Positions 1 to 64,000 of a DNA stretch of 64,000 nt are shown piece by piece. Source of the DNA: Ignavibacteriota bacterium (GTDB taxonomy: Bacteria > Bacteroidota > Ignavibacteria > Ignavibacteriales > Ignavibacteriaceae); assembly GCA_013285405.1 (NCBI GenBank), contig CP053446.1:2279001-2343000 (forward strand), in the 5' to 3' direction. Made by a program: the position numbers and the translations under genes. The notes under the pieces are model-generated. The model ran no database searches. It saw nothing but the letters and a program-made list of their open reading frames with translations, and was not told the DNA's origin. Each line of letters opens with the position of its first letter. Position 1 is the stretch's first letter.

Positions 1-1494
1 TCAAAAAAATTAAAGAAAAATCCCATGGATATTGCTGCCGAGATTTTGTCAAACTTATCTATCGATGTGCAAGTAATAAAAAATGTGGAAATTGCCAAAC
101 CTGGATTTATCAATTTTCATTTTACTCCTTCCTTTGTTTCAAATATTATTAAGGAAATTAATAATACCGGTGATGATTATGGCAAATCAAAAAAATATTC
201 AGGTAAGAAAGCAAATGTGGAGTTTGTTTCTGCTAATCCAACAGGACCTTTAACAGTAGGACACGGAAGAGGTGCAGTTATTGGTGATACAGTCGCAAAT
301 CTTCTTGAATGGATAGGTTATGAAGTTGACAGAGAATATTATTTCAATAATGCCGGAAGACAGATGCGTGTTCTTGGTGACTCAGTCAGGATAAGATATC
401 TGAATCTTGTTGGTCAGCAAACAGATTTCCCTGAAGATTATTATCAAGGTGAATACATTATTGATATTGCCAAGAAACTCAAAGATAAATTTGGCAATAT
501 GCTTATTGATGAATCGCCGGAAGGTAAATTTAAAGAGGCAGCCGAGTCAGAAATTTTTAATGATATTAAGAAAACTTTATTAAATATTGATATACATCAT
601 AAAATATTCTTCAACGAAAAATCACTTTACGATGACGGAAAAATTGCAAACCTTCTGCAAAAATTTGATGAATTGAATCTTTCTTATGAAAAAGATGGAG
701 CAACTTGGTTAAAACTTTCTCTGCTGACTGGTGGTGAAGATAAAGTCATAGTAAAAAATACAGGCGAGCCAACTTATCGTCTTCCTGATATTGCTTACCA
801 CCTTGTAAAGTATAAACGTGGTTATGATTTGATGGTTGATGTGTTTGGGTCAGATCACAATGCAACTTATCCTGATGTTATGGCTGGGGTAAAATCTTTA
901 GGCTATGATGTAACTAAGACGAAAGTTTTGATTCATCAATTTGTTACGATACTTAAAGATAGAGAAGTTGTGAAGATGTCAACAAGAAAAGCAAACTACA
1001 TCACACTTGATGAACTAACAGAAGAAGTAGGCAAAGATGTTGTGAGATATTTTTTTAATATGAGAAGCATTTCTTCTCATATGAACTTTGACATTGATCT
1101 GGCAAAGAAACAGAGCGATGAAAATCCTGTTTTCTATCTTCAATATGCACACGCACGAATTTGTTCAATAATACGGACGGTTGAATCAGAAAACATAAAA
1201 TCATCTATGGATAATTTGAATTTACTCGTTGAAGAAGAGGAACAAGCGCTGCTCAAAAAGCTTCACAAGTTTGAAGAAGAAGTTCTATATAGTGCTGAAA
1301 ATTGTGAACCACAGAGAATCTGCGCGTATCTTGAAGAACTTGCTTCTGCGTTTCATAAGTTTTATACATTCAGGAGAATTTTGGGAAGTGAAAAAAAAAT
1401 AGCCGAAGCCCGCCTTGCTCTGGCAGTTGCAGCTAAAACAATAATTAAAAACGGATTGATTATTCTTAGAGTATCTGCACCGGAAAGAATGTAG
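1..1494 (+). CDS. argS: arginyl-tRNA synthetase, 5' end cut by window edge
   Basis: Class I aminoacyl-tRNA synthetase that charges tRNA-Arg in the cytoplasm. The reading frame is open from base 1, and the residues before the first ATG at 25 (KKNP, followed by MDIAAEI) fit the end of the family's N-terminal Add1 domain (usually NPREIAEEI), so the gene starts upstream of the window. The HIGH-like motif is in ANPTGPLTVGHGRG, and the KMSK loop appears as KMSTRKANYITLDEL. The C-terminal anticodon-binding (DALR) domain ends in the usual ILRVSAPERM, so the 3' end is complete. About 80-100 N-terminal residues are missing, judging by the family's usual length. Confidence 0.97.
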   Translation, partial: SKKLKKNPMDIAAEILSNLSIDVQVIKNVEIAKPGFINFHFTPSFVSNIIKEINNTGDDYGKSKKYSGKKANVEFVSANPTGPLTVGHGRGAVIGDTVANLLEWIGYEVDREYYFNNAGRQMRVLGDSVRIRYLNLVGQQTDFPEDYYQGEYIIDIAKKLKDKFGNMLIDESPEGKFKEAAESEIFNDIKKTLLNIDIHHKIFFNEKSLYDDGKIANLLQKFDELNLSYEKDGATWLKLSLLTGGEDKVIVKNTGEPTYRLPDIAYHLVKYKRGYDLMVDVFGSDHNATYPDVMAGVKSLGYDVTKTKVLIHQFVTILKDREVVKMSTRKANYITLDELTEEVGKDVVRYFFNMRSISSHMNFDIDLAKKQSDENPVFYLQYAHARICSIIRTVESENIKSSMDNLNLLVEEEEQALLKKLHKFEEEVLYSAENCEPQRICAYLEELASAFHKFYTFRRILGSEKKIAEARLALAVAAKTIIKNGLIILRVSAPERM

Positions 1495-1501
1495 AATTGA
1501 G

Positions 1502-1618
1502 ATTGAGCTTTTATAACTTTTAGAGTATAATAAATCTAATTCCATTGTCAATGCTGGAATAGTTAGGCTACACTTAAGAATATCCATTACTATAAAAGTT
1601 TATAACAAGAAACTCAAC
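1502..1618. repeat. imperfect long inverted repeat between argS and urea transporter
   Basis: The left arm (about 1502-1529, ATTGAG..CTTTTATAACTTTTAGAGTA) is matched in reverse complement by the right arm (about 1588-1618) with small indels. A second short inverted pair, ATTCCA (1539-1544) and TGGAAT (1555-1560), sits inside. The overall size (about 117 bp) and nesting resemble the composite palindromic elements further along the window. It could instead be a degenerate terminator or regulatory hairpin. The arms were aligned by eye. Confidence 0.4.
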
Positions 1619-1637
1619 AGTTCTCTTAGCAAATAAT

Positions 1638-2522
1638 TTGAAAGACCAGTCCTTGATAAAACTAAACACGCTCAATGAATTTTTAGAAAACAGAGTTCCA
1701 CTCATTAATATTATTCTGATGGGCTTGGGACAAGTAATGCTGCAAGCGAATGCAATTACAGGATTATTATTTTTAATTGGAATCTTTTATAACTCCTGGC
1801 TTTTAGGGATTGCTGCTTTAGCTGGAACAATAGTAAGTACTGTAACAGCCTGGGCTTTAAAGTATTCTAATGAGGACATAAAAAACGGACTATATGGTTT
1901 TAATGGAGCTTTGGTTGGAATTGCTTTATTATTCTTTTTTGAAATGAATGCATTTACTTTATTAGCATTAATTATCGGTGCCGCAGCTTCAACCATCCTA
2001 ATGAGCATACTCAAAAAATTTATTCCTGCCTTTACTTCACCGTTTGTTATTGTAACCTGGGTGATTATCAGTTTATTACTTTTTATCTTTGATCAGAAGT
2101 TACTGTCAGGTTCATCAGCCTCATCAGCAGATTTAAATATTTTCTATGCGTTGTTCAATGGTTTTGGTCAGGTAATGTTTCAGGAGAATATTATTACTGG
2201 CGCAATATTTCTATTTGCCATTTTAGTAAATTCACGTCGTGACGCCTTCTATTCGTTGTATGCTTCTTTATTAGGAGTTCCAATCGGTTGGTTATTCTCA
2301 ATACCTTTTTCCACTTTGAATTCCGGGCTGATGGGTTATAATGGTATTCTTTGCGCAATTGCATTAGCCGGATCAAAACGAAGTGATTTTGTATGGATTT
2401 CTTTTACTATTTTTTTATCTGTTGTAATTCAAATCAGTTTAGCAGCTCAAGGAATAATTACATTAACTGCTCCATTTGTTTTCTCAACCTGGATTGTTTT
2501 AATTATTAAGAGAATAAAGTAG
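1638..2522 (+). CDS. urea transporter (UT family)
   Basis: Integral inner-membrane channel-type urea permease of the UT/Yut family. The 294-aa protein is almost entirely hydrophobic and shows the family's internal two-fold repeat: GLGQVMLQANAITGLLFLIGI near the N-terminus is echoed by GFGQVMFQENIITGAIFLFAI in the second half. Each half carries the selectivity-region motif (GLYGFNGALVGIAL and GLMGYNGILCAIAL). The start is TTG at 1638; the first in-frame ATG would cut into the first repeat. No urease genes are visible in the window, so whether urea is a nitrogen source or an excretion product cannot be told. Confidence 0.9.
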   Translation: MKDQSLIKLNTLNEFLENRVPLINIILMGLGQVMLQANAITGLLFLIGIFYNSWLLGIAALAGTIVSTVTAWALKYSNEDIKNGLYGFNGALVGIALLFFFEMNAFTLLALIIGAAASTILMSILKKFIPAFTSPFVIVTWVIISLLLFIFDQKLLSGSSASSADLNIFYALFNGFGQVMFQENIITGAIFLFAILVNSRRDAFYSLYASLLGVPIGWLFSIPFSTLNSGLMGYNGILCAIALAGSKRSDFVWISFTIFLSVVIQISLAAQGIITLTAPFVFSTWIVLIIKRIK

Positions 2523-2663
2523 TCAAAAGTAAAAATTCCAGCTAATTGAATTCCAACTAAGTTAATTGCCTTAAAATTCAGATAACTTAAAAGTTATTTA
2601 GTGAGACTTCTGAATTATTATCGATGTGTTACTATTTTCAATTTAATAACAAGATATTTCACT

Positions 2664-2684
2664 CCTGTCTTGCCAGCAGGCAGG
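2664..2684. repeat. short palindromic repeat, CCTGYCT...AGGCAGG family
   Basis: Stem CCTGTCT / AGGCAGG (one G-U pair) around a 7-nt loop, in the intergenic space between the urea transporter and tyrosine phenol-lyase. A hairpin with the same 7-bp stem and a 7-nt loop is inserted inside a YCF48 gene at 31497-31517, and a relative lies in a sorting domain at 59436-59458. Confidence 0.7.
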
Positions 2685-2731
2685 TCGTTCAATATGCAAA
2701 TTAGAAATTTTTCAGAAGTCTATTAGTATTA

Positions 2732-4111
<1,380 letters not shown>

Positions 4112-4322
4112 TCAATAATCCTCGAAATTTTTTATTTAAAAAAATATACAGTTTTTTTCAAGCTACGATGAAGTATGGTAGCAGATATAAATTTATTTTA
4201 ACTTTTATACATTGTAATTGATTGTATAACAAGTCTGTTAAAAAATTTGTTGTTAAGTTTTTCTCAGCACTATTAAAAGTATAAGTTGAAGCAAAATCAA
4301 AACTTAATATTTAAAATAGTTT

Positions 4323-5048
4323 TTATTTTACCGGAACAGGTGCTTTGGGATTTAACGGACGGATTGTCAATTCGTTAATCAGCATATTGTCCGGAGTTTT
4401 TAAAACATGAATTAAAGTATTTGCAATGTCTTTTGGCTGCAGAATATTATTATGAGCTTCCGTTCCGGAATTTTTAAAAAAATCAGTTTCAACAGAACCT
4501 GGATTTATACAGGTTACTTTGATATTATCGCCTCGCAATTCTTTGAAAAGTGCTTCACTGAAACCGTTAACACCATACTTAGTTGCACAATAAGCTGTAG
4601 CTTCAGACCTGGCAGTTGTTCCTAAAATCGATCCAATATTTATAATATGTGAGCTATCCTTTTTCTTTAGCATTAATTTCACAATCTCAGAAGTGATATA
4701 ATACAAACCATTCAGATTTGTGTTTATCATTGCAGACCATTCTTCTGTGGACATTTCATCAATTCGTCTGAAATATCCTATTCCTGCATTATTAATTAAA
4801 ATATCGGGCAGCAATTTATCCGAAAAAGTATTTGCTATCCACATCTTAACTTCATCCTGATGACATATATCCAATTGAACAGGAATAAAACGGCTTCCCA
4901 AATCTTTTTGCAAAGAAAATAAATCTGCGGTATGTCGTGCTATACCATAAACGAACAACGCATGTTCATCAATCAGCGCTTTAGAAAATGCAGCACCTAA
5001 ACCTCTGCTCGCTCCAGTAACAATTGCTACTTTTGAATCAATATCCAA
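4323..5048 (-). CDS. short-chain dehydrogenase/reductase
   Basis: Classical SDR oxidoreductase (241 aa) using NAD(P)H; substrate unknown. The Rossmann glycine motif TGASRGLG is at 11-18, NNAG at 86-89, and the catalytic S140, Y153 and K157 lie in NIGS...YCATK. The C-terminal PG motif (NPGSVETDF) is present. The start is TTG, 2 nt after the stop of the upstream CMD gene, so translation is probably coupled in a three-gene operon running 5916 to 4323. The A-R-H segment after beta-2 is compatible with NADPH, but this is only suggestive. The SDR family is too broad to name a reaction. Confidence 0.88.
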   Translation of the reverse strand: MDIDSKVAIVTGASRGLGAAFSKALIDEHALFVYGIARHTADLFSLQKDLGSRFIPVQLDICHQDEVKMWIANTFSDKLLPDILINNAGIGYFRRIDEMSTEEWSAMINTNLNGLYYITSEIVKLMLKKKDSSHIINIGSILGTTARSEATAYCATKYGVNGFSEALFKELRGDNIKVTCINPGSVETDFFKNSGTEAHNNILQPKDIANTLIHVLKTPDNMLINELTIRPLNPKAPVPVK

Positions 5049-5050
5049 AA

Positions 5051-5521
5051 TTACTTTTTATCCCATTTTCCAGGAACATAGGAACCAGCGGGTGTTTTAA
5101 AAGGAATAGATAACCTGTTCCAACCGTTAATTGCTATAATTGCTATAGTAAGTGCCATCAATTGTTTTTCGTCAAAGTGTTGATGAACTAAATTATACAG
5201 TGATTCCGGTATATCATTTTCAGAAATCAGTGTCAACGCTTCGGTCCAGGCTAAAGCCGCACGTTCACGTTCGGTATAGAACGGCGCTTCTTTCCATCCA
5301 GAAAGAACGTATAAACGTTGTTCTGTTTCGCCGGCAGCTCGTGCATCCTTTGTATGCATATCCATACAATAAACACAACCGTTAATTTGTGAAGCCCGAT
5401 ATTTCACCAATTCATATATAGTTCTGTCTAATCCTGATTCAGCCACATATTTTTCCATCTCCATAAGTCCTTTAATTGCTTCGGGAGTTTTTTTAGAATA
5501 ATCAAATCTTTGCTTTTCCAT
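5051..5521 (-). CDS. carboxymuconolactone decarboxylase / AhpD-like family protein
   Basis: A 156-aa all-helical CMD-domain protein. The AhpD-type redox core is visible: E37, then C49-x-x-C52 (NGCVYCMDMH) with H56. This pattern belongs to thiol peroxidase or disulfide-relay members rather than true decarboxylases. A good Shine-Dalgarno (AAGGAG) lies about 10 nt before the ATG. It is the middle gene of the operon CMD-CMD-SDR. Possible roles are detoxification of peroxides or reactive electrophiles; this is inferred from the family only. Confidence 0.85.
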   Translation of the reverse strand: MEKQRFDYSKKTPEAIKGLMEMEKYVAESGLDRTIYELVKYRASQINGCVYCMDMHTKDARAAGETEQRLYVLSGWKEAPFYTERERAALAWTEALTLISENDIPESLYNLVHQHFDEKQLMALTIAIIAINGWNRLSIPFKTPAGSYVPGKWDKK

Positions 5522-5562
5522 GATAATATTTCTCCTTTCGATCAGTTTAAATATTTCTTTAA

Positions 5563-5916
5563 TTAAACAGATCGATTTATTTTTTGATTGTGTTTTTCCA
5601 TTTCATCCATTGCTATGTTCGCATGAGCATAAGCAGCACCTGCACGCATCTCTGCAGCCACCCATATAGCTTCCATAATTTCAGATTGAGCGGCACCTTT
5701 CCTGAGTGCCTGATGTGTATGAGAACGAATGCAATAAGGGCATTGTGTAACATGAGCAACAGCTACTGCAATGAGTTGTTTCGTTTTTTCATCCAACGCG
5801 CCTGCTTCGAAAATAGTTTTACTGAAATTCCGCCATGCATCAATATTCTTCGGAGTAAGTGCAGCTTTTTTTTCCGTAAGCTCAAATGTTGCCATTGGGA
5901 ATAAATTATTATCCAA
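5563..5916 (-). CDS. carboxymuconolactone decarboxylase family protein (short AhpD-like)
   Basis: A 117-aa single CMD domain with E43, C59-x-x-C62 (QCPYCIRSH) and H66, the AhpD-type proton-relay/disulfide arrangement. The start is taken as TTG at 5916 because AAGGAG sits about 8 nt upstream of it on the minus strand; the ATG at residue 8 (MATFELT) has no such site. It is the first gene of the CMD-CMD-SDR operon and is transcribed divergently from the MFS exporter at 6198. Two different CMD proteins side by side suggest a linked pair or paralogues with divided roles. Confidence 0.82.
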   Translation of the reverse strand: MDNNLFPMATFELTEKKAALTPKNIDAWRNFSKTIFEAGALDEKTKQLIAVAVAHVTQCPYCIRSHTHQALRKGAAQSEIMEAIWVAAEMRAGAAYAHANIAMDEMEKHNQKINRSV

Positions 5917-6002
5917 TGTTATTCTCCTTTTTCTTTTTAATAAAATTACATAATGATTAAAAGTTATTACACTGTAAAAAATATTTTAATCACTATTGCA
6001 AT

Positions 6003-6041
6003 ATGTTCACAAACATTTAAAATGAATTTGACTTTTGTCAA
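6003..6041. promoter_or_regulatory. two small inverted repeats in the divergent CMD-operon/MFS intergenic region
   Basis: The 281-bp region between divergent genes holds ATGTT-caca-AACAT at 6003-6016 and TTGAC-tttt-GTCAA at 6028-6041. Both are perfect 5-bp inverted repeats with 4-bp spacers, a size suited to a dimeric repressor. No adjacent regulator gene is present, so operator function is only a guess. Confidence 0.3.
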
Positions 6042-6197
6042 GAATTATCTCTTTTTTTCTTTTTATCGTTGAGTTAAATATTTATTTTGCGTTTAATATT
6101 GATAACAATACTAACCATTTCACTATTGCATTATTTAATCAATTTTTAAATTGCATAAATCATCAAAAATATTTTATAAAGACAAATCACGTCCCAG

Positions 6198-7667
6198 ATG
6201 CAAGACGAAATTCCACTGAAAAAAAGTTATATATTGTCAGCCCTTATGATGACAATGATGCTGGCAGCAATGGATACCACCATAGTTTCAACTGTAATTC
6301 CACAGATAGTTATGGACCTCGGCGGGTTCAAAAGATTTTCGTGGGTTTTTTCAATTTACTTATTATCACAAACTGTGACCATACCATTGTATGGAAAACT
6401 CGCTGATATTTTTGGTCGAAAAAAAATTCTGCTTACCGGAGTTACCATTTTTTTAATTGGCTCAGCAGCAAGTGCAGCTTCATGGAATATAATCACTTTA
6501 ATCATATTCCGCGGAATACAAGGTCTCGGTGCAGGCAGTATAATGGCTTCAGTAAATACTATCGCTGGAGATATTTATACAGTAGAGGAGCGTGCAAAAA
6601 TTCAGGGATTACTTTCCAGTATCTGGGGAATCAGCGCTATCATTGGTCCTGCATTGGGCGGTGCATTAGCTGAATATATTAATTGGAGATGGATATTTAT
6701 TATCAATTTACCTATTGGGATAATGAGCATGGTATTTTTAATCGTCTTCTTTAAAGAAAAACTTGAACCTCGAAAACCGGAAATTGATTTCAAAGGTTCA
6801 TTTTTGATTTTAGTGACGATCGGGTTGTTTATTATTTATTTACTTGAAGGTGGGCAAGCATGGCCCTGGTTAAGCGTTCAGAGTTTATCTTTGTTAGCAG
6901 CTATTGTGGTTCTTTCGTTAGTCACTTTAAAAATTGAAAATAAAGCTAAAGAAGCCATACTGCCAGCTTGGGCGTGGAAGAATCGTACTCTCAGCTTCAC
7001 AAATCTGGCAATGATATTTATGGGTATTGTTATGATGGGACCCGAAACCTTTTTACCAACATTTTCACAAGTGGCTCTTGGTCTGGGAATTATTGCTTCT
7101 GGTTTTGTTCTGGCGAGTGAAAGTATCGGTTGGCCTACTGCTTCAGCATTATCAGGAAAGTTATATTTAAAAATCGGTTTTAGAAACACCTCATTAATTG
7201 GTACTGTTTTTATTATTGCTGCCTGTTTAGGATTTTTATTCATTCCCTGGCCTCAGCCAGTTTATCTTGTAGTTATGGATCAGATATTGCTTGGTGCAGG
7301 GTTTGGGCTATTGAGTACACCTTCACTGGTTGGTATTCAATCAATGGTTGGATGGGACCAGCGCGGTGTTGTAACAGGATTAAATATTTTTTGCAGAAAT
7401 CTAGGTCAAAGTTTAGGAGCGGCTATATTCGGTGCAGTTTTCAATAATTCTTTTGAGATGCAGATGAAACAGGCTCCACCTGAATTTGCAGAACGTGCAG
7501 TAAATATTTTAAATGCGATAAAAGGTGATGGAATTACCGAAGCTAAGAAATTATTCTTGGAAAAAGCATTCAGCAATTCTACCGGATATATTTACTTAGT
7601 GATGACTTTTATAGCAGTATTAACATTTCTGGCGATTTATAAAGTACCATCAAAAAAGAATAGCTGA
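6198..7667 (+). CDS. MFS transporter, DHA2 (EmrB/QacA) drug-efflux type
   Basis: Inner-membrane proton-driven exporter of 489 aa with about 14 predicted membrane segments. Diagnostic motifs are LAAMDTTIVSTVIPQI in TM1 (motif D1 of the DHA2 family), GKLADIFGRKK in loop 2-3 (motif A), FRGIQGLGAGSIMA (motif B) and SAIIGPALGGALAE in TM5 (motif C, antiporter signature). The ATG at 6198 gives a standard N-terminus. It faces the CMD-CMD-SDR operon across a shared promoter region, which may mean co-regulated stress or detoxification functions. The substrate cannot be predicted. Confidence 0.92.
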   Translation: MQDEIPLKKSYILSALMMTMMLAAMDTTIVSTVIPQIVMDLGGFKRFSWVFSIYLLSQTVTIPLYGKLADIFGRKKILLTGVTIFLIGSAASAASWNIITLIIFRGIQGLGAGSIMASVNTIAGDIYTVEERAKIQGLLSSIWGISAIIGPALGGALAEYINWRWIFIINLPIGIMSMVFLIVFFKEKLEPRKPEIDFKGSFLILVTIGLFIIYLLEGGQAWPWLSVQSLSLLAAIVVLSLVTLKIENKAKEAILPAWAWKNRTLSFTNLAMIFMGIVMMGPETFLPTFSQVALGLGIIASGFVLASESIGWPTASALSGKLYLKIGFRNTSLIGTVFIIAACLGFLFIPWPQPVYLVVMDQILLGAGFGLLSTPSLVGIQSMVGWDQRGVVTGLNIFCRNLGQSLGAAIFGAVFNNSFEMQMKQAPPEFAERAVNILNAIKGDGITEAKKLFLEKAFSNSTGYIYLVMTFIAVLTFLAIYKVPSKKNS

Positions 7668-7683
7668 TTACAAAATAAAATTT

Positions 7684-8541
7684 TTACCAACTATTCTTAT
7701 CTGTAATTAAACTGTTCAAATAATCTGATAAAACCATATTAGAAATTATCTCTGTCATTCCTTCTTCTCTCAATAATTTCTCGGCAATATTTTTCATTGT
7801 ATAAACTGCACTTCTCAGAAATCCTGAAGCCAGGCTGACTCTTGCCACTCCGATATTTTTCAATATTTCAAAATCAGGTGCACCTTGAGTCATCATAACA
7901 TTTACCGGCAGTCCAATTTCTTTAACAATGATCTCAATTTGTTTTTTGTCTTTCAAAAAGATAGGATATATGCCATCAGCACCAGAATCTTTATATGCTC
8001 TGCCTCTTTGAAGTGATTCTTCCAGTTTTTGTTCAGCACTTAAATGTCTGCTTTTAATATATACATCAATTCTTGCATTAATGAATAGAAGTGATCCCGC
8101 CTCTTCAGATGTTTTTTTAATAATTGTAATTTTATCACATTGTTCCTTTACAGAAATCATTCCTGCTTCATCATGATGACTGTCTTCAAAGTTGATTCCG
8201 GAGATGCCTGTATCAATCAGTTTTTTTATGTTTTCTTTCAAAATTAAATTGTTTGCAGCATAGGCAGTTTCAACATCTGCCGATACAGGTATTTTTACGC
8301 ACGATGTTATTCTTTTCAAAATATTTAACAATTCAACAAACGGAAGTTTTTCACCATCACGAAAGCCATTACTCAAAGACATTGCTGAACTTGAAGTTGC
8401 CACAGCAGGATAACCAGTATTTTCTAACAGAGCTGCACCTAAAGGATCCCAAATATTTGGTAGTATGAGTAATTTGTTATTATGATGAAGCTGATGAAAA
8501 AGTTTTTCTTTATCTGATTGTATATTTTTGTTAGAATTCAT
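7684..8541 (-). CDS. isocitrate lyase/PEP mutase superfamily protein
   Basis: A 285-aa TIM-barrel enzyme of the PEP mutase/isocitrate lyase superfamily. Visible pieces are LPNIWDPLGAALLE near the N-terminus, the metal-site region PVSADVETAYA, NFEDSHHD and NARIDVYI. The long active-site lid with KKCGH of true isocitrate lyases is absent, so cleavage of isocitrate is unlikely. Small 2-oxo or hydroxy acid lyase activity (oxaloacetate decarboxylase or 2,3-dimethylmalate lyase-like) is possible but undetermined. It converges with the MFS gene, leaving 16 nt between stops. Confidence 0.85.
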   Translation of the reverse strand: MNSNKNIQSDKEKLFHQLHHNNKLLILPNIWDPLGAALLENTGYPAVATSSSAMSLSNGFRDGEKLPFVELLNILKRITSCVKIPVSADVETAYAANNLILKENIKKLIDTGISGINFEDSHHDEAGMISVKEQCDKITIIKKTSEEAGSLLFINARIDVYIKSRHLSAEQKLEESLQRGRAYKDSGADGIYPIFLKDKKQIEIIVKEIGLPVNVMMTQGAPDFEILKNIGVARVSLASGFLRSAVYTMKNIAEKLLREEGMTEIISNMVLSDYLNSLITDKNSW

Positions 8542-8667
8542 TTATTCACCATAAGTTGATTAGTAAATTTAAATTAGTTAACAGCAGTTAAAACGAAATA
8601 AATGTATTGATTGTAGAATAATTTGAAACGTTAAAAGAATATCTCACATTAATCTGGAAATCCTGTT

Positions 8668-9090
8668 TCACTCGTTTTCTTTACTGAACTGAACAATAAC
8701 TGGTGGCTTACTCCAATGAGCCGGTACTTCTTCTGAAATCAGTAGTGGCATCGAAGAAGAAAATCCTCCCAGATAATTTACGGCATGTTGAAATACCACT
8801 TTTTTTATTTTGTGAAATCGGATAACGTAAGAACACATAATACAAGGTTCGTGAGTAGAAAACATTGTGCAGCCGGAAAGATCAGCTGATTTTAATTTTC
8901 TTACCGCAATCCGTATTGCCTCGATTTCCGCATGACAAGTGATATCATTTTTATTTTTACTTGCTTCTTCAGCTTCAGAAATTATTTCATCATCTTTTAA
9001 TATTAAAGCGCCAACAGCAGGATTTCCTTTTAATGAAGCAGCTTTACCTATCTTTTCGCATTGATCCATATAATAATTATCAGTTTTCAT
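8668..9090 (-). CDS. nucleoside/guanine deaminase-like zinc enzyme
   Basis: Cytidine-deaminase-fold hydrolase of 140 aa. The zinc and catalytic site is complete: H53-A-E55 (CHAEIEAIR) and P82-C83-x-x-C86 (EPCIMCSYV). The sequence after the PCxxC motif (RFHKIKKVVFQHAVNYLGGF) and the free-standing context suggest a guanine deaminase or related nucleoside deaminase rather than the tRNA deaminase TadA, but the substrate is uncertain. Confidence 0.85.
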   Translation of the reverse strand: MKTDNYYMDQCEKIGKAASLKGNPAVGALILKDDEIISEAEEASKNKNDITCHAEIEAIRIAVRKLKSADLSGCTMFSTHEPCIMCSYVIRFHKIKKVVFQHAVNYLGGFSSSMPLLISEEVPAHWSKPPVIVQFSKENE

Positions 9091-9500
9091 ATTTATACCA
9101 TTTATTTATTTCGTTATCATAAATATAAACAGCAAGTTTTTTCATAATTCCTGAATCTGGATACGGTTAAAAAAATAAATCCGATTACTATCAGCGAAGT
9201 TTTACTTTATCCTGTTACATCACGTTGTATTATATAAAAAAAAGAATTCGAATAGTATCAAATAATTTTTTCATTAGTCATATTGTCTTATTCTCTTTTT
9301 CGGGTTGCTGGCTTTCTTTTATATTTATATTTTTATGATAGAGTTAATGTAATCAATAGTCTTACATTTAACAGGCTAAAAAAAACTTCATTTAAAATAA
9401 TTACACAAAATTTAATAAGAAGTTATCAAGCTGTTTATTAATACTCTATTTATAATTCTGTTCAAAAATTATTTTATCATCTTAAAACAAAGAGGCTGAA
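9091..9500. other. 410-bp AT-rich intergenic region, no gene seen
   Basis: This lies between the divergent deaminase and cupin genes. It is very AT-rich, with no convincing ORF, hairpin or repeat from the families found elsewhere. It presumably holds the promoters of both flanking genes, but I could not pick a credible promoter box. Confidence 0.5.
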
Positions 9501-9884
9501 ATGGAAAAACTTACCAGACCAAAGTTGAGTGAAAGAAAACTCAGGGACAATTTATTATCATTTGCAATAGACAAAGAGAACAAAAAATTAAAAAAAGAAA
9601 GTTTCTGGTTGAAAGGAGATCGTAATTCAGTTACGTTGCAAAAAAATCCAAACCTTCGTGTTGTGTTGACATCATTAAAAAAAGGTGCTGCATTAAAAGA
9701 ACACAAAGTTGCAGGTCCGATAACTTTATTTGTTCTCTCAGGCAAATTAAAATTTACTGTTGAGAAAAAAGAAGTAAAGTTGAAGAAAAATGAAATGATT
9801 GTGTTAGAGAAAGCAATTCAGCATGATGTTGAAGCTTTAGAAGATACAACATTCATTCTGACACTTATTACTCCGAAATATTAA
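9501..9884 (+). CDS. small cupin-fold protein
   Basis: A 127-aa protein. The C-terminal two thirds form a single cupin barrel: HKVAGPITLFVLSGKLKFTVEKKEVKLKKNEMIVLEKAIQHDVEAL matches the usual motif 1/motif 2 layout (G-P...VLSG...; ...IQHDVEA). Of the metal ligands, the His in KEHKV and the His in IQHDV are present, while the acidic ligand is not obvious, so metal binding is uncertain. The function is unknown; related small cupins are often stress-associated or sugar/phenolic-binding. It stands alone. Confidence 0.75.
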   Translation: MEKLTRPKLSERKLRDNLLSFAIDKENKKLKKESFWLKGDRNSVTLQKNPNLRVVLTSLKKGAALKEHKVAGPITLFVLSGKLKFTVEKKEVKLKKNEMIVLEKAIQHDVEALEDTTFILTLITPKY

Positions 9885-10015
9885 CATAGTTGGGATTAGA
9901 AATAAAACTAAATTCCTGAATAGCCGGAATATTAAAAGCGAAACCGTTTCAAGAGTATGAATCTGTTTCTTACTTTTTATTCTTCTTTTATTGAATTGAA
10001 GTAGTCATCTGATTT

Positions 10016-10705
10016 ATGTCAAGAAATTTTGCAGAAAGAGTAATAGATTTTAATCGCCGCCTGCATTATTCAGGCAAACTACCGAAAGATTTTCGTGTGT
10101 TGAATCCATATCTGGACAATCCTGAAACAATGAAAGTGATGCAGGAGTTTTATCAAAAATATTATAATGATCTAACACTTCGGAAATTTATTATTGGCAT
10201 TAATCCAAGCCGTCATGGTGCAGGTATAACCGGAGTTCCGTTTACCGATACAAAAAGACTTGAAAGCGCTTGTGGCATCAAAATGCATTCATCACATTCT
10301 CACGAGGTATCTTCAGTTTTTTTGTATGATATGATCGAAGCATACGGCGGTACAAAAAAATTCTATCGCGACTTTTATATTAATTCACCTTTTCCTCTTG
10401 CGATAATTCGAAAAACAAAAAATGGAAAGTGGCTTAATGCAAATTATTATGACGATCCTGATCTCTTTGAAATGGTAAAAAGTTTTATGATATCATCTTT
10501 GAAAAAGCATATCAAACTTGGATTGGTTACTTCAGAGGTGTTTATACTCGGAAAGAAAAATGCTGATTATATCAGCACACTCAATAAAGAAGCAAAGCTG
10601 TTCGACAAACTAACGGTTTTAGAGCATCCGCGTTTTATACAGCAATACAAATCAAAATTCAAACTGCAGTATATTGAAAAATATCTGCACGCATTGAAAA
10701 TATGA
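10016..10705 (+). CDS. uracil-DNA glycosylase superfamily protein, SMUG2/DUF4918-like
   Basis: A 229-aa protein resembling the DUF4918 (SMUG2-like) branch of the uracil-DNA glycosylase superfamily. Motif 1 reads GINPSRHGAGITGVPFTD, the water-activating loop of this fold, and the C-terminal EHPRFIQQY occupies the place of the DNA-intercalating HPS loop. The N-terminal AERVIDFNRRLHYSGKLPKDFRVLNPY is typical of the family. It would excise uracil or damaged pyrimidines in base-excision repair. The identification is by recalled family pattern; the exact base specificity is not visible. Confidence 0.8.
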   Translation: MSRNFAERVIDFNRRLHYSGKLPKDFRVLNPYLDNPETMKVMQEFYQKYYNDLTLRKFIIGINPSRHGAGITGVPFTDTKRLESACGIKMHSSHSHEVSSVFLYDMIEAYGGTKKFYRDFYINSPFPLAIIRKTKNGKWLNANYYDDPDLFEMVKSFMISSLKKHIKLGLVTSEVFILGKKNADYISTLNKEAKLFDKLTVLEHPRFIQQYKSKFKLQYIEKYLHALKI

Positions 10706-10815
10706 TTGTAATTTCAGTAACTTGTCAGAAAAGTTAGAGTCAAAGTCATAACTCTAAAATAATTTTATCTGGGATGAAATTGTTTCATTCCGGAAAACAA
10801 AAATCAGGTATATTT

Positions 10816-13590
10816 ATGAACCACACAAACGCAAAATCAGTAAAAGAACTTTCAGTAAATGGAATAAAGTACCACATTTGTTCGTTAAAAAATCTCAGTA
10901 ACAATATTGAGCATTTACCTTTTAGTATTCGTATTCTTCTTGAAAATGTTTTACGTAACTATGATGGTTTCAGCATTACAGATGAGCATATTGAAACTTT
11001 ATTAAAGTGGACTCCTGAACCCATCGATAAAGATATCCCTTTCAAACCTGCAAGAATTCTTATGCAGGACTTCACAGGAGTTCCAGCAGTTGTAGATATT
11101 GCATCGCTTCGTGCTGAATTTGTTCGTCACGGAAAAGACGGACAGAAAATTAATCCAGCAATCCCGGTGGATCTTGTGATCGATCATTCTGTTCAGGTAG
11201 ATTATTATGGAACAGATTACTCATACGATAAAAATGTTGAACTTGAGTTCGAAAGAAACAAAGAACGTTATGAACTTTTAAAATGGGCACAGAAAGGTTT
11301 AAGTAATTTTACTGTTGTTCCTCCTGGGATGGGAATCTGTCATCAGGTAAATCTGGAGTATTTATCCAAAGGAATTATTGAAAGAGATGGATGGTTGTTT
11401 CCAGATACTCTGGTCGGCACTGATTCACATACACCGATGGTAAACGGAATAGGAGTTATTGCGTGGGGTGTTGGTGGAATCGAAGCTGAAGCAGCAATGT
11501 TAGGTCAGCCTATTTTTTTTACATGCCCTCAGGTTGTGGGATTGAAATTAACCGGAAAAATTCCTGATCAATGTACAGCTACTGATTTGGTGCTTTCGAT
11601 TACAAAACTTTTACGCGACACAGGAGTAGTTGGAAAATTCGTAGAAGTTTTTGGAGACGGCTTAAATAATTTAACCGTTACCGACCGTGCAACAATAGGA
11701 AACATGTCTCCTGAATTTGGTTGTACTGTTACTTACTTCCCGATTGATGAACGCACATTGGAATATATGCACGCTACGAATCGTTCTGCGGAACAAATTA
11801 AAATTGTTGAAAATTATTGCAAGGAAAATCTTCTTTGGAGAACTGGCAGGGAAGAAATTCACTATTCCAAAATAGTTGAATTAGATTTATCAACATTAGA
11901 ACCAACTGTATCAGGTCCAAAACGTCCACAGGATAAAATATTAGTGAAGAACCTGGATAAAAAATTTACTGAAATACTAAAAGACGAATTCAGTCGTGAA
12001 TATCAACCTGAATCTCAAAGGAAAGAGTCTGCGTGGTTGGTAGAAGGTGGTTCAGGAACAGAGTTTACTTTCGGGAAGGTACCAATCAGCGGCGAAGTTC
12101 ATTCTGAAGTTATTCTTGGTAACAAAATTCATTCGGTACGAATCAAGCAGACAAACAGGGAGTTCGTGGTTAATGACGGAAGCATTGTTATTGCAGCAAT
12201 TACCAGTTGTACTAATACATCAAATCCTGCAGTAATGGTTGGCGCTGGTCTTCTGGCGAGGAATGCTGTTGAAAGAGGATTGAGAACAAAATCATGGGTT
12301 AAAACTTCTTTAGCTCCCGGTTCCAAAGTTGTAACTAAATATCTGGAGCGTTCCGGATTAATGACTGATTTAGAAGCATTGGGTTTTCACACTGTTGGTT
12401 ACGGCTGTACTTCCTGTATCGGAAACTCAGGTCCGCTGCCTCCGGCTATTGCAACTGCTGTGGATAAAGGTGAATTAGTAGTTGCTTCTGTTCTTTCAGG
12501 AAATAGAAATTTTGAAGCAAGAATACATCCTCAGGTAAAAATGAATTTCCTGATGTCACCACTGCTTGTAGTTGCTTATGCTTTGGCAGGGCGTGTAGAT
12601 ATTGATTTAATAAATAATCCAATCGATTACGATCCAAACGGAGAACCGGTTTATCTGAAAGATATTTGGCCATCACGGGATGAAATTCAAAAAACAATTA
12701 ATAATTGTATGAAGCAGGGTGATTTCAAAGAAGTTTATGATGTGATTTTTGATGGCTCAACCGATTGGCAAAATCTGAAAGTAAATCTCCACAAGAATTT
12801 TGAATGGAATAAAAATTCAACTTATATCAAAGAAGCACCTTTCTTTGAAAACCTGAGCCCAACACCTGAGCCTGTTACTGATATCAAAGATGCAAGAGTG
12901 TTATTATTTTTAGGTGATTCAATAACAACTGATCACATATCTCCAGCGGGTTCATTTAAAGAAGATTCATCGGCAGGAATCTATTTAAAGAATCATAGCA
13001 TACGCAAAGAAGACTTCAATTCTTATGGTTCACGAAGAGGAAATCATGAAGTAATGATGCGCGGGACTTTTGCAAACGTTCGTATTAAAAATAAAATTGC
13101 AGATAAGGAAGGAGGTTACAGCCGTTACTTTCCTACAAATGAAATAAAAACTGTATTTGATACGGCAATGCAGTACAAAAAAGATAATACATCTTTAATT
13201 GTATTGGCAGGAAAAGAATATGGTTCGGGTTCATCACGAGACTGGGCTGCAAAGGGAACTTTTCTTTTGGGAATAAAAGCAGTTATTGCAGAAAGTTTTG
13301 AACGTATCCACAGAAGCAATCTTGTCGGAATGGGTGTTGCTCCGCTGGTTTTCACCAACGGACAAAACGCAGAATCACTTGGTTTGGATGGAACAGAAAT
13401 TTATAGCATTACTGGTTTGGTTGATGATCTGAAACCACATAAAATTCTGGATGTTAAAGCTATTCATCCATCTGGAAATGAAATTAGATTTAAAGTTGAA
13501 GCAAGATTGGACTCTGCAATTGAAATTGAGTATTACAAAAACCAGGGAATCTTACAATATGTATTACGAGAATATCTTAGAAATACTTAA
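10816..13590 (+). CDS. acnA: aconitate hydratase (AcnA type)
   Basis: 4Fe-4S TCA-cycle enzyme interconverting citrate and isocitrate via cis-aconitate. The cluster cysteines sit in ITSCTNTSNP and GYGCTSCIGNSG. Substrate motifs include DLVIDHSVQVD, GTDSHTPMVNGIG and, in the C-terminal swivel domain, SITTDHISPAGS and EYGSGSSRDWAAKG. The start is placed at the ATG at 10816, preceded by AGGT at 7 nt, because the resulting N-terminus (MNHTNAKSVKELSVNG) matches AcnA. An ATG at 10774 adds 14 residues without a ribosome site. The length of 924 aa is slightly above the usual 890-900. It is a single-gene unit. Confidence 0.97.
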   Translation: MNHTNAKSVKELSVNGIKYHICSLKNLSNNIEHLPFSIRILLENVLRNYDGFSITDEHIETLLKWTPEPIDKDIPFKPARILMQDFTGVPAVVDIASLRAEFVRHGKDGQKINPAIPVDLVIDHSVQVDYYGTDYSYDKNVELEFERNKERYELLKWAQKGLSNFTVVPPGMGICHQVNLEYLSKGIIERDGWLFPDTLVGTDSHTPMVNGIGVIAWGVGGIEAEAAMLGQPIFFTCPQVVGLKLTGKIPDQCTATDLVLSITKLLRDTGVVGKFVEVFGDGLNNLTVTDRATIGNMSPEFGCTVTYFPIDERTLEYMHATNRSAEQIKIVENYCKENLLWRTGREEIHYSKIVELDLSTLEPTVSGPKRPQDKILVKNLDKKFTEILKDEFSREYQPESQRKESAWLVEGGSGTEFTFGKVPISGEVHSEVILGNKIHSVRIKQTNREFVVNDGSIVIAAITSCTNTSNPAVMVGAGLLARNAVERGLRTKSWVKTSLAPGSKVVTKYLERSGLMTDLEALGFHTVGYGCTSCIGNSGPLPPAIATAVDKGELVVASVLSGNRNFEARIHPQVKMNFLMSPLLVVAYALAGRVDIDLINNPIDYDPNGEPVYLKDIWPSRDEIQKTINNCMKQGDFKEVYDVIFDGSTDWQNLKVNLHKNFEWNKNSTYIKEAPFFENLSPTPEPVTDIKDARVLLFLGDSITTDHISPAGSFKEDSSAGIYLKNHSIRKEDFNSYGSRRGNHEVMMRGTFANVRIKNKIADKEGGYSRYFPTNEIKTVFDTAMQYKKDNTSLIVLAGKEYGSGSSRDWAAKGTFLLGIKAVIAESFERIHRSNLVGMGVAPLVFTNGQNAESLGLDGTEIYSITGLVDDLKPHKILDVKAIHPSGNEIRFKVEARLDSAIEIEYYKNQGILQYVLREYLRNT

Positions 13591-13705
13591 ACGAAGAATA
13601 AAGAATACAGAAAATCTTTACTCAACTTCAATTTAAATTATTGAAAGGTTTGAGTTAGAGGTAAAATAAAATTCGAATTAAAATCTGTGTGACAAATAAG
13701 AATCT

Positions 13706-14434
13706 CTAATCCCGGAGTATCCGCACCTGAGAAAATGTTGCGTATTCATTTTCAAATGAAGTCGTACCAACTGTACAGGCAAATACTTTTCTCGCTCCTG
13801 ATTGCTTTAAAATTTTTGCACATTCCTGAATTGTCGCACCAGTCGTACTAACATCATCTACAAGTAAAATATTTTTATCCATAATTTTTTCAGGTTTACG
13901 AACTTTAAATGCATCGGAAACATTTTTTGCTCTTTCAGCCATATTTAATCGCGTCTGTGATTCTGTATGTCGCGTTCGCTTAATTGTGTTCGTTGAATTG
14001 GTGATGTTTAGCTCTTTTGTTATTCCTTTAACAAGATAGTCAGATTGATTAAATCCTCTTTCAATTTTTTTTAGGCGATGAATAGGTATTGGCAGAATAA
14101 TGTCAATTTGCCAGCCACGTAATTTTATTCTTTCACCAAGTATTTGACCTAAAAAAATGCCAAGCTTGAACTGTTTCTTATATTTCAATGCGTGGATAAT
14201 ATGCTGAAGAGTCTTGCCTATTTCAAAAATATAGGCGGCGTAATAGTCATCAACAAAATGTGAAAGAGCAAAATTCTTTTCATACTCGTCTGAAAGTTTT
14301 TCTTCGTCAATAACTAATAAACTGCTTAGACACGTTTCGCAGACGGGGTTTTCTTTTGGTGATAATTTATTATTACACCCAGGACAGAATCTTGGCAGGA
14401 AAAAATCTATGAAATATGTAAACACTGATTTCAC
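13706..14434 (-). CDS. ComF family phosphoribosyltransferase-like protein
   Basis: A 242-aa ComF/GntX-type protein. The N-terminal zinc finger is formed by C17-x2-C20 and C32-x2-C35, and the C-terminal PRTase domain has the PRPP loop ILLVDDVSTTGATIQEC. The middle contains the family block LPIPIHRLKKIERGFNQSDYL and the RTRHTESQTRLNMAERAKNV segment. In naturally competent bacteria ComF helps internalise or process incoming ssDNA; elsewhere its role is unclear. It lies 15 nt downstream of the VWA membrane protein and surE, and is probably co-transcribed with them. Confidence 0.92.
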   Translation of the reverse strand: MKSVFTYFIDFFLPRFCPGCNNKLSPKENPVCETCLSSLLVIDEEKLSDEYEKNFALSHFVDDYYAAYIFEIGKTLQHIIHALKYKKQFKLGIFLGQILGERIKLRGWQIDIILPIPIHRLKKIERGFNQSDYLVKGITKELNITNSTNTIKRTRHTESQTRLNMAERAKNVSDAFKVRKPEKIMDKNILLVDDVSTTGATIQECAKILKQSGARKVFACTVGTTSFENEYATFSQVRILRD

Positions 14435-14449
14435 TCGAACATAAAATAG

Positions 14450-16597
14450 TTATAACATTCCGTTTCTCTTACGTAAAAACCATTCAAACGAAAACAGAAG
14501 TACAGCAATAACGAGCAGCCAGGTATCAGACCAAAGTGCAATTTCTGAAGTAACTATTTTTTCTTTTGAAGAATTAATTTTCAATTCTTTAAGCTTATTC
14601 AGCAATGATGAATAATCATTTGCAAAGAAAAATTCACCTCCCGATTCATTTGCCATCAGATTTAATAAAGAGTAGTTCATTACAGGATTTGCCATCTCAA
14701 TATCAATCTCGCCAATATTGAAACTGCCTTCATCTTTACCCAGTAAATGGTTATTCACTACTGCTTCGGCTGAGTACTTAAAATCTCCCGTCTCATTAAT
14801 TATTATTGACCCTTCATATAATCCCGAACCAATGTTCTGCATATCGGTTTCATAATTATTTTTTTGTGAAGTGATTTTGATTTTAATTCCGGCATCCGAA
14901 ACCGGGTTCAACGATTCATCGAAAACTTCGGCAGTGAATTCAACTCTTTCACCCTGTGAATAATTCTTCTTTGACGTGTTCACCCGAACCAACTTCTGAT
15001 CTACACCGGTTCTCAACCAGCGTAAAGAATTCACTATGAAACTGTCAAACAAATCAAGCCCCTTTGGTGCAATCTGCAATTTCCATTTCCAGATATCTTT
15101 TGCCAAAACAGCGATTGATCTCCGACCACTGAAACTGCTTGAAATAATTAATGGTGAGTTGACTACGTTATTATTCATTTTAATCTGTGCAAGAGTTTTA
15201 CTTTCCACTCTCGGAGAGAATACTGCATTCGGCTGCGAAACCGGTGGAAGATTATTCCAATCATTCAATGGGTTTTTATCAGTTTGCTGAAATATCGGAT
15301 TAGCAGCTTGTTCAGGCAAAAGATAAGGTTGAACTTCTTTCGAACCACCGATCATCTGAATGATATTAAAAGGCAATACGTTACCGAAACTTTGCAGCTT
15401 GTTGATACTAATTCCTGAAGAAAGTGTGAAGAAGAAGGGAGTTTCCTTGTCTTTAATTTTAGTGATTACACGACTCAATAACTCCTGAGGTGTTTTGTCG
15501 GAAGGAAATCCAATCAGAAATAAAACGTCTGCACTGTCGATAACATTATAGTTCAGTTCATTTTGAAATTTATTATATGATATTTGCACAATTGAATTTA
15601 CCTGGATGTTTTCATCTCTCTTCAGTGCGTTTTTAATAAAAGTAATATCTGCATTCGGACTCGATGCCAGCAGCAGGACTTTAATTTTATTTGACAGAAC
15701 GTTAACATAAAATACCTGCTTGTTATTTGCTGTTGTAAATTCACCTTTAAGCGAAGACAATTGAATACTAAGTTTTTTTTCTCCGCTGCTTTGAGGACTA
15801 TAATCGAAAGTTATATTTTGTATTCCTGATGGACTCAGTTTCACTGTTTGCTGTGAAATAAATTTATTATCCTCATACAAAGCTGCTGTTATCAAATCGC
15901 CTGAAAACCCTTTGTTCGAAATGGTGCTGATTATGTTTGTCGGAGTTTCGACATAAACAATATCGTTGTGCAAAACTTTTTTTATTTCAACATCTGTGTG
16001 CTGGGTTGTATCTCCGATCCCAATGGTAAACACCGGGATACCGAGGTTTATTGCATCGTAATATGGATTACTTCCTGACGTTATAACTCCATCACTGACT
16101 ATAGTAACAGAAGCAATATTTTTTTCTGAGTTTTGAACTGTCTTGAACACATCCTGTAAGTTTGTAGCCCCATCTGAAAAATTTAATTTATCAAGGCTAT
16201 CAACATCAATTGGTTTAACAGAATTGCCAAACTCATAAAAAGTTAAATTGCTTTCAGATGCATTTACCGAAAAATCATTCACTATTTTTTTTATAGTTGA
16301 AAGGCGGTTCGTTCCGTCATCAATCCGAATTGAACGGGAGTTATCTATGAAAACAAAATTAGACGGTTCAAGAGTTAATTTTTTACTGAGGTTGAGTATC
16401 GGTTCAAAAAGTATCAAACATAAAATAAGTAAAGCTAATACACGCAAAGTTACCAGTACTATTTTTTTGAATGGCTGAATCTGAGGAATTGTATATCGGT
16501 AAACATAGAATGAGTAAGCGGCAATTAAAAATAAAGACAGGAAAAGATATATTACCGGGAATGTGAGTGTTAAATTAATGTCTTCGTAACCAAACAT
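14450..16597 (-). CDS. membrane-anchored VWA-domain protein of unknown function
   Basis: A 715-aa protein with two membrane segments near the N-terminus (about 13-31 and 45-66) and one at the C-terminus (about 690-708), so the bulk probably faces the periplasm. After the second segment comes a von Willebrand A-like domain with the MIDAS motif D85-N-S-R-S89 (DxSxS) and the downstream VTIVSDGVITSG strand. The rest looks like beta-sandwich and glutamine-amidotransferase-like (class-I GAT fold) domains, as in large VWA membrane proteins of Bacteroidota and Planctomycetes. Its start codon overlaps the surE stop by one base (TAATG). Function unknown. Confidence 0.8.
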   Translation of the reverse strand: MFGYEDINLTLTFPVIYLFLSLFLIAAYSFYVYRYTIPQIQPFKKIVLVTLRVLALLILCLILFEPILNLSKKLTLEPSNFVFIDNSRSIRIDDGTNRLSTIKKIVNDFSVNASESNLTFYEFGNSVKPIDVDSLDKLNFSDGATNLQDVFKTVQNSEKNIASVTIVSDGVITSGSNPYYDAINLGIPVFTIGIGDTTQHTDVEIKKVLHNDIVYVETPTNIISTISNKGFSGDLITAALYEDNKFISQQTVKLSPSGIQNITFDYSPQSSGEKKLSIQLSSLKGEFTTANNKQVFYVNVLSNKIKVLLLASSPNADITFIKNALKRDENIQVNSIVQISYNKFQNELNYNVIDSADVLFLIGFPSDKTPQELLSRVITKIKDKETPFFFTLSSGISINKLQSFGNVLPFNIIQMIGGSKEVQPYLLPEQAANPIFQQTDKNPLNDWNNLPPVSQPNAVFSPRVESKTLAQIKMNNNVVNSPLIISSSFSGRRSIAVLAKDIWKWKLQIAPKGLDLFDSFIVNSLRWLRTGVDQKLVRVNTSKKNYSQGERVEFTAEVFDESLNPVSDAGIKIKITSQKNNYETDMQNIGSGLYEGSIIINETGDFKYSAEAVVNNHLLGKDEGSFNIGEIDIEMANPVMNYSLLNLMANESGGEFFFANDYSSLLNKLKELKINSSKEKIVTSEIALWSDTWLLVIAVLLFSFEWFLRKRNGML

Positions 16598-17376
16598 TAT
16601 TTTGCATTTTGATTATTGTTCTTTTCTATACCCCAGTTTTTCATTTTTTCATAAGTATCATAATCGGTAAGATCAAAATGAATTGGAGTGACAGACACAT
16701 ATTTGTTTTTAATTGCGCTCTGATCTGTTTGATTTTCATTTTCAACTTCAACCAGTTTTCCTGTTAGCCAGTAATAATCTTTGCCGAATGGATCAGTTCT
16801 CTTTTCATAAATATCGTCCCATTTAGCCTTGCTTTGTTTAGTAACAAGAATACCTGCGATTTCTTCTTCGGGTATATTCGGAACGTTAACATTCATTAAA
16901 GTTCCGCGTGGTAGGTCGTACCGCACTATTTTTTCAGAAAGATACTTTGCTACTTTGCCTGCATACTTGAAATCTTTTGCTTCGTGACTTGTAACTGAAA
17001 TAGCAATTGCAGGAACATCCATTATTGCTGCTTCTCTTGCTGCTGAAACTGTTCCTGAATAAATAATATTTATTGCTGTATTTGAACCATGATTTATTCC
17101 GGATATAACCAGGTCAGGAGATTCACCCATAATATTTCTTATTCCCATCTTAACACAATCGGCGGGGGTTCCTTCAACCGCATATCCGAAGAAGTTTCCG
17201 TTTTTGTGATATTTAAAAACTCTCAATGGATATTTCATAGTGATTCCATGACCGACAGCACTTTGTTCTTCACTTGGTGCAACCACAATAACTTCAGCTA
17301 TTTCCTTCAGTGCTTCAACTAATGCTGCTATTCCTGCAGAATAAATTCCATCGTCATTAGTTACTAATATTTTCAA
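16597..17376 (-). CDS. surE: 5'/3'-nucleotidase SurE
   Basis: Metal-dependent survival-protein phosphatase (259 aa) acting on nucleoside 5'- and 3'-monophosphates. The metal ligands are in the N-terminal LVTNDDGIYSAGI, with the conserved SAVGHGIT, GTPADCVKMGI and SGINHGSNTAINIIYSGTVSAAREA blocks. It is the first gene of a minus-strand unit surE-VWA-comF with a 1-nt overlap to the VWA gene. The last ~20 residues are a charged tail (NNNQNAK) not needed by the fold. Confidence 0.95.
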   Translation of the reverse strand: MKILVTNDDGIYSAGIAALVEALKEIAEVIVVAPSEEQSAVGHGITMKYPLRVFKYHKNGNFFGYAVEGTPADCVKMGIRNIMGESPDLVISGINHGSNTAINIIYSGTVSAAREAAIMDVPAIAISVTSHEAKDFKYAGKVAKYLSEKIVRYDLPRGTLMNVNVPNIPEEEIAGILVTKQSKAKWDDIYEKRTDPFGKDYYWLTGKLVEVENENQTDQSAIKNKYVSVTPIHFDLTDYDTYEKMKNWGIEKNNNQNAK

Positions 17377-17472
17377 TATATTTGCCTTAATTGATGTTTT
17401 AAATATAACCGTGCTAATATAATACTAAAGTGATATACTCTCAATCTGATTTAGCAGCCTGAAACCTTAATT

Positions 17473-18207
17473 ATGCTAATCATCAAACCATTTATCTTTA
17501 ATCAGTTTCATGAAATCACTTTTGGTTTTTCCACCAAACCCGGTCCAAATGTAAATCCACCCTATTATTTTAATATGTCCTTCAGCGTTGGAGATGAAAA
17601 AGTAAACGTTGATGCAAATAGAAATTTATTTTTTAATGAACTTGGTTTGAGCGCGTCAACTGTCAGCTTTCAAAAGCAAGTGCATGACGATAAAATAAAT
17701 TATGTTGAAACTTACGGAGACTGTGGTGAAAGCGATGCATTGATTACCAAAACAAAAAATCTTGGTTTGGCAATAAGCAGTGCTGATTGTCCCGCAATAT
17801 TTATTTTCGATCCTGTGAAAAAAATAATAGCTGCAGTTCATTCAGGCTGGAAAGGAACTGAAAAGCAAATTCTAAAAAAAACAATCAGGAGATTGAAGAA
17901 TGAATTTTCAAGCAACTCAAAAGATTTGTTTTGCTATATCGGACCATCCATCTCCCAAAAAAATTACGAAGTTGGTAAAGAAGTTGCGGCTAAGTTTGAT
18001 GAAAAATTTATTCTAAAAAAAGAAAACAAACTTTACCTGGACCTTGCCCGTGCTAATTTTAATATGCTGATTATCGAAGGAGTAAAAGAAAAAAATATTC
18101 AGGTTTCCAAACTATGCAGCTTCGAATATTCCAATCTGCTTCATTCGTACAGACGTGACGGAAGCAGATCGGGCAGAGCATTAGGTGTAATCGCAATCAG
18201 AGAATGA
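17473..18207 (+). CDS. pgeF: peptidoglycan editing factor PgeF (laccase-domain / YfiH family)
   Basis: Cytoplasmic multicopper-oxidase-fold protein of 244 aa. The family's metal site is visible: the His in QVHDDKI, Cys in SSADCPAIFIFD and His in AAVHSGWKGT. The N-terminal GFSTKPGPNVNPPYYFNMSFSVGD is typical. In E. coli the homologue removes mis-incorporated L-Ser from peptidoglycan precursors; purine-nucleoside phosphorolysis has also been reported for the family. It starts divergently from surE, and the EamA gene begins 1 nt after its stop. Confidence 0.92.
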   Translation: MLIIKPFIFNQFHEITFGFSTKPGPNVNPPYYFNMSFSVGDEKVNVDANRNLFFNELGLSASTVSFQKQVHDDKINYVETYGDCGESDALITKTKNLGLAISSADCPAIFIFDPVKKIIAAVHSGWKGTEKQILKKTIRRLKNEFSSNSKDLFCYIGPSISQKNYEVGKEVAAKFDEKFILKKENKLYLDLARANFNMLIIEGVKEKNIQVSKLCSFEYSNLLHSYRRDGSRSGRALGVIAIRE

Positions 18208-18208
18208 A

Positions 18209-19141
18209 ATGAACAAAATGACAATAAAAATTGTGATTGCTTATACAGTTCTTTGTTTCATCTGGGGATCAACATGGCTCGCTATCAGGATTGGACTTGA
18301 ATCACTCACTCCGATTTTTTCTGCCGCAGTTCGTTTTATTCTTGCATCGGTTCTTGTATTTGCACTAATGAAGATTAAGAAAATTATTCTCCAAACTGAC
18401 AAAGTTGCAATCAGGTTATACATTATGATGGGATTTTTTTCATTCGTAATTCCATTCGGTCTGGTTTATTGGGCTGAACAATTTGTTCCATCAGGGATGG
18501 CAGCAGTATTGTTCGGTGTTTATCCTTTCTGGGTTGTGATATTTTCTTATTTAAGAATGAAAGAAGAGCCTATCGGGTTTTATAAAATATTTGGAACAAT
18601 TTTAGGTTTCATCGGAATCGTCGTGATCTTTTCTGATTCATTTAGTGGAGATATTTCAGATTACCTGATCGGAATGTTTGCTGTTGTAGTAAGCGGCACA
18701 ATGCAAGCATGGATTGCAATTTCCATTAAAAAGTTTGGACATCATCTTCATCCTTTATCAATGAATTTTATCCCAATGGTAATTGCCGGATTCGCAATGA
18801 TAATTATTTCATTTTTTTCTGAAGATCTTTCAACATTAAAATTTAATGAGAATGCTGTTTTATCAATTTTATATCTTGCTGCGTTTGGAAGCGTTGTAAC
18901 ATTCACATCATTATACTGGTTGATTAAACATATTAACGTGGTAATACTTTCGTTAATAGCTTTCATAACTCCTGTAGTTGCATTAGTGCTTGGCTATTTT
19001 CTTTATGATGAAGTTCTTTCAACCAGACATTTTACAGGAACGGCTTTAGTTCTCACAGGTGTTATCTGGGCAAATCTGGATAGTATTTTCAAGCTGAGAA
19101 AAGGTTCAATAATCAAAATCGAATCAAGTGAAATTCATTAA
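18209..19141 (+). CDS. EamA/DMT-family transporter
   Basis: A 310-aa inner-membrane protein with about 10 membrane segments and two EamA repeats; the first begins CFIWGSTWLAIRIGLESLTP, the signature of this family. The second repeat ends with PVVALVLGYFLYDEVLSTRHFTGTALVLTGVIWAN. Family members export amino acids, purines or other metabolites; the substrate is not predictable. The start ATG directly follows the pgeF stop (1-nt gap), so it is in an operon with pgeF. Confidence 0.9.
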   Translation: MNKMTIKIVIAYTVLCFIWGSTWLAIRIGLESLTPIFSAAVRFILASVLVFALMKIKKIILQTDKVAIRLYIMMGFFSFVIPFGLVYWAEQFVPSGMAAVLFGVYPFWVVIFSYLRMKEEPIGFYKIFGTILGFIGIVVIFSDSFSGDISDYLIGMFAVVVSGTMQAWIAISIKKFGHHLHPLSMNFIPMVIAGFAMIIISFFSEDLSTLKFNENAVLSILYLAAFGSVVTFTSLYWLIKHINVVILSLIAFITPVVALVLGYFLYDEVLSTRHFTGTALVLTGVIWANLDSIFKLRKGSIIKIESSEIH

Positions 19142-19207
19142 AAACTTCAATTCATCTTTATTAACATTTATTTAATTTTGACTGTATAAAAAATTTCATT
19201 TAGGAAA

Positions 19208-19585
19208 ATGACAAACATTATAAGAATAAAGAATGCGACGTTTTACGGCTATCACGGAGTTAGTAATGAAGAGCAGTATGTTGGTGGAAAGTTTGAAGCA
19301 GATATAGATATTTATACTGATTTCTCCTCCGCAGCCTCGGAAGATGATTTGAAGAAGACTGTTGACTATTACAAGGTTTATTCTTTCCTGAACCAGTTTA
19401 CAGTCAAACAAAAATATTATTTAATTGAATCGCTTGCCGTTGAAATTGCCGATGAGTTATTGAAGCAGTTTGATAAAATATTAAAAGTTGCTGTGAGAGT
19501 CAGAAAAAACAATCCACCGCTTGGCGGAGTTGTAGATTGCGTCGAAGCAGAAGTGATTAAAGAAAAAACTGAACTAAAAGATTAA
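19208..19585 (+). CDS. folB: dihydroneopterin aldolase
   Basis: Folate-biosynthesis enzyme that cleaves 7,8-dihydroneopterin to 6-hydroxymethyl-dihydropterin and glycolaldehyde. The 125-aa protein has the family pattern IRIKNATFYGYHGVSNEEQYVGGKFEADIDI, VDYYKVY, YYLIESLAVEIADEL and VRVRKNNPPLGG. The catalytic Lys is in VRKNNPP and the pterin-binding Glu in LIESLA. It is immediately upstream of folK, the next enzyme of the pathway, whose start appears to overlap the folB stop. Confidence 0.95.
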   Translation: MTNIIRIKNATFYGYHGVSNEEQYVGGKFEADIDIYTDFSSAASEDDLKKTVDYYKVYSFLNQFTVKQKYYLIESLAVEIADELLKQFDKILKVAVRVRKNNPPLGGVVDCVEAEVIKEKTELKD

Positions 19586-20132
19586 TCCGGTAAATAAAAT
19601 TAAGAATACTGTTTACATAGGTATTGGTTCAAACGTTGGTGTTAAGATCAATAATATTGAGTATGCAATCGAGCTAATTGATTCCAATCCGGATTGTGAA
19701 GTTGAAATAGTATCATCAATTTATGAATCGACTCCATACGGAGAGGTTATTCAAAGTAACTTTTTCAATGCAGTTTTCAAAATAAAAACAAAACTTGATT
19801 TAATTGTTCTGTTCAGATTTTTAAAATCAATTGAGAAAAAAGCGGGCAGGAAAGAAACAGTTAAATGGGGACCGAGAGAAATTGATCTCGATATTTTGTT
19901 CTTTAATGATTTGATTTATTCGGATGACGAAATTACTATACCTCATAAAGATATGCTCAACCGGGATTTTGTTTTAGTACCGTTATCCGAAATTGCTCCT
20001 GATTTTGTACATCCGGTGATAAACAAAAAAATCTGCGAAATTAGTATTTTAATGCAGGAACAAAATCAGTCTTTGGTCTCAAACAATAAAACGTACATCA
20101 TCAGGAAAATTTCTCATAAAGTTTTGATATAA
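19581..20132 (+). CDS. folK: 2-amino-4-hydroxy-6-hydroxymethyldihydropteridine pyrophosphokinase, apparent ATT start
   Basis: HPPK transfers pyrophosphate from ATP to 6-hydroxymethyl-dihydropterin, the step after FolB. The frame carries VYIGIGSNVG, YESTPYGE, FFNAVFKIKT and the catalytic KWGPREIDLDILFF. The nearest in-frame stop upstream is at 19575-19577. Between it and the IGSNVG motif there is no ATG, GTG or TTG; the first conventional ATG (19953) would delete the active site. The best candidate start is ATT at 19581, embedded in the folB stop (ATTAA); ATT at 19599 is an alternative. A +1 slip on AAAAG at the end of folB, or a sequencing error, would also explain it. The stop overlaps the next ATG (TAATG). 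Confidence 0.88.
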   Translation: MNPVNKIKNTVYIGIGSNVGVKINNIEYAIELIDSNPDCEVEIVSSIYESTPYGEVIQSNFFNAVFKIKTKLDLIVLFRFLKSIEKKAGRKETVKWGPREIDLDILFFNDLIYSDDEITIPHKDMLNRDFVLVPLSEIAPDFVHPVINKKICEISILMQEQNQSLVSNNKTYIIRKISHKVLI

Positions 20133-20803
20133 TGACCAATAAACAAAATTTAAATAATGATCTGCGATACATAGCCATTGAAGGCGTTATTGGTGCCGGT
20201 AAAACAAGTCTTGCAAAAAAAATCGGTGAGAGACTAAACGCAAAACTTATCTTTGAACAGTTTGAGCATAATCCTTTCCTTGAAAAATTTTATGTGGATA
20301 GGAAACGATTTGCTTTCCAGACACAAATGTTTTTCCTGATTAATAGATTCAAGCAGCAGCAGGAACTGAACCAGGAAGATTTATTCTCTGAACATCTTGT
20401 TTGTGATTACATTTTTGAAAAGGACAGAGTATTTGCTTATCTGAACCTCAGTAAAGATGAATTAAATCTATACGAAAGTATTTATCCGTTATTAGCGCGA
20501 ACGCTGCGAAAACCTGATCTGGTAATCTTTCTTCAGTCAAGCACTGAAAGACTGCTTTATAATATCAAAACAAGAAACCGTAAAATTGAAAGAGCAATTA
20601 CAAGAAGCTATCTTGAAGAATTGAGCGAAGCTTACAATCACTATTTCTTCAGATACAATTCAACTCCGCTGCTGATAGTTAACTCATCTGAAATTGACTT
20701 CGTTCATAACGAGAATGATTTTGATGAATTGTTTAAACAGATATTCAGAGAAGACAGAGGGTTTACAGAATATTTTAATCCTGAGACGAGGAGGATTTTA
20801 TGA
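20132..20803 (+). CDS. deoxynucleoside kinase (dAK/dGK type)
   Basis: A 223-aa P-loop kinase that phosphorylates deoxyribonucleosides for salvage. Walker A GVIGAGKT lies at 18-25, with FEQFEHNPFLEKFY (substrate-site block), FQTQMFFLINRF, the D-R motif in CDYIFEKDRVFA, and the lid arginines in KTRNRKIERAI. In Bacteroidota this gene is often next to or fused with folK, as here (1-nt overlap, TAATG). Specificity between dA, dG and dC cannot be read from the sequence with confidence. Confidence 0.9.
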   Translation: MTNKQNLNNDLRYIAIEGVIGAGKTSLAKKIGERLNAKLIFEQFEHNPFLEKFYVDRKRFAFQTQMFFLINRFKQQQELNQEDLFSEHLVCDYIFEKDRVFAYLNLSKDELNLYESIYPLLARTLRKPDLVIFLQSSTERLLYNIKTRNRKIERAITRSYLEELSEAYNHYFFRYNSTPLLIVNSSEIDFVHNENDFDELFKQIFREDRGFTEYFNPETRRIL

Positions 20804-21018
20804 CCAGAATCATTCTTTATGGTGCAATTGCAATACTTGTTTTATTCGCGTTTAAATTTTTTAAGCTGATGTCAAATTATAAATCCGGATCAAGACCGAA
20901 TGTTGATGATCTCAAAGAGAGGGCAGCCAACCTGAAAAACAAATATAAAAATGTGCAGGAAGCTGACTTCCGTGATATCACTTCTTCAGAAGATGAAACA
21001 GAATCACCGAAGAAATAA
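20800..21018 (+). CDS. small single-pass membrane protein, unknown
   Basis: A 72-aa protein with one N-terminal membrane segment (about residues 4-21, IILYGAIAILVLFAFKFF) followed by a charged tail with predicted helix (DDLKERAANLKNKYKNVQ) ending in acidic residues. The start ATG overlaps the kinase stop (ATGA) and its stop overlaps the next ATG, so translation is coupled in the fol/dNK/GT9 run. It resembles the short membrane proteins (DUF4834-like) found at such loci in Bacteroidota; no function is known. Confidence 0.7.
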   Translation: MTRIILYGAIAILVLFAFKFFKLMSNYKSGSRPNVDDLKERAANLKNKYKNVQEADFRDITSSEDETESPKK

Positions 21019-22112
21019 TGTCTGCAAATAACCTTGCATCAAATATAGTTTATACATTTTTTAAAATATTTTTCACTGTTACTGAAAATTCCTCAAAGGA
21101 AATTAATTCCCCGCAAAAAATTATTATCATAAGGCAGCATAATCAACTTGGCGATTTGCTTGCCAGTGTATCGCTGTTAAGAGCATTGAAGGAAACTTAT
21201 CCGGATTGTTATATAACCCTTGTTGTAAGTCCGGACAATTATCCCGGCATTGCAAAAAATAAATTAATTGACAGAACCTTCATCTTCGATAAAAGAAAAT
21301 TCTTTAATCCAATGTATGCGGTGAGGTTGTTCAAATTATTAAGAGAGAAATATGACCTCGCAATTGTTCCTGCAACCGTATCAATTTCATTTACAAGTGA
21401 TCTACTGGCAAGATTGTCAAATTCTAAAATTCGGATCGGTGCAAAATCTCTGGATGGAAAATTTAACAGGAGTTCTTTCTTTTTTGACAGGAGAGTAAAT
21501 CTTGATTGGAGAAATCACCCTGATTCAAATGTGTCAGAACGAATTCTTGATATCGTAAGACCTTTTGGAATAAGTACTCAAAATTTCAAATCAGAAATTT
21601 TCTTTGACGATGATGATGCATCAGCAGCAAAAAAATTTATTGATGAGTTTGCTGATAAAGAGAAAAAATTTTTAATCGGACTTCATGTTGGTGCAGGAAA
21701 ACCAGTCAACCGATGGTCACTCGATAAATATGCTGCAATCGTTGCAAGAATTGATAGAAATTATCATGCAAATTTTTATCTTACCGGAGGCTGGGCTGAG
21801 AATGAAGAATTAGATTATCTGTCCAATCACTGTGAAATCAAATTTGGTAAATTTATTAATAAACCTATCCCTCAGATTGCAGCATTAATTTCGGTGTCTG
21901 ATCTTTTCATCTCTAATGATACTGGGATAATGCATGTTGCTGGAACAACCAATACTCCGCAAATTAGTATTTTTGGACCAACAAATCCGTTCAACTGGGC
22001 TCCGATTGGAGTGGATAAATATTTTGTCAGAAAATCCGAGTTGATTGATGATGTTTCCATTAATGATGTTTATCATCTGTGCGAATTAATTTTAAATGAT
22101 AAGGAAAAATAA
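21018..22112 (+). CDS. glycosyltransferase family 9 (heptosyltransferase-like)
   Basis: A 364-aa GT-B glycosyltransferase related to ADP-heptose:LPS heptosyltransferases. The N-terminal domain begins IIIIRQHNQLGDLLASVSLLRALKETYPD (acceptor side). The C-terminal nucleotide-sugar domain has GLHVGAGKPVNRWSLDKYA, LTGGWAE and the GT9 signature FISNDTGIMHVAGTTNTPQISIFGPTNP. It probably adds sugars to cell-surface LPS or polysaccharide at the cytoplasmic face. It overlaps the small membrane protein gene by one base and precedes ppx by 2 nt. Confidence 0.9.
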   Translation: MSANNLASNIVYTFFKIFFTVTENSSKEINSPQKIIIIRQHNQLGDLLASVSLLRALKETYPDCYITLVVSPDNYPGIAKNKLIDRTFIFDKRKFFNPMYAVRLFKLLREKYDLAIVPATVSISFTSDLLARLSNSKIRIGAKSLDGKFNRSSFFFDRRVNLDWRNHPDSNVSERILDIVRPFGISTQNFKSEIFFDDDDASAAKKFIDEFADKEKKFLIGLHVGAGKPVNRWSLDKYAAIVARIDRNYHANFYLTGGWAENEELDYLSNHCEIKFGKFINKPIPQIAALISVSDLFISNDTGIMHVAGTTNTPQISIFGPTNPFNWAPIGVDKYFVRKSELIDDVSINDVYHLCELILNDKEK

Positions 22113-22114
22113 AA

Positions 22115-23074
22115 ATGAACAAGTGCATTGCCGCAATTGATATGGGCACAAACTCTTTCCATTTGATTATCGTTCAGGTGAAGAGTGATGGTTCATTTAA
22201 AATAATTGACCGTGAGAGGGAAGTGATTCGACTTGGATCACACAGGGGAAAAGAATTTACCTGGATTTCTGAAGGCGAAATGGAAAAAGCGATCGATGTG
22301 CTGAAAGACTTTGCAAAAATCGCTCAATTTTACAAAGCTGATGTAAGAGCAATCGCAACCAGTGCAATCAGAGAAGCCAAAAACAAAAGCGAATTTATTG
22401 ATCGTGTGTTTGAAGAAACAGAAATTAATGTTGAGGCAGTTGATGGTAAAACTGAAGCTGAGTTAATTTATCTTGGCGTGCAGAACGCACTTGATGTATA
22501 TGACAAACGAGTGCTTTGTGTTGATATTGGCGGTGGAAGTACCGAATTCCTTTTAGGTGAATCTGGTATTTCTGAATTTTCTGAGAGCATTAAAATTGGC
22601 GCAGTCCGGCTTAGCAAAATGTTTTTTCCTGATTACCATCTAAGTGAATCCGGAATTGAAATGTGCAGGCAGTATATTAAAGATAAACTTAATGCTAACA
22701 TAAATCTTCATCCGAATCATGATTTTGAATTTGCAATCGGAAGTTCGGGAACTATTGTAGCAGCAGCATCAATAATTTCATTTAGAAGAAGCGGCAAATT
22801 CAAAAAGAGTATGAATGATTTTGCTTTTAGTGCAGGTGAAATTTATAATTTAACATCCGATGTTTTAAAGTGCGAATCACCTGTTGACAGATTATTCATT
22901 GAAGGAATGGAAATAAAACGAGCGGATATAATTCCAGCCGGATTGCTGATTCTCAGTGAAGTCTTTGACAAATTTAAACTTAATGAAATGACAGTCTCTG
23001 AAAATGCACTGAGGGAAGGAATTATAATCGACACGATTTCAAGAATGAAAGAATTTCAGTCTTTAGTTTTTTAA
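22115..23074 (+). CDS. Ppx/GppA family phosphatase (short form)
   Basis: Exopolyphosphatase/pppGpp phosphohydrolase family (ASKHA fold), 319 aa. Phosphate-binding motifs are [16 protein letters not shown] near the N-terminus and [16 protein letters not shown] in the middle. The IGSSGT and [11 protein letters not shown] blocks are present. It lacks the C-terminal HD-like domain of full-length Ppx/GppA (about 500 aa), as is usual for this short class. The activity is likely polyphosphate or (p)ppGpp hydrolysis, but which one is not decidable. It is the last gene of the folB-to-ppx run. Confidence 0.9.
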
Positions 23075-23138
23075 CTTTGACATACCTTTAATTAGAACAC
23101 ACCCCTCGTTATATTTACACTTAATTTATTTTATTTCA

Positions 23139-24932
23139 ATGGAACAGATAAGAAACTTCTGCATAATTGCACATATAGATCACGGTAAATCCACAATTGC
23201 CGACAGACTTCTGGAGAAAACCGGTGCTGTTACTGAACGTGAAGCGAAGGCTCAGGTTCTGGATGATATGGATCTCGAAAGAGAAAGAGGAATTACAATT
23301 AAGTCTCACGCTATCCAGATGCATTACAAAGCTAAAGACGGTGAAAATTATATTCTTAACTTAATTGATACTCCCGGTCACGTTGACTTCAGTTATGAAG
23401 TTTCCCGTTCACTGGCTGCATGCGAAGGTGCGCTGCTTGTTGTAGATGCTGCACAGGGAGTTGAAGCTCAAACTATCAGCAATCTTTATCTCGCACTCGA
23501 TGCAGGACTTGAAATAATTCCTGTTCTGAATAAAATAGATCTGCCGAGCGCTGAAGTTGATAGAATTTCACATCAGGTTATCGATTTAATCGGATGCAAA
23601 GAAGAAGATATTTTAAAAGTTAGTGCAAAAGCAAACATCGGAATTGATGAACTGCTTGAAGAAATTGTAAAAAAGATTCCACCGCCAAAAGGCGATCCGA
23701 ATGCACCGCTTCAGGCGTTAATATTTGATTCGAAGTTTGATTCATATCGTGGCGCGATTGCATTCATCAGACTTTTCAATGGTACAATTCGTACGAATGA
23801 TAAAATAAAATTTTTTATTGCTGATAAAGCAATGGAAGCGGAAGAAATCGGCGTACTCGGGTTAAAAAAAGTTAAAGTCGATGAACTTTCTGCCGGAAAC
23901 GTTGGCTATCTGATTGCAGGTATCAAAGAAGTTAAATTAGCGAAAGTGGGTGATACAGTTACTCACGCAAAAAATGGAGCAGAGAAACCTCTTCCCGGTT
24001 ACAAAGAAGTTAAGCCGATGGTTTACAGCGGACTTTATCCAACAGACTCGGATGATTACGAAGGGCTGCGTGATGCTCTTGAAAAATTCAGATTGAATGA
24101 TTCTGCTTTAATTTATCAGCCTGAAACTTCTGCGGCTCTTGGTTTTGGATTTCGCTGTGGATTTCTGGGACTTCTTCATATGGAAATTGTTCAGGAAAGA
24201 TTACACAGAGAGTATAATCAAACGATAATTACAACTCTGCCGAATGTTGAGTATCAGGTTTATAATAAACGTGGTGAAAAATTGGTTGTTGATAATCCGG
24301 CTGAAATGCCTCCGATTGGAGAAATTGAAATGATTGAAGAGCCGTACATCAAAGCACAGATTGTTACTCCGAGTGAATTTGTAGGAAACATCATGAAACT
24401 CTCGATGGATAAAAGAGGTACATACAAAAACACAACTTATCTTGATCCGACAAGGGCTGATCTCCAATTTGAGTTTCCGCTTTCAGAAATAATTTTCGAT
24501 TTTTACGATAAACTGAAATCAACAACTCGTGGTTACGCTTCTTTTGATTATGAATATATTGGTTACCGCGAATCTGATCTTGTGAAGCTTGATATTTTAC
24601 TTAATGGTGATCCCGTTGATGCATTATCTATGATTGTACACAGAGATAAAGCTTACGATTGGGGACGAAAAGTCTGCAACAAACTTAAAGATTTAATTCC
24701 AAGACAGATGTTTGAAGTTTCGATTCAGGCTGCAATCGGGACAAAAGTAATTTCAAAGTCTGTGGTCAAAGCATTGAGGAAAAATGTGCTTGCAAAATGT
24801 TATGGAGGCGACATAACAAGAAAAAGAAAACTGCTTGAGAAACAGAAAGAAGGAAAGAAAAAAATGAAGCAAGTAGGAAATGTGGAAATTCCACAGGAAG
24901 CGTTTTTAGCAGTTCTGCAAATTGAGGAATAA
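23139..24932 (+). CDS. lepA: elongation factor 4 (LepA)
   Basis: Ribosome-associated translational GTPase (597 aa, the family's usual size). G1 is [10 protein letters not shown]3 [13 protein letters not shown]4 NKIDLP and G5 SAK. The C-terminal LepA-specific domain is seen in [49 protein letters not shown]. It sits directly upstream of lepB (4 nt between stop and start), the classic lepA-lepB arrangement. Confidence 0.98.
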
Positions 24933-24936
24933 TTTT

Positions 24937-25806
24937 ATGGGGAATTTTACTTCTAAACTCGGAAAGCTGATTAAAATAATTTTTTGGGTAATTCTTATTG
25001 CTGTCCTGATTAAAGCTTTTGCTATTGATGCATTCCGGATTCCAAGCTCATCGATGGAAAACACATTAATGCCCGGCGATTTTATTATTGCAAATAAATT
25101 CGCATATAATATTACTACCCCCAAAGAAATCCCATTTACTAATATTTCCATTCCTTATGCAAAACTTTTTGAAATCGGAAAACCGGAAATTAATGATGTT
25201 GTAATATTTCAATTTCCTGAAGGTTATGAAACTGATCCGAAAAAAAGCGGATCGAAGTATGTTAAAAGGGTAGTTGCTGGTCCGCATGATACTCTCAGAA
25301 TAACTGAGGGAAACGTTTTCGTGAATGGAAAAGTAGTAATGCTTCCATCAACATTTAAAAAACCGCATTTATCAAACGATGAAATCCTTAGTAAAACAGA
25401 AACGATTTATCCGCCCGGTGCGAAATGGAATAGATTAAGTTATGGACCTATTATTATTCCGGCTAAAGGAGACACAATAAAAATTTCTCCGGAAACTTTT
25501 GAAAGATGGCAATCAGTAATTGTTATGGATCATGGTGAAAGATCACTATTGTCTGAAGGAACTCTCGTAACATTGGATGGCAGAGCAATCTTTGAATACG
25601 TCCTGACCCAGGATCATTATTTTGTTGTTGGGGATAATTTTGACGAAAGTATGGATAGCAGAAATTTTGGATTTATTACAGACAATATGATTTTCGGCAA
25701 AGCATTGTTCGTTTACTGGTCGTATGATTCTGAAAAAGTTGCACCAGGACCGCTCGGTTTTCTTTCTGCAATCAGAGCAGATAGAATTTTCAAGGGGATG
25801 AATTAA
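24937..25806 (+). CDS. lepB: signal peptidase I
   Basis: Inner-membrane serine protease that removes signal peptides from exported proteins, including the many Sec-dependent T9SS cargo encoded in this window. It has one N-terminal membrane segment (about 11-29). The catalytic Ser39 is in FRIPSSSMENTLMPGD, the general-base Lys in SKYVKRVVAG, and the box-E region is FVVGDNFDESMDSRNFGF. The start is set at ATG 24937 because GAGGA at 24924-24928 lies 8 nt upstream; a TTG at 24922 would overlap lepA and adds five residues without support. An insert of about 60 residues separates box D and box E. Confidence 0.96.
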   Translation: MGNFTSKLGKLIKIIFWVILIAVLIKAFAIDAFRIPSSSMENTLMPGDFIIANKFAYNITTPKEIPFTNISIPYAKLFEIGKPEINDVVIFQFPEGYETDPKKSGSKYVKRVVAGPHDTLRITEGNVFVNGKVVMLPSTFKKPHLSNDEILSKTETIYPPGAKWNRLSYGPIIIPAKGDTIKISPETFERWQSVIVMDHGERSLLSEGTLVTLDGRAIFEYVLTQDHYFVVGDNFDESMDSRNFGFITDNMIFGKALFVYWSYDSEKVAPGPLGFLSAIRADRIFKGMN

Positions 25807-25833
25807 TTTTCTACAAAGTTTGAGAGTGTTATT

Positions 25834-27819
25834 ATGAAGTATATTCTCTCTTTTACATTATTATTGTCCTTTTCTGTTTTTCCACAGACGAAGTATCTCA
25901 TTTATTTCAAAGATAAAGGTGTTGAAGAAAACGTAAATCTTCAGAAGAACAATCCGATTTTTTTATCAGCACTTTCATTACTTTCTGAAAAAAGTATCGA
26001 GCGAAGAATTAAAACTCTCGGCGAAGATGATATCATCACTTACGAAGACCTTCCAATCAATCCTGATTATGTTTCTCAGCTTGAGCAGCTTGGAATCAAG
26101 ATCGAAAATAAACTCAGATGGTTCAATGCGATCAGTGCATATCTGACTGAAGATGAAAAAAACAAAATATCTATGTTACCATTTGTTGAAAAGATCGAAC
26201 AGGTTAAAAATTTTGTATTCAAAGCTCCGGAAATTTTGGAATCAAATAATTTCCTAAAGCAGACTGACAATTCATTTCTTTTTGATTACGGACCTTCATT
26301 CGCTCAACTTCAGCTTTCTGATATTCCTGAAGTTCATTCAAAAGGAATAACCGGTGAGGGAGTTCTACTCGGTCTTCTTGACACAGGATTCAACTGGAAG
26401 AATCATGAATCTTTAAAAGATGCTACCGTTGTGGCAGAATATGATTTCATTTTCAAAGACAACTCAACAGCAAACGATTCGCTTGATGTTCCTGCTCAGC
26501 ACAATCATGGAACACTCGTCTTCTCAATCGTTGGAGGATTTAAGGATAGTTCATTGATTGGATCGGCTTATGGTGCTGATTTTATTCTTGCAAAAACAGA
26601 AGATATCCGAAGTGAAAAGCATATTGAGGAAGATAATTATGCTGCCGCACTCGAATGGATGGAAAGTTATGGAGTTGATATCACCAGCAGTTCTCTTGGT
26701 TACAGCACTTTTGATCCGCCAGAATTTTCTTATTCGTACAGTGATATGGATGGCAGGACAACGATAGTTACACAAGCTGTTGAAATTGCGTTCAGAAAAG
26801 GTGTGATGACAATTTCTTCTGCCGGAAATGAAGGAGGAACTTCATGGTATTACATTACTGCTCCTGCTGATGGAATAAATACACTTGCAATAGGGGCGGT
26901 TACCAATGAAAATGTAATTGCATCATTCAGCAGCCGCGGACCAAGCTATGATGGCAGAATAAAACCGGAGGTTGTAACCCAGGGAGTTGGTGTTTATTGT
27001 GCTGCGGCAGGAAATTTTTCAGGTTATTCCACAGCAAGCGGGACTTCTGTTGCTGCACCGATTGCAAGCGGAATTGCGGCGTTGTTATTATCTGCTTATC
27101 CGCATTTAAAAAACAGTCAGGTAAGAAATATTCTCATTGAAACTGCTGACAATAGTTCTTCACCGAATAATGAAAGAGGCTACGGATTACTTTCTGCAGT
27201 CAGAGCAATAGAATTTCCTAATCTGAAAGCATCATCTGGAACGTTTATTATAAACAAAATGTTTCTCACTCAAGAAAATATTTTTCCGCAGACAGTTTAT
27301 ATTCACTATTCAACAAACGGTGTTGATTATACTGAAAGTCAAATGCAATTTGACGGCAATCTGAAATACTTTATTAAACTTCCGTATCTGTTTAACGATG
27401 ATCTCGTGGATTTTTATTTTACTTATGATGATAACACTGGTGCTACTTTCAGAGAACCTGTTAGCGGCAATTACAGATTTTACTATGGCTCTCTCGACAT
27501 AACATTGAATACGGATCTTGTTCATACTTATCTGGATTATATCGTCAGTGAACCTTATCCAAATCCCTTTAATCCTTTACAACACAGTTTTAATTCAGTT
27601 TCAATTAAAACATCCGGAAATGAAAATCTTACGATAAGAATTATTAACCCGCTTGGGCAGCAAGTTGGATATTACAATGCTGTTACTGCTGGAGAAGAAT
27701 TTAGATTCGATTGGTATGGCAGGAATGGCAGCGGAGAAGAACTATCAAGTGGAGCATATTATTTCCTAATTGATCTCAATGGTAAAAAATACAGTAGAAA
27801 TCTAGTTTTATTGAGATAG
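25834..27819 (+). CDS. secreted subtilisin-like serine protease with T9SS sorting domain
   Basis: A 661-aa S8-family protease. The signal peptide is MKYILSFTLLLSFSVFPQ. The catalytic triad lies in GLLDTGFNWKNHES (Asp, ~184), HNHGTLVFS (His, ~225) and SGTSVAAPIASGIAALL (Ser, ~404). The oxyanion Asn is in ISSAGNEGG. The C-terminal ~90 residues (SEPYPNPFNPL...GAYYFLIDLNGKKYSRNLVLLR) form a T9SS type A sorting domain, so the protein should be exported across the outer membrane. It follows lepB by 27 nt and may share its transcript. Confidence 0.93.
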   Translation: MKYILSFTLLLSFSVFPQTKYLIYFKDKGVEENVNLQKNNPIFLSALSLLSEKSIERRIKTLGEDDIITYEDLPINPDYVSQLEQLGIKIENKLRWFNAISAYLTEDEKNKISMLPFVEKIEQVKNFVFKAPEILESNNFLKQTDNSFLFDYGPSFAQLQLSDIPEVHSKGITGEGVLLGLLDTGFNWKNHESLKDATVVAEYDFIFKDNSTANDSLDVPAQHNHGTLVFSIVGGFKDSSLIGSAYGADFILAKTEDIRSEKHIEEDNYAAALEWMESYGVDITSSSLGYSTFDPPEFSYSYSDMDGRTTIVTQAVEIAFRKGVMTISSAGNEGGTSWYYITAPADGINTLAIGAVTNENVIASFSSRGPSYDGRIKPEVVTQGVGVYCAAAGNFSGYSTASGTSVAAPIASGIAALLLSAYPHLKNSQVRNILIETADNSSSPNNERGYGLLSAVRAIEFPNLKASSGTFIINKMFLTQENIFPQTVYIHYSTNGVDYTESQMQFDGNLKYFIKLPYLFNDDLVDFYFTYDDNTGATFREPVSGNYRFYYGSLDITLNTDLVHTYLDYIVSEPYPNPFNPLQHSFNSVSIKTSGNENLTIRIINPLGQQVGYYNAVTAGEEFRFDWYGRNGSGEELSSGAYYFLIDLNGKKYSRNLVLLR

Positions 27820-27950
27820 ATTGATTCTTCTTTTTTAAAAGTATTTATGAGCTAGTGTTCAGAACCTTTATGAAATCTTCATTCATTTATTTTTTGCTTT
27901 TCAAAAATTAATTTTTTAAAATTAAATCAACAATTATCACGGGTATTTAT

Positions 27951-29930
27951 ATGTTTAACAAAAAATCCCTGAAATTTGATTTTCTCCTCTCACTGCTGCT
28001 TGTCTTACTATTGTTTGCTTCCTTGGACTATGCCCAAGCAGTTGATAGTACAAAAGACAAACAACACCACCGATTTGATTACCGACGTTTAGACCCTAAC
28101 AATCTTCCGCCTGTTCAGAAATATGCACAACCTAAAGAAGAAGTTTTTCCGCTTGGTTATCCCGATTTTATCGGGACAAGTGGTACAAATCATTTAAATA
28201 AAATAACAACGGGAACTGGTGTTTGGACTGAACTGAATCCAAAAGTACCCAGAGTTACATACCTTGGATTACACTTCGTCAACAAAGATACCGGTTGGGC
28301 TTGCGGACAAAGTGGTGCTGTTATAAAAACTATGGATGGAGGAAGTTCCTGGACAATATTATCAACACCAGTTACTAATCTATTATTAAAAACTCACAGT
28401 TATAATGGACAAATAGTTTTGGTTACTGGATATGATGGAATAATACTTCGCTCAAGTGATGGAGGTGAAAACTTTATTCAGGTGACAAGCGGAGTTGGAA
28501 ACGGATATGATCTTTGGGGTGTGCAAATGCTGAATGATACGCTTGGCTGGGTATGTGGATTAAACCAGACTCTGTTAAAAACCACAGATGCAGGATTAAC
28601 CTGGCAATCAGTAAGTACAGGTTTAAACCAACACTATTGGTCACTTGATTTTATTGATGAACAATATGGAATGATTGCCTGCGGTGGAGGAAAAATTTTA
28701 AAGACTACAGACGGAGGAAGCGGATGGACACAAATACAGGCGGGAGACACAAGAGCATTATACACAATTGATGTAATAGATAGTCTGCATATTGCAGCAG
28801 CAGGAGCAAATGGAAAAAATGTTTACAGCAGTGATAGTGGGGTAACCTGGATAAGCAATTCGGATATACCGGTATTCTCAGCAACAAACTGTATTGATTT
28901 TATAAATGCAGATACAGGTTATACTGTGCAAGACGTTTATAACATAAGAAAAACAACCAACCGTGGTCAAAGCTGGTTTGGATTACCAATAAATATGACA
29001 AGCGAATGGTACATACAACTACTTGAAGATGGAACTGGTTATTCCTGCGGTGAAGAGGTGGGTTGGATTTACTCACTAAACTTTTATAAAAGAACAAATG
29101 GATTGGAAAACTGGAGTAGATTATTTCTGAATGATAATTTTGCTGATGTGTTTTTTATTGATGAGGAAAATGGATTTGCTATAAGTGGTATTTCATCTGA
29201 AATTCAAGCTTTATATAAGACAAATGATGGAGGAATAACCTGGATGAAAGTCCAGGATGCACCGAGCGGAAATGATTTACTTTTTCTTGATAGTCTTGCT
29301 GGTTTTATAGGCAGTAATTTAATTTATAAAACTACAAATGGTGGAGTAACGTGGTACGTTCCTAACGGAGGACAGGGCGGAGCTGGAAAAATATTTTTTG
29401 TAAACCAGGAAATTGGCTGGGCAGTACGAAGTAATGTAATTTATAAATCTACAGACAGAGGTGAAAACTGGTTTACTCAGTTAACATCACTAACAGGTTC
29501 TTTTACAAGTATTCATTTAACGGATTCGCTGACAGGTTGGGCATCAATTATTGGTAGAAGACCTTTCAAGACAACGAATGGGGGAGCTAATTGGATTGAG
29601 CAAACAGATCTAGAGCTTTGGGGAACAGTTGATGTTTTCTTTAAAGATTACAATGAAGGTTGGTTTGCTAATGAATATGATAATAATCTACTCAATACAA
29701 CTGATGGAGGAATTACTTGGGAAGTTGTAAGTGGTGTATATGGTCCAAGAAGATTTAGCTTCTTCCCGGATACGAGTCGTTGGTGGACATTAGGTTTCTC
29801 TAACTTATATGAGACTACAGATGAAGGAAACAATTGGAACGATATTACACCCCCATTCCAATGTTTGCAAAATTTAATGCTCCTTTTAATTGGGTTGGTT
29901 ACGGTGTTGGAAGTGGGGGGTACATCATAA
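27951..29930 (+). CDS. YCF48-type beta-propeller surface protein, frameshifted before its sorting domain
   Basis: A 659-aa exported protein made of repeated YCF48/BNR-like blades of the type DTGWACGQSGAVIKTMDGGSSW, which continue almost to the end. The last residues (after ITPP) are out-of-frame read-through. A C5 tract at 29850-29854 seems to lack one C: adding one gives ITPPIPMFAKFN and joins the frame of the following ORF, which holds the missing linker and T9SS sorting domain. The intact protein would be about 850 aa. The leader and signal-peptide DNA are nearly identical to the sister gene at 31273. A 17-nt palindrome (28160-28176) is read in frame near the N-terminus. As written, the product could not be sorted by T9SS. 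Confidence 0.85.
   Translation: MFNKKSLKFDFLLSLLLVLLLFASLDYAQAVDSTKDKQHHRFDYRRLDPNNLPPVQKYAQPKEEVFPLGYPDFIGTSGTNHLNKITTGTGVWTELNPKVPRVTYLGLHFVNKDTGWACGQSGAVIKTMDGGSSWTILSTPVTNLLLKTHSYNGQIVLVTGYDGIILRSSDGGENFIQVTSGVGNGYDLWGVQMLNDTLGWVCGLNQTLLKTTDAGLTWQSVSTGLNQHYWSLDFIDEQYGMIACGGGKILKTTDGGSGWTQIQAGDTRALYTIDVIDSLHIAAAGANGKNVYSSDSGVTWISNSDIPVFSATNCIDFINADTGYTVQDVYNIRKTTNRGQSWFGLPINMTSEWYIQLLEDGTGYSCGEEVGWIYSLNFYKRTNGLENWSRLFLNDNFADVFFIDEENGFAISGISSEIQALYKTNDGGITWMKVQDAPSGNDLLFLDSLAGFIGSNLIYKTTNGGVTWYVPNGGQGGAGKIFFVNQEIGWAVRSNVIYKSTDRGENWFTQLTSLTGSFTSIHLTDSLTGWASIIGRRPFKTTNGGANWIEQTDLELWGTVDVFFKDYNEGWFANEYDNNLLNTTDGGITWEVVSGVYGPRRFSFFPDTSRWWTLGFSNLYETTDEGNNWNDITPPFQCLQNLMLLLIGLVTVLEVGGTS
28160..28176. 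repeat. in-frame palindrome TCCCGAT-TTT-ATCGGGA inside YCF48 gene
   Basis: A 7-bp perfect stem with a 3-nt loop, read as YPDFIG. It has the same architecture as TCCCGAC-AAA-GTCGGGA in HTCS2 (62889-62905, read IPDKVG), with a compensatory change of the innermost pair (C-G to T-A) and a changed loop. It lies in the non-conserved segment between the signal peptide and the first blade. Confidence 0.65.
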
Positions 29931-30508
29931 AATATATTGATTCTTTATACATTCCAGTTGAGTTAGTTGCATTCACTTCAACTATTGAGGGTCATAATGT
30001 AATGTTGGAATGGATCACCGCTTCTGAGTTGAATAATTATGGTTTTGAATTAGAAAGATCTTTCGACGAATACAATTGGATGACAATTGGCTTTCTAACC
30101 GGAAAAGGAACTACATCAGAGAAATCATTATATAATTTTGAGGACCAATTAATCAGACCGATACAATTTTACCGATTAAAACAAATTGACTACAATGGTA
30201 ATTTTAATTATTCGAGAATAATTACGATTGAAACGTCCTTAAGTAACTTTGTCCTCTTTCAGAATTATCCAAACCCCGCTAATCCATCGACAAATATCTC
30301 ATTCTCGGTACCAGAAAAAACAAAAGTAAAAATAATTATTTATTCTATTAGTGGTGAAGTTGTCAAAGATTTAGTAAATGAGGAAAAAGATAAGGGCATA
30401 TACACTATTAAAATTGATTTGAACGACTTAGCAACCGGAGTATATTTTTATAGAATCACAACAAGTAAAGGCTATTCAGATGTAAAAAAATTAGTTTTAT
30501 TAAAGTAA
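29834..30508 (+). CDS. C-terminal part of the YCF48 protein: linker and T9SS sorting domain (displaced by frameshift)
   Basis: A 224-aa frame beginning at a TTG inside the previous ORF; it has no signal peptide or ribosome site of its own. Residues 9 onward (MFAKFNAPFNWVGYGVGSGGYIIKYIDSLYIPVELVAF) continue the YCF48 blades of the upstream ORF. Then follow the fibronectin-like VELVAFTSTIEGHNVMLEWITASELNNYGFELERS module and the sorting domain LFQNYPNPANPSTNISFSV...GVYFYRITTSKGYSDVKKLVLLK. It is almost certainly the 3' part of the 27951 gene, separated by a one-base loss in a C run. Confidence 0.85.
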   Translation: MERYYTPIPMFAKFNAPFNWVGYGVGSGGYIIKYIDSLYIPVELVAFTSTIEGHNVMLEWITASELNNYGFELERSFDEYNWMTIGFLTGKGTTSEKSLYNFEDQLIRPIQFYRLKQIDYNGNFNYSRIITIETSLSNFVLFQNYPNPANPSTNISFSVPEKTKVKIIIYSISGEVVKDLVNEEKDKGIYTIKIDLNDLATGVYFYRITTSKGYSDVKKLVLLK

Positions 30509-30514
30509 ACAACT

Positions 30515-30530
30515 CCGCTTTAAAAAGCGG
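30515..30530 (+). terminator. hairpin after frameshifted YCF48 gene
   Basis: CCGCTT / AAGCGG stem with a TAAA loop, 6 nt after the stop codon and followed by TATATTTT. The U-tract is weak, so it is a moderate candidate for a Rho-independent terminator. The ribosome site of the next gene begins about 20 nt later. Confidence 0.5.
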
Positions 30531-30560
30531 TATATTTTCATTTAAATAATGGAGGACCGT

Positions 30561-31241
30561 ATGAAAAATTCATTGTTACTTTTTTCGATATCATTTTTTC
30601 TCTGCATTAGTTTTGCAGAAGCACAACCAAACCTTCCCGATTCATCTCATGTCCTTGTTGTTTATAATTCTTTAGATCAAACTTCAATATCTGTGATGAA
30701 TTATTATAAAGATGCCCGGAATATCCCTAGTTCAAACATAGTTGCTCTAAATAGTCTTTTCAACGAATGGATAACTGATCCTGAGACTCAGGATTCACAT
30801 TACATTGAGTTGCGACAGCAAGGAGAAGCAATTGTAGATACTTTCAACGTAAACACTTGGTGCGCTACAAAACACGCCTGGATTTATTTTAATAAAAGGA
30901 TTGCAATCCCCATCGCCAATTGGCTAAATAATACTGTCGTAAATGGTGATACACTAAAAAATATTATCAGGTTTATTGCCATAACCAAAGGGGTACCATT
31001 TAAAATACATTCAAGAACAGGTATTGGTGGCTACAGCGAGAGCAGAAATGTAGTAGTTGATAGATTGCTCTGTCTTGTTGGCGAAACGATAGATGATCCT
31101 GAAGCACTTTTAGACTATTTCTACGGTGATTCTTGTTTTTATAATCCTCTGAATGATTATATAGAAAATCCATACTACAATGTTGACCCGAATTTTTCGA
31201 TGGAACAAAATTTTCTACCTTTTCTCAAATTAATTTCCTAA
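30561..31241 (+). CDS. secreted TIGR03790-like protein, probably C-terminally truncated
   Basis: A 226-aa protein. The start is the ATG at 30561, 5 nt after a strong GGAGG; an ATG at 30549 lies before that site. The signal peptide is MKNSLLLFSISFFLCISFAEAQ. The mature part (HVLVVYNSLDQTSISVMNYYKDARNIPSSNIVAL...FIAITKGVPFKIH...VVVDRLLCLVG) resembles the N-terminal region of the uncharacterised TIGR03790 family. Those proteins are usually much longer, and no T9SS sorting domain is present here, so this copy is likely a truncated remnant between two YCF48 genes. The family assignment rests on remembered pattern only. Confidence 0.6.
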   Translation: MKNSLLLFSISFFLCISFAEAQPNLPDSSHVLVVYNSLDQTSISVMNYYKDARNIPSSNIVALNSLFNEWITDPETQDSHYIELRQQGEAIVDTFNVNTWCATKHAWIYFNKRIAIPIANWLNNTVVNGDTLKNIIRFIAITKGVPFKIHSRTGIGGYSESRNVVVDRLLCLVGETIDDPEALLDYFYGDSCFYNPLNDYIENPYYNVDPNFSMEQNFLPFLKLIS

Positions 31242-31272
31242 GTTTAAAACAAAAATAATTAAGGGTATTTAT

Positions 31273-33786
31273 ATGCAACGCAAAAAATCCCTGAAATTTA
31301 ATTTTCTCCTCTCACTTCTGCTTGTCTTACTATTATTACCTTCGATGAACTACACCCAGCAAGAGGAACGATCCATACAACCACAATTAACTCGGGATAA
31401 ATCTCTTTTCCCTTTAAAATCTACCGGGGTATGGACAGAAGTTCATCCATTAATACCAAGAGTGGATTATTGGGGAATTGATTTTGCAAATGCAGACCTG
31501 CCTACCGGACAGGCAGGCACCGGCTGGGCAGTAGGCGAAGGCGGTGCAGTAATTAAAACAACGAATGGAGGACAGAAGTGGATATGGTATGAAAGCGGAG
31601 TTGAAAATACATTAAGAACAGTTGCTTCAGTAAATAACGGACAAAGAGTTATAGCAGCAGGCGATGGAGGAATAATTATAATCTCAGAAGATGCAGGAGA
31701 AACGTGGATCCAGTTGTCAAGCCCGACGACAAGAAACATCTGGAATCTGCAGATGATAACCGATGAGATTGGATGGATGGTAGGAGAAAGAGGAACTGCT
31801 TTAAAAACAACTGATGGCGGATTAATCTGGGTGCAACAATCTATGCCATATCCAACTGCACCATACTGGGATGTAAGTTTCATTGACACATTATTTGGTT
31901 ATATGTGCACAAGTTCAGGTATTGTGTTGAAGACAACAGATGGCGGAGTAAATTGGATAATACAAATAGCAGGAGATACAAGAAGTCTTTACACAATTTA
32001 TGCTATTGATACACTCAGAGCATCTGCAGGGGGCTTCGCAGGAAAGGTTGTTTATACAACGGATGGAGGTATTAACTGGTTAAATGCAGGAGGAGGAGGA
32101 ATAAGTGCACCAGAAATAAATAAAATAAAATTTATGGATGAAGTAAAAGGATTTTTAGCATCTTCAGGCGGCTTCTATAAATCTACTAACGGAGGTGTTA
32201 GTTGGTATGAAAATAATGATCTTAATCAGGAATTTTCCTCAGTATTTACAACAAACATATCTCTCCCAGCAGAAGGAAAAGGTTTTGTTGCTGGAGGTAA
32301 AATGCTTCTTGCAAAAACCACAAATGAAGGTGAAAGCTGGCGAAGAACAATAGTGAATGCAGATTTATTTAATGTTTACTTTAAGGATGAACAAAATGGG
32401 TTTATAAACAGTACCGACCTAATTTACACAACAAATGACGGAGGACAATCTTTAGATACTATTTTAACTTTTCCGTATAATGAAATTTTTTCTATGGAAG
32501 GAATGACATTTACAGATAGTCTGAACGGCTTCATCGGAACATTGCCTGCAAGAATTTACAAAACCACAAATGGAGGGCAAGGCTGGCATAGAACCAATAT
32601 AACAGGGTTAGTGGATTCATCCTGGGTAATAATTAAGTTTTTCTTTTTGACAAAGGATATAGGTTGGGCAATTAGCAATAAACGCATAATGAAAACAAAT
32701 GACGGGGGAGAGAATTGGTTTGTACAAGTAAATGCTCCCGGAAGCGGGAATTTTTCAGGCATTCATTTTGTTGATTCGTTATTTGGATGGGCTTCAATAT
32801 CAAATAGAAAACCTTTTAAAACAACTGATGGAGGCGAAAATTGGATTGAACAGACAAATTTAAACTTTTATCAAACGGATGATGTATATTTTAAAGATAC
32901 ACTTAACGGATGGTTATTAGACTGGAATAAGCTTTATAGGACTAATGATGGAGGTATAACCTGGGATTTGGATTCATTAGTAACCGGTTTCGGCGGATCT
33001 GGACGATTTGGTTATTTTGATTCAGAGAATATATTCATTACTGGTGATAGGGTATATAGGACAACAAATGCGGGTATTAACTGGACTGAATTCCCTGAAC
33101 TAGCCGATCAAGGATGGAGGATGGCAATCACATTATTTTCTGTTAACTCGGGATTCCTGGTTGGCAACACGGGTTTAATCTTCAAATACTATGATGAGAC
33201 TGTTCCGGTAGAGTTAATAAACTTTGAGGGTTGGTTAAATGAAAATGAAACATATTTGCAATGGACTACTGCTACCGAAACTAATAACAGAGGTTTTTAC
33301 ATACAAAGAAAAAAAGCGAATGAGCAGGAATGGATTGATTTAGATTTTATTGAAGGTAAAGGAAACTCTACGGAAATTAATTTCTATTCATACAAGAATA
33401 TTTTAACTGAATCAGGAGTTTATTTTTACAGACTAAAGCAAACAGACTTTGACGGTACATATAATTATAGCGAAGAAATAGAAATTTATTTTTCAGTTCC
33501 TTTAGAGTATGAACTATTTCAAAATTTTCCTAACCCTTTCAATCCAGTTACAACAATAAAGTATGATCTGCCTGCCTCCCTAAATCCCTCCAAAGGAGGG
33601 ACTTTAGTAAATCTTGTAATTTATGACATACTTGGCAGAAGAGTTAAAGTGTTAGTTAATGAAATTCAGCAAGCAGGAAGGTATGAAGTTCAGTTCGATG
33701 CCTCGAACTTATCGAGTGGGGTGTATATCTATCAACTTATTACTGAGAAATATTTGAGTTCAAAAAAGATGATACTTCTTCGTTAA
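31273..33786 (+). CDS. YCF48-type beta-propeller surface protein with T9SS sorting domain
   Basis: An 837-aa exported protein and intact sister of the 27951 gene. Order: signal peptide (about 1-30), repeated YCF48 blades with KTTNGGxxW / GWAVG motifs (about 55-640), a fibronectin-like module (VPVELINFEGWLNENETYLQWTTATE), then the sorting domain LFQNFPNPFNPVTTIKYDLP...SGVYIYQLITEKYLSSKKMILLR. Two palindromic repeats are embedded in frame: seven residues LPTGQAG in the first blade (31497-31517), and NPSKGGT in the sorting domain (33581-33606). In plants and cyanobacteria YCF48 domains assist photosystem II assembly; in these bacteria such secreted repeats are probably surface or adhesive structures of unknown role. 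Confidence 0.88.
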   Translation: MQRKKSLKFNFLLSLLLVLLLLPSMNYTQQEERSIQPQLTRDKSLFPLKSTGVWTEVHPLIPRVDYWGIDFANADLPTGQAGTGWAVGEGGAVIKTTNGGQKWIWYESGVENTLRTVASVNNGQRVIAAGDGGIIIISEDAGETWIQLSSPTTRNIWNLQMITDEIGWMVGERGTALKTTDGGLIWVQQSMPYPTAPYWDVSFIDTLFGYMCTSSGIVLKTTDGGVNWIIQIAGDTRSLYTIYAIDTLRASAGGFAGKVVYTTDGGINWLNAGGGGISAPEINKIKFMDEVKGFLASSGGFYKSTNGGVSWYENNDLNQEFSSVFTTNISLPAEGKGFVAGGKMLLAKTTNEGESWRRTIVNADLFNVYFKDEQNGFINSTDLIYTTNDGGQSLDTILTFPYNEIFSMEGMTFTDSLNGFIGTLPARIYKTTNGGQGWHRTNITGLVDSSWVIIKFFFLTKDIGWAISNKRIMKTNDGGENWFVQVNAPGSGNFSGIHFVDSLFGWASISNRKPFKTTDGGENWIEQTNLNFYQTDDVYFKDTLNGWLLDWNKLYRTNDGGITWDLDSLVTGFGGSGRFGYFDSENIFITGDRVYRTTNAGINWTEFPELADQGWRMAITLFSVNSGFLVGNTGLIFKYYDETVPVELINFEGWLNENETYLQWTTATETNNRGFYIQRKKANEQEWIDLDFIEGKGNSTEINFYSYKNILTESGVYFYRLKQTDFDGTYNYSEEIEIYFSVPLEYELFQNFPNPFNPVTTIKYDLPASLNPSKGGTLVNLVIYDILGRRVKVLVNEIQQAGRYEVQFDASNLSSGVYIYQLITEKYLSSKKMILLR
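31497..31517. repeat. 21-nt palindrome inserted in frame in YCF48 blade
   Basis: CCTGCCT-accggac-AGGCAGG, a perfect 7-bp stem and 7-nt loop. The protein reads FANAD-LPTGQAG-TGWAVG, whereas the sister gene and all other blades have the uninterrupted xADTGWAVG motif. The insertion is therefore exactly seven codons inside a conserved blade motif. It is the same repeat family as the intergenic hairpin at 2664-2684. Confidence 0.85.
33581..33606. repeat. in-frame palindrome in T9SS sorting domain (TCCCTCC-AAA-GGAGGGA)
   Basis: A 7-bp perfect stem with AAA loop at 33585-33601 and flanking TAAA/TTTA pairing. It lies between KYDLPAS and VNLVIYDILGR, the loop where other sorting domains in this window have only four to six residues. 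It is read in frame as LNPSKGGTL. Confidence 0.75.
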
Positions 33787-33806
33787 GTCAACTTTAGTCG
33801 GATTTT

Positions 33807-33877
33807 GCTTAATTAAAAATGTAAGTAGAGACAGATCGCTCCACCAAGGTCGGACTGTCTCTACAAGCTTAATTAAA
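33807..33877. repeat. palindromic repeat flanked by 11-bp direct repeats
   Basis: GTAGAGACAG (33825-33834) and CTGTCTCTAC (33855-33864) form a perfect 10-bp inverted repeat around a 20-nt centre. The direct repeat GCTTAATTAAA lies on both sides (33807-33817 and 33867-33877), resembling a target-site duplication. It is located 20 nt after the YCF48 stop codon. It could also act as a terminator hairpin, although no U-tract follows. Confidence 0.7.
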
Positions 33878-33944
33878 TAGTAAATACACTTTATTAAAAT
33901 TTTCCTTAATTTTCCTACCACCTACTCACATTTCATTTAAAGAT

Positions 33945-34586
33945 ATGGAAAAAATTATACTATCATCGCAATTGGAATATTTGTCCTCATTCAGAAAGCA
34001 ATTAGACCCTCTTATCGAGGAAATGGAAACTTATGCAAAGGAACATAATGTTCCGATTTTATCCTGGCAATCAGCAGATTTTCTTGAGCAATTAGTTCTT
34101 TTAAAAGAACCGAAAAGAGTTCTTGAACTCGGTACAGCTATAGCTTATTCAACCATCAGGATTGCCCGGATGCTTCAGGGCAAGTCAGTTGTTCATTCAA
34201 TTGAAAAAAGTGTTGATAATATTGCCATCGCAAAAGATTTCATTGCTAAGTCCGGATTGGGTAATAAAATAAAATTGCTTGAAGGTAACGCAATGAACGT
34301 TATGCCGCAGTTAAAAAAGAAATATGATATAGTTTTTCTTGATGCAGATAAAGAAGACTACAAACGACTTTTTGATTATTCACTTGTGTTACTTAGAAAG
34401 GGAGGAGTTCTGGTTGTAGATAACTTGTTGTGGCATGGTTATGCTGCTTCTGTACGTGTCCCACAAGATTACAAAGAATCAACACGTCACATTCGTGAGT
34501 TTAATTTATTATTTATGAATCAGCCTAATTTGAAATCATCAATAATCCCGATTGGTGATGGACTCGGAATCGGTGTAAAAATTTAG
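33945..34586 (+). CDS. SAM-dependent O-methyltransferase (class I, COMT-like)
   Basis: A 213-aa O-methyltransferase family 3 protein. SAM-binding motif I is VLELGTAIAYSTIRIA, motif II lies around VHSIEKSVDNI, and the metal/catalytic region IVFLDADKEDYKRLFDYSLVLLRKGGVLVVDNLLWHG has the D-A-D-K and D-N that bind divalent metal in catechol O-methyltransferases. The N-terminal PILSWQSADFLEQLV is typical of TrmR/YrrM-like members, which methylate tRNA hydroxyuridine, so tRNA modification is a possible role. Small-molecule O-methylation is the alternative. Confidence 0.88.
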   Translation: MEKIILSSQLEYLSSFRKQLDPLIEEMETYAKEHNVPILSWQSADFLEQLVLLKEPKRVLELGTAIAYSTIRIARMLQGKSVVHSIEKSVDNIAIAKDFIAKSGLGNKIKLLEGNAMNVMPQLKKKYDIVFLDADKEDYKRLFDYSLVLLRKGGVLVVDNLLWHGYAASVRVPQDYKESTRHIREFNLLFMNQPNLKSSIIPIGDGLGIGVKI

Positions 34587-34599
34587 CTGAAGAACGACG

Positions 34600-35028
34600 T
34601 TGAAAATAAATTTCGCTGATAATTCCTTCTTAACTGAAATAGAAAATTATACCGGCAGTTTACTTTTTAAAAAAGATGACATTAAAAAAATAATTAATGT
34701 AGTTGTAACTGATAACAGAGAAAAAGATTTCGCTGAACTTACTTTCACAGCAAAATATATTTGTGGTTTGATGCGTGTAATGAAAAATGCTCAAACTATT
34801 CCTGAAGTAAATAGCGTTGAGCATATTAAAAATGATCTCAATATAAATTTGAAAAAAGGAATTGAACAGTTAAAGCAAATAATTTCTTCATTTAATGAAA
34901 ATGATAAAAGCTATTTCGGGGAGACATATTTAAAGCTTACTGCTGAAAGCTTCAATGACCTGTCAAATCTTTTTTCTGATTTGGAATCAGTAAAAAAATA
35001 TCTTAATTATCTTAAAAGGAAAACCTGA
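34600..35028 (+). CDS. hypothetical helical protein
   Basis: 142 aa with no recognised family. Predicted to be mostly alpha-helical with several amphipathic stretches (FAELTFTAKYICGLMRVMKNAQ, LNINLKKGIEQLKQIISSF, AESFNDLSNLFSDLESVKKYLNYLKRK). No signal peptide or membrane segment. The start is TTG at 34600, 13 nt after the methyltransferase stop, so the two are likely co-transcribed. It is retained as a gene because the frame is long, has codon use like its neighbours and fills the space to the convergent marR. Confidence 0.65.
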   Translation: MKINFADNSFLTEIENYTGSLLFKKDDIKKIINVVVTDNREKDFAELTFTAKYICGLMRVMKNAQTIPEVNSVEHIKNDLNINLKKGIEQLKQIISSFNENDKSYFGETYLKLTAESFNDLSNLFSDLESVKKYLNYLKRKT

Positions 35029-35030
35029 AT

Positions 35031-35483
35031 TTACTTTTCGGGTTTCTTCAGCCAGTTTTCTAATGCTTCCAGTAAATGCTGCATTGCGATTATTAATGGT
35101 TCGTGTTGAACTTGATCGATATCCTGTAAAATTTCCTGGTGAATCTGAACGTAAGCTTTGTTAAGCTGGTTAACAAGATATTTACCTCTTCTGGAAAGCA
35201 TCACCCGCATATTTCTTCTATCGTTGGAGTCAATTTCTCTGATAATATATTCCTTCTCAACAAGTCCGTCAATAATTCTTGTTAACCGGCTTGGGCTTAA
35301 GTTCATTCTCTCAGCGATTGATTTGTTATTAATACTTTCGTCAGTGCCGAATAATCTTAAACATCTGAATTCAGCCTGAGTAAGATTATGAATTGAAGCT
35401 AATCTAACTTCCTTTTCCTGGCAGTTTGCAAGTAGATTGAAGGTTAGGTTGGCGAGATGTTCAGCGGTTTGATTCGAGTTCAT
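35031..35483 (-). CDS. MarR-family transcriptional regulator
   Basis: A 150-aa winged-helix regulator. The DNA-binding core is LTQAEFRCLRLFGTDESINNKSIAERMNLSPSRLTRIIDGLVEKEYIIREIDSNDRRNMRVMLSRRGKYLV, with recognition helix SPSRLTRIIDGL and the wing DSNDRRNMRV. Flanking helices would form the dimer interface. A near-perfect palindrome 43-67 bp upstream of its start is a likely autoregulatory operator. The gene converges on the hypothetical gene at 34600 (2 nt between stops). The ligand is unknown. Confidence 0.92.
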   Translation of the reverse strand: MNSNQTAEHLANLTFNLLANCQEKEVRLASIHNLTQAEFRCLRLFGTDESINNKSIAERMNLSPSRLTRIIDGLVEKEYIIREIDSNDRRNMRVMLSRRGKYLVNQLNKAYVQIHQEILQDIDQVQHEPLIIAMQHLLEALENWLKKPEK

Positions 35484-35525
35484 TGTACCCCCAATGTTTT
35501 GTGTAAATTGAAATATTGTCTATAA

Positions 35526-35550
35526 CAAATATCATCAATAGAGATATTTG
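35526..35550. promoter_or_regulatory. candidate MarR operator
   Basis: CAAATATC (35526-35533) and GATATTTG (35543-35550), a perfect 8-bp inverted repeat with a 9-bp spacer. It is centred 55 bp upstream of the marR start in the 123-bp gap to the yigZ-like gene. The size and symmetry suit a MarR dimer. Autoregulation is inferred from family habit. Confidence 0.55.
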
Positions 35551-35606
35551 AATCAAGTAACAACAATAGTTTTTTTTGGACAATTGTTTCTAATCAAATA
35601 AAACTT

Positions 35607-36230
35607 TCATTTGTAAATGAAATCAGCTTCATTGGTAAATTTTATATTGTTTTTCCCTGATTCTTCAAGAATTCTCTGTATCTGATCAATCGTTCCCGGC
35701 ATAATAAGACAGTTTAAACTTACAGATTCTGCATAATCTGTTGATAGAATTATTGAGTTATAATGAGTTAAAATCCGGTGAACCAAGCTGACCTGATTGA
35801 ATTTTGCTGTAATAGAAACTTTCCTGTATAAATATTTCGATATAATTTTCGATTCATTCAGAATTTGAAACGCTGATTCATAATATGCCTTTCCAAGCGG
35901 ACCAACACCTAACTTTATTCCACCAAATATTCTTGAAACAATTACCAGTTGATTGGATAGATTGAAATGCTCAATCGCATTCAGTATTCTCATTCCTGCA
36001 GTTCCATTCGGTTCGCCTGCATCTGTGTAATGAAATTTTCCGTTTGCAAGTTTGTATGCATAACAGTGATGAGAAGCATCGTGATATTTCTTTTTCGTTT
36101 TTGTAAGATAATCCTTTACTGCTTCTTCGGATTCAACAGGATAAACTTGTGCAATAAAACGGGATTTATTTATCGTAGTTGTTATTTCTTTAGTTTTTCC
36201 TATTGTTTTTATTTCATCGGGAAGATTCAT
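35607..36230 (-). CDS. YigZ/IMPACT family protein
   Basis: A 207-aa member of the UPF0029/IMPACT family. The N-terminal domain has the signature INKSRFIAQVYPVESEEAV, KYHDASHHCYAYKL, DAGEPNGTAGMRILNAIEHFNLSNQLVIVSRIFGGIKLGVGPLGKAYYESA; the C-terminal DUF1949-like domain follows. The start is placed at ATG 36230 (MNLPDEIKT), which matches the family; a frame-extending ATG at 36275 adds a hydrophobic 15-residue leader without support. The eukaryotic relative regulates GCN2 by binding GCN1; the bacterial function is uncertain, with possible ribosome or nucleic-acid binding. Confidence 0.88.
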   Translation of the reverse strand: MNLPDEIKTIGKTKEITTTINKSRFIAQVYPVESEEAVKDYLTKTKKKYHDASHHCYAYKLANGKFHYTDAGEPNGTAGMRILNAIEHFNLSNQLVIVSRIFGGIKLGVGPLGKAYYESAFQILNESKIISKYLYRKVSITAKFNQVSLVHRILTHYNSIILSTDYAESVSLNCLIMPGTIDQIQRILEESGKNNIKFTNEADFIYK

Positions 36231-36321
36231 AGTGGAAAAGTAATTCAGTGCAAAACATTTTAAATTGATTATCAAATCATCAATAGCTAATATAGATAAT
36301 TAAAATTTTATTTGCCTTTCC

Positions 36322-39141
36322 TTGGAAAAAGAATACATAATAATTAAAGGTGCCAGAGAGCACAATTTGAAAAATATCGATCTCGAAATTCCGAGAGATA
36401 CGTTTACTGTAATCACCGGACTTTCTGGATCAGGAAAATCTTCGCTTGCCTTCGATACAATTTATGCTGAAGGTCAGCGCCGTTATATCGAATCTCTTTC
36501 AGCTTACGCACGTCAGTTCCTCGATATGCTTGAAAAACCGGATGTAGATCTCATTGAAGGTTTAAGTCCTGCAATTTCAATTGAACAAAAATCAACAACA
36601 GGTAATCCACGTTCAACTGTTGGAACAGTTACAGAGATTTATGATTATCTCAGGCTTTTATTTGCGCGGGTTGGAATACCTCACTGCTATAATTGCGGCA
36701 AACCTGTAAAAAAGCAAACCTCAAATCAGATAATTGATTCAATCATTTCAACATTCAGGAACAAAAAAATCTCTATTCTCTCGCCATTAATCAGAGGAAG
36801 GAAAGGTCATTACAAAGAATTATTTGAAGAAGTTTCGTCGGATGGATTTCTAAGAGTAAGAGTTGATGGTGAGATTGTTGAGATTACAAAGGGATTGCAA
36901 ATTGATCGTTATAAAATTCATAATATCGAAATAGTTGTTGATAGATTCAGTGTTAATGATTCAGCAAGAACAAGAATAGCAGAATCAGTTGATGTTGCTT
37001 TGAATTATGGCGAAGGAAGTATCATCGTTAATGATGGGAAAGAAGATCATATTTACAGCAGACAGCTAGCCTGTCTCGATTGCGGAATCAGTTATCGTGA
37101 ACTTGCACCGAATTCATTTTCATTCAATTCACCATACGGATCCTGCCCGGATTGCGAAGGACTTGGCGAAAAGAAAGAACTTGACATCAACTTGATTATT
37201 CCAGATTGGGATAAATCGATTAATGATGAAGGACTCGCGCCACTCGGTAAACCGCGAAAGATCTGGTTTTTCACTCAGCTTGAAGCAGTTGCAAAAACCT
37301 ACAAGTTTAATTTCTATACTCCGCTAAAAAAATTATCTGATGCTCAGAAAGAAGTGATAATAAACGGGAGTAAAGAGAGAATCCCGTTCACATATACTTA
37401 CAACAATGGAAGACCGGTTCAATATATGCATCGTTTTTCAGGAGTTGTCAAATACTTAAAACATTATTTTGATTCAACTGCATCGAACAGCATTCGTGAA
37501 TGGGTTGAATCATATATGAATACTATTCCCTGTGCAACTTGTAATGGTGGAAGATTGAGGAAAGAATCTCTTGCGGTAAAATTCAATGGAAAGAATATAA
37601 GCGAGATAACCTCACTTTCAATTTTAAGAGCGATTGAATTTTTTAAAAGTGTCAAGCTAAAAGGCAACGAAGCATTGATTGCCAAACCAATTTTGAAAGA
37701 AGTAAATGAACGATTAGAATTTCTTCATAATGTTGGTTTAGATTATTTAACGCTTGGTCGTTCAGCGAGAACTTTATCGGGCGGAGAATCACAACGAATC
37801 AGACTTGCAACACAAATCGGAACTCAGCTTGCCGGTGTACTTTATGTTCTTGATGAACCTTCGATCGGACTGCATCAGAGCGACAACATCAAGCTTATTA
37901 ATTCGTTAAAAAATCTTCGCGATTTAGGAAACACAATCGTTGTTGTTGAACACGACAGGGAAACAATCGAGAGTTCGGATTATATGGTTGATCTCGGTCC
38001 CGGTGCAGGTGAGCATGGTGGAAATGTGGTAATGGAAGGTGATACAAAAAAACTTTTGAATTCTGATAACGGTTACGATTCTATGACTCTTTCTTATTTG
38101 CGATGCAGACAAAAAATTAAAATACCTGATGAAAGAAGAAAAGGAAATGGAAAATTTATCACGCTTAAAGGTGCAAAAGGAAATAATCTGCAGAATGTGA
38201 ATCTGAGAATTCCTCTTGGTACATTGACACTAATTACAGGTGTGAGCGGTTCAGGCAAATCATCAGTGTTGAATGAAACACTTGTAAAAATTCTGATGAA
38301 CAAACTTTACAATTCTAAATCAGTTCCTCTTCCATACAGTAAAATTGATGGATTAGAGAATATTGATAAGATTATTGAAATTGATCAATCACCCATTGGC
38401 AGAACACCAAGATCGAATTCTGCAACTTATACCGGACTATTCACTTTCATACGTGATTTGTTTGCAGAACTTCCTGAAGCAAAAATGAGAGGATATAAAA
38501 CCGGAAGATTCAGTTTTAATGTTGCTGGCGGAAGATGTGAGGAATGCGGCGGCGATGGTTTGAAAAAAATTGAAATGAATTTTCTTCCTGATGTTTATGT
38601 TCACTGCGATTCTTGTAAAGGAAAAAGATATAACAGGGAAACTCTCGAAGTGCTGTACAAAACAAAATCTATAGCTGATGTATTGGGCATGCGTGTTTCC
38701 GAAGCGCTTGAATTTTTTGAAGATCTCCCGCGAATCAAAAGAAAAATAAAAGCTCTTAATGATGTTGGATTAGGTTACATAACTCTTGGTCAGCAGGCAA
38801 CAACACTGTCCGGCGGTGAAGCGCAGCGAGTAAAGCTTGCAACTGAATTGAGTAAAGTCTCAACAGGAAAAACTTTGTATGTACTCGATGAACCAACAAC
38901 AGGTCTTCATTTTGAGGATGTAAGAATCCTTCTCGATGTTCTGAACAAACTTGTTGATAAAGGAAATACAGTTGTTGTAGTTGAACATAATATGGACGTA
39001 ATAAAAATGGCTGACTGGATAATTGATCTTGGTCCCGGCGGCGGTGAATTTGGTGGAAAAATTGTAGCCGAAGGAACTCCTGAACAGATAGTTAAAATGA
39101 AAAACTGCTTGACTGGAGAATATCTGAAGCGTGAATTATAA
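36322..39141 (+). CDS. uvrA: excinuclease ABC subunit A
   Basis: DNA-damage recognition ATPase of nucleotide excision repair (939 aa). Two ABC modules: Walker [24 protein letters not shown] and [15 protein letters not shown]; signatures [16 protein letters not shown] and [16 protein letters not shown]; Walker [13 protein letters not shown] and [12 protein letters not shown]. The zinc modules are complete: [30 protein letters not shown] and CEECGGDG...[10 protein letters not shown]. The start is TTG at 36322, the only conventional start after the in-frame stop at 36301, and the N-terminus ([19 protein letters not shown]) fits UvrA. Confidence 0.98.
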
Positions 39142-39179
39142 TTGAAGGACAATAAACAGATGGGAAATCATAAAATCAT

Positions 39180-39569
39180 TTATTCGGTTAACAGCTTCTC
39201 TATTCTATCAACAAATCTCTGCATATTTTTGAAATCAACGGTTACTTCTTCAAAAGAAAAGGTTTTAAAGTCTTCATAATCACTCTCCATCCTGTTTTCC
39301 AAAGCATTTCTGTAAATATCTCCAAATTCTTTTTCAATCTTTTTGGATTTAACAAAATTTTTATTGAACCATCCTAAAAGCTGATTATGTTTAGAAGTAG
39401 AAAATCCATATTTAACTCCCAAAGCTAAAGCAGAGTAAAAAATGGCATAATAAATTCTGTTTTCTGCACTATGTAAAAAGTTTTTTGAAATATCATCTTC
39501 AGCTTCTTTTATTGTATCTTTTGCTCTTTGTATCCGATGCTTAATGAGAGCTTCTGTATCAACCGGCAT
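39180..39569 (-). CDS. HEPN-domain protein (putative toxin of MNT/HEPN pair)
   Basis: A 129-aa all-helical HEPN protein. The block KHRIQRAKDTIKEAEDDISKNFLHSAENRIYYAIFYSALAL followed by SKHNQLLGWFNKNFV is the family pattern. The RNase motif of active HEPN toxins (R-x4-6-H) appears here as R38-x6-Y45, so the catalytic His is replaced by Tyr, as in some members of this subfamily; RNase activity is therefore doubtful. Its start overlaps the upstream nucleotidyltransferase by 11 nt. Together they form a two-gene toxin-antitoxin-like module. Confidence 0.83.
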   Translation of the reverse strand: MPVDTEALIKHRIQRAKDTIKEAEDDISKNFLHSAENRIYYAIFYSALALGVKYGFSTSKHNQLLGWFNKNFVKSKKIEKEFGDIYRNALENRMESDYEDFKTFSFEEVTVDFKNMQRFVDRIEKLLTE

Positions 39570-39885
39570 AAAAAATACCCTCTGTTAGCACTGTATGTCT
39601 AAAAGGTGTTGTGGGTTCAGAAATTTCAGTGGTGTTATAAATTTTAGCGTCAATGAAAATGTCATACTTCAGTTCAATATCATAGATAATTTTTATTATT
39701 TCTTTTTTAAATACCCAGTCAATCTTTCTATCAAATACAAACACAATATCATAATCTGAATCAATATTATGGCTGCCTTTTTTTCGCGAACCAAAGAAAT
39801 AACTTCCTCGAAAATCTTTATATTTTTTTGTTAATATGATATTAATTTCCTTAATTATATCTTCAATGACTATTACAGTATCCAT
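39559..39885 (-). CDS. MNT-type minimal nucleotidyltransferase (putative antitoxin)
   Basis: A 108-aa pol-beta-fold nucleotidyltransferase. The active-site signature G32-S33-x10-D44-x-D46 is complete (FFGSRKKGSHNIDSDYDIVFVF). In characterised MNT/HEPN pairs the MNT protein adds AMP to a Tyr of the HEPN toxin and so neutralises it. The first gene of the minus-strand pair, it overlaps the HEPN gene. The 260-bp region upstream (39886-40143) shows no gene. Confidence 0.86.
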   Translation of the reverse strand: MDTVIVIEDIIKEINIILTKKYKDFRGSYFFGSRKKGSHNIDSDYDIVFVFDRKIDWVFKKEIIKIIYDIELKYDIFIDAKIYNTTEISEPTTPFRHTVLTEGIFYAG

Positions 39886-40176
39886 AAGATTATGATTTAT
39901 TATTTAATTTTTATATACCAATATATTTATTTAACTATAGTTAAACAATTGAAGTTTTAGAAAAAATATTTTTTATCATTTTATGACTAGTTTTAGAGTT
40001 TATAGCGGTGAATAATTATCGCAGAAAGAACACCGGAAGGTCTAGTTAAAAATTCAAAAAGCGTTACAGGGAAGTTTCTAAAAGTTGAATTCAACCAGTG
40101 ACGTTGAAATGTAATTTATCTTACTCTATTTTTACTGGCAGTTATGATTTTTTTCTTCTTCAAAAATGGAACACAA

Positions 40177-41172
40177 ATGAAAAAATTTTTAATAATTCAG
40201 ATTGCAATAATTATTTTATTTGGGAATATTAATTATGCTCAGTCATTTTATTCCGAAAATCCTCTTGTTGCAACTTACTCAATCGTTGCACGAGATCCTG
40301 AAACCGGTGAAATGGGAGTTGCAGTTCAATCTCATTGGTTTTCTGTTGGATCAATAGTATCGTGGGGTGAAGCAGGTGTTGGAGTTGTTGCAACACAGTC
40401 TTTTGTTAATCCTGCGTTTGGTCCGGATGGACTTGCATTATTAAAATCAGGAATGACTGCCGAACAGGTTGTTGATAAACTTATTGCAGATGATGAAGGA
40501 AGAGATTTCCGTCAGCTTGCAATAATTGATGTGAACGGAAACGTAAAAAGTTATACAGGGAAAAATTGTATTCCCGGTGCAGGAAATATTGTTGGCGATA
40601 ATTATTCAGTTCAGGCTAACCTTATGCTGAATGATAAAGTGCCGGCTGCAATGTCAAAAGCATTTGTAGAATCAAAAGGAACGCTTGCTGACAGAATGAT
40701 GACAGCACTTTTTGCTGCTGAAAAAGTTGGCGGAGATATTCGCGGTAAACAATCGGCAGCTATTTTAATTGTTAAAGGAAAATCAACAGGCAAAGTTTGG
40801 GAGGACAGGTTAATTGATCTGAGAGTTGAAGACGATCCATATCCTCTGGAAAAACTTGAGAGATTAATAAAAATCCATCGTGCTTATAATTATATGAATG
40901 CGGGAGATCTTGCGATTGAGCACGGTGATATGGAACTTGCGATGAAGGAGTATTCAGCCGCAGAAAAAATGTTTCCGGATAATGAAGAAATGAAGTTCTG
41001 GCATGCAACAACACTTGCCAATAACGGAGATATTGAAGGTTCGCTTCCGCTTTTTAAGGAGGTTTTTTCCAAAAATCAAAACTGGAAAAATCTAATACCA
41101 AGATTAGTCCCGATCGGATTATTAAATGTGAATAAAGAAGAACTTAATAAAATATTATCAGTAAATGAGTAA
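40177..41172 (+). CDS. DUF1028 protein with TPR-like C-terminus, exported
   Basis: A 331-aa protein. Signal peptide MKKFLIIQIAIIILFGNINYAQ; the ATG at 40177 is chosen because GGA lies 6 nt upstream and the signal peptide then starts normally (an ATG at 40144 adds 11 residues). The DUF1028 domain (about 25-210) begins LVATYSIVARDPETGEMGVAVQSHWFSVGSIVSWGEAGVGVVATQS, the pattern of putative Ntn-hydrolases. The C-terminal 100 residues (MNAGDLAIEHGDMELAMKEYSAAEKMFPDNEEMKFWHATTLANNGD) look like TPR repeats. First gene of a five-gene overlapping operon. Confidence 0.87.
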   Translation: MKKFLIIQIAIIILFGNINYAQSFYSENPLVATYSIVARDPETGEMGVAVQSHWFSVGSIVSWGEAGVGVVATQSFVNPAFGPDGLALLKSGMTAEQVVDKLIADDEGRDFRQLAIIDVNGNVKSYTGKNCIPGAGNIVGDNYSVQANLMLNDKVPAAMSKAFVESKGTLADRMMTALFAAEKVGGDIRGKQSAAILIVKGKSTGKVWEDRLIDLRVEDDPYPLEKLERLIKIHRAYNYMNAGDLAIEHGDMELAMKEYSAAEKMFPDNEEMKFWHATTLANNGDIEGSLPLFKEVFSKNQNWKNLIPRLVPIGLLNVNKEELNKILSVNE

Positions 41173-41701
41173 TGAAATGAAATCAGTATTAATTATCACT
41201 TCGCTATTACCTTTATTAATTTTCATTAGCTGTAATTCTGATGAACAAAAGCCTGAACCAAAGCAGATGCAGGGTCAGCAATATGTTCTACCACCAACGC
41301 AGGAACAGAAGCAGATTCCAATTCAGAAACAGACAGGCATTGATCCCAAAGTAGCTGAAGATATTATCGCAGCGGTAAAAGAGAATATTGCTGCCACTGA
41401 AGCAGAAGATAAGGAGCGTGTGTTGAAAACGATTCACAAAGATTCACCACAGAGAAAATCTACTATAAACGGGATGGATTTTGTATTTGCAAACTTCGAT
41501 ATGAAATTTGAGCTTGAAAAGGTAGAAGTTCTCGAGGTGACTGGCGATGATGCAAAGGTTTATTATGAACAAACCACTCGCGCAATCAAAGGTGAAGGAT
41601 TTGCCCCAACAAGGGCAACAGGAATTCATTATATGAAAAAAGAAAACGGCAAATGGAAAATATTCAAAACTGAGTATCTTGAGAATCAACAAATAATGTA
41701 G
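41165..41701 (+). CDS. lipoprotein with NTF2/SnoaL-like domain
   Basis: 178 aa (174 if the ATG at 41177 is used). The lipobox FIS-C lies at the end of MKSVLIITSLLPLLIFISC, so it should be a membrane-anchored lipoprotein. After a Gln/Pro-rich linker, residues 55-178 (VAEDIIAAVKENIAATEAEDKERVLKTIHKD...DDAKVYYEQTTRAIKGEGFAPTRATGIHYMKKENGKWKIFKTEY) resemble a SnoaL/NTF2-like cone fold. It overlaps the DUF1028 gene by 8 nt. Function unknown. Confidence 0.75.
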   Translation: MSNEMKSVLIITSLLPLLIFISCNSDEQKPEPKQMQGQQYVLPPTQEQKQIPIQKQTGIDPKVAEDIIAAVKENIAATEAEDKERVLKTIHKDSPQRKSTINGMDFVFANFDMKFELEKVEVLEVTGDDAKVYYEQTTRAIKGEGFAPTRATGIHYMKKENGKWKIFKTEYLENQQIM

Positions 41702-41709
41702 GACTAATA

Positions 41710-41907
41710 ATGAATAAAGAAGTATTAAAAAATTGTTTGAACTGTAACAGAACAGAAAATGAAATTCCGCTTGTTACACTTAGCTATTCAACTAAACCAG
41801 CATATATATGTTCGCATTGTCTTCCGCTGCTGATCCACCATCCTGAGCAGCTTATAGGAAAGTTGAAGGGCGCAGAAAAAATTCCACCTGCTCAGCATAA
41901 TGATTAG
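41710..41907 (+). CDS. small zinc-ribbon protein
   Basis: A 65-aa protein with C9-x2-C12 (CLNCNRTENEIPLV) and C34-x2-C37 (YICSHCLPLL), a probable zinc ribbon, followed by a short helix (PEQLIGKLKGAE). It lies 8 nt after the lipoprotein gene and overlaps the following lipoprotein gene by 8 nt, so it is part of the operon. No named family recognised. Confidence 0.72.
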   Translation: MNKEVLKNCLNCNRTENEIPLVTLSYSTKPAYICSHCLPLLIHHPEQLIGKLKGAEKIPPAQHND

Positions 41908-42457
41908 GTTTCTCCATTCATTATTAAATTTTGAAAAGGGGAAATTAAAATCATCACTAATAATTCTTTTATTTGTATTCACAATAATTTCTTGTGACCA
42001 TGGATTAGAACCAGCACCACTTGAATCTTCAGGATTTAGCGGAACTATTACATTCATTAGTCCCTGGCCAGATAGTGTAAAAAGATCTTTCCTCGTTGTA
42101 TTTGAGGATCCGCTGCTTTCAGATACTGATTTTACAATTTTAAATTTGAAATATTTAAGCAGAGAAATTCCTCTCGGAGTCCAAAATCATCATTTTAGTT
42201 CTCTGGATTCAGCATACATACCAGCAACTCCCGGTTCATTTCCATCGGGGACATATTCTTATGTAGCAGTCGTACAGCAATCAACAGATGAAATATCACT
42301 TGCGCGTAAAGATTGGTTTGTATCAGGTATTTATTATACAAATAGTGATACTACAAAGCCAGCAAAGATGATTATACCTGACAGCACATTTGTCGAAAAC
42401 ATAAATATCAAAGTTGATTTTAACAATCCACCATCACAACCGCCGGGTGGGAATTGA
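41900..42457 (+). CDS. lipoprotein of unknown function next to TonB receptor
   Basis: 185 aa. A 17-residue N-terminal extension precedes a hydrophobic segment ending in the lipobox IIS-C (LIILLFVFTIISCDHG). The mature part (SSGFSGTITFISPWPDSVKRSFLVVFEDPLLSDTDFTILNLKYLSREIPLG...SGTYSYVAVVQQS) is beta-rich and resembles surface lipoproteins encoded beside TonB-dependent receptors in Ignavibacteria. It overlaps both neighbours. It could be the substrate-binding partner of the receptor; this is inferred from position only. Confidence 0.72.
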   Translation: MIRFLHSLLNFEKGKLKSSLIILLFVFTIISCDHGLEPAPLESSGFSGTITFISPWPDSVKRSFLVVFEDPLLSDTDFTILNLKYLSREIPLGVQNHHFSSLDSAYIPATPGSFPSGTYSYVAVVQQSTDEISLARKDWFVSGIYYTNSDTTKPAKMIIPDSTFVENINIKVDFNNPPSQPPGGN

Positions 42458-44661
42458 AGTTCCTGTTCGAAAAAAAATTATCCTATGCGGCGCAGCGGTT
42501 AATCTTTATTCCAATCATTGTCTTTCTATTTACTGAAATAATTTTTGCACAATCATATTCAATCAGGGGTAAAGTAGTTGATCCAAAATCAAAACCGATT
42601 CCGGGTGTTAATGTAGTACTTTTAAACACAGAGTTTGGGGCTGCAACTGATGCTGATGGAACATACGAAATATCAAATCTTCCCTCAGGTAATTATACAA
42701 TTGAATTTTCTGCGATTGGTTATCAGAAATTCAGAAAAGATAATGTTGTTATTAAAGATGAATTAATTATTCTTAATGTAACATTGATTGAATCAGTAAT
42801 TCAAACGGATGAAGTTCTGATTACAGCAGGAAAGTATGAACAAAAAAAATCTGACCTGACGGTAAGTACAGAAATTATTTCTGGCAGTAAATTTTCTGAA
42901 AGAAACTTCAGTAACCTGGAAAGCGCTATGAGATATGTTCCCGGTGTAAATATGACAGAAGATCAGATTAGTATTCGAGGTTCAAGCGGATATAGCAGAG
43001 GTACGGGCTCAAGAGCATTATTAGCAATTGATGGTCTTCCATTTTATACAGGCGATTCCGGAGAAATTGTATGGGAGATGATTCCCACTCTGGAAATTCA
43101 GAGAGTAGAAATTATTAAAGGTGCTTCAAGTTCACTTTATGGTTCATCTGCAATTGGCGGTGTGATAAATAGTATAACAAAAGATATTTCAGAAAAACCA
43201 CTGACAATGTTTAACGGATTTTATGGAGTTTATGATAAACCTTATTATAATGAATGGGATTGGTCGGGAGAGAGAAGACCATTCAACGGATTAACACTTT
43301 CTCACTCAAATACTCTGGGAAATTTTGGATTCAATGTTTCACTTACAAGACTTGAAGAATTAAGCTATCGGAAGGATGATGATTCTAAAAAATATATCGG
43401 TTTCCTGAAAACAGTTTATAATTTTACCCCGATTTCTTCGATTACATTTTTAGCAAACACATTCAATAAAAAAGCAGGGCAGTTTCTATATTGGAAAGAT
43501 TCACGAAATGTTCTTGTTCCACCGGATCAGAATCTCAATGACAGAATTGAAACAAATCGTTATCTGTTCGGGCTTATCTACAAAAGCATTATTGAGAATA
43601 ACATTATTCTGAATATCAAAACAAGTTATTACAGAAATTATTTTAGGGATAATGAAACGATTCCAAACGAATCAACTTCACATCTTTACCGCGGTGAAGT
43701 TCAGATAAATAAAAATATTTTAGATGATATAGTATTAACAAGCGGAGTTGAGGGAACTTTCTCACAAGTTAATTCCAGTTTATTTGGTAACCCGGATGCT
43801 TTCACTATCGGAGCTTACACTGTCGGAGATATAACGTTTAGTTTTCCCCTGATTGCAAGTCTGGGAGTGAGATATGATTACAGCAAGCTTGACTCTCTCG
43901 AAGGCGCAGGTGCAATTTCTCCAAAGATCGGATTGAATTATAAACTCACAAAGGAAATTATTCTGAGAACTTCACTCGGAACGGGATTTCGTGCACCAAC
44001 AACAGCAGAAGCTTTTACTTCAACTTCAACCGGTGGAATAACAGTAAAGCCTAATCCAAATATTAAATCAGAGCATAATTTATCTTTTGAATTTGGTCTA
44101 AACTTCACACCCCTCAGTTTTATAAATCTGGATGTGGCATTTTTTCAGAATGAATATTATGATATGATTGAACCCGGAGTAGATCCTTCGGATGGTTTGG
44201 TGTATTTCAGTAATCTTATCAGAGCGAGAATTCAGGGGATGGAAGCAGGAATTTATTTTGATTTGATACCGAACGAATTTTCTTTTTCTTGTAATTATAC
44301 TTATCTATGGGCAAGAGACCTGCAAAACGGAATTGCACTACGTTATCGTCCAAGACACATTTTTTATTCTGCATTGGATTTCAGAAAATGGAATTTTGAT
44401 TTAGGAATTAACTTCCGATACACAAGCAGAGTTGAAGAAATTGATGATGAACTTGTTGATCTTGGTATTGTGATTGATGGCGACATTCGTGTTCCTGTTT
44501 ATACAACTGACCTGAACTTTGGCTATAATTTTATTGCAATGAGATTTCCGATAAATATTTATTTAACTATCAAAAACCTTTTCAATTATAATTATGTTGA
44601 ACTTATTGGTAATTTGAGAAAAATAAGAAGTTATTCAGTTGGAATAAACCTTGCAATTTAA
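42454..44661 (+). CDS. TonB-dependent outer-membrane receptor with carboxypeptidase-regulatory-like domain
   Basis: 735 aa. Signal peptide, then a CarboxypepD_reg-like beta-sandwich (about 28-105, SIRGKVVDPKSKPIPGVNVVLLNTEFGAATDADGTYEISNLPSG), a plug domain (about 118-225, with SIRGSSGYSRGTGSRALLAIDGLPFYTG and VEIIKGASSSLYGSSAIGGVINSITK) and a 22-strand barrel ending in YSVGINLAI. The start is TTG at 42454, overlapping the lipoprotein stop (TTGA). Last gene of the operon. The cargo is unknown; the overlap with a lipoprotein gene suggests a dedicated uptake pair. Confidence 0.92.
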   Translation: MKFLFEKKLSYAAQRLIFIPIIVFLFTEIIFAQSYSIRGKVVDPKSKPIPGVNVVLLNTEFGAATDADGTYEISNLPSGNYTIEFSAIGYQKFRKDNVVIKDELIILNVTLIESVIQTDEVLITAGKYEQKKSDLTVSTEIISGSKFSERNFSNLESAMRYVPGVNMTEDQISIRGSSGYSRGTGSRALLAIDGLPFYTGDSGEIVWEMIPTLEIQRVEIIKGASSSLYGSSAIGGVINSITKDISEKPLTMFNGFYGVYDKPYYNEWDWSGERRPFNGLTLSHSNTLGNFGFNVSLTRLEELSYRKDDDSKKYIGFLKTVYNFTPISSITFLANTFNKKAGQFLYWKDSRNVLVPPDQNLNDRIETNRYLFGLIYKSIIENNIILNIKTSYYRNYFRDNETIPNESTSHLYRGEVQINKNILDDIVLTSGVEGTFSQVNSSLFGNPDAFTIGAYTVGDITFSFPLIASLGVRYDYSKLDSLEGAGAISPKIGLNYKLTKEIILRTSLGTGFRAPTTAEAFTSTSTGGITVKPNPNIKSEHNLSFEFGLNFTPLSFINLDVAFFQNEYYDMIEPGVDPSDGLVYFSNLIRARIQGMEAGIYFDLIPNEFSFSCNYTYLWARDLQNGIALRYRPRHIFYSALDFRKWNFDLGINFRYTSRVEEIDDELVDLGIVIDGDIRVPVYTTDLNFGYNFIAMRFPINIYLTIKNLFNYNYVELIGNLRKIRSYSVGINLAI

Positions 44662-44769
44662 TTCTGTCCGAAATCCTTTCGCTTGCATTTCTCAATCTAA
44701 ATTTGAAATTTAACCAAAGTTAAAATGTATGTTAGTTTAGTAAGAACTTTTTAGTACGGAGGTGTGAAA

Positions 44770-45864
44770 ATGAAAAATATATTTACTTTATTGTTTAGTT
44801 GTGCTTTGCTTACAAGTTCAATTGCACAACAGGCAAGCGATTACTTTCCTTCACAAACAGGATTTGAATGGAAGTTCAAACAAACTCCATTGGATTCATT
44901 AAATAACCCGGTCCCTTCTTTGGCAGCATTCAGGATCGATTCATTTGCATCAGTTGCAAATTATGAGGGGAGATTAGCAAATATAATCCCGACTAAAACT
45001 GGTCCGCTATCAACAATTCGATATCAGCCATTCCTTGATTCGCTGTTTTACAATATGGAAGGAACAAATGGTTTTGAATATTTCAGCATTAGCAGAATTG
45101 AAGAATTCCTAATCGAGCTCGATTCGATGGGGATAGATCCCAATTTTAGTTTCCTTGATTTTTTTACTTCGCTGCAGGATTGGTATTCAACTTATAGATT
45201 CGCTTCAAATATTAACACAGAATATACATTGATTTCTGTTGATACGACTGTTGGTATTTATCCTCTTCTTTTCGAATATCTTGGAATGAGAATAGACGAT
45301 GAAACCATTTCAACAGTCTTAGGCAATTTTGATTGTAAAAAATTTCTTTTGCAGTGGAAGGTTTCATACAGATTGCTGCCGCCTCCATTTCCACCAGTTG
45401 AATTAATTGCAACAAATGATACGATTTGGATTGCTCCAGATAACTGGATTGTTCAGGATATTATTCCCTCAAATCCTGTTGATCTTTCGCTGCTTGGTAT
45501 TCCGCCGTTTTACATTCCGGGACTTGAAACAAAACTAACTGATGAAATTGTAGTCTCAGTTCCCGATGATAAAACAAATCCAGTATCTTTTATACTTTAT
45601 CAGAACTACCCCAACCCATTCAATCCAAGTACAATAATAAAATTCACAATTCCTGTCACCCTGAGCGGAGGCGAAGGGTCTTTTGTAACTCTTAAAGTTT
45701 ATGATGTGTTAGGTAATGAAGTTGCAGTTTTAGTTAATGAGGAAAAAGATCCTGGTATTTATGAAGTAGATTTAGATGGCAGTAAACTTTCAAGTGGAAT
45801 ATATATTTATAGATTAACTGCAGGTGGATTCACTGATACGAAAAAATTAGTTTTGTTAAAATGA
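44770..45864 (+). CDS. secreted protein of unknown function with T9SS sorting domain
   Basis: 364 aa. The start is ATG 44770, 7 nt after GGAGG at 44758-44762; a GTG at 44764 lies inside that spacing. Signal peptide MKNIFTLLFSCALLTSSIAQQ. The mature N-terminal 240 residues (DYFPSQTGFEWKFKQTPLDSLNN...) have no recognised domain and look beta-rich. The sorting domain starts LYQNYPNPFNPSTIIKFTI and ends SSGIYIYRLTAGGFTDTKKLVLLK; its first loop contains an in-frame palindromic repeat (VTLSGGEGSF, 45658-45679). Confidence 0.82.
   Translation: MKNIFTLLFSCALLTSSIAQQASDYFPSQTGFEWKFKQTPLDSLNNPVPSLAAFRIDSFASVANYEGRLANIIPTKTGPLSTIRYQPFLDSLFYNMEGTNGFEYFSISRIEEFLIELDSMGIDPNFSFLDFFTSLQDWYSTYRFASNINTEYTLISVDTTVGIYPLLFEYLGMRIDDETISTVLGNFDCKKFLLQWKVSYRLLPPPFPPVELIATNDTIWIAPDNWIVQDIIPSNPVDLSLLGIPPFYIPGLETKLTDEIVVSVPDDKTNPVSFILYQNYPNPFNPSTIIKFTIPVTLSGGEGSFVTLKVYDVLGNEVAVLVNEEKDPGIYEVDLDGSKLSSGIYIYRLTAGGFTDTKKLVLLK
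45658..45679. repeat. in-frame palindromic repeat in T9SS sorting domain (ACCCT...AGGGT)
   Basis: ACCCT (45658-45662) and AGGGT (45675-45679) around GAGCGGAGGCGA; this resembles the CACCCTGAGCGGAG..CGAAGGGTG repeats scattered in many Bacteroidota genomes. It is read in frame as TLSGGEGS at the same loop of the sorting domain where 33581-33606 is inserted in another protein. Confidence 0.7.
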
Positions 45865-45882
45865 AATTCGTAAAACCATCCA

Positions 45883-45901
45883 CCCTCTCCTTTGGAGAGG
45901 G
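45883..45901. repeat. palindromic repeat CCCTCTCC-TTT-GGAGAGGG at a gene junction
   Basis: A perfect 8-bp stem with TTT loop, flanked by CA.. and ACGGGGTGAGG. It lies between the stop of the 44770 gene and an orphan sorting-domain tail (45910-46104). The same family as 55056-55077 in the intergenic region after HTCS1. Confidence 0.75.
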
Positions 45902-45970
45902 ACGGGGTGAGGCCTCAATCTGTTAATGAAGAAAAACCTGCAGGAAATTATGAAGTAGAATTCAATGGTC

Positions 45971-46002
45971 ATTCTGACGAATCCGCCAACGGCGGACAGA
46001 AT
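45971..46002. repeat. nested palindrome ATTCTG..TCCGCC-AAC-GGCGGA..CAGAAT
   Basis: Inner stem TCCGCC/GGCGGA (45982-45996) with AAC loop and an outer ATTCTG/CAGAAT pair. The same inner hairpin with loop ACA occurs at 47865-47879 in the equivalent loop of another sorting domain. Read in frame in the orphan fragment. Confidence 0.65.
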
Positions 46003-46042
46003 CTCACGAGTGGTGTGTACTTTTATCAGTTAAGAGTTGGAG

Positions 46043-46063
46043 GTCCTGAAACAAGTTCAGGAC
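46043..46063. repeat. ACAAG-loop palindrome (GTCCTGAA / TTCAGGAC)
   Basis: 8-bp perfect stem and loop ACAAG. HTCS1 (53831-53851) and HTCS2 (62668-62688) carry the same loop with stem ATCCCGAA/TTCGGGAT: the changed stem base (T for C) is compensated on the other side (A for G). Here it is read as PETSSG, in the HTCS genes as IPKQVRD, so the reading frame through the element differs. Confidence 0.75.
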
Positions 46064-46097
46064 AAGGTTTTGTCGAAACGAAGAAGATGTTGATGCT

Positions 46098-46427
46098 TAA
46101 GTGATATGTCACTTAACCTGCCTGTCGGCAGACAGGGCAGAAATCCCGCTTTGCGGGGATACTAATGAAATAACATTTTTATTTGAGATGCAATATCGGA
46201 GAGTATTATCTTACGATTATTTTATTGAAATCAACTTAAAATTGTTTCGAAAATAATACTATTATATAATTTGTATTTGAGCATCATTCCATATATTAAC
46301 TATTACAAATATTAAATTATCTTTCCTTAATATTTTTATTAAATCATCCATACTATTTATAAACTTCTACTTATGTATTTGTAGAGAGTAAATAGTATAA
46401 TACGAATCATCAATATAGGAGATAGTA
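46098..46427. other. intergenic region with three consecutive hairpins, then AT-rich leader
   Basis: Directly at and after the orphan fragment's stop come TAAGTGA-TATG-TCACTTA (46098-46115), CTGCCTGTC..GACAGGGCAG (46118-46140) and ATCCCGC-TTT-GCGGGGAT (46143-46160, one bulge). The last two belong to repeat families seen elsewhere in the window. The remaining ~265 bp is AT-rich with no ORF and presumably carries the promoter of the propeller gene at 46428, which has GGAGA upstream of its ATG. Confidence 0.6.
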
Positions 46428-47969
46428 ATGAAAGTGTTTTCATATTTTGCTTGTCAGATTATTGTGATCTGTCTTTTCCTTCCGAATACTGTCTGGTCAC
46501 AATGGATTCAAGAAGGAAGCAAAGTTATTCCAAATAGTTATATAGGATCTACAGTATGGTTTGGGTATTCCGTTGCATTATCAGCGGATGGAAATACAGC
46601 GATCGTTGGCGGAATTGGCGACAATGCAAATGCTGGAGCAGCATGGGTTTATAAAAGAGATATTGGTGGTAACTGGATTTTTGAAGCAAAACTAATTGGT
46701 TCCGGTGCAGTTGGAAATGCAAGTCAAGGATTTGCTGTCGCACTTTCATCTGATGGCAATACTGCACTTGTAGGTGGTCTCGGAGATGATACAAATAAAG
46801 GTGCTGTCTGGGTGTTTACCAGATCCGGTAGTATATGGAGTCAGCAGGGGAATAAACTTGTAGGATCAGGTGCAATAGGGAACGCACAACAAGGCAGCGC
46901 TCTATCACTTTCCGCAGATGGTAATATGGCAATCATAGGAGGATTCCGTGATAATAACTTTGCTGGTGCTATTTGGGTTTTCACGCGAACAGGGAATGTT
47001 TGGTCTCAACAAGGAAGTAAGATCACCGTTTCAGATGCAATAGGCAATGCAAGATTTGGAATTTCAGTCGATCTTTCATCGGATGGGAGTACTGCCATCG
47101 TCGGAGGTCATACAGATAATACTAATGCTGGAGCTGCGTGGATATTAACCCGAACCGGTACAACCTGGCTGGTTCAAACAAAACTTACTGGTGCAGGTGC
47201 AGTAGGAACTGCCCGGTTTGGTCGCTCAGTTTCTATTTCCTCCGATGGGAATACAGCTATCGTTGGTGGATATGAAGACAATGCTTCTACAGGTGCCGTT
47301 TGGGTTTTCACCGGAAACGGTAGTACGTGGACACAACAAGGCAACAAACTTGTTGGATCCGGTGCTACAGGCAATGCAAGTCAGGGATTTTCAATATCTC
47401 TTTCATCAGATGGAAACACTGCATTGGTTGGTGGTATTGATGACAATGCGACTGCTGGTGCAGCCTGGGTTTTTATCCGGAATGGTGTGGTATGGTCACA
47501 ATCAGGAAATAAGCTGGTTGGTTCGAGTGCTATTGGCAGTGCAAACCAGGGCGGTGCTGTTGCAATCTCATACGATGGCAATACAGCAATCATCGGAGGG
47601 ATTGCCGATAACATTAATTTAGGAGCCGCTTGGGTTTTCATTCCAGGTACAACTTCTATTCCGGTTGATGAAACACTTTCTGGATTTTTGTTGGAGCAAA
47701 ACTATCCCAACCCATTTAATCCAAGTACGGTAATCCGTTATCAGTTACCGGTAACCGGTTTCGTAACATTGAAAGTTTATGATGTGTTAGGTAATGAAGT
47801 TGCAACTCTGGTTAATGAAGAAAAACCAGCAGGAAGTTATGAGGTAGAATTTTCAGTGGGTCAGTCCGCCACAGGCGGATCCAGTCCTGACATAGCAAGC
47901 GGAATTTATTTCTATAAACTGCAAGCTGGATCTTTTGTTGAAACAAAGAAAATGTTGTTGTTGAAGTAA
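46428..47969 (+). CDS. secreted seven-bladed FG-GAP-like beta-propeller with T9SS sorting domain
   Basis: 513 aa. Signal peptide MKVFSYFACQIIVICLFLPNTVWSQ. Seven repeats of about 54 residues follow, each containing S-x-x-LSxDGNTAIVGGxxDNxxxGAAWVF plus a W-x-QQGxKLxGSGAxGNAxxG segment, as in FG-GAP (integrin-like) blades; seven units suggest a closed seven-bladed propeller. The sorting domain begins LEQNYPNPFNPSTVIRYQLP and ends SGIYFYKLQAGSFVETKKMLLLK, with a TCCGCC-ACA-GGCGGA palindrome embedded in frame (47865-47879). A terminator follows the stop by 19 nt. Probably cell-surface binding or structural. Confidence 0.85.
   Translation: MKVFSYFACQIIVICLFLPNTVWSQWIQEGSKVIPNSYIGSTVWFGYSVALSADGNTAIVGGIGDNANAGAAWVYKRDIGGNWIFEAKLIGSGAVGNASQGFAVALSSDGNTALVGGLGDDTNKGAVWVFTRSGSIWSQQGNKLVGSGAIGNAQQGSALSLSADGNMAIIGGFRDNNFAGAIWVFTRTGNVWSQQGSKITVSDAIGNARFGISVDLSSDGSTAIVGGHTDNTNAGAAWILTRTGTTWLVQTKLTGAGAVGTARFGRSVSISSDGNTAIVGGYEDNASTGAVWVFTGNGSTWTQQGNKLVGSGATGNASQGFSISLSSDGNTALVGGIDDNATAGAAWVFIRNGVVWSQSGNKLVGSSAIGSANQGGAVAISYDGNTAIIGGIADNINLGAAWVFIPGTTSIPVDETLSGFLLEQNYPNPFNPSTVIRYQLPVTGFVTLKVYDVLGNEVATLVNEEKPAGSYEVEFSVGQSATGGSSPDIASGIYFYKLQAGSFVETKKMLLLK
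47865..47879. repeat. in-frame hairpin TCCGCC-ACA-GGCGGA in sorting domain
   Basis: A 6-bp perfect stem with 3-nt loop, read as SATGG between YEVEFSVGQ and IASGIYFY. The related TCCGCC-AAC-GGCGGA lies at the same sorting-domain loop in the orphan fragment (45982-45996). Confidence 0.65.
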
Positions 47970-47987
47970 CCCGAGAACTTATTCTGC

Positions 47988-48022
47988 AATCCCACTCAAT
48001 TAAGTCGGGTGGGATTTTTTTT
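47988..48022 (+). terminator. Rho-independent terminator, copy 1
   Basis: Stem AATCCCACTC / GGGTGGGATT (one G-U pair) with loop AATTAAGTC, followed by a run of Ts, 19 nt after the stop of the propeller gene. A nearly identical hairpin follows the haloperoxidase gene at 59556-59587, including the preceding ATTCTGC. Confidence 0.85.
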
Positions 48023-48064
48023 GCTCTCAGACAACTCACAGGCTATTGTTTTTAATCAAAAAAT

Positions 48065-48176
48065 ATTTGATGTTAGCTGACAAGAAAACATCTACACTTT
48101 TAGGAAGGTCATATAGTCCTAGATAAACTATCCCCTAAATTACTCGGCGTCATTCAGTCCTAAGCGTGGATGCAGT
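48065..48176 (+). promoter_or_regulatory. conserved leader, copy 1: AGTCCTA boxes 41 bp apart
   Basis: This 112-bp non-coding stretch ahead of the TonB receptor/HTCS1 operon is closely matched by 59633-59743 ahead of HTCS2. Shared features: ATTTGATGTT at the left end; TTAGGAAGG.CATATAGTCCTA, an inverted TAGGA/TCCTA pair; ATAAACTATCCC; and CAGTCCTAAGCGTGGAT at the right end. The two AGTCCTA boxes (48115, 48156) are 41 bp apart, exactly as in the other copy. It is a good candidate binding region for an AraC-type response regulator such as HTCS1. Regulatory role inferred. Confidence 0.6.
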
Positions 48177-48265
48177 GCTTCGGTTCTGTATTTGCGTTCT
48201 GTTTTTTCAAATTCTTTGAATTCATTGATAAACAATTTATTTATTGGAAAATATTGGAGGATTGA

Positions 48266-50917
48266 ATGTTGTCTCAACTAATCTTATTGTTATCGATAAT
48301 CTCACTTACTACAATTTCATTTGCTCAGGATATATCTGGCAATCTTGAGGGGATATTAACAGATTCTCTTGGTAATCCTTTACCCGGAGTGAATATCACA
48401 GTGCAAAGTGATAATCTTCAAGGTCTAAAAGGTACGGCTACAAACCAGAAAGGATATTTCGGAAACTTCTACCTTCCTGTTGGCAGTTACAAAGTAAAAA
48501 TAAGTATGATCGGTTTCAGAGATTTAGTTGTTGAAAATGTTCAAGTCAGGCTTGGTAAAACGACCTATCTGGGTAATCTGAAATTATCTCCTGAAGCAAT
48601 TAATCTTCCCGAGATAACTGTCTCAGAAGAAAGAAATATTATCGATCCCACAGCAACGACCTACGGTGGAAATCTTCAGCCAAAGTATTTTGATCAATTG
48701 CCAATTGACCGGGGTTATCAAGATATGGTAACTTTATTACCTCAGGCGAATGTAAGTTTCTTTGGAGATGCAGCTAATATTGGCGGTGCTACAGGTTTTG
48801 AAAACAAATATTTTATTGATGGAGTGGATGTAACAGATCCTTTATTCGGAACTACTGGAATGAACCTTCCTTATAATTTTATTCAGGAGGTTGAATTAAA
48901 AGCTGGTGGGTATGAATCTGAATATATCAGTGCCCTTGGTGGACTGGTTAATGCAGTAACTTATTCTGGAACGAATGATTTTCATGGTTCTGCATTTGGA
49001 TTCTTCACAAATAACAACCTGACTGATAATCCGCGATTGGGTTTACTTGACCCGACTCAGGGAGATATTTCTAAATACGATTTTGGTTTTAGTATAAGAG
49101 GACCAATTGTACAGGAAATGCTCTGGTTTAGTGTTGCATACAATCCTATTTTTGACAACCACGATGTTGAAATTCCTGTATATGGAACCTATACAGACAA
49201 AATTGTAACTCATTCTTTCGCTGCAAAACTGACCTGGAGTGCATCATCAAAATTGCAACTTATTTTTTCTGCAAATGGAGATCCTTTTACTGAAGACTAT
49301 GTCTGGCCTGGAAATCTAACAGATTCAACAACTAATCCAGACTTGTATCTTGAATATCACACAGGCGGTATGTATAGTGCTTCGGCTAAAGGTATTTTCA
49401 CTGTCAGTTCAGATTTATTATTAAATGCATCTATTGCCAGAGTAATCAGGCATGATACCGGTGAGCCAGCAACAGAGGCAGGCAATGCTGCATATTTTTA
49501 TGATTTTATAACACAAACTCAATCAGGTGGTACCGGTGGCTGGTATGATTCATACCGCTATAATACGATTGCAAAAATATCTGGAACTCATTCCTTTTAC
49601 ACTCATAATATGAGTGCTGGAATCGAGTATAAAGTTAATGGAACAGATAATAAGTATTTCTACAATTCTATTAATCATGATTTTTCGGCATTCTTCGACA
49701 CAATTATGTACAGGGAGAACATTGGCGAAGGATTTCAAACCGTTCAACAGAGACTTCCATCTTTTTATATTCAGGATGCCTGGCAAATTTTTCCAACACT
49801 TCGATTCAATGTTGGGGTAAGATGGGATGGGCAGTACGTGATTGGCTCAAACGGTGAGCTTGCACAGACAATTGATGTGCCGCTCCAGCCACGTCTTGGA
49901 CTCATCTTCTCACCGAGTGAAAATGGTTCAGATAAAATTTTTGGTTCTTATGGCCGGTATGTTCAGGAACTTAATCTGGGCACAGGTATGGCATATTCCG
50001 ATCAGGGATATAATTCTACAATTTACTATTATCAAGATCCAAGATATTACCCTGAACAAGAACCCATTTATTCAGAGTACAATCAATTTTCTATAGCGCC
50101 AGAAGTGGAAAATCTTCAGGCACAGTACTATGATGAATTCAGCCTCGGATATGAAAGAATAATCTGGAACAACTTTAAGATTGGTATCCAGGGATTATAT
50201 AGAACCCTTGGTCAAGCGATTGATGATGCTTTTATTTTATCTGATTTTAGGTGGGGTGTTGGTAACCCTGGGAAATACCCGTTGCAAGATCGTCCTGAAG
50301 CGATAAGAGATTATGCAGCTTTAATCATCAGTATTGAACGACGTGGTGATGAGCACTTTAATTTTCTTGCTTCGTATGTACTTTCAAGAGACTATGGAAA
50401 TTATGAAGGATTATTTGATGCATTTTATCACAGTCCATTTCCAAATCAGGCTATGAGTTATGATAATGCATTTATCTTCGAAAACATAAACGGGCTTGTG
50501 CCGAACGATAGAACTCACGTATTTAAATTTTCAGGCTCATACAACTTTCTATTTGGATTAACTGCAGGAATAACGTTTTTATTAGAATCCGGTACACCGT
50601 TAAGTGAATATACCATTGGAAGTTTTGGTACTGGAATACACTTCCTGACTCCGCGTGGATCTGCTGGCAGAACTCCAACTGTCTGGGATCTTGGTGCAAG
50701 ATTTACGTATCCATTACCTCTTATGAATTTATTCCGTTCCCGAATTATTCTTGACTTATTTCATATTGCAAGTCAGCAGGAACCTGTAGATATTGATCAG
50801 CAGAAATACTTTGTTAATAGAAGTGGAAACCCAACCGAGCCAAATCCAACCTACGGTCAGGCATTCAGATACCAGCCATCTATGTCTATGCGTCTGGGAA
50901 TGGAAATAAATTTTTAA
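48266..50917 (+). CDS. TonB-dependent receptor (SusC-like) upstream of HTCS1
   Basis: 883-aa outer-membrane receptor. GGAGG lies 5 nt before the ATG. Signal peptide MLSQLILLLSIISLTTISFAQ; CarboxypepD_reg-like domain (about 25-105, GNLEGILTDSLGNPLPGVNITVQSDN...); plug (about 130-235, including GATGFENKYFIDGVDVTDPLFGTTGMNLPYNFIQEVELKAGGYESEYISALGGLVNAVTYSG); then barrel strands to the end. No SusD-like lipoprotein gene follows. Instead the HTCS1 start directly adjoins the stop (TAAATG), so receptor and regulator are made from one transcript. Substrate unknown; carbohydrate or peptide uptake is plausible by analogy with Bacteroidota. Confidence 0.9.
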   Translation: MLSQLILLLSIISLTTISFAQDISGNLEGILTDSLGNPLPGVNITVQSDNLQGLKGTATNQKGYFGNFYLPVGSYKVKISMIGFRDLVVENVQVRLGKTTYLGNLKLSPEAINLPEITVSEERNIIDPTATTYGGNLQPKYFDQLPIDRGYQDMVTLLPQANVSFFGDAANIGGATGFENKYFIDGVDVTDPLFGTTGMNLPYNFIQEVELKAGGYESEYISALGGLVNAVTYSGTNDFHGSAFGFFTNNNLTDNPRLGLLDPTQGDISKYDFGFSIRGPIVQEMLWFSVAYNPIFDNHDVEIPVYGTYTDKIVTHSFAAKLTWSASSKLQLIFSANGDPFTEDYVWPGNLTDSTTNPDLYLEYHTGGMYSASAKGIFTVSSDLLLNASIARVIRHDTGEPATEAGNAAYFYDFITQTQSGGTGGWYDSYRYNTIAKISGTHSFYTHNMSAGIEYKVNGTDNKYFYNSINHDFSAFFDTIMYRENIGEGFQTVQQRLPSFYIQDAWQIFPTLRFNVGVRWDGQYVIGSNGELAQTIDVPLQPRLGLIFSPSENGSDKIFGSYGRYVQELNLGTGMAYSDQGYNSTIYYYQDPRYYPEQEPIYSEYNQFSIAPEVENLQAQYYDEFSLGYERIIWNNFKIGIQGLYRTLGQAIDDAFILSDFRWGVGNPGKYPLQDRPEAIRDYAALIISIERRGDEHFNFLASYVLSRDYGNYEGLFDAFYHSPFPNQAMSYDNAFIFENINGLVPNDRTHVFKFSGSYNFLFGLTAGITFLLESGTPLSEYTIGSFGTGIHFLTPRGSAGRTPTVWDLGARFTYPLPLMNLFRSRIILDLFHIASQQEPVDIDQQKYFVNRSGNPTEPNPTYGQAFRYQPSMSMRLGMEINF

Positions 50918-53900
50918 ATGAAATCTTTGTTCAAAATAACGTTTGTCATTTTCGCATTTGGATATTCGCTTTGCATCGCTCAGCAATCAAAAATTACTTT
51001 TGAACATTTTGGATTAAAGGATGGTTTACCCTCACTTACCGTTCCCTGCCTTTTTCAAGATCGCATTGGTTATCTATGGTTTGGAACTTTCCATGGGATT
51101 GCTAAATATGATGGATATTTATTCGTTTCTTATACACCGATTGAAGGAGATTCAACTAGCATTTCAAATGCATATATCAGAGCTATTTGTGATGATAGTT
51201 ATGGAAATATCTGGATTGGACACTCACAAGGACTAGATAAATTTAATAATTCAACAGAATCCTTTACTCATTTTATTCTTAATAATAAATTTCCCTTAAC
51301 GGATTGGTGTAATCATGTGCTTTCACTCTTGGAGGATAGTGATAGTACCCTTTGGATAGGTACAGGGCGTGGGCTGTATAAATTTAACCGGGAAACAGAA
51401 TCTTTTGAGTGGTATACTCACAATGACAGTGATTCAGGAAGTTTAAGCAGCAATAATATTAATGCAATTTATGAAGATAAAGATAAAAAGCTTTGGTTTG
51501 CAACTGGTAAAGGCCTAAACTATTATAATAAAGAAAAGAACTCATTTGTACATTATTTATATCCAGCAGAAAAATATAAAGACTATGGAAATGTTGATAA
51601 TCCTTATTGGCTGCTATCAATTCTAGAAGATAATGTCGGAACATTTTGGCTTGGTAGTAGTGGAGGAATAATAGAGTTTAATCGGAAAACAAATGAACAT
51701 GTTTTATATCAGCATGATGAGAAAGATCCTGAGAGTCTGGCTGATAATATAGTGCTTTCAATTAGTGAAGACAAAGAAGGCTACCTCTGGATTAGTACTA
51801 AAGAAGGAGTTGACATTTTTGATAAAAAAACTAAAGTATTTTATCATAATAAACATGACAACAAAGATCCCCAAAGTATTGGCAGCAATGATGTTGGACA
51901 AATAATTACTGAGAAATCGGGAACAATTTGGATTTCTCTTTACGGAGCTGGAGGTGTGGCTAAATATACACCACCAAATCCACAGATAAAGCAATATAAT
52001 GATAACAACTTCTTATCAGGAAATATTCAGATAATTTACGAAGATGAAAAGAAAACACTTTGGGTTGGATTACAAGATGGACTTTTAAAATTTAATTCCA
52101 AAAAAGAAATTTTTGAAAAAATACTTTTCAATAAAGAGATAAATCATATTTTAGAAGACCAGACTGGAACTCTATGGGCTAATATTTGGAAAGAAGGTAT
52201 TTATAAGATCAATAAGAATGATATAGCAAATACATTTCTAGATGCACGAAAAGCAAAGTTTCCAACTTCAAATACAGCAATATGTAAAAGTGAAAATGGA
52301 AATTTTTGGATTGGAAATACGGTAGGGGATATTTTTCAATTTAATCCTCTTTCTGATGAAAGTGAAATTATAGCTCATTATCCTACCTGGATCGAAGCAG
52401 TTTTTGAAGATTCAAAAGGAATATTATGGATTGGCACCAGAGAGATGGGAATAATATGTTATAATATTAATGCAAAGGTATTCAATTATTATTCACATAT
52501 TGCTAATGACTCATTGACAATAAGCGGTAATAACGTAACTCAATTTTGTGAAGATAAAAATGGCGATATCTGGATTATTGCTAGCCAAACAATAAATAAA
52601 TTTGAAAGATTAAAAAATAGATTTATACATAATATTGGAAAAAATAATTTCCCTAATGATGTATACTATATTATGGAAGATGGAAACAGAAAGCTTTGGT
52701 TTACTACTCTCGCGGGTGCTGTCATATATGATATTGATTCGAACAACTTCACAACTTATAGAAATTTAATCGGTATTGGATATAAAAGTAAAAATGGAGA
52801 AATATTATTAAATGATTTTAGCAGTATTATTCGATTCAATCCCGATAGTTTAAGAGAAAATCCTTTTATACCACCTATAGTTATTACAGATTTCAGGTTG
52901 TTTGAAAAATCTCATTCCTTCGGAAAAGAAATTCAAGTGCCATATAATGAAAACTATATCTCTTTTGAATTTGCTGCTTTGAGTTTTATCAATCCTGAAA
53001 AAAATCAGTATTCTTATAAAATGGAAGGAGTGGATAAGGATTGGATTAATTCCGGTTCAAGAAGATATGCTTCTTATCCAAATCTTGATCCGGGTGAATA
53101 TACTTTCAGAGTGAAAGGATCCAACAACGATGGTGTTTGGAATGAAGCAGGAACTTCGGTTCTAATAATTATTTCTCCGCCTTGGTGGAAAACCTGGTGG
53201 GCTTATTCTTCGTATGCTTTGATTTTTGCATTTACTCTTTTTGGAATCAGACGTTATGAGATGAATAGATTAAAACTGAAAGATAAGATAAAGCTGGATG
53301 AAGCTGTGCTTAAAGAAAAAGAAGAAACGGATAAAATGAAATCGAGTTTCTTTGCAAATATCTCCCACGAGTTTAGAACACCGCTTACATTAATTCTTGG
53401 ACCAGCAGAAAAAATCAGTTCAAAAACTTCAGATGATGTCGTAAAAGATGCGAACATTATTAAAAGAAACTCAAGACGATTACTCCAATTGATCAATCAA
53501 TTATTAGATCTATCAAAGCTGGAGTCAGGTAAGTTAAAGCTTGAAGTCTCGAAAGGAAATATCGTTTCATTTGTAAAAGGTGTTGCTTTATCATTCGAAT
53601 CTCTGGCTGAATCAAAGGATATAACTCTAAAACTTCTTCCTGAAAAAGAATTTATTGAAATGTATTTCGATAAAGAGAAAATGATGAAGATATTGACGAA
53701 CATTTTATCGAATGCATTCAAGTTTACTTCGGAAGAAGGAAAAATTACGGTTTCGATTAAAGAGAATAAATTGAGTAGTGTCATTTCGAGGGAGTCATCG
53801 ACCGAGAAATCTCTTTCGACTAACAATGAGATCCCGAAACAAGTTCGGGATGACAACGTAGTAGAAATAAAAATCAGAGATACCGGAATCGGAATAACTC

Positions 53901-55015
53901 AGGAAGAAATTCCAAAACTCTTTGACAGATTCTACCAGGTTGACAGCTCACACACAAGAGAATATGAAGGAACAGGAATTGGACTAGCTCTTACAAAAGA
54001 ATTAGTTGAGCTTCATCACGGAAGAATAATTGTTGAAAGTGAAAAAGGAATATTTACTGAATTTACTTTGCAATTTCCTCTTGGCAGAGATCATCTAAAT
54101 GATGAGGAGATCATTGATGAAAAAGCAGATGTCATTCTGACACCCGACAAAGTCGGGATGAAGAATCTCTCTCTTGATAGCACTGTGCTAATTAATACCA
54201 GAGATTCTTCGTCGTCGGTCAGCAGCAGGACTCCTCAGAATGACATTGAAGCTAATGGAGACAAAACAATCATCCTTGTTGTTGAGGACAATTATGATAT
54301 GAGACAGTACATCCGAGAATCGCTCGACGGTAATTATCTGATTGAGGAAGCAGTCAACGGAGAACAAGGAGTTAGAAAAGCAGAAAAAATTATTCCCGAT
54401 CTGATTATCAGTGATATGATGATGCCGAAGATGGATGGGAACGAGTTAGTGAGAATATTGAAGAACGACGAAAAGACAAGTCACATCCCTATTATTCTTC
54501 TAACAGCAAAAGCAGGACAGGAAAATAAACTTGAAGGACTTGAGATTGGTGCGGATGATTATCTTACAAAGCCATTCGACATAAAAGAACTTCAAGTAAG
54601 AATTAAAAACCTGATAAGCATCAGGAAAAAGCTTCAGGAAAAGTTCAGCAAAATTGCAACTCAGATACCAGAAATAAATAAGCAAAAGCTAAGCAGTCTT
54701 GATGAAAAATTTATGGTAAGAGTTGGAGAAGTAATTGATAAACATATTTCGGAGGAGGAGTTTGATATAGAACAATTTTGTAGTGAAATCGGAATGAGCA
54801 GAACACAGCTTCATAGAAAACTCAAGGCACTAACAGGAAAATCAGCAAGTATTTATGTGAGATCGTTTAAACTAGAAAAAGCAAGGAAATTGATAGCTGA
54901 TCAGTCGGGAAATATCTCGGAAGTTGCTTACTCTTTGGGATTTTCCAGCCCAGCTTATTTTTCCAAATGTTTCAAAGAAGAATTTGGTTACCCGCCGAGT
55001 GATGTGAAAAAATAA
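50918..55015 (+). CDS. hybrid two-component system protein (Reg_prop sensor, HisKA, receiver, AraC HTH), HTCS1
   Basis: 1365 aa. Order: signal peptide (1-21); repeated Reg_prop blades (about 25-660, motifs such as LWFGTFHGIAKYDG, IWIGHSQGLDKFN, LWIGTGRGLYKFN) forming a periplasmic propeller sensor; Y_Y_Y domain (about 674-752); membrane segment (about 762-778); HisKA with H817 in FFANISHEFRTPL; HATPase (DTGIGI, GTGIGLAL); receiver with D1166 (LIISDMMMPKMDG); C-terminal AraC-type HTH (about 1265-1365). Such HTCS proteins sense sugars or oligosaccharides and activate nearby loci. Two palindromic elements are inserted in frame: in the ATPase domain (about residues 954-980) and in the kinase-receiver linker (about 1071-1109). 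Probably co-transcribed with the receptor. Confidence 0.95.
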   Translation: MKSLFKITFVIFAFGYSLCIAQQSKITFEHFGLKDGLPSLTVPCLFQDRIGYLWFGTFHGIAKYDGYLFVSYTPIEGDSTSISNAYIRAICDDSYGNIWIGHSQGLDKFNNSTESFTHFILNNKFPLTDWCNHVLSLLEDSDSTLWIGTGRGLYKFNRETESFEWYTHNDSDSGSLSSNNINAIYEDKDKKLWFATGKGLNYYNKEKNSFVHYLYPAEKYKDYGNVDNPYWLLSILEDNVGTFWLGSSGGIIEFNRKTNEHVLYQHDEKDPESLADNIVLSISEDKEGYLWISTKEGVDIFDKKTKVFYHNKHDNKDPQSIGSNDVGQIITEKSGTIWISLYGAGGVAKYTPPNPQIKQYNDNNFLSGNIQIIYEDEKKTLWVGLQDGLLKFNSKKEIFEKILFNKEINHILEDQTGTLWANIWKEGIYKINKNDIANTFLDARKAKFPTSNTAICKSENGNFWIGNTVGDIFQFNPLSDESEIIAHYPTWIEAVFEDSKGILWIGTREMGIICYNINAKVFNYYSHIANDSLTISGNNVTQFCEDKNGDIWIIASQTINKFERLKNRFIHNIGKNNFPNDVYYIMEDGNRKLWFTTLAGAVIYDIDSNNFTTYRNLIGIGYKSKNGEILLNDFSSIIRFNPDSLRENPFIPPIVITDFRLFEKSHSFGKEIQVPYNENYISFEFAALSFINPEKNQYSYKMEGVDKDWINSGSRRYASYPNLDPGEYTFRVKGSNNDGVWNEAGTSVLIIISPPWWKTWWAYSSYALIFAFTLFGIRRYEMNRLKLKDKIKLDEAVLKEKEETDKMKSSFFANISHEFRTPLTLILGPAEKISSKTSDDVVKDANIIKRNSRRLLQLINQLLDLSKLESGKLKLEVSKGNIVSFVKGVALSFESLAESKDITLKLLPEKEFIEMYFDKEKMMKILTNILSNAFKFTSEEGKITVSIKENKLSSVISRESSTEKSLSTNNEIPKQVRDDNVVEIKIRDTGIGITQEEIPKLFDRFYQVDSSHTREYEGTGIGLALTKELVELHHGRIIVESEKGIFTEFTLQFPLGRDHLNDEEIIDEKADVILTPDKVGMKNLSLDSTVLINTRDSSSSVSSRTPQNDIEANGDKTIILVVEDNYDMRQYIRESLDGNYLIEEAVNGEQGVRKAEKIIPDLIISDMMMPKMDGNELVRILKNDEKTSHIPIILLTAKAGQENKLEGLEIGADDYLTKPFDIKELQVRIKNLISIRKKLQEKFSKIATQIPEINKQKLSSLDEKFMVRVGEVIDKHISEEEFDIEQFCSEIGMSRTQLHRKLKALTGKSASIYVRSFKLEKARKLIADQSGNISEVAYSLGFSSPAYFSKCFKEEFGYPPSDVKK
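53779..53855. repeat. 77-bp composite palindromic element in frame inside the HTCS1 ATPase domain
   Basis: Outer ends TGTCAT (53779-53784) and ATGACA (53850-53855); internal GAGAAATCTC; and the ACAAG-loop hairpin ATCCCGAA/TTCGGGAT at 53831-53851. It is placed between two beta-strands of the HATPase fold: GKITVSIKEN before it and VVEIKIRDTGIGI after it. It encodes about 26 extra residues rich in Ser, Glu and Arg. The left part (TCATTTCGAGGGAG...CGAGAAATCTC) resembles repeats widespread in Bacteroidota genomes. Confidence 0.8.
54130..54245. repeat. 116-bp composite palindromic element in frame in the HTCS1 linker
   Basis: Nested perfect inverted repeats: TGTCATTCTGA (54130-54140) with TCAGAATGACA (54235-54245), and GAAGAATCTCT (54160-54170) with AGAGATTCTTC (54200-54210). 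A further small hairpin CCCGAC-AAA-GTCGGG sits in the left arm (54143-54157). It encodes the linker between the HATPase and receiver domains. A diverged copy lies at the same place in HTCS2. Confidence 0.85.
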
Positions 55016-55043
55016 ATTAAGATATTTCATTCAGTTAAAAAGT

Positions 55044-55188
55044 AACTCACCCTTATCCCTCTCTTATTAGAGAGGGAATTATTATAACCAAATCAGTTTA
55101 TTATCTTGTCATGTCAAGATATTCAAGAAAAAGTAAACAATGAGAATAAATCCTTCTCTTTTTAAGAGAAGGATTAGGATGAGTTCAG
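55044..55188. repeat. 145-bp nested palindromic element in the intergenic region after HTCS1
   Basis: About 20-bp outer inverted arms (AACTCACCCTTATCCCTCTC at 55044-55063 pairs 17/20 with 55169-55188) enclose two perfect hairpins: TCCCTCTCT-TATT-AGAGAGGGA (55056-55077) and AATCCTTCTCTT-TTT-AAGAGAAGGATT (55149-55175). No ORF. MITE-like in shape but without a transposase in the window. The remainder of the 55016-55310 gap is AT-rich leader. Confidence 0.75.
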
Positions 55189-55268
55189 ATTTACGTGATT
55201 ATTTGGAACAATAGTATAACTTTTCGGAACAATATTGATATGCACCTCCTACTGGTTTTTATTTATTT

Positions 55269-55305
55269 GCCTCCGTAATTTTTTTTCACTAATAATTAAA
55301 GGAGG
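55269..55305 (+). promoter_or_regulatory. 5' leader with anti-Shine-Dalgarno pairing, copy 1
   Basis: GCCTCC at 55269-55274 can pair with GGAGG(T) at 55301-55306, the ribosome site of the 55311 gene (spacing 5 nt to ATG), closing a 26-nt A/T loop. The sequence TTTATTTGCCTCCGTAA, a T run, CAC.AATAATT and GGAGGTTCTTATGAA is repeated almost exactly before the gene starting at 63996. It suggests translational control by ribosome-site masking; the role is inferred. Confidence 0.5.
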
Positions 55306-55310
55306 TTCTT

Positions 55311-57647
55311 ATGAAAACCTTTTCTTTCTTAATTGTTTACTTCTTTGTTACTTTGTTATCTATTCCTGTAATAGCACAACAGTGGAATACAATGCATATA
55401 GCTGGATTACCAAATTCAACAAATTCTACTCTCATATTTTCACCGGTAGATGCTGATATTGTTTGGGGCATTCAATCTACAGATGCTGGAATAGTTAATC
55501 CCAAATTCATTCTTACAACAAATGGAGGCAATAACTGGAGTTTAGCGGATGTACTAATCCCATCAGGACATAATGTACAATCTATTCACGCCATAAATGC
55601 AACCACAGCTTATATAGCAGTAGATGACCCTGCCGGTTCAAATAGTGGCATTTATAAAACCACTAACAGTGGAACAAGCTGGGTGAAACAAGATTCTGCT
55701 TTTCTTGGTTCAGGAAGACATCCCCGGCATGTTTACTTTTTTGATGTTGTTCATGGACTCTGCATTGGTAATCCTCCGGATTCTGGTTATTGGGAAATTT
55801 ATACAACCTCTAACGGAGGAACAAACTGGACACGCGTTCCTCAATCAAATATTCCGAATGTGGGGGATGATATAACTTTTACCACCACTTCAGCAGCTTC
55901 AGGATTCAGCTTTTGGTTTGGCACTTGCGGACGCGATTTATTCAGAACAGCTGATAGAGGTTTAACCTGGGCGGTTACACAAAATGCTTTTGCAGAACCA
56001 CCCGACTTTTGTGGTGTTGATATTGCTTTTAAAAATCCTGGGAATGGTATTGCAGTTACTTACTTTGGAGATCTTATAAATAGAGTTTATAAGACAACAG
56101 ATGGTGGAATAACATGGTCAAACCTTCCAACTCCTCCGGGAGAACCATCATTCAAATTTCTTAACCATGTCTCTGGAGATATTTATATAGCAACTTCTCA
56201 TGCTACTGTTGGTCAGACGGTTACTCCAGGTTCTGCATTTACTTCAGATGACGGAAATACCTGGCATGTAATTGATGATCTTATACATGGTCCGGTTTGG
56301 TCTAAAAACGGTTTTTCCTGGAGTGGAGGAATTAATGATATGGTTTATAAAATACAGACTGAAGCACTGCCGTTTTCCGAATTCTGGACTACTCAGTATG
56401 CAAATGGTTTACCCAATTCGGTAAACCCTCAATTAGACTTTTCAGCGGTAGATGATAATATTTTTTGGGGAATTAGTATCGAAAATTCCAATTATGTTCG
56501 GACCATTGATGGCGGAACAACCTGGACAGTCGACACAATTCCAGGCGCGACCGGTTTGAGTGGTTCTAGTATTTCAGCATTAGATGCCTATATAGCTTAT
56601 ATCGCAATGAATGATCCATCTAATGCAACAAGCGGTGGAGTATTTAAGACAACTGATGGAGGATTAACATGGACGAAACAAACCACTGCTTTTCCTGGTT
56701 CAGGTGGATATCCTGCGCATATTCAATTCTTCGATTCCAATGTTGGTGTTGTAGTTGGTCAACCTAAATCAGGTAGTTATGAAATTTATACAACTTCAAA
56801 TGGTGGATCACAATGGACTCAGGTTGTAAACGTTCCGGCGCCTAGCTCTGATGAAATTACAACTGGTTATGCAAGTGTGGGTAATAATATCTGGTTTGGA
56901 ACAGTAGGTGGCTCACCAAATAATTTTTCAATTTACAAATCGACTGATCGGGGTCATACCTGGCAGCGTTTTCCACAATCGGGAAAAGTTACTCTTGCGC
57001 TGGCATTTAAAGATGCTTTGAATGGACTAGCAGTAAATTGTTTTGAGAGTAATGAGGTATTCAAGACTACCGATGGTGGTGTAACCTGGACGGCGCAAAA
57101 TGGACCTACCAATCATTCAGCTATGTTTATCTCTTATGCAAAGGGAACACCGGGATCTTATGTTATTACCTCGCGCACAAATATTGGTTACCCCGTTCAA
57201 ACTACTCCGGGTTCTTCATATTCAAATAATGATGGTGCAACCTGGATACCTATAGACAATTTACCGCACGGAGAAGCAGAATTTTCTTCAGGAGATATAG
57301 GATGGAGCGGCGGTTTAAATGATATAATTTATAAATGGGACTCTAATGTTTTAACAGGGATTGAGCACGATTTTACTGCGATTATGAGATTCAAACTTCT
57401 GCAGAACTACCCCAACCCATTCAATCCAAGTACGGTAATCGGTTATCAGTTGCCAGTAACCGGTTTCGTATCATTGAAAGTTTATGATGTGTTAGGAAAT
57501 GAAGTTGCAACACTTGTTAATGAAGAAAAACCTGCAGGTAGTTATGAAGTTGATTTCTCCGCTCGAGGATTATCAAGTGGGATTTATTTCTACACTTTGC
57601 AAGCAGGGAATTTTACTCAAACTAAAAAATTAATTCTAATTAAATAA
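55311..57647 (+). CDS. secreted YCF48/sialidase-like propeller protein with T9SS sorting domain
   Basis: 778 aa. Strong GGAGG 5 nt before the ATG. Signal peptide MKTFSFLIVYFFVTLLSIPVIAQ. The mature part is two similar halves (each with NxVNPxxxFSxVDxxIxWGI, SGGVFKTTDGGLTWTKQ and YEIYTTSNGGxxWT), i.e. a duplicated BNR/YCF48 propeller of about 330 residues each. The sorting domain begins LLQNYPNPFNPSTVIGYQLP and ends SGIYFYTLQAGNFTQTKKLILIK. It follows HTCS1 and a palindromic intergenic element; it is a plausible regulated target of HTCS1. Confidence 0.85.
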   Translation: MKTFSFLIVYFFVTLLSIPVIAQQWNTMHIAGLPNSTNSTLIFSPVDADIVWGIQSTDAGIVNPKFILTTNGGNNWSLADVLIPSGHNVQSIHAINATTAYIAVDDPAGSNSGIYKTTNSGTSWVKQDSAFLGSGRHPRHVYFFDVVHGLCIGNPPDSGYWEIYTTSNGGTNWTRVPQSNIPNVGDDITFTTTSAASGFSFWFGTCGRDLFRTADRGLTWAVTQNAFAEPPDFCGVDIAFKNPGNGIAVTYFGDLINRVYKTTDGGITWSNLPTPPGEPSFKFLNHVSGDIYIATSHATVGQTVTPGSAFTSDDGNTWHVIDDLIHGPVWSKNGFSWSGGINDMVYKIQTEALPFSEFWTTQYANGLPNSVNPQLDFSAVDDNIFWGISIENSNYVRTIDGGTTWTVDTIPGATGLSGSSISALDAYIAYIAMNDPSNATSGGVFKTTDGGLTWTKQTTAFPGSGGYPAHIQFFDSNVGVVVGQPKSGSYEIYTTSNGGSQWTQVVNVPAPSSDEITTGYASVGNNIWFGTVGGSPNNFSIYKSTDRGHTWQRFPQSGKVTLALAFKDALNGLAVNCFESNEVFKTTDGGVTWTAQNGPTNHSAMFISYAKGTPGSYVITSRTNIGYPVQTTPGSSYSNNDGATWIPIDNLPHGEAEFSSGDIGWSGGLNDIIYKWDSNVLTGIEHDFTAIMRFKLLQNYPNPFNPSTVIGYQLPVTGFVSLKVYDVLGNEVATLVNEEKPAGSYEVDFSARGLSSGIYFYTLQAGNFTQTKKLILIK

Positions 57648-57676
57648 CAATAACTAAAATCTTCAGGAGGTTTAAA

Positions 57677-59536
57677 GTGAAAGCTCTATTATTATCATTC
57701 TCGCAAAATGTAATGTCGTATTTAATCATACGCTTTACATCATATAAATTATTATTAACCATACTTCTATCAGTAATAATTTTTACTGATTCATCAAAAG
57801 CAGATCCTGTAATTGATTGGAATGCAACGGCAGTTACTGTACAGGGTAGAGTTCCGGCACAAAGCGGTGGTCTCGTTGACTTAGCATATCTGCATATAGC
57901 AATTTATGATGCAGTTAATGCTATTGATGCTAATCATCCGATTTTTGCAATTGATCCACCAAACAAAGTTCCTTGGGCAAACCTTCAAGCTGCTGTTCAT
58001 TCAGCTGCACGTAGAATACTTATGACATTTTATTCTGCCGATAGCGTTTTTATAGATTCGGTTTATCAAGCAAGAATGTCTCTAATTCCGAATGATAGTA
58101 CTAAAACAAAAGGAGCTGAAATCGGAAATACTACTGCAACTATGTACCTTTCATATCGTACCGGTGATGGTAGGCTAGCAAATATTCCTTACGTCTGGCA
58201 GCCATTAGCTCCCGGAGTTTATCAACCTACTCCTCCTGGTTCTCCACAATATACACCAGTTGCACCATGGCAAGCACAACTTCTGCCATTTTCGTTTAAT
58301 TCACCTTCACAATATCGTGCACCAGCTCCTCCATTATTGACGAGTGCAGAATACACTGCTGATTTTAATGAAGTAAAAATGTATGGCTCGAGTGACTTTA
58401 CTAATACAACTCCGGAAATGAGGGAAATTGCATTCTTTCATACTGAAAATCCTGGGATACACGTACCACGAAATATCCGAGATTTTGCAGCATCTCAGAA
58501 TTTATCTTTAATTGACAATGCCCGGTTCTTTGTTCAGATATATGTTTCCATTGGAGATGCATTGATTAGTGGATGGAATTCAAAATATTATTACAATCGT
58601 TGGAGGCCATCAACAGCAATACGTAATGCCGATATTGATGGTAATCCCGCAACAGATCAGGATACTTTATGGCTGCCATTAGCTGTCACACCTCGTCATC
58701 CCGAATATGTGGCGGCACACGGTGTTGTAAGTGGGGCGATTGCGTACACAATCAACAATTTTTTTGCTACTCCAAATATTACAATTACACTTACAAGTAC
58801 CGTTACAGGGACTCAACATACATTCACTAACATTTATGATTACTTAGATGAAATTACGAATGCCCGGATATGGGGTGGAATGCATTTCAGAACTTCTTGT
58901 CAGCAAGGAGTTCAAATTGGACAAGATGTTGCTAACTATGTTGCAAATCTTTTTGTACCTGTTGAATTGATTAGTTTAAATTCTATGATAAATGGAAGTG
59001 ATATCACATTAACTTGGATTACTGCAACAGAAATAAATAACCAAGGTTTTGAGATTTACCGCAATGGAAATAAGATTGCTTTTGTTGAAGGTAAGGGTAC
59101 AACAACCGAAACTCAGAATTATTCTTTCACTGATAAAAATCTTGAGTCCGGTATTTACAATTACAGACTTAACCAGATTGACTTTGATGGTACGCAAGAA
59201 GTTGTTGGAGAGTTGACTGTGTATCTAACATTACCGGAAGAATTCAGTCTGGAACAGAACTTCCCTAACCCATTCAATCCGAGTACGGTAATCGGTTATC
59301 AGTTACCGGTAACCGGTTTCGTATCATTGAAAATTTATGACGTGTTGGGAAACGAAGTTGCAACTCTTGTTAACGAAGAAAAACCTGCTGGAAGTTATGA
59401 AGTTGAATTTAACAGTCATTCTGACGGAGGTCAGAACCTGCCTGCCGGTAGGCCAGGTCTTTCAAGCGGAATTTATTTATATAAATTACAAGTAGGAAAT
59501 TTTATTGAAACAAAGAAGATGTTGTTGTTGAAGTAA
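57677..59536 (+). CDS. secreted vanadium haloperoxidase/PAP2-like phosphatase with T9SS sorting domain
   Basis: 619 aa. The start is GTG 57677, 6 nt after AGGAGG. A long N-terminal signal region (through about residue 42, SVIIFTDSSKA) precedes the catalytic domain (about 45-415). Vanadate/phosphate-site motifs are present in the form seen in secreted vanadium-dependent haloperoxidase-related proteins: YYYNRWRPSTAIRNAD, TPRHPEYVAAHGVVSGAIAY and ARIWGGMHFRTSCQQG. Then come a fibronectin-like module (VPVELISLNSMINGSDITLTWITATE) and the sorting domain (LEQNFPNPFNPSTVIGYQLP...TKKMLLLK). Activity could be halide oxidation or acid phosphatase; sequence alone does not decide. Palindromes are inserted in its sorting-domain loop (59419-59458). 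Confidence 0.85.
   Translation: MKALLLSFSQNVMSYLIIRFTSYKLLLTILLSVIIFTDSSKADPVIDWNATAVTVQGRVPAQSGGLVDLAYLHIAIYDAVNAIDANHPIFAIDPPNKVPWANLQAAVHSAARRILMTFYSADSVFIDSVYQARMSLIPNDSTKTKGAEIGNTTATMYLSYRTGDGRLANIPYVWQPLAPGVYQPTPPGSPQYTPVAPWQAQLLPFSFNSPSQYRAPAPPLLTSAEYTADFNEVKMYGSSDFTNTTPEMREIAFFHTENPGIHVPRNIRDFAASQNLSLIDNARFFVQIYVSIGDALISGWNSKYYYNRWRPSTAIRNADIDGNPATDQDTLWLPLAVTPRHPEYVAAHGVVSGAIAYTINNFFATPNITITLTSTVTGTQHTFTNIYDYLDEITNARIWGGMHFRTSCQQGVQIGQDVANYVANLFVPVELISLNSMINGSDITLTWITATEINNQGFEIYRNGNKIAFVEGKGTTTETQNYSFTDKNLESGIYNYRLNQIDFDGTQEVVGELTVYLTLPEEFSLEQNFPNPFNPSTVIGYQLPVTGFVSLKIYDVLGNEVATLVNEEKPAGSYEVEFNSHSDGGQNLPAGRPGLSSGIYLYKLQVGNFIETKKMLLLK
59419..59458. repeat. two adjacent in-frame palindromes in a sorting-domain loop
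   Basis: TTCTGAC-GGAG-GTCAGAA (59419-59436), then ACCTG.CCT..AGG.CCAGGT (59436-59458), the latter of the same family as 2664-2684 and 31497-31517. Read in frame as SDGGQNLPAGRPG between YEVEFNSH and LSSGIYLY; the sister domain at 57565-57575 has only SARG there. Confidence 0.75.
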
Positions 59537-59555
59537 CACGAGCACTTATTCTGCA

Positions 59556-59587
59556 ATCCCACTCAATTAAGTTGGGTGGGATTTTTT
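59556..59587 (+). terminator. Rho-independent terminator, copy 2
   Basis: Stem ATCCCACTCAA / TTGGGTGGGAT (one G-U pair) with loop TTAAG and a T6 run, 20 nt after the haloperoxidase-like gene's stop. Near-identical to the terminator at 47988-48022 including flanks, so gene end and terminator were duplicated together. Confidence 0.88.
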
Positions 59588-59632
59588 ATTTGCTGGAGTC
59601 AATAGACAACAACTTGCTTTTAATTCAAAATT

Positions 59633-59743
59633 ATTTGATGTTCACCGTAAAGAATCTTCCGCACTATTAGGAAGGGCATATAGTCCTAAATAAACTATCC
59701 CACAAAATATATAGAATCATCCAGTCCTAAGCGTGGATACAGT
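59633..59743 (+). promoter_or_regulatory. conserved leader, copy 2: AGTCCTA boxes 41 bp apart
   Basis: Counterpart of 48065-48176, here directly before HTCS2. AGTCCTA boxes at 59682 and 59723 have the same 41-bp spacing; the TAGGA..TCCTA inverted pair, ATAAACTATCCC and TCCTAAGCGTGGAT are kept while the bases between have drifted. The right box ends about 27 bp before the HTCS2 start. Confidence 0.6.
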
Positions 59744-59769
59744 TTTCATTATTCATTTATTAATCTGAA

Positions 59770-62700
59770 TTGAAAAGACTAATCGCCATTTTTATTTTAT
59801 TTGCTCTGATATTAGCAAGTCGATATTTGCTTGCACAGCAATCGAAACTATCTTTTGAGCATTTGGGATTACATCCAAAGATTACATGTGCATTTCAGGA
59901 TCGGACCGGTTATTTGTGGTTTGGTTCCAGTCATGGTGTATTCAGATATGATGGGTATTCTTTTAAAGATTATACGACTTTTAAAGAAAACACTTCTAAT
60001 CTTACTAATGCAGAAGTTCAGGCCATCTGTGATGACAGCGAAGGTAATATCTGGATTGGACATGTTCAGGGTCTTGACAGACTCGATCCAAAAACCGATG
60101 AAGTAAAACATTTCATACTTAATCCAAATGCACCTGTAACTGACTGGAGTAATCATGTCCTCGCCTTACTTGAAGACCGCGAAAGAAAATTATGGGTCGG
60201 AACTGGTGATGGTCTATATCTCTTCGATCAGAACACACAAACTTTTAAAAGAATAATTCACGATAGCTCAGAAGTCAATAGTATAATTAATAATAATGTT
60301 AATGCAATCTATGAAGATCGTTCTGGAACGGTTTGGTTTGGTACAGGAGGAGGACTAGATAAATTGGATAGTTCCGGAAATAAATTTCTTCACGTCTGGA
60401 ACGAAAAAATAAATTCATCAAAACAGGATGGTGGAATCTATTCTATCCTTTCAATCTTTGAGGATAGTGATGGCGTCCTCTGGATTGGAACATGGGCTGG
60501 ATTAGTAGAATTTAAAAAAGAAAATAATTCCTTCACTATTTACCAGAATGATCCAAAAGATCCGCAGAGCTTAGCTGTTAATTATATCTTTTCAATCAAC
60601 GAAGATTTAAATGGAAATTTATGGCTCGCTACAAATGGTGTTGACATTTTTAACAAGCATACAAAAAAATTTACTCACCATAATCATGATAAGTTTGATT
60701 CTAATAGTTTAAGTGACGATGGTGTGTCAAATATTCTTGTTGAAAAATCCGGAACAATATGGATTTCAACGTATGGCAGAGGAATAAACAAATATATTCA
60801 GCCTAACCGGTATGTTAAAAAATATTATCTGGAAACTGCTGAAATATTAAATGCCGGCTTTGGGGATTTAGTTGAGGATAATCAAGGCAAGATTTGGATT
60901 GGAACAGATATAGGGCTTATAAGTTTTGATCCTGATAAAGAAATATTTAAAGAAGAAACATTTAAAAAAACTATAACAGGATTATTAGTGGATGAAGAAG
61001 GAACTCTTTGGATATACAGTACAACTAATAGAGCCCTTTATTATAAGAATGATGAAGAAAATGAAATAAAACAATTTTTCTATTTTGATGGAAAACCTTT
61101 TTATAATTCAGTTTCTGGTATGACTAATTGCAAAGATGGAAGTATATGGATTGCTACAGATGGCGGTGAAATTTTAAAATTAAATCAATCCAAAAAAAGA
61201 ATTGAACAAATTGCAAAGTTTGATAACTCTATAACAGGTTTATATGAAGATAAAGAAGGTCTGTTGTGGATAGGTACTTACGATGCAGGTGTTATAAGTT
61301 ATAATCCAATTAATAAAACTTCTACTCGATACATTTCTGATCCCAAGGATTCTTTGACATTAATTGGTAATCAAGTATTTAATTTTTGTGAAGATGGTCA
61401 GGGGATTTTATGGTGTCTGGCAAACAGCAGTCCAAATAAATTTGACAGGATAAATCAAAAATGGATTCGGTGGAAAGGAAAAGAAGGATTTCCTGATAAT
61501 GCAATGACATTAATTGATGATAATAAGGGAAATCTTTGGATGAGCAGTTCAAACGGTGCATTTAAATATAATCCATTTACAAAAGAAGTTACTAAATATA
61601 ACGACATTAAACTCTCCTGGAGTTATAAAGTACGAAACGGCGAACTATATTTTATCTCAACTACTTTCTCCAGCGAAAGGCAGAGTATAACCAGAATTAA
61701 TCCTGATAATATTTTTAATAATAATTTTATACCACCTATCGTTATTACAACATTCAAAAAATTTGAAAAACAATTTCCATTTGGGGAAGAGATTCAATTG
61801 CCATATGATGAAAATTTTATTTCCTTTGAATTTGCTGCCTTAAATTTTATAAGCCCTGAGAGGAACCAATATGCCTATATGATGGAAGGAGTTAATAAAG
61901 ATTGGGTGTATTCGGGAACAAGAAGATATGCTTCCTATCCTAATCTTGACCCTGGCGAATACATTTTCAGAGTGAAAGGATCAAACAACGACGGTGTCTG
62001 GAATGAGGAAGGGACTTCGTTGGTAATATTTATTTCTCCGCCCTGGTGGAAAACCTGGTGGGCATATTCTTCGTATGCTTTGATTTTTTCATTCACTTTG
62101 TATGGAATCAGACGATATGAGATGAACAGGTTAAAACTGAAAGACAAGATAAAGCTTGATGAAGCTGTGCTTAAAGAAAAAGAAGAAACAGATAAAATGA
62201 AATCGAGTTTCTTTGCAAACATCTCCCACGAATTCAGAACACCCTTGACATTAATTCTTGGACCTGCAGAAAAAATCAGTTCAAAAACTTCAGATGATGT
62301 TATTAAAGATGCAAATATTATACAAAGGAATTCTCGTCGGCTTTTACAATTAGTAAATCAACTACTTGATCTTTCAAAGCTTGAAGCAGGTAAAATAAAG
62401 CTTGAAGTTTCTAAGGGAAATATAGTTTCATTTGTAAAAGGAGTTGCTTTATCATTTGAATCATTAGCTGAATCTAAAGACATAAGCTTAAAGATACATT
62501 CTGAAAAAGAATTTATTGAAATGTATTTCGATAAAGAGAAAATGATGAAAATATTGACGAATATATTATCGAATGCATTTAAGTTTACACCTGAAGAAGG
62601 AGAGATTACAGTTTCGGTAGCCGTACAAAATGCTGAATATATTTCAGCATCTTATTCAAAGCTGGAGATCCCGAAACAAGTTCGGGATGACAACGTAGTA

Positions 62701-63885
62701 GAAATAAAAATCAGAGATACCGGAATCGGAATAGCTCAGGAAGAAATTCCAAAACTCTTTGACAGATTTTACCAGGTTGACAGTTCGCACACAAGAGAAT
62801 ATGAAGGAACAGGAATTGGACTTGCTCTTACAAAAGAATTAGTTGAATTGCATCACGGAAGAATAATTGTTGAAAGTGAAAAAGGAATTCCCGACAAAGT
62901 CGGGACAGGCTGGACAGAATTCACTTTGCTATTTCCTCTTGGTAGAGAACATTTGTCCGAAGGACTCCTATCGGAGAAAGATGATGAGATTATCGAAGAA
63001 AAAATAGATGTCATTCTGAGTCCCAACGAAGTCGGGGCGAAGAATCTAGAATTGGTTGGAAATGATAAGAAAACAGATTCTTCATCGTCCGTCAGTAGCC
63101 GGACTCCTCAGAATGACAACGAAGTAAACGAGGACAAAACAATCATTCTTGTTGTTGAGGACAATTATGATATGAGACAGTATATCCGAGAATCACTTGA
63201 CGGAAATTATATGATCGAAGAAGCTGTTAATGGTGAACAAGGAGTTCGAAAAGCAGAAAAAATTATTCCCGATTTAATTATCAGTGATATGATGATGCCG
63301 AAGATGGATGGAAACGAATTAGTCAGGATTTTGAAGAATGATGAAAAGACAAGTCACATTCCAATAATATTACTTACAGCAAAAGCAGGACAAGAAAATA
63401 AACTTGAAGGACTTGAGATTGGTGCGGATGATTATCTTACGAAACCATTCGATATAAAAGAACTTCAGATAAGAATTAAAAATCTTATAAACATTCGAAG
63501 AAAATTACAGGAGAAGTTCAGCAAAATTGAAAATGATTTTCCTGTAGTTACAGGATTGAAACTCCAAAGTCTTGATGAGAAATTTCTTATCAAAGTAAAT
63601 GAAGTGATAGAGAAACATATCTCTGAAGAAGAATTCAGTATTGAGGAATTTGGGAAAGAAGTTGGGATGAGTAGATCTCAGTTCCACAGAAAATTTATAG
63701 CCATAACAGGAAAACCAGCCAGTATATATTTACGATCCGTACGATTATCCAGAGCTAAAAAAATGATTGAAGGAAAAACAGGAAATATTTCAGAGATTGC
63801 TTATTCTGTAGGTTTTTCCAGTCTGTCTTATTTTTCAAAATGTTTTAAAGAAGAATTTGGATACCCACCGAGCGATTTAGTATGA
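59770..63885 (+). CDS. hybrid two-component system protein, HTCS2 (paralogue of HTCS1)
   Basis: 1371 aa, same architecture as HTCS1: signal peptide (1-23), Reg_prop propeller (about 27-665), Y_Y_Y domain, membrane segment (about 765-781), HisKA with H820, HATPase, receiver with D1173, AraC-type HTH (about 1272-1370). From the Y_Y_Y domain to the receiver the two proteins are almost identical, while the propellers have diverged, as expected for duplicated sensors with different ligands. The start is TTG 59770. Unlike HTCS1 it has no TonB receptor before it. Three palindromic elements are read in frame (62630-62688, 62889-62905, 63009-63118). Confidence 0.95.
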   Translation: MKRLIAIFILFALILASRYLLAQQSKLSFEHLGLHPKITCAFQDRTGYLWFGSSHGVFRYDGYSFKDYTTFKENTSNLTNAEVQAICDDSEGNIWIGHVQGLDRLDPKTDEVKHFILNPNAPVTDWSNHVLALLEDRERKLWVGTGDGLYLFDQNTQTFKRIIHDSSEVNSIINNNVNAIYEDRSGTVWFGTGGGLDKLDSSGNKFLHVWNEKINSSKQDGGIYSILSIFEDSDGVLWIGTWAGLVEFKKENNSFTIYQNDPKDPQSLAVNYIFSINEDLNGNLWLATNGVDIFNKHTKKFTHHNHDKFDSNSLSDDGVSNILVEKSGTIWISTYGRGINKYIQPNRYVKKYYLETAEILNAGFGDLVEDNQGKIWIGTDIGLISFDPDKEIFKEETFKKTITGLLVDEEGTLWIYSTTNRALYYKNDEENEIKQFFYFDGKPFYNSVSGMTNCKDGSIWIATDGGEILKLNQSKKRIEQIAKFDNSITGLYEDKEGLLWIGTYDAGVISYNPINKTSTRYISDPKDSLTLIGNQVFNFCEDGQGILWCLANSSPNKFDRINQKWIRWKGKEGFPDNAMTLIDDNKGNLWMSSSNGAFKYNPFTKEVTKYNDIKLSWSYKVRNGELYFISTTFSSERQSITRINPDNIFNNNFIPPIVITTFKKFEKQFPFGEEIQLPYDENFISFEFAALNFISPERNQYAYMMEGVNKDWVYSGTRRYASYPNLDPGEYIFRVKGSNNDGVWNEEGTSLVIFISPPWWKTWWAYSSYALIFSFTLYGIRRYEMNRLKLKDKIKLDEAVLKEKEETDKMKSSFFANISHEFRTPLTLILGPAEKISSKTSDDVIKDANIIQRNSRRLLQLVNQLLDLSKLEAGKIKLEVSKGNIVSFVKGVALSFESLAESKDISLKIHSEKEFIEMYFDKEKMMKILTNILSNAFKFTPEEGEITVSVAVQNAEYISASYSKLEIPKQVRDDNVVEIKIRDTGIGIAQEEIPKLFDRFYQVDSSHTREYEGTGIGLALTKELVELHHGRIIVESEKGIPDKVGTGWTEFTLLFPLGREHLSEGLLSEKDDEIIEEKIDVILSPNEVGAKNLELVGNDKKTDSSSSVSSRTPQNDNEVNEDKTIILVVEDNYDMRQYIRESLDGNYMIEEAVNGEQGVRKAEKIIPDLIISDMMMPKMDGNELVRILKNDEKTSHIPIILLTAKAGQENKLEGLEIGADDYLTKPFDIKELQIRIKNLINIRRKLQEKFSKIENDFPVVTGLKLQSLDEKFLIKVNEVIEKHISEEEFSIEEFGKEVGMSRSQFHRKFIAITGKPASIYLRSVRLSRAKKMIEGKTGNISEIAYSVGFSSLSYFSKCFKEEFGYPPSDLV
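62630..62688. repeat. two in-frame palindromes in the HTCS2 ATPase domain
   Basis: ATGCTGAA-TATAT-TTCAGCAT (62630-62650) followed by the ACAAG-loop hairpin ATCCCGAA/TTCGGGAT (62668-62688). Same beta-hairpin as in HTCS1, but the left part is a different palindrome from the TCATTTCGAGGGAG part found there, so the site has been hit or replaced more than once. Confidence 0.8.
62889..62905. repeat. in-frame palindrome TCCCGAC-AAA-GTCGGGA, present in HTCS2 only
   Basis: HTCS1 reads ESEKGIFTEFTL, HTCS2 reads ESEKGIPDKVGTGWTEFTL: seven extra residues, 21 nt, centred on a perfect 7-bp stem. The flanking DNA is otherwise very similar, giving a clean presence/absence comparison between paralogues. Confidence 0.85.
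63009..63118. repeat. 110-bp composite palindromic element in frame in the HTCS2 linker
   Basis: Nested perfect inverted repeats TGTCATTCTGAG (63009-63020) with CTCAGAATGACA (63107-63118), and GAAGAATCT (63039-63047) with AGATTCTTC (63075-63083). It corresponds to 54130-54245 in HTCS1 with a different central segment. Encodes the kinase-receiver linker. Confidence 0.85.
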
Positions 63886-63953
63886 AATGGGATAAAATTT
63901 CAATCTTTTGGGACATTGCTTATAACTACCCCCCACTCTAATTTCATTTATTT

Positions 63954-63990
63954 GCCTCCGTAATTTTTTTTCACAAATAATTTATGGAGG
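63954..63990 (+). promoter_or_regulatory. 5' leader with anti-Shine-Dalgarno pairing, copy 2
   Basis: GCCTCC (63954-63959) faces GGAGG (63986-63990) across an A/T-rich loop, 5 nt before the ATG at 63996. Almost identical to 55269-55305 after HTCS1, so both HTCS genes are followed by a gene with the same leader. Confidence 0.5.
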
Positions 63991-63995
63991 TTCTT

Positions 63996-64000
63996 ATGAA
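63996..64000 (+). CDS. start of a gene cut by the window end
   Basis: Only ATGAA is visible, but the strong GGAGG 5 nt upstream and the leader shared with the 55311 gene make this a confident start. By analogy it probably encodes a secreted T9SS/YCF48-type protein; this is inference from the leader alone. Confidence 0.6.

Follow-up and report, generated by a model that had tools for sequence, protein, structure and literature searches.

Repeats of the CGTC/TGTC REP superfamily, which includes the Rickettsia palindromic elements RPE-4 and RPE-6, are known inside genes (PMC3733652). The CGTC-tagged REPs described by Di Nocera et al. (2013) end in a 3′ tail CCA in most, though not all, members, and have been reported without a dedicated transposase (PMC3733652); GTAG tags are the subject of the published TnpA-REP work (PMC8266576). 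Xanthomonas campestris and X. oryzae, for example, carry different REPs at about the same site of recB (PMC3733652).

In the 64,000-nucleotide stretch of an Ignavibacteriota genome analysed here (the window), a hybrid two-component kinase, kinase A, carries a dimer of TGTC-tagged REPs in the coding sequence of its HATPase domain. The element conforms to the CGTC/TGTC REP superfamily in its tag, its stem and loop, and the orientation of its dimer. It shares with the CGTC REPs the TGTC variant of the tag, an 8-bp stem opening with A-T pairs and a 5-nt loop, as well as a preponderance of head-to-head dimers and alternative complementary stems, and CGTC REPs likewise occur in Chlorobi and Bacteroidetes, with some copies intragenic (PMC3733652). 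Two features set the present repeats apart: they end in CT(C), where most CGTC REPs have CCA, and they include a second class with long loops (TCT, TTC and TGC stems), beyond the 4-5 nt described (PMC3733652). The type of host gene is also new relative to the CGTC REP papers that we found. Like the kinase-loop REPs, RPE-4 and RPE-6 are small palindromes lying in frame inside conserved enzymes, their kinship following from the assignment in PMC3733652; RPE-1 (~150 bp) is longer and of a different family. Since the superfamily is known in genes and holds RPE-4 and RPE-6, the Rickettsia parallel drawn in the initial annotation is sound, and the kind of element is already known; unlike in Rickettsia, one loop is here hit repeatedly by unrelated elements. 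With the REPINs and their RAYT systems (PMC8266576, PMC6006769) the locus shares a unit built of two inverse REPs, the presence of RAYT-like genes in the same genome and a tag 5′ of the hairpin that could serve as a guide, but the tag is TGTC instead of GTAG and the borders of the RAYT genes here are without REPs.

Architecture of the insert

Kinase A is a 1365-aa protein in which HisKA, HATPase_c, REC and HTH are all intact, and its frame is open throughout; the insert lies in frame within the HATPase domain, as first claimed (Table 1). The coordinates and sequence of the 77-bp insert (53779-53855) were also given correctly, but what had been described as a single composite element is a pair of TGTC-tagged REP palindromes placed head-to-head, both halves having the family tag and the family orientation; GAGAAATCTC, listed as an inverted repeat of its own, is better assigned to the left REP, whose 3′ arm it forms. 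The right REP (27 bp) is TGTC-tagged, with a perfect 8-bp stem and a 5-nt loop, and its plus strand codes for IPKQVRDD. The left REP belongs to the long-loop class and lies outside the 8-9 bp stem and 4-5 nt loop by which CGTC/TGTC REPs are defined. The whole loop of kinase A, taken as one kinase, has an RNA folding z-score of only -1.7, owing to the partial degeneracy of the left REP. An Rfam scan of the window gave no match. In both kinase A and its paralogue, kinase B, the linker between HATPase and REC holds a second head-to-head dimer, of the long-loop REP class.

Table 1. Positions in the window of kinases A and B and of the palindromes that they carry
Feature	Positions	Strand	Remarks
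Kinase A, host of the insert	50918..55015	+	Hybrid two-component protein: Reg_prop propeller, Y_Y_Y, HisKA, HATPase_c, REC, AraC-type HTH
Left REP of dimer, kinase A	53779..53813	+	TGTCATTTCGAgggagtcatcgaccGAGAAATCTC; arms TGTCATTTCGA...GAGAAATCTC; 35 bp, partly degenerate
Spacer between left and right REP, kinase A	53814..53828	.	15 bp
Right REP of dimer, kinase A	53829..53855	-	AGATCCCGAAACAAGTTCGGGATGACA, read on minus strand (TGTCATCCCGAACTTGTTTCGGGATCT on -)
Left long-loop REP, HATPase-REC linker of A	54130..54168	+	TGTCATTCTGA...AAGAATCT
Right long-loop REP, HATPase-REC linker of A	54202..54245	-	Codes SSRTPQND
Kinase B, paralogue of A	59770..63885	+	REP dimer at same loop; gene 4.8 kb downstream
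Left REP of dimer, kinase B	62626..62652	+	Stem of another type than in A (ATGCTGAA/TTCAGCAT); CAAA in place of the TGTC tag, through decay
Right REP of dimer, kinase B	62666..62692	-	Identical to right REP of A
Palindrome CCCGACAAAGTCGGG, kinase B	62890..62904	.	In insertion ahead of last HATPase strand; site in A without it
Left long-loop REP, HATPase-REC linker of B	63009..63047	+	
Right long-loop REP, HATPase-REC linker of B	63075..63118	-	

A repeat family in the genome and its relatives

A genome search with the 77 bp found the whole composite to be unique and its right half to be multi-copy. By DNA similarity the right 27 bp have nine matches in their own genome, recurring at eight further places. 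A covariance model built on 13 copies, including the right REP of A itself (45.7 bits, E 3e-10, a score that is partly by construction since A is in the training set), returned, for the 3.86-Mb genome, 111 matches at E<=1 and 91 with stricter filters, which puts the family at ~90-110 copies. Among the 59 genomes searched, comprising this one and its relatives, the family is present in 27, and the richest relatives hold 53, 46, 45 and 36 copies.

The hairpin is well supported by covariation, as the earlier reading had proposed to check. Across 48 distinct ungapped copies from the own genome, 98.4% of stem cells are paired and six of the eight pairs show two-sided changes, a covariation score that none of 500 shuffles reached. 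The stem of eight pairs, closed over a 5-nt loop, opens with AU in 44/48 copies, followed by UA in 38/48. Neighbouring copies are arranged head-to-head in 22 cases, tail-to-tail in three and head-to-tail in three, and spacers are frequently 13-16 bp. Many members carry TGTC, AGTC or CGTC as their tag, which has been lost in the left REP of B and in a minority of copies; the 3′ tail is CT(C), with CT in nearly all copies of the own genome. The genome was covered stretch by stretch, by searches and by sampling; in 464 kb sampled in this way, strict patterns for tagged REPs turned up few copies, and the genome-wide counts given above are those of the right-REP family. A chance palindrome was considered for the right half of the insert and ruled out by the multi-copy family matches and the covariation.

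With genes called as open reading frames, most family copies appear intergenic. Within long frames of the own genome, copies lie in the three HTCS kinases and in what local translation suggests to be type IX sorting domains, a glycosyltransferase and a methylase-like gene, the last with two dimers. In the methylase-like gene (G000:C1:299856-301806; L183, L181) the two in-frame dimers stand ~1.9 kb apart. Type IX sorting-domain sequences of the window also contain in-frame REP-like palindromes, at 45967-46067 and 59414-59463; the first of these lies 3′ of the annotated frame, where an open stretch resembles the remnant of a sorting domain. REPs are also held in tandem arrays, with REPs in each period: L202 (G000:C1:3445337-3446427; period ~170 bp), L186 (1522257-1522828; ~227 bp) and G000:C1:660726-661155 (~121 bp). 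One relative has about 20 copies of a related TTCTCCCTTTAGTAAAGGGAGAT palindrome (L270 and other contigs of G034), with a spacing often near 245 bp.

Empty and filled loops in related kinases

Within the HATPase domain, the insert occupies the hairpin that joins strand GKITVSI to strand VVEIKIRDTGIGI. Same-genus kinases that lack it align to A up to residue ~193 and again from residue ~220-222, the two parts being contiguous in their DNA, and the loop measures 11-12 aligned residues in close relatives versus 39 in A and 31 in B. Related kinases without the insert have a short loop, a point that the initial annotation had proposed to check, and kinase A carries an in-frame insert in a conserved gene that is missing from orthologues, the mark by which RPEs are recognised. 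When 159 HisKA-HATPase cores were aligned by profile, 42 insertion entries reached 8 aa or more (two kinases being counted twice), and 39 of them fall at this same hairpin, in Ignavibacteria and other phyla alike. A loop in a Hymenobacter kinase (L089) is strongly palindromic (z -5.5), and related kinases have the same loop length without the palindrome.

Long loops are found at the hairpin without palindromes in some homologues, for instance the 26-aa loops of Spirosoma and Siphonobacter, and these indicate that the HATPase hairpin is generally length-tolerant and that palindromes exploit it. Such loops are also what one would expect if the insert of A were an ordinary variable linker, palindromic by chance, and it had been argued at the outset that long loops without palindromes in homologues would speak for that view. 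This much was found; yet the right half of the insert belongs to a multi-copy covarying family and both halves bear its tag and orientation, and we regard a chance linker as barely credible.

Unrelated palindromes at one hairpin

Reading the loop DNA of relatives in Ignavibacteriales and Calditrichota revealed at least five unrelated palindromes at the HATPase hairpin. TGTC REP dimers stand there in A, B, C (L148), L157 and L165, the dimer of C having decayed; CCCCCTTT..AAAGGGGG elements fill the hairpin of L154, L166, L143 and L163; and separate palindromes are present in L164, L161, L069 and, in a Calditrichaceae genome, L071. The insert of L164 has three more partial copies, while for those of L161 and L069 a search for multi-copy repeats in their own genomes detected none beyond the locus at the sensitivity used. 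Some long loops are also unusually structured: eight of 21 in Ignavibacteria fold at z<=-2.5, against 9 of 168 same-gene control windows (Fisher p 8e-5). By the same cut-off the palindromic share in Ignavibacteria (8/21) did not differ significantly from that in other phyla (2/16 long loops; p 0.14). The kinase set was picked by similarity to kinase A and may favour REP-bearing kinases. On a quick tree built without the loop, in which many branches are weak, the presence or absence of a palindrome changes state about 11 times, and insert-bearing kinases are scattered among short-loop ones.

The HATPase hairpin thus serves selfish DNA as a natural landing site, entered repeatedly by unrelated hairpin repeats. 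That unrelated palindromes should settle in the same enzyme loop again and again, apparently independently, seems to be new; in the open-licence literature we found no description of unrelated palindromes repeatedly filling one enzyme loop, the nearest case being recB of the two Xanthomonas species (PMC3733652), which involves two species and one gene, where the present case spans several genera, many kinase paralogues and at least five palindromes that are unrelated to one another. Nor did open-licence papers yield anything on the encoded peptides and repeat sequences. Whether DNA, RNA or protein actively draws or rewards hairpins at this site, making it a preferred or functionally favoured landing place beyond mere tolerance, is a further question, and we think this unlikely.

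The recurrence of hairpins of differing sequence at one position, together with the eight unusually structured long loops, might suggest that the palindrome is kept by selection, either at the mRNA level, where the hairpin would pause translation or offer an RNase site, or at the protein level, where the peptide would be a module for tuning the kinase. Most relatives, however, have no insert at all, the encoded peptides are wholly different, the dimer of C is decayed, and the same repeats are found in unrelated proteins and between genes, so that we hold a selected function to be very improbable.

The CCCCCTTT palindrome was also observed in frame in the sorting-domain hairpin of two relatives, L310 and L272 (IPLSPPLLKGESEAGGF), and this hairpin may be a second landing site.

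Probable spread among paralogous kinases

Comparisons between paralogues bear on how the elements reached so many kinases. Kinases A and B are identical over 53 bp from the right REP onward, and their identical codons peak just downstream of it (28/29, against roughly 0.4 to 0.85 around). L157 and L225 are near-identical sister kinases of one genome that differ by the element, filled in the former and empty with a short loop in the latter, and their divergence is higher beside the element than at the outer flanks. This suggests that some copies have spread by gene conversion or local recombination between paralogues. No target-site duplication is visible in the L157/L225 pair, since the border region has diverged; more generally, the 77-bp element of A corresponds to +27 codons against an ortholog and the 67 bp of L157 to about +19 codons, and with element and insert lengths unequal a clean insertion joint or target duplication cannot be seen.

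It is possible, if rather doubtful, that the loop elements have spread mainly with the kinase genes, by duplication, horizontal transfer and gene conversion from a few ancient insertions, and not by repeated transposition. Kinases A, B and C form a single clade (98*), which makes one ancestral insertion followed by exchange possible within the own genome; the identity peak of A and B at the REP and the divergent patch beside the L157 element point the same way, as does the perfect CCCCCTTT palindrome, of which only four occurrences were found in 59 genomes, three of them at the HATPase loop. Against this stand the number of unrelated palindromes in the loop, the scatter of filled kinases on the tree among short-loop ones, and the presence of the CCCCCTTT element in unrelated genes and settings, namely a sorting domain, a nuclease-like frame, methylase-like frames and intergenic DNA.

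We consider it likely that a REPIN-like non-autonomous DNA element, the TGTC REP dimer, entered the coding sequence of the HATPase hairpin and was tolerated in the loop, having presumably been moved by an HUH enzyme and later copied by gene conversion. This explanation draws on family membership, covariation, presence and absence at the same site, the several unrelated palindromes and the predicted intact fold. An HUH (Y1) transposase, RAYT-like or IS200-like, would mobilise the hairpins in the form of single-stranded DNA, and they would land broadly; in coding DNA the survivors would be in-frame insertions at length-tolerant loops, and insertions would collect in the HATPase hairpin as the most tolerant place of the kinase core. 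Later, short gene-conversion tracts may have copied or exchanged the element among the many paralogous kinases.

As to the mobiliser, the own genome has three RAYT-like genes and one IS200-like gene, whose products are candidate movers of the TGTC REPs. None of the four has REPs at its borders; a REPtron was sought around the RAYT-like genes and none was seen, the nearest REPs lying ~0.8 kb off and unpaired around the gene. REP copy number is weakly related to the number of Y1_Tnp genes (rho 0.17, p 0.19; in the family 0.37, p 0.026).

Predicted consequences for the kinases

Kinase A retains the invariant H, N and G-box residues. The AlphaFold model has a mean pLDDT of 89, with the insert (residues 163-190) near pLDDT 63 and the adjacent strands, 153-162 and 191-199, kept and confident; its closest solved folds are HK853-like kinases. 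The low score of the insert between confident strands indicates that it is likely a floppy extension of the beta-hairpin in an otherwise confident fold, and the model, the genomic repeat family and the short loops of relatives together bear out the proposal that repeat DNA is carried in frame and tolerated at a surface beta-hairpin. The encoded peptide, ~27 extra residues, is most likely neutral padding, the simplest reading of its role.

Intragenic REPs and RPEs have so far been catalogued one gene at a time, and their relevance to the protein has not been settled. The present kinases, dozens of paralogues sharing one domain, provide a replicated natural experiment, in which the same hairpin is empty or filled by at least five unrelated palindromes, and the near-identical pair of L157 (filled) and L225 (empty) allows a direct comparison of kinase activity. 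The kinase set shows a way in which selfish repeats lengthen enzymes.
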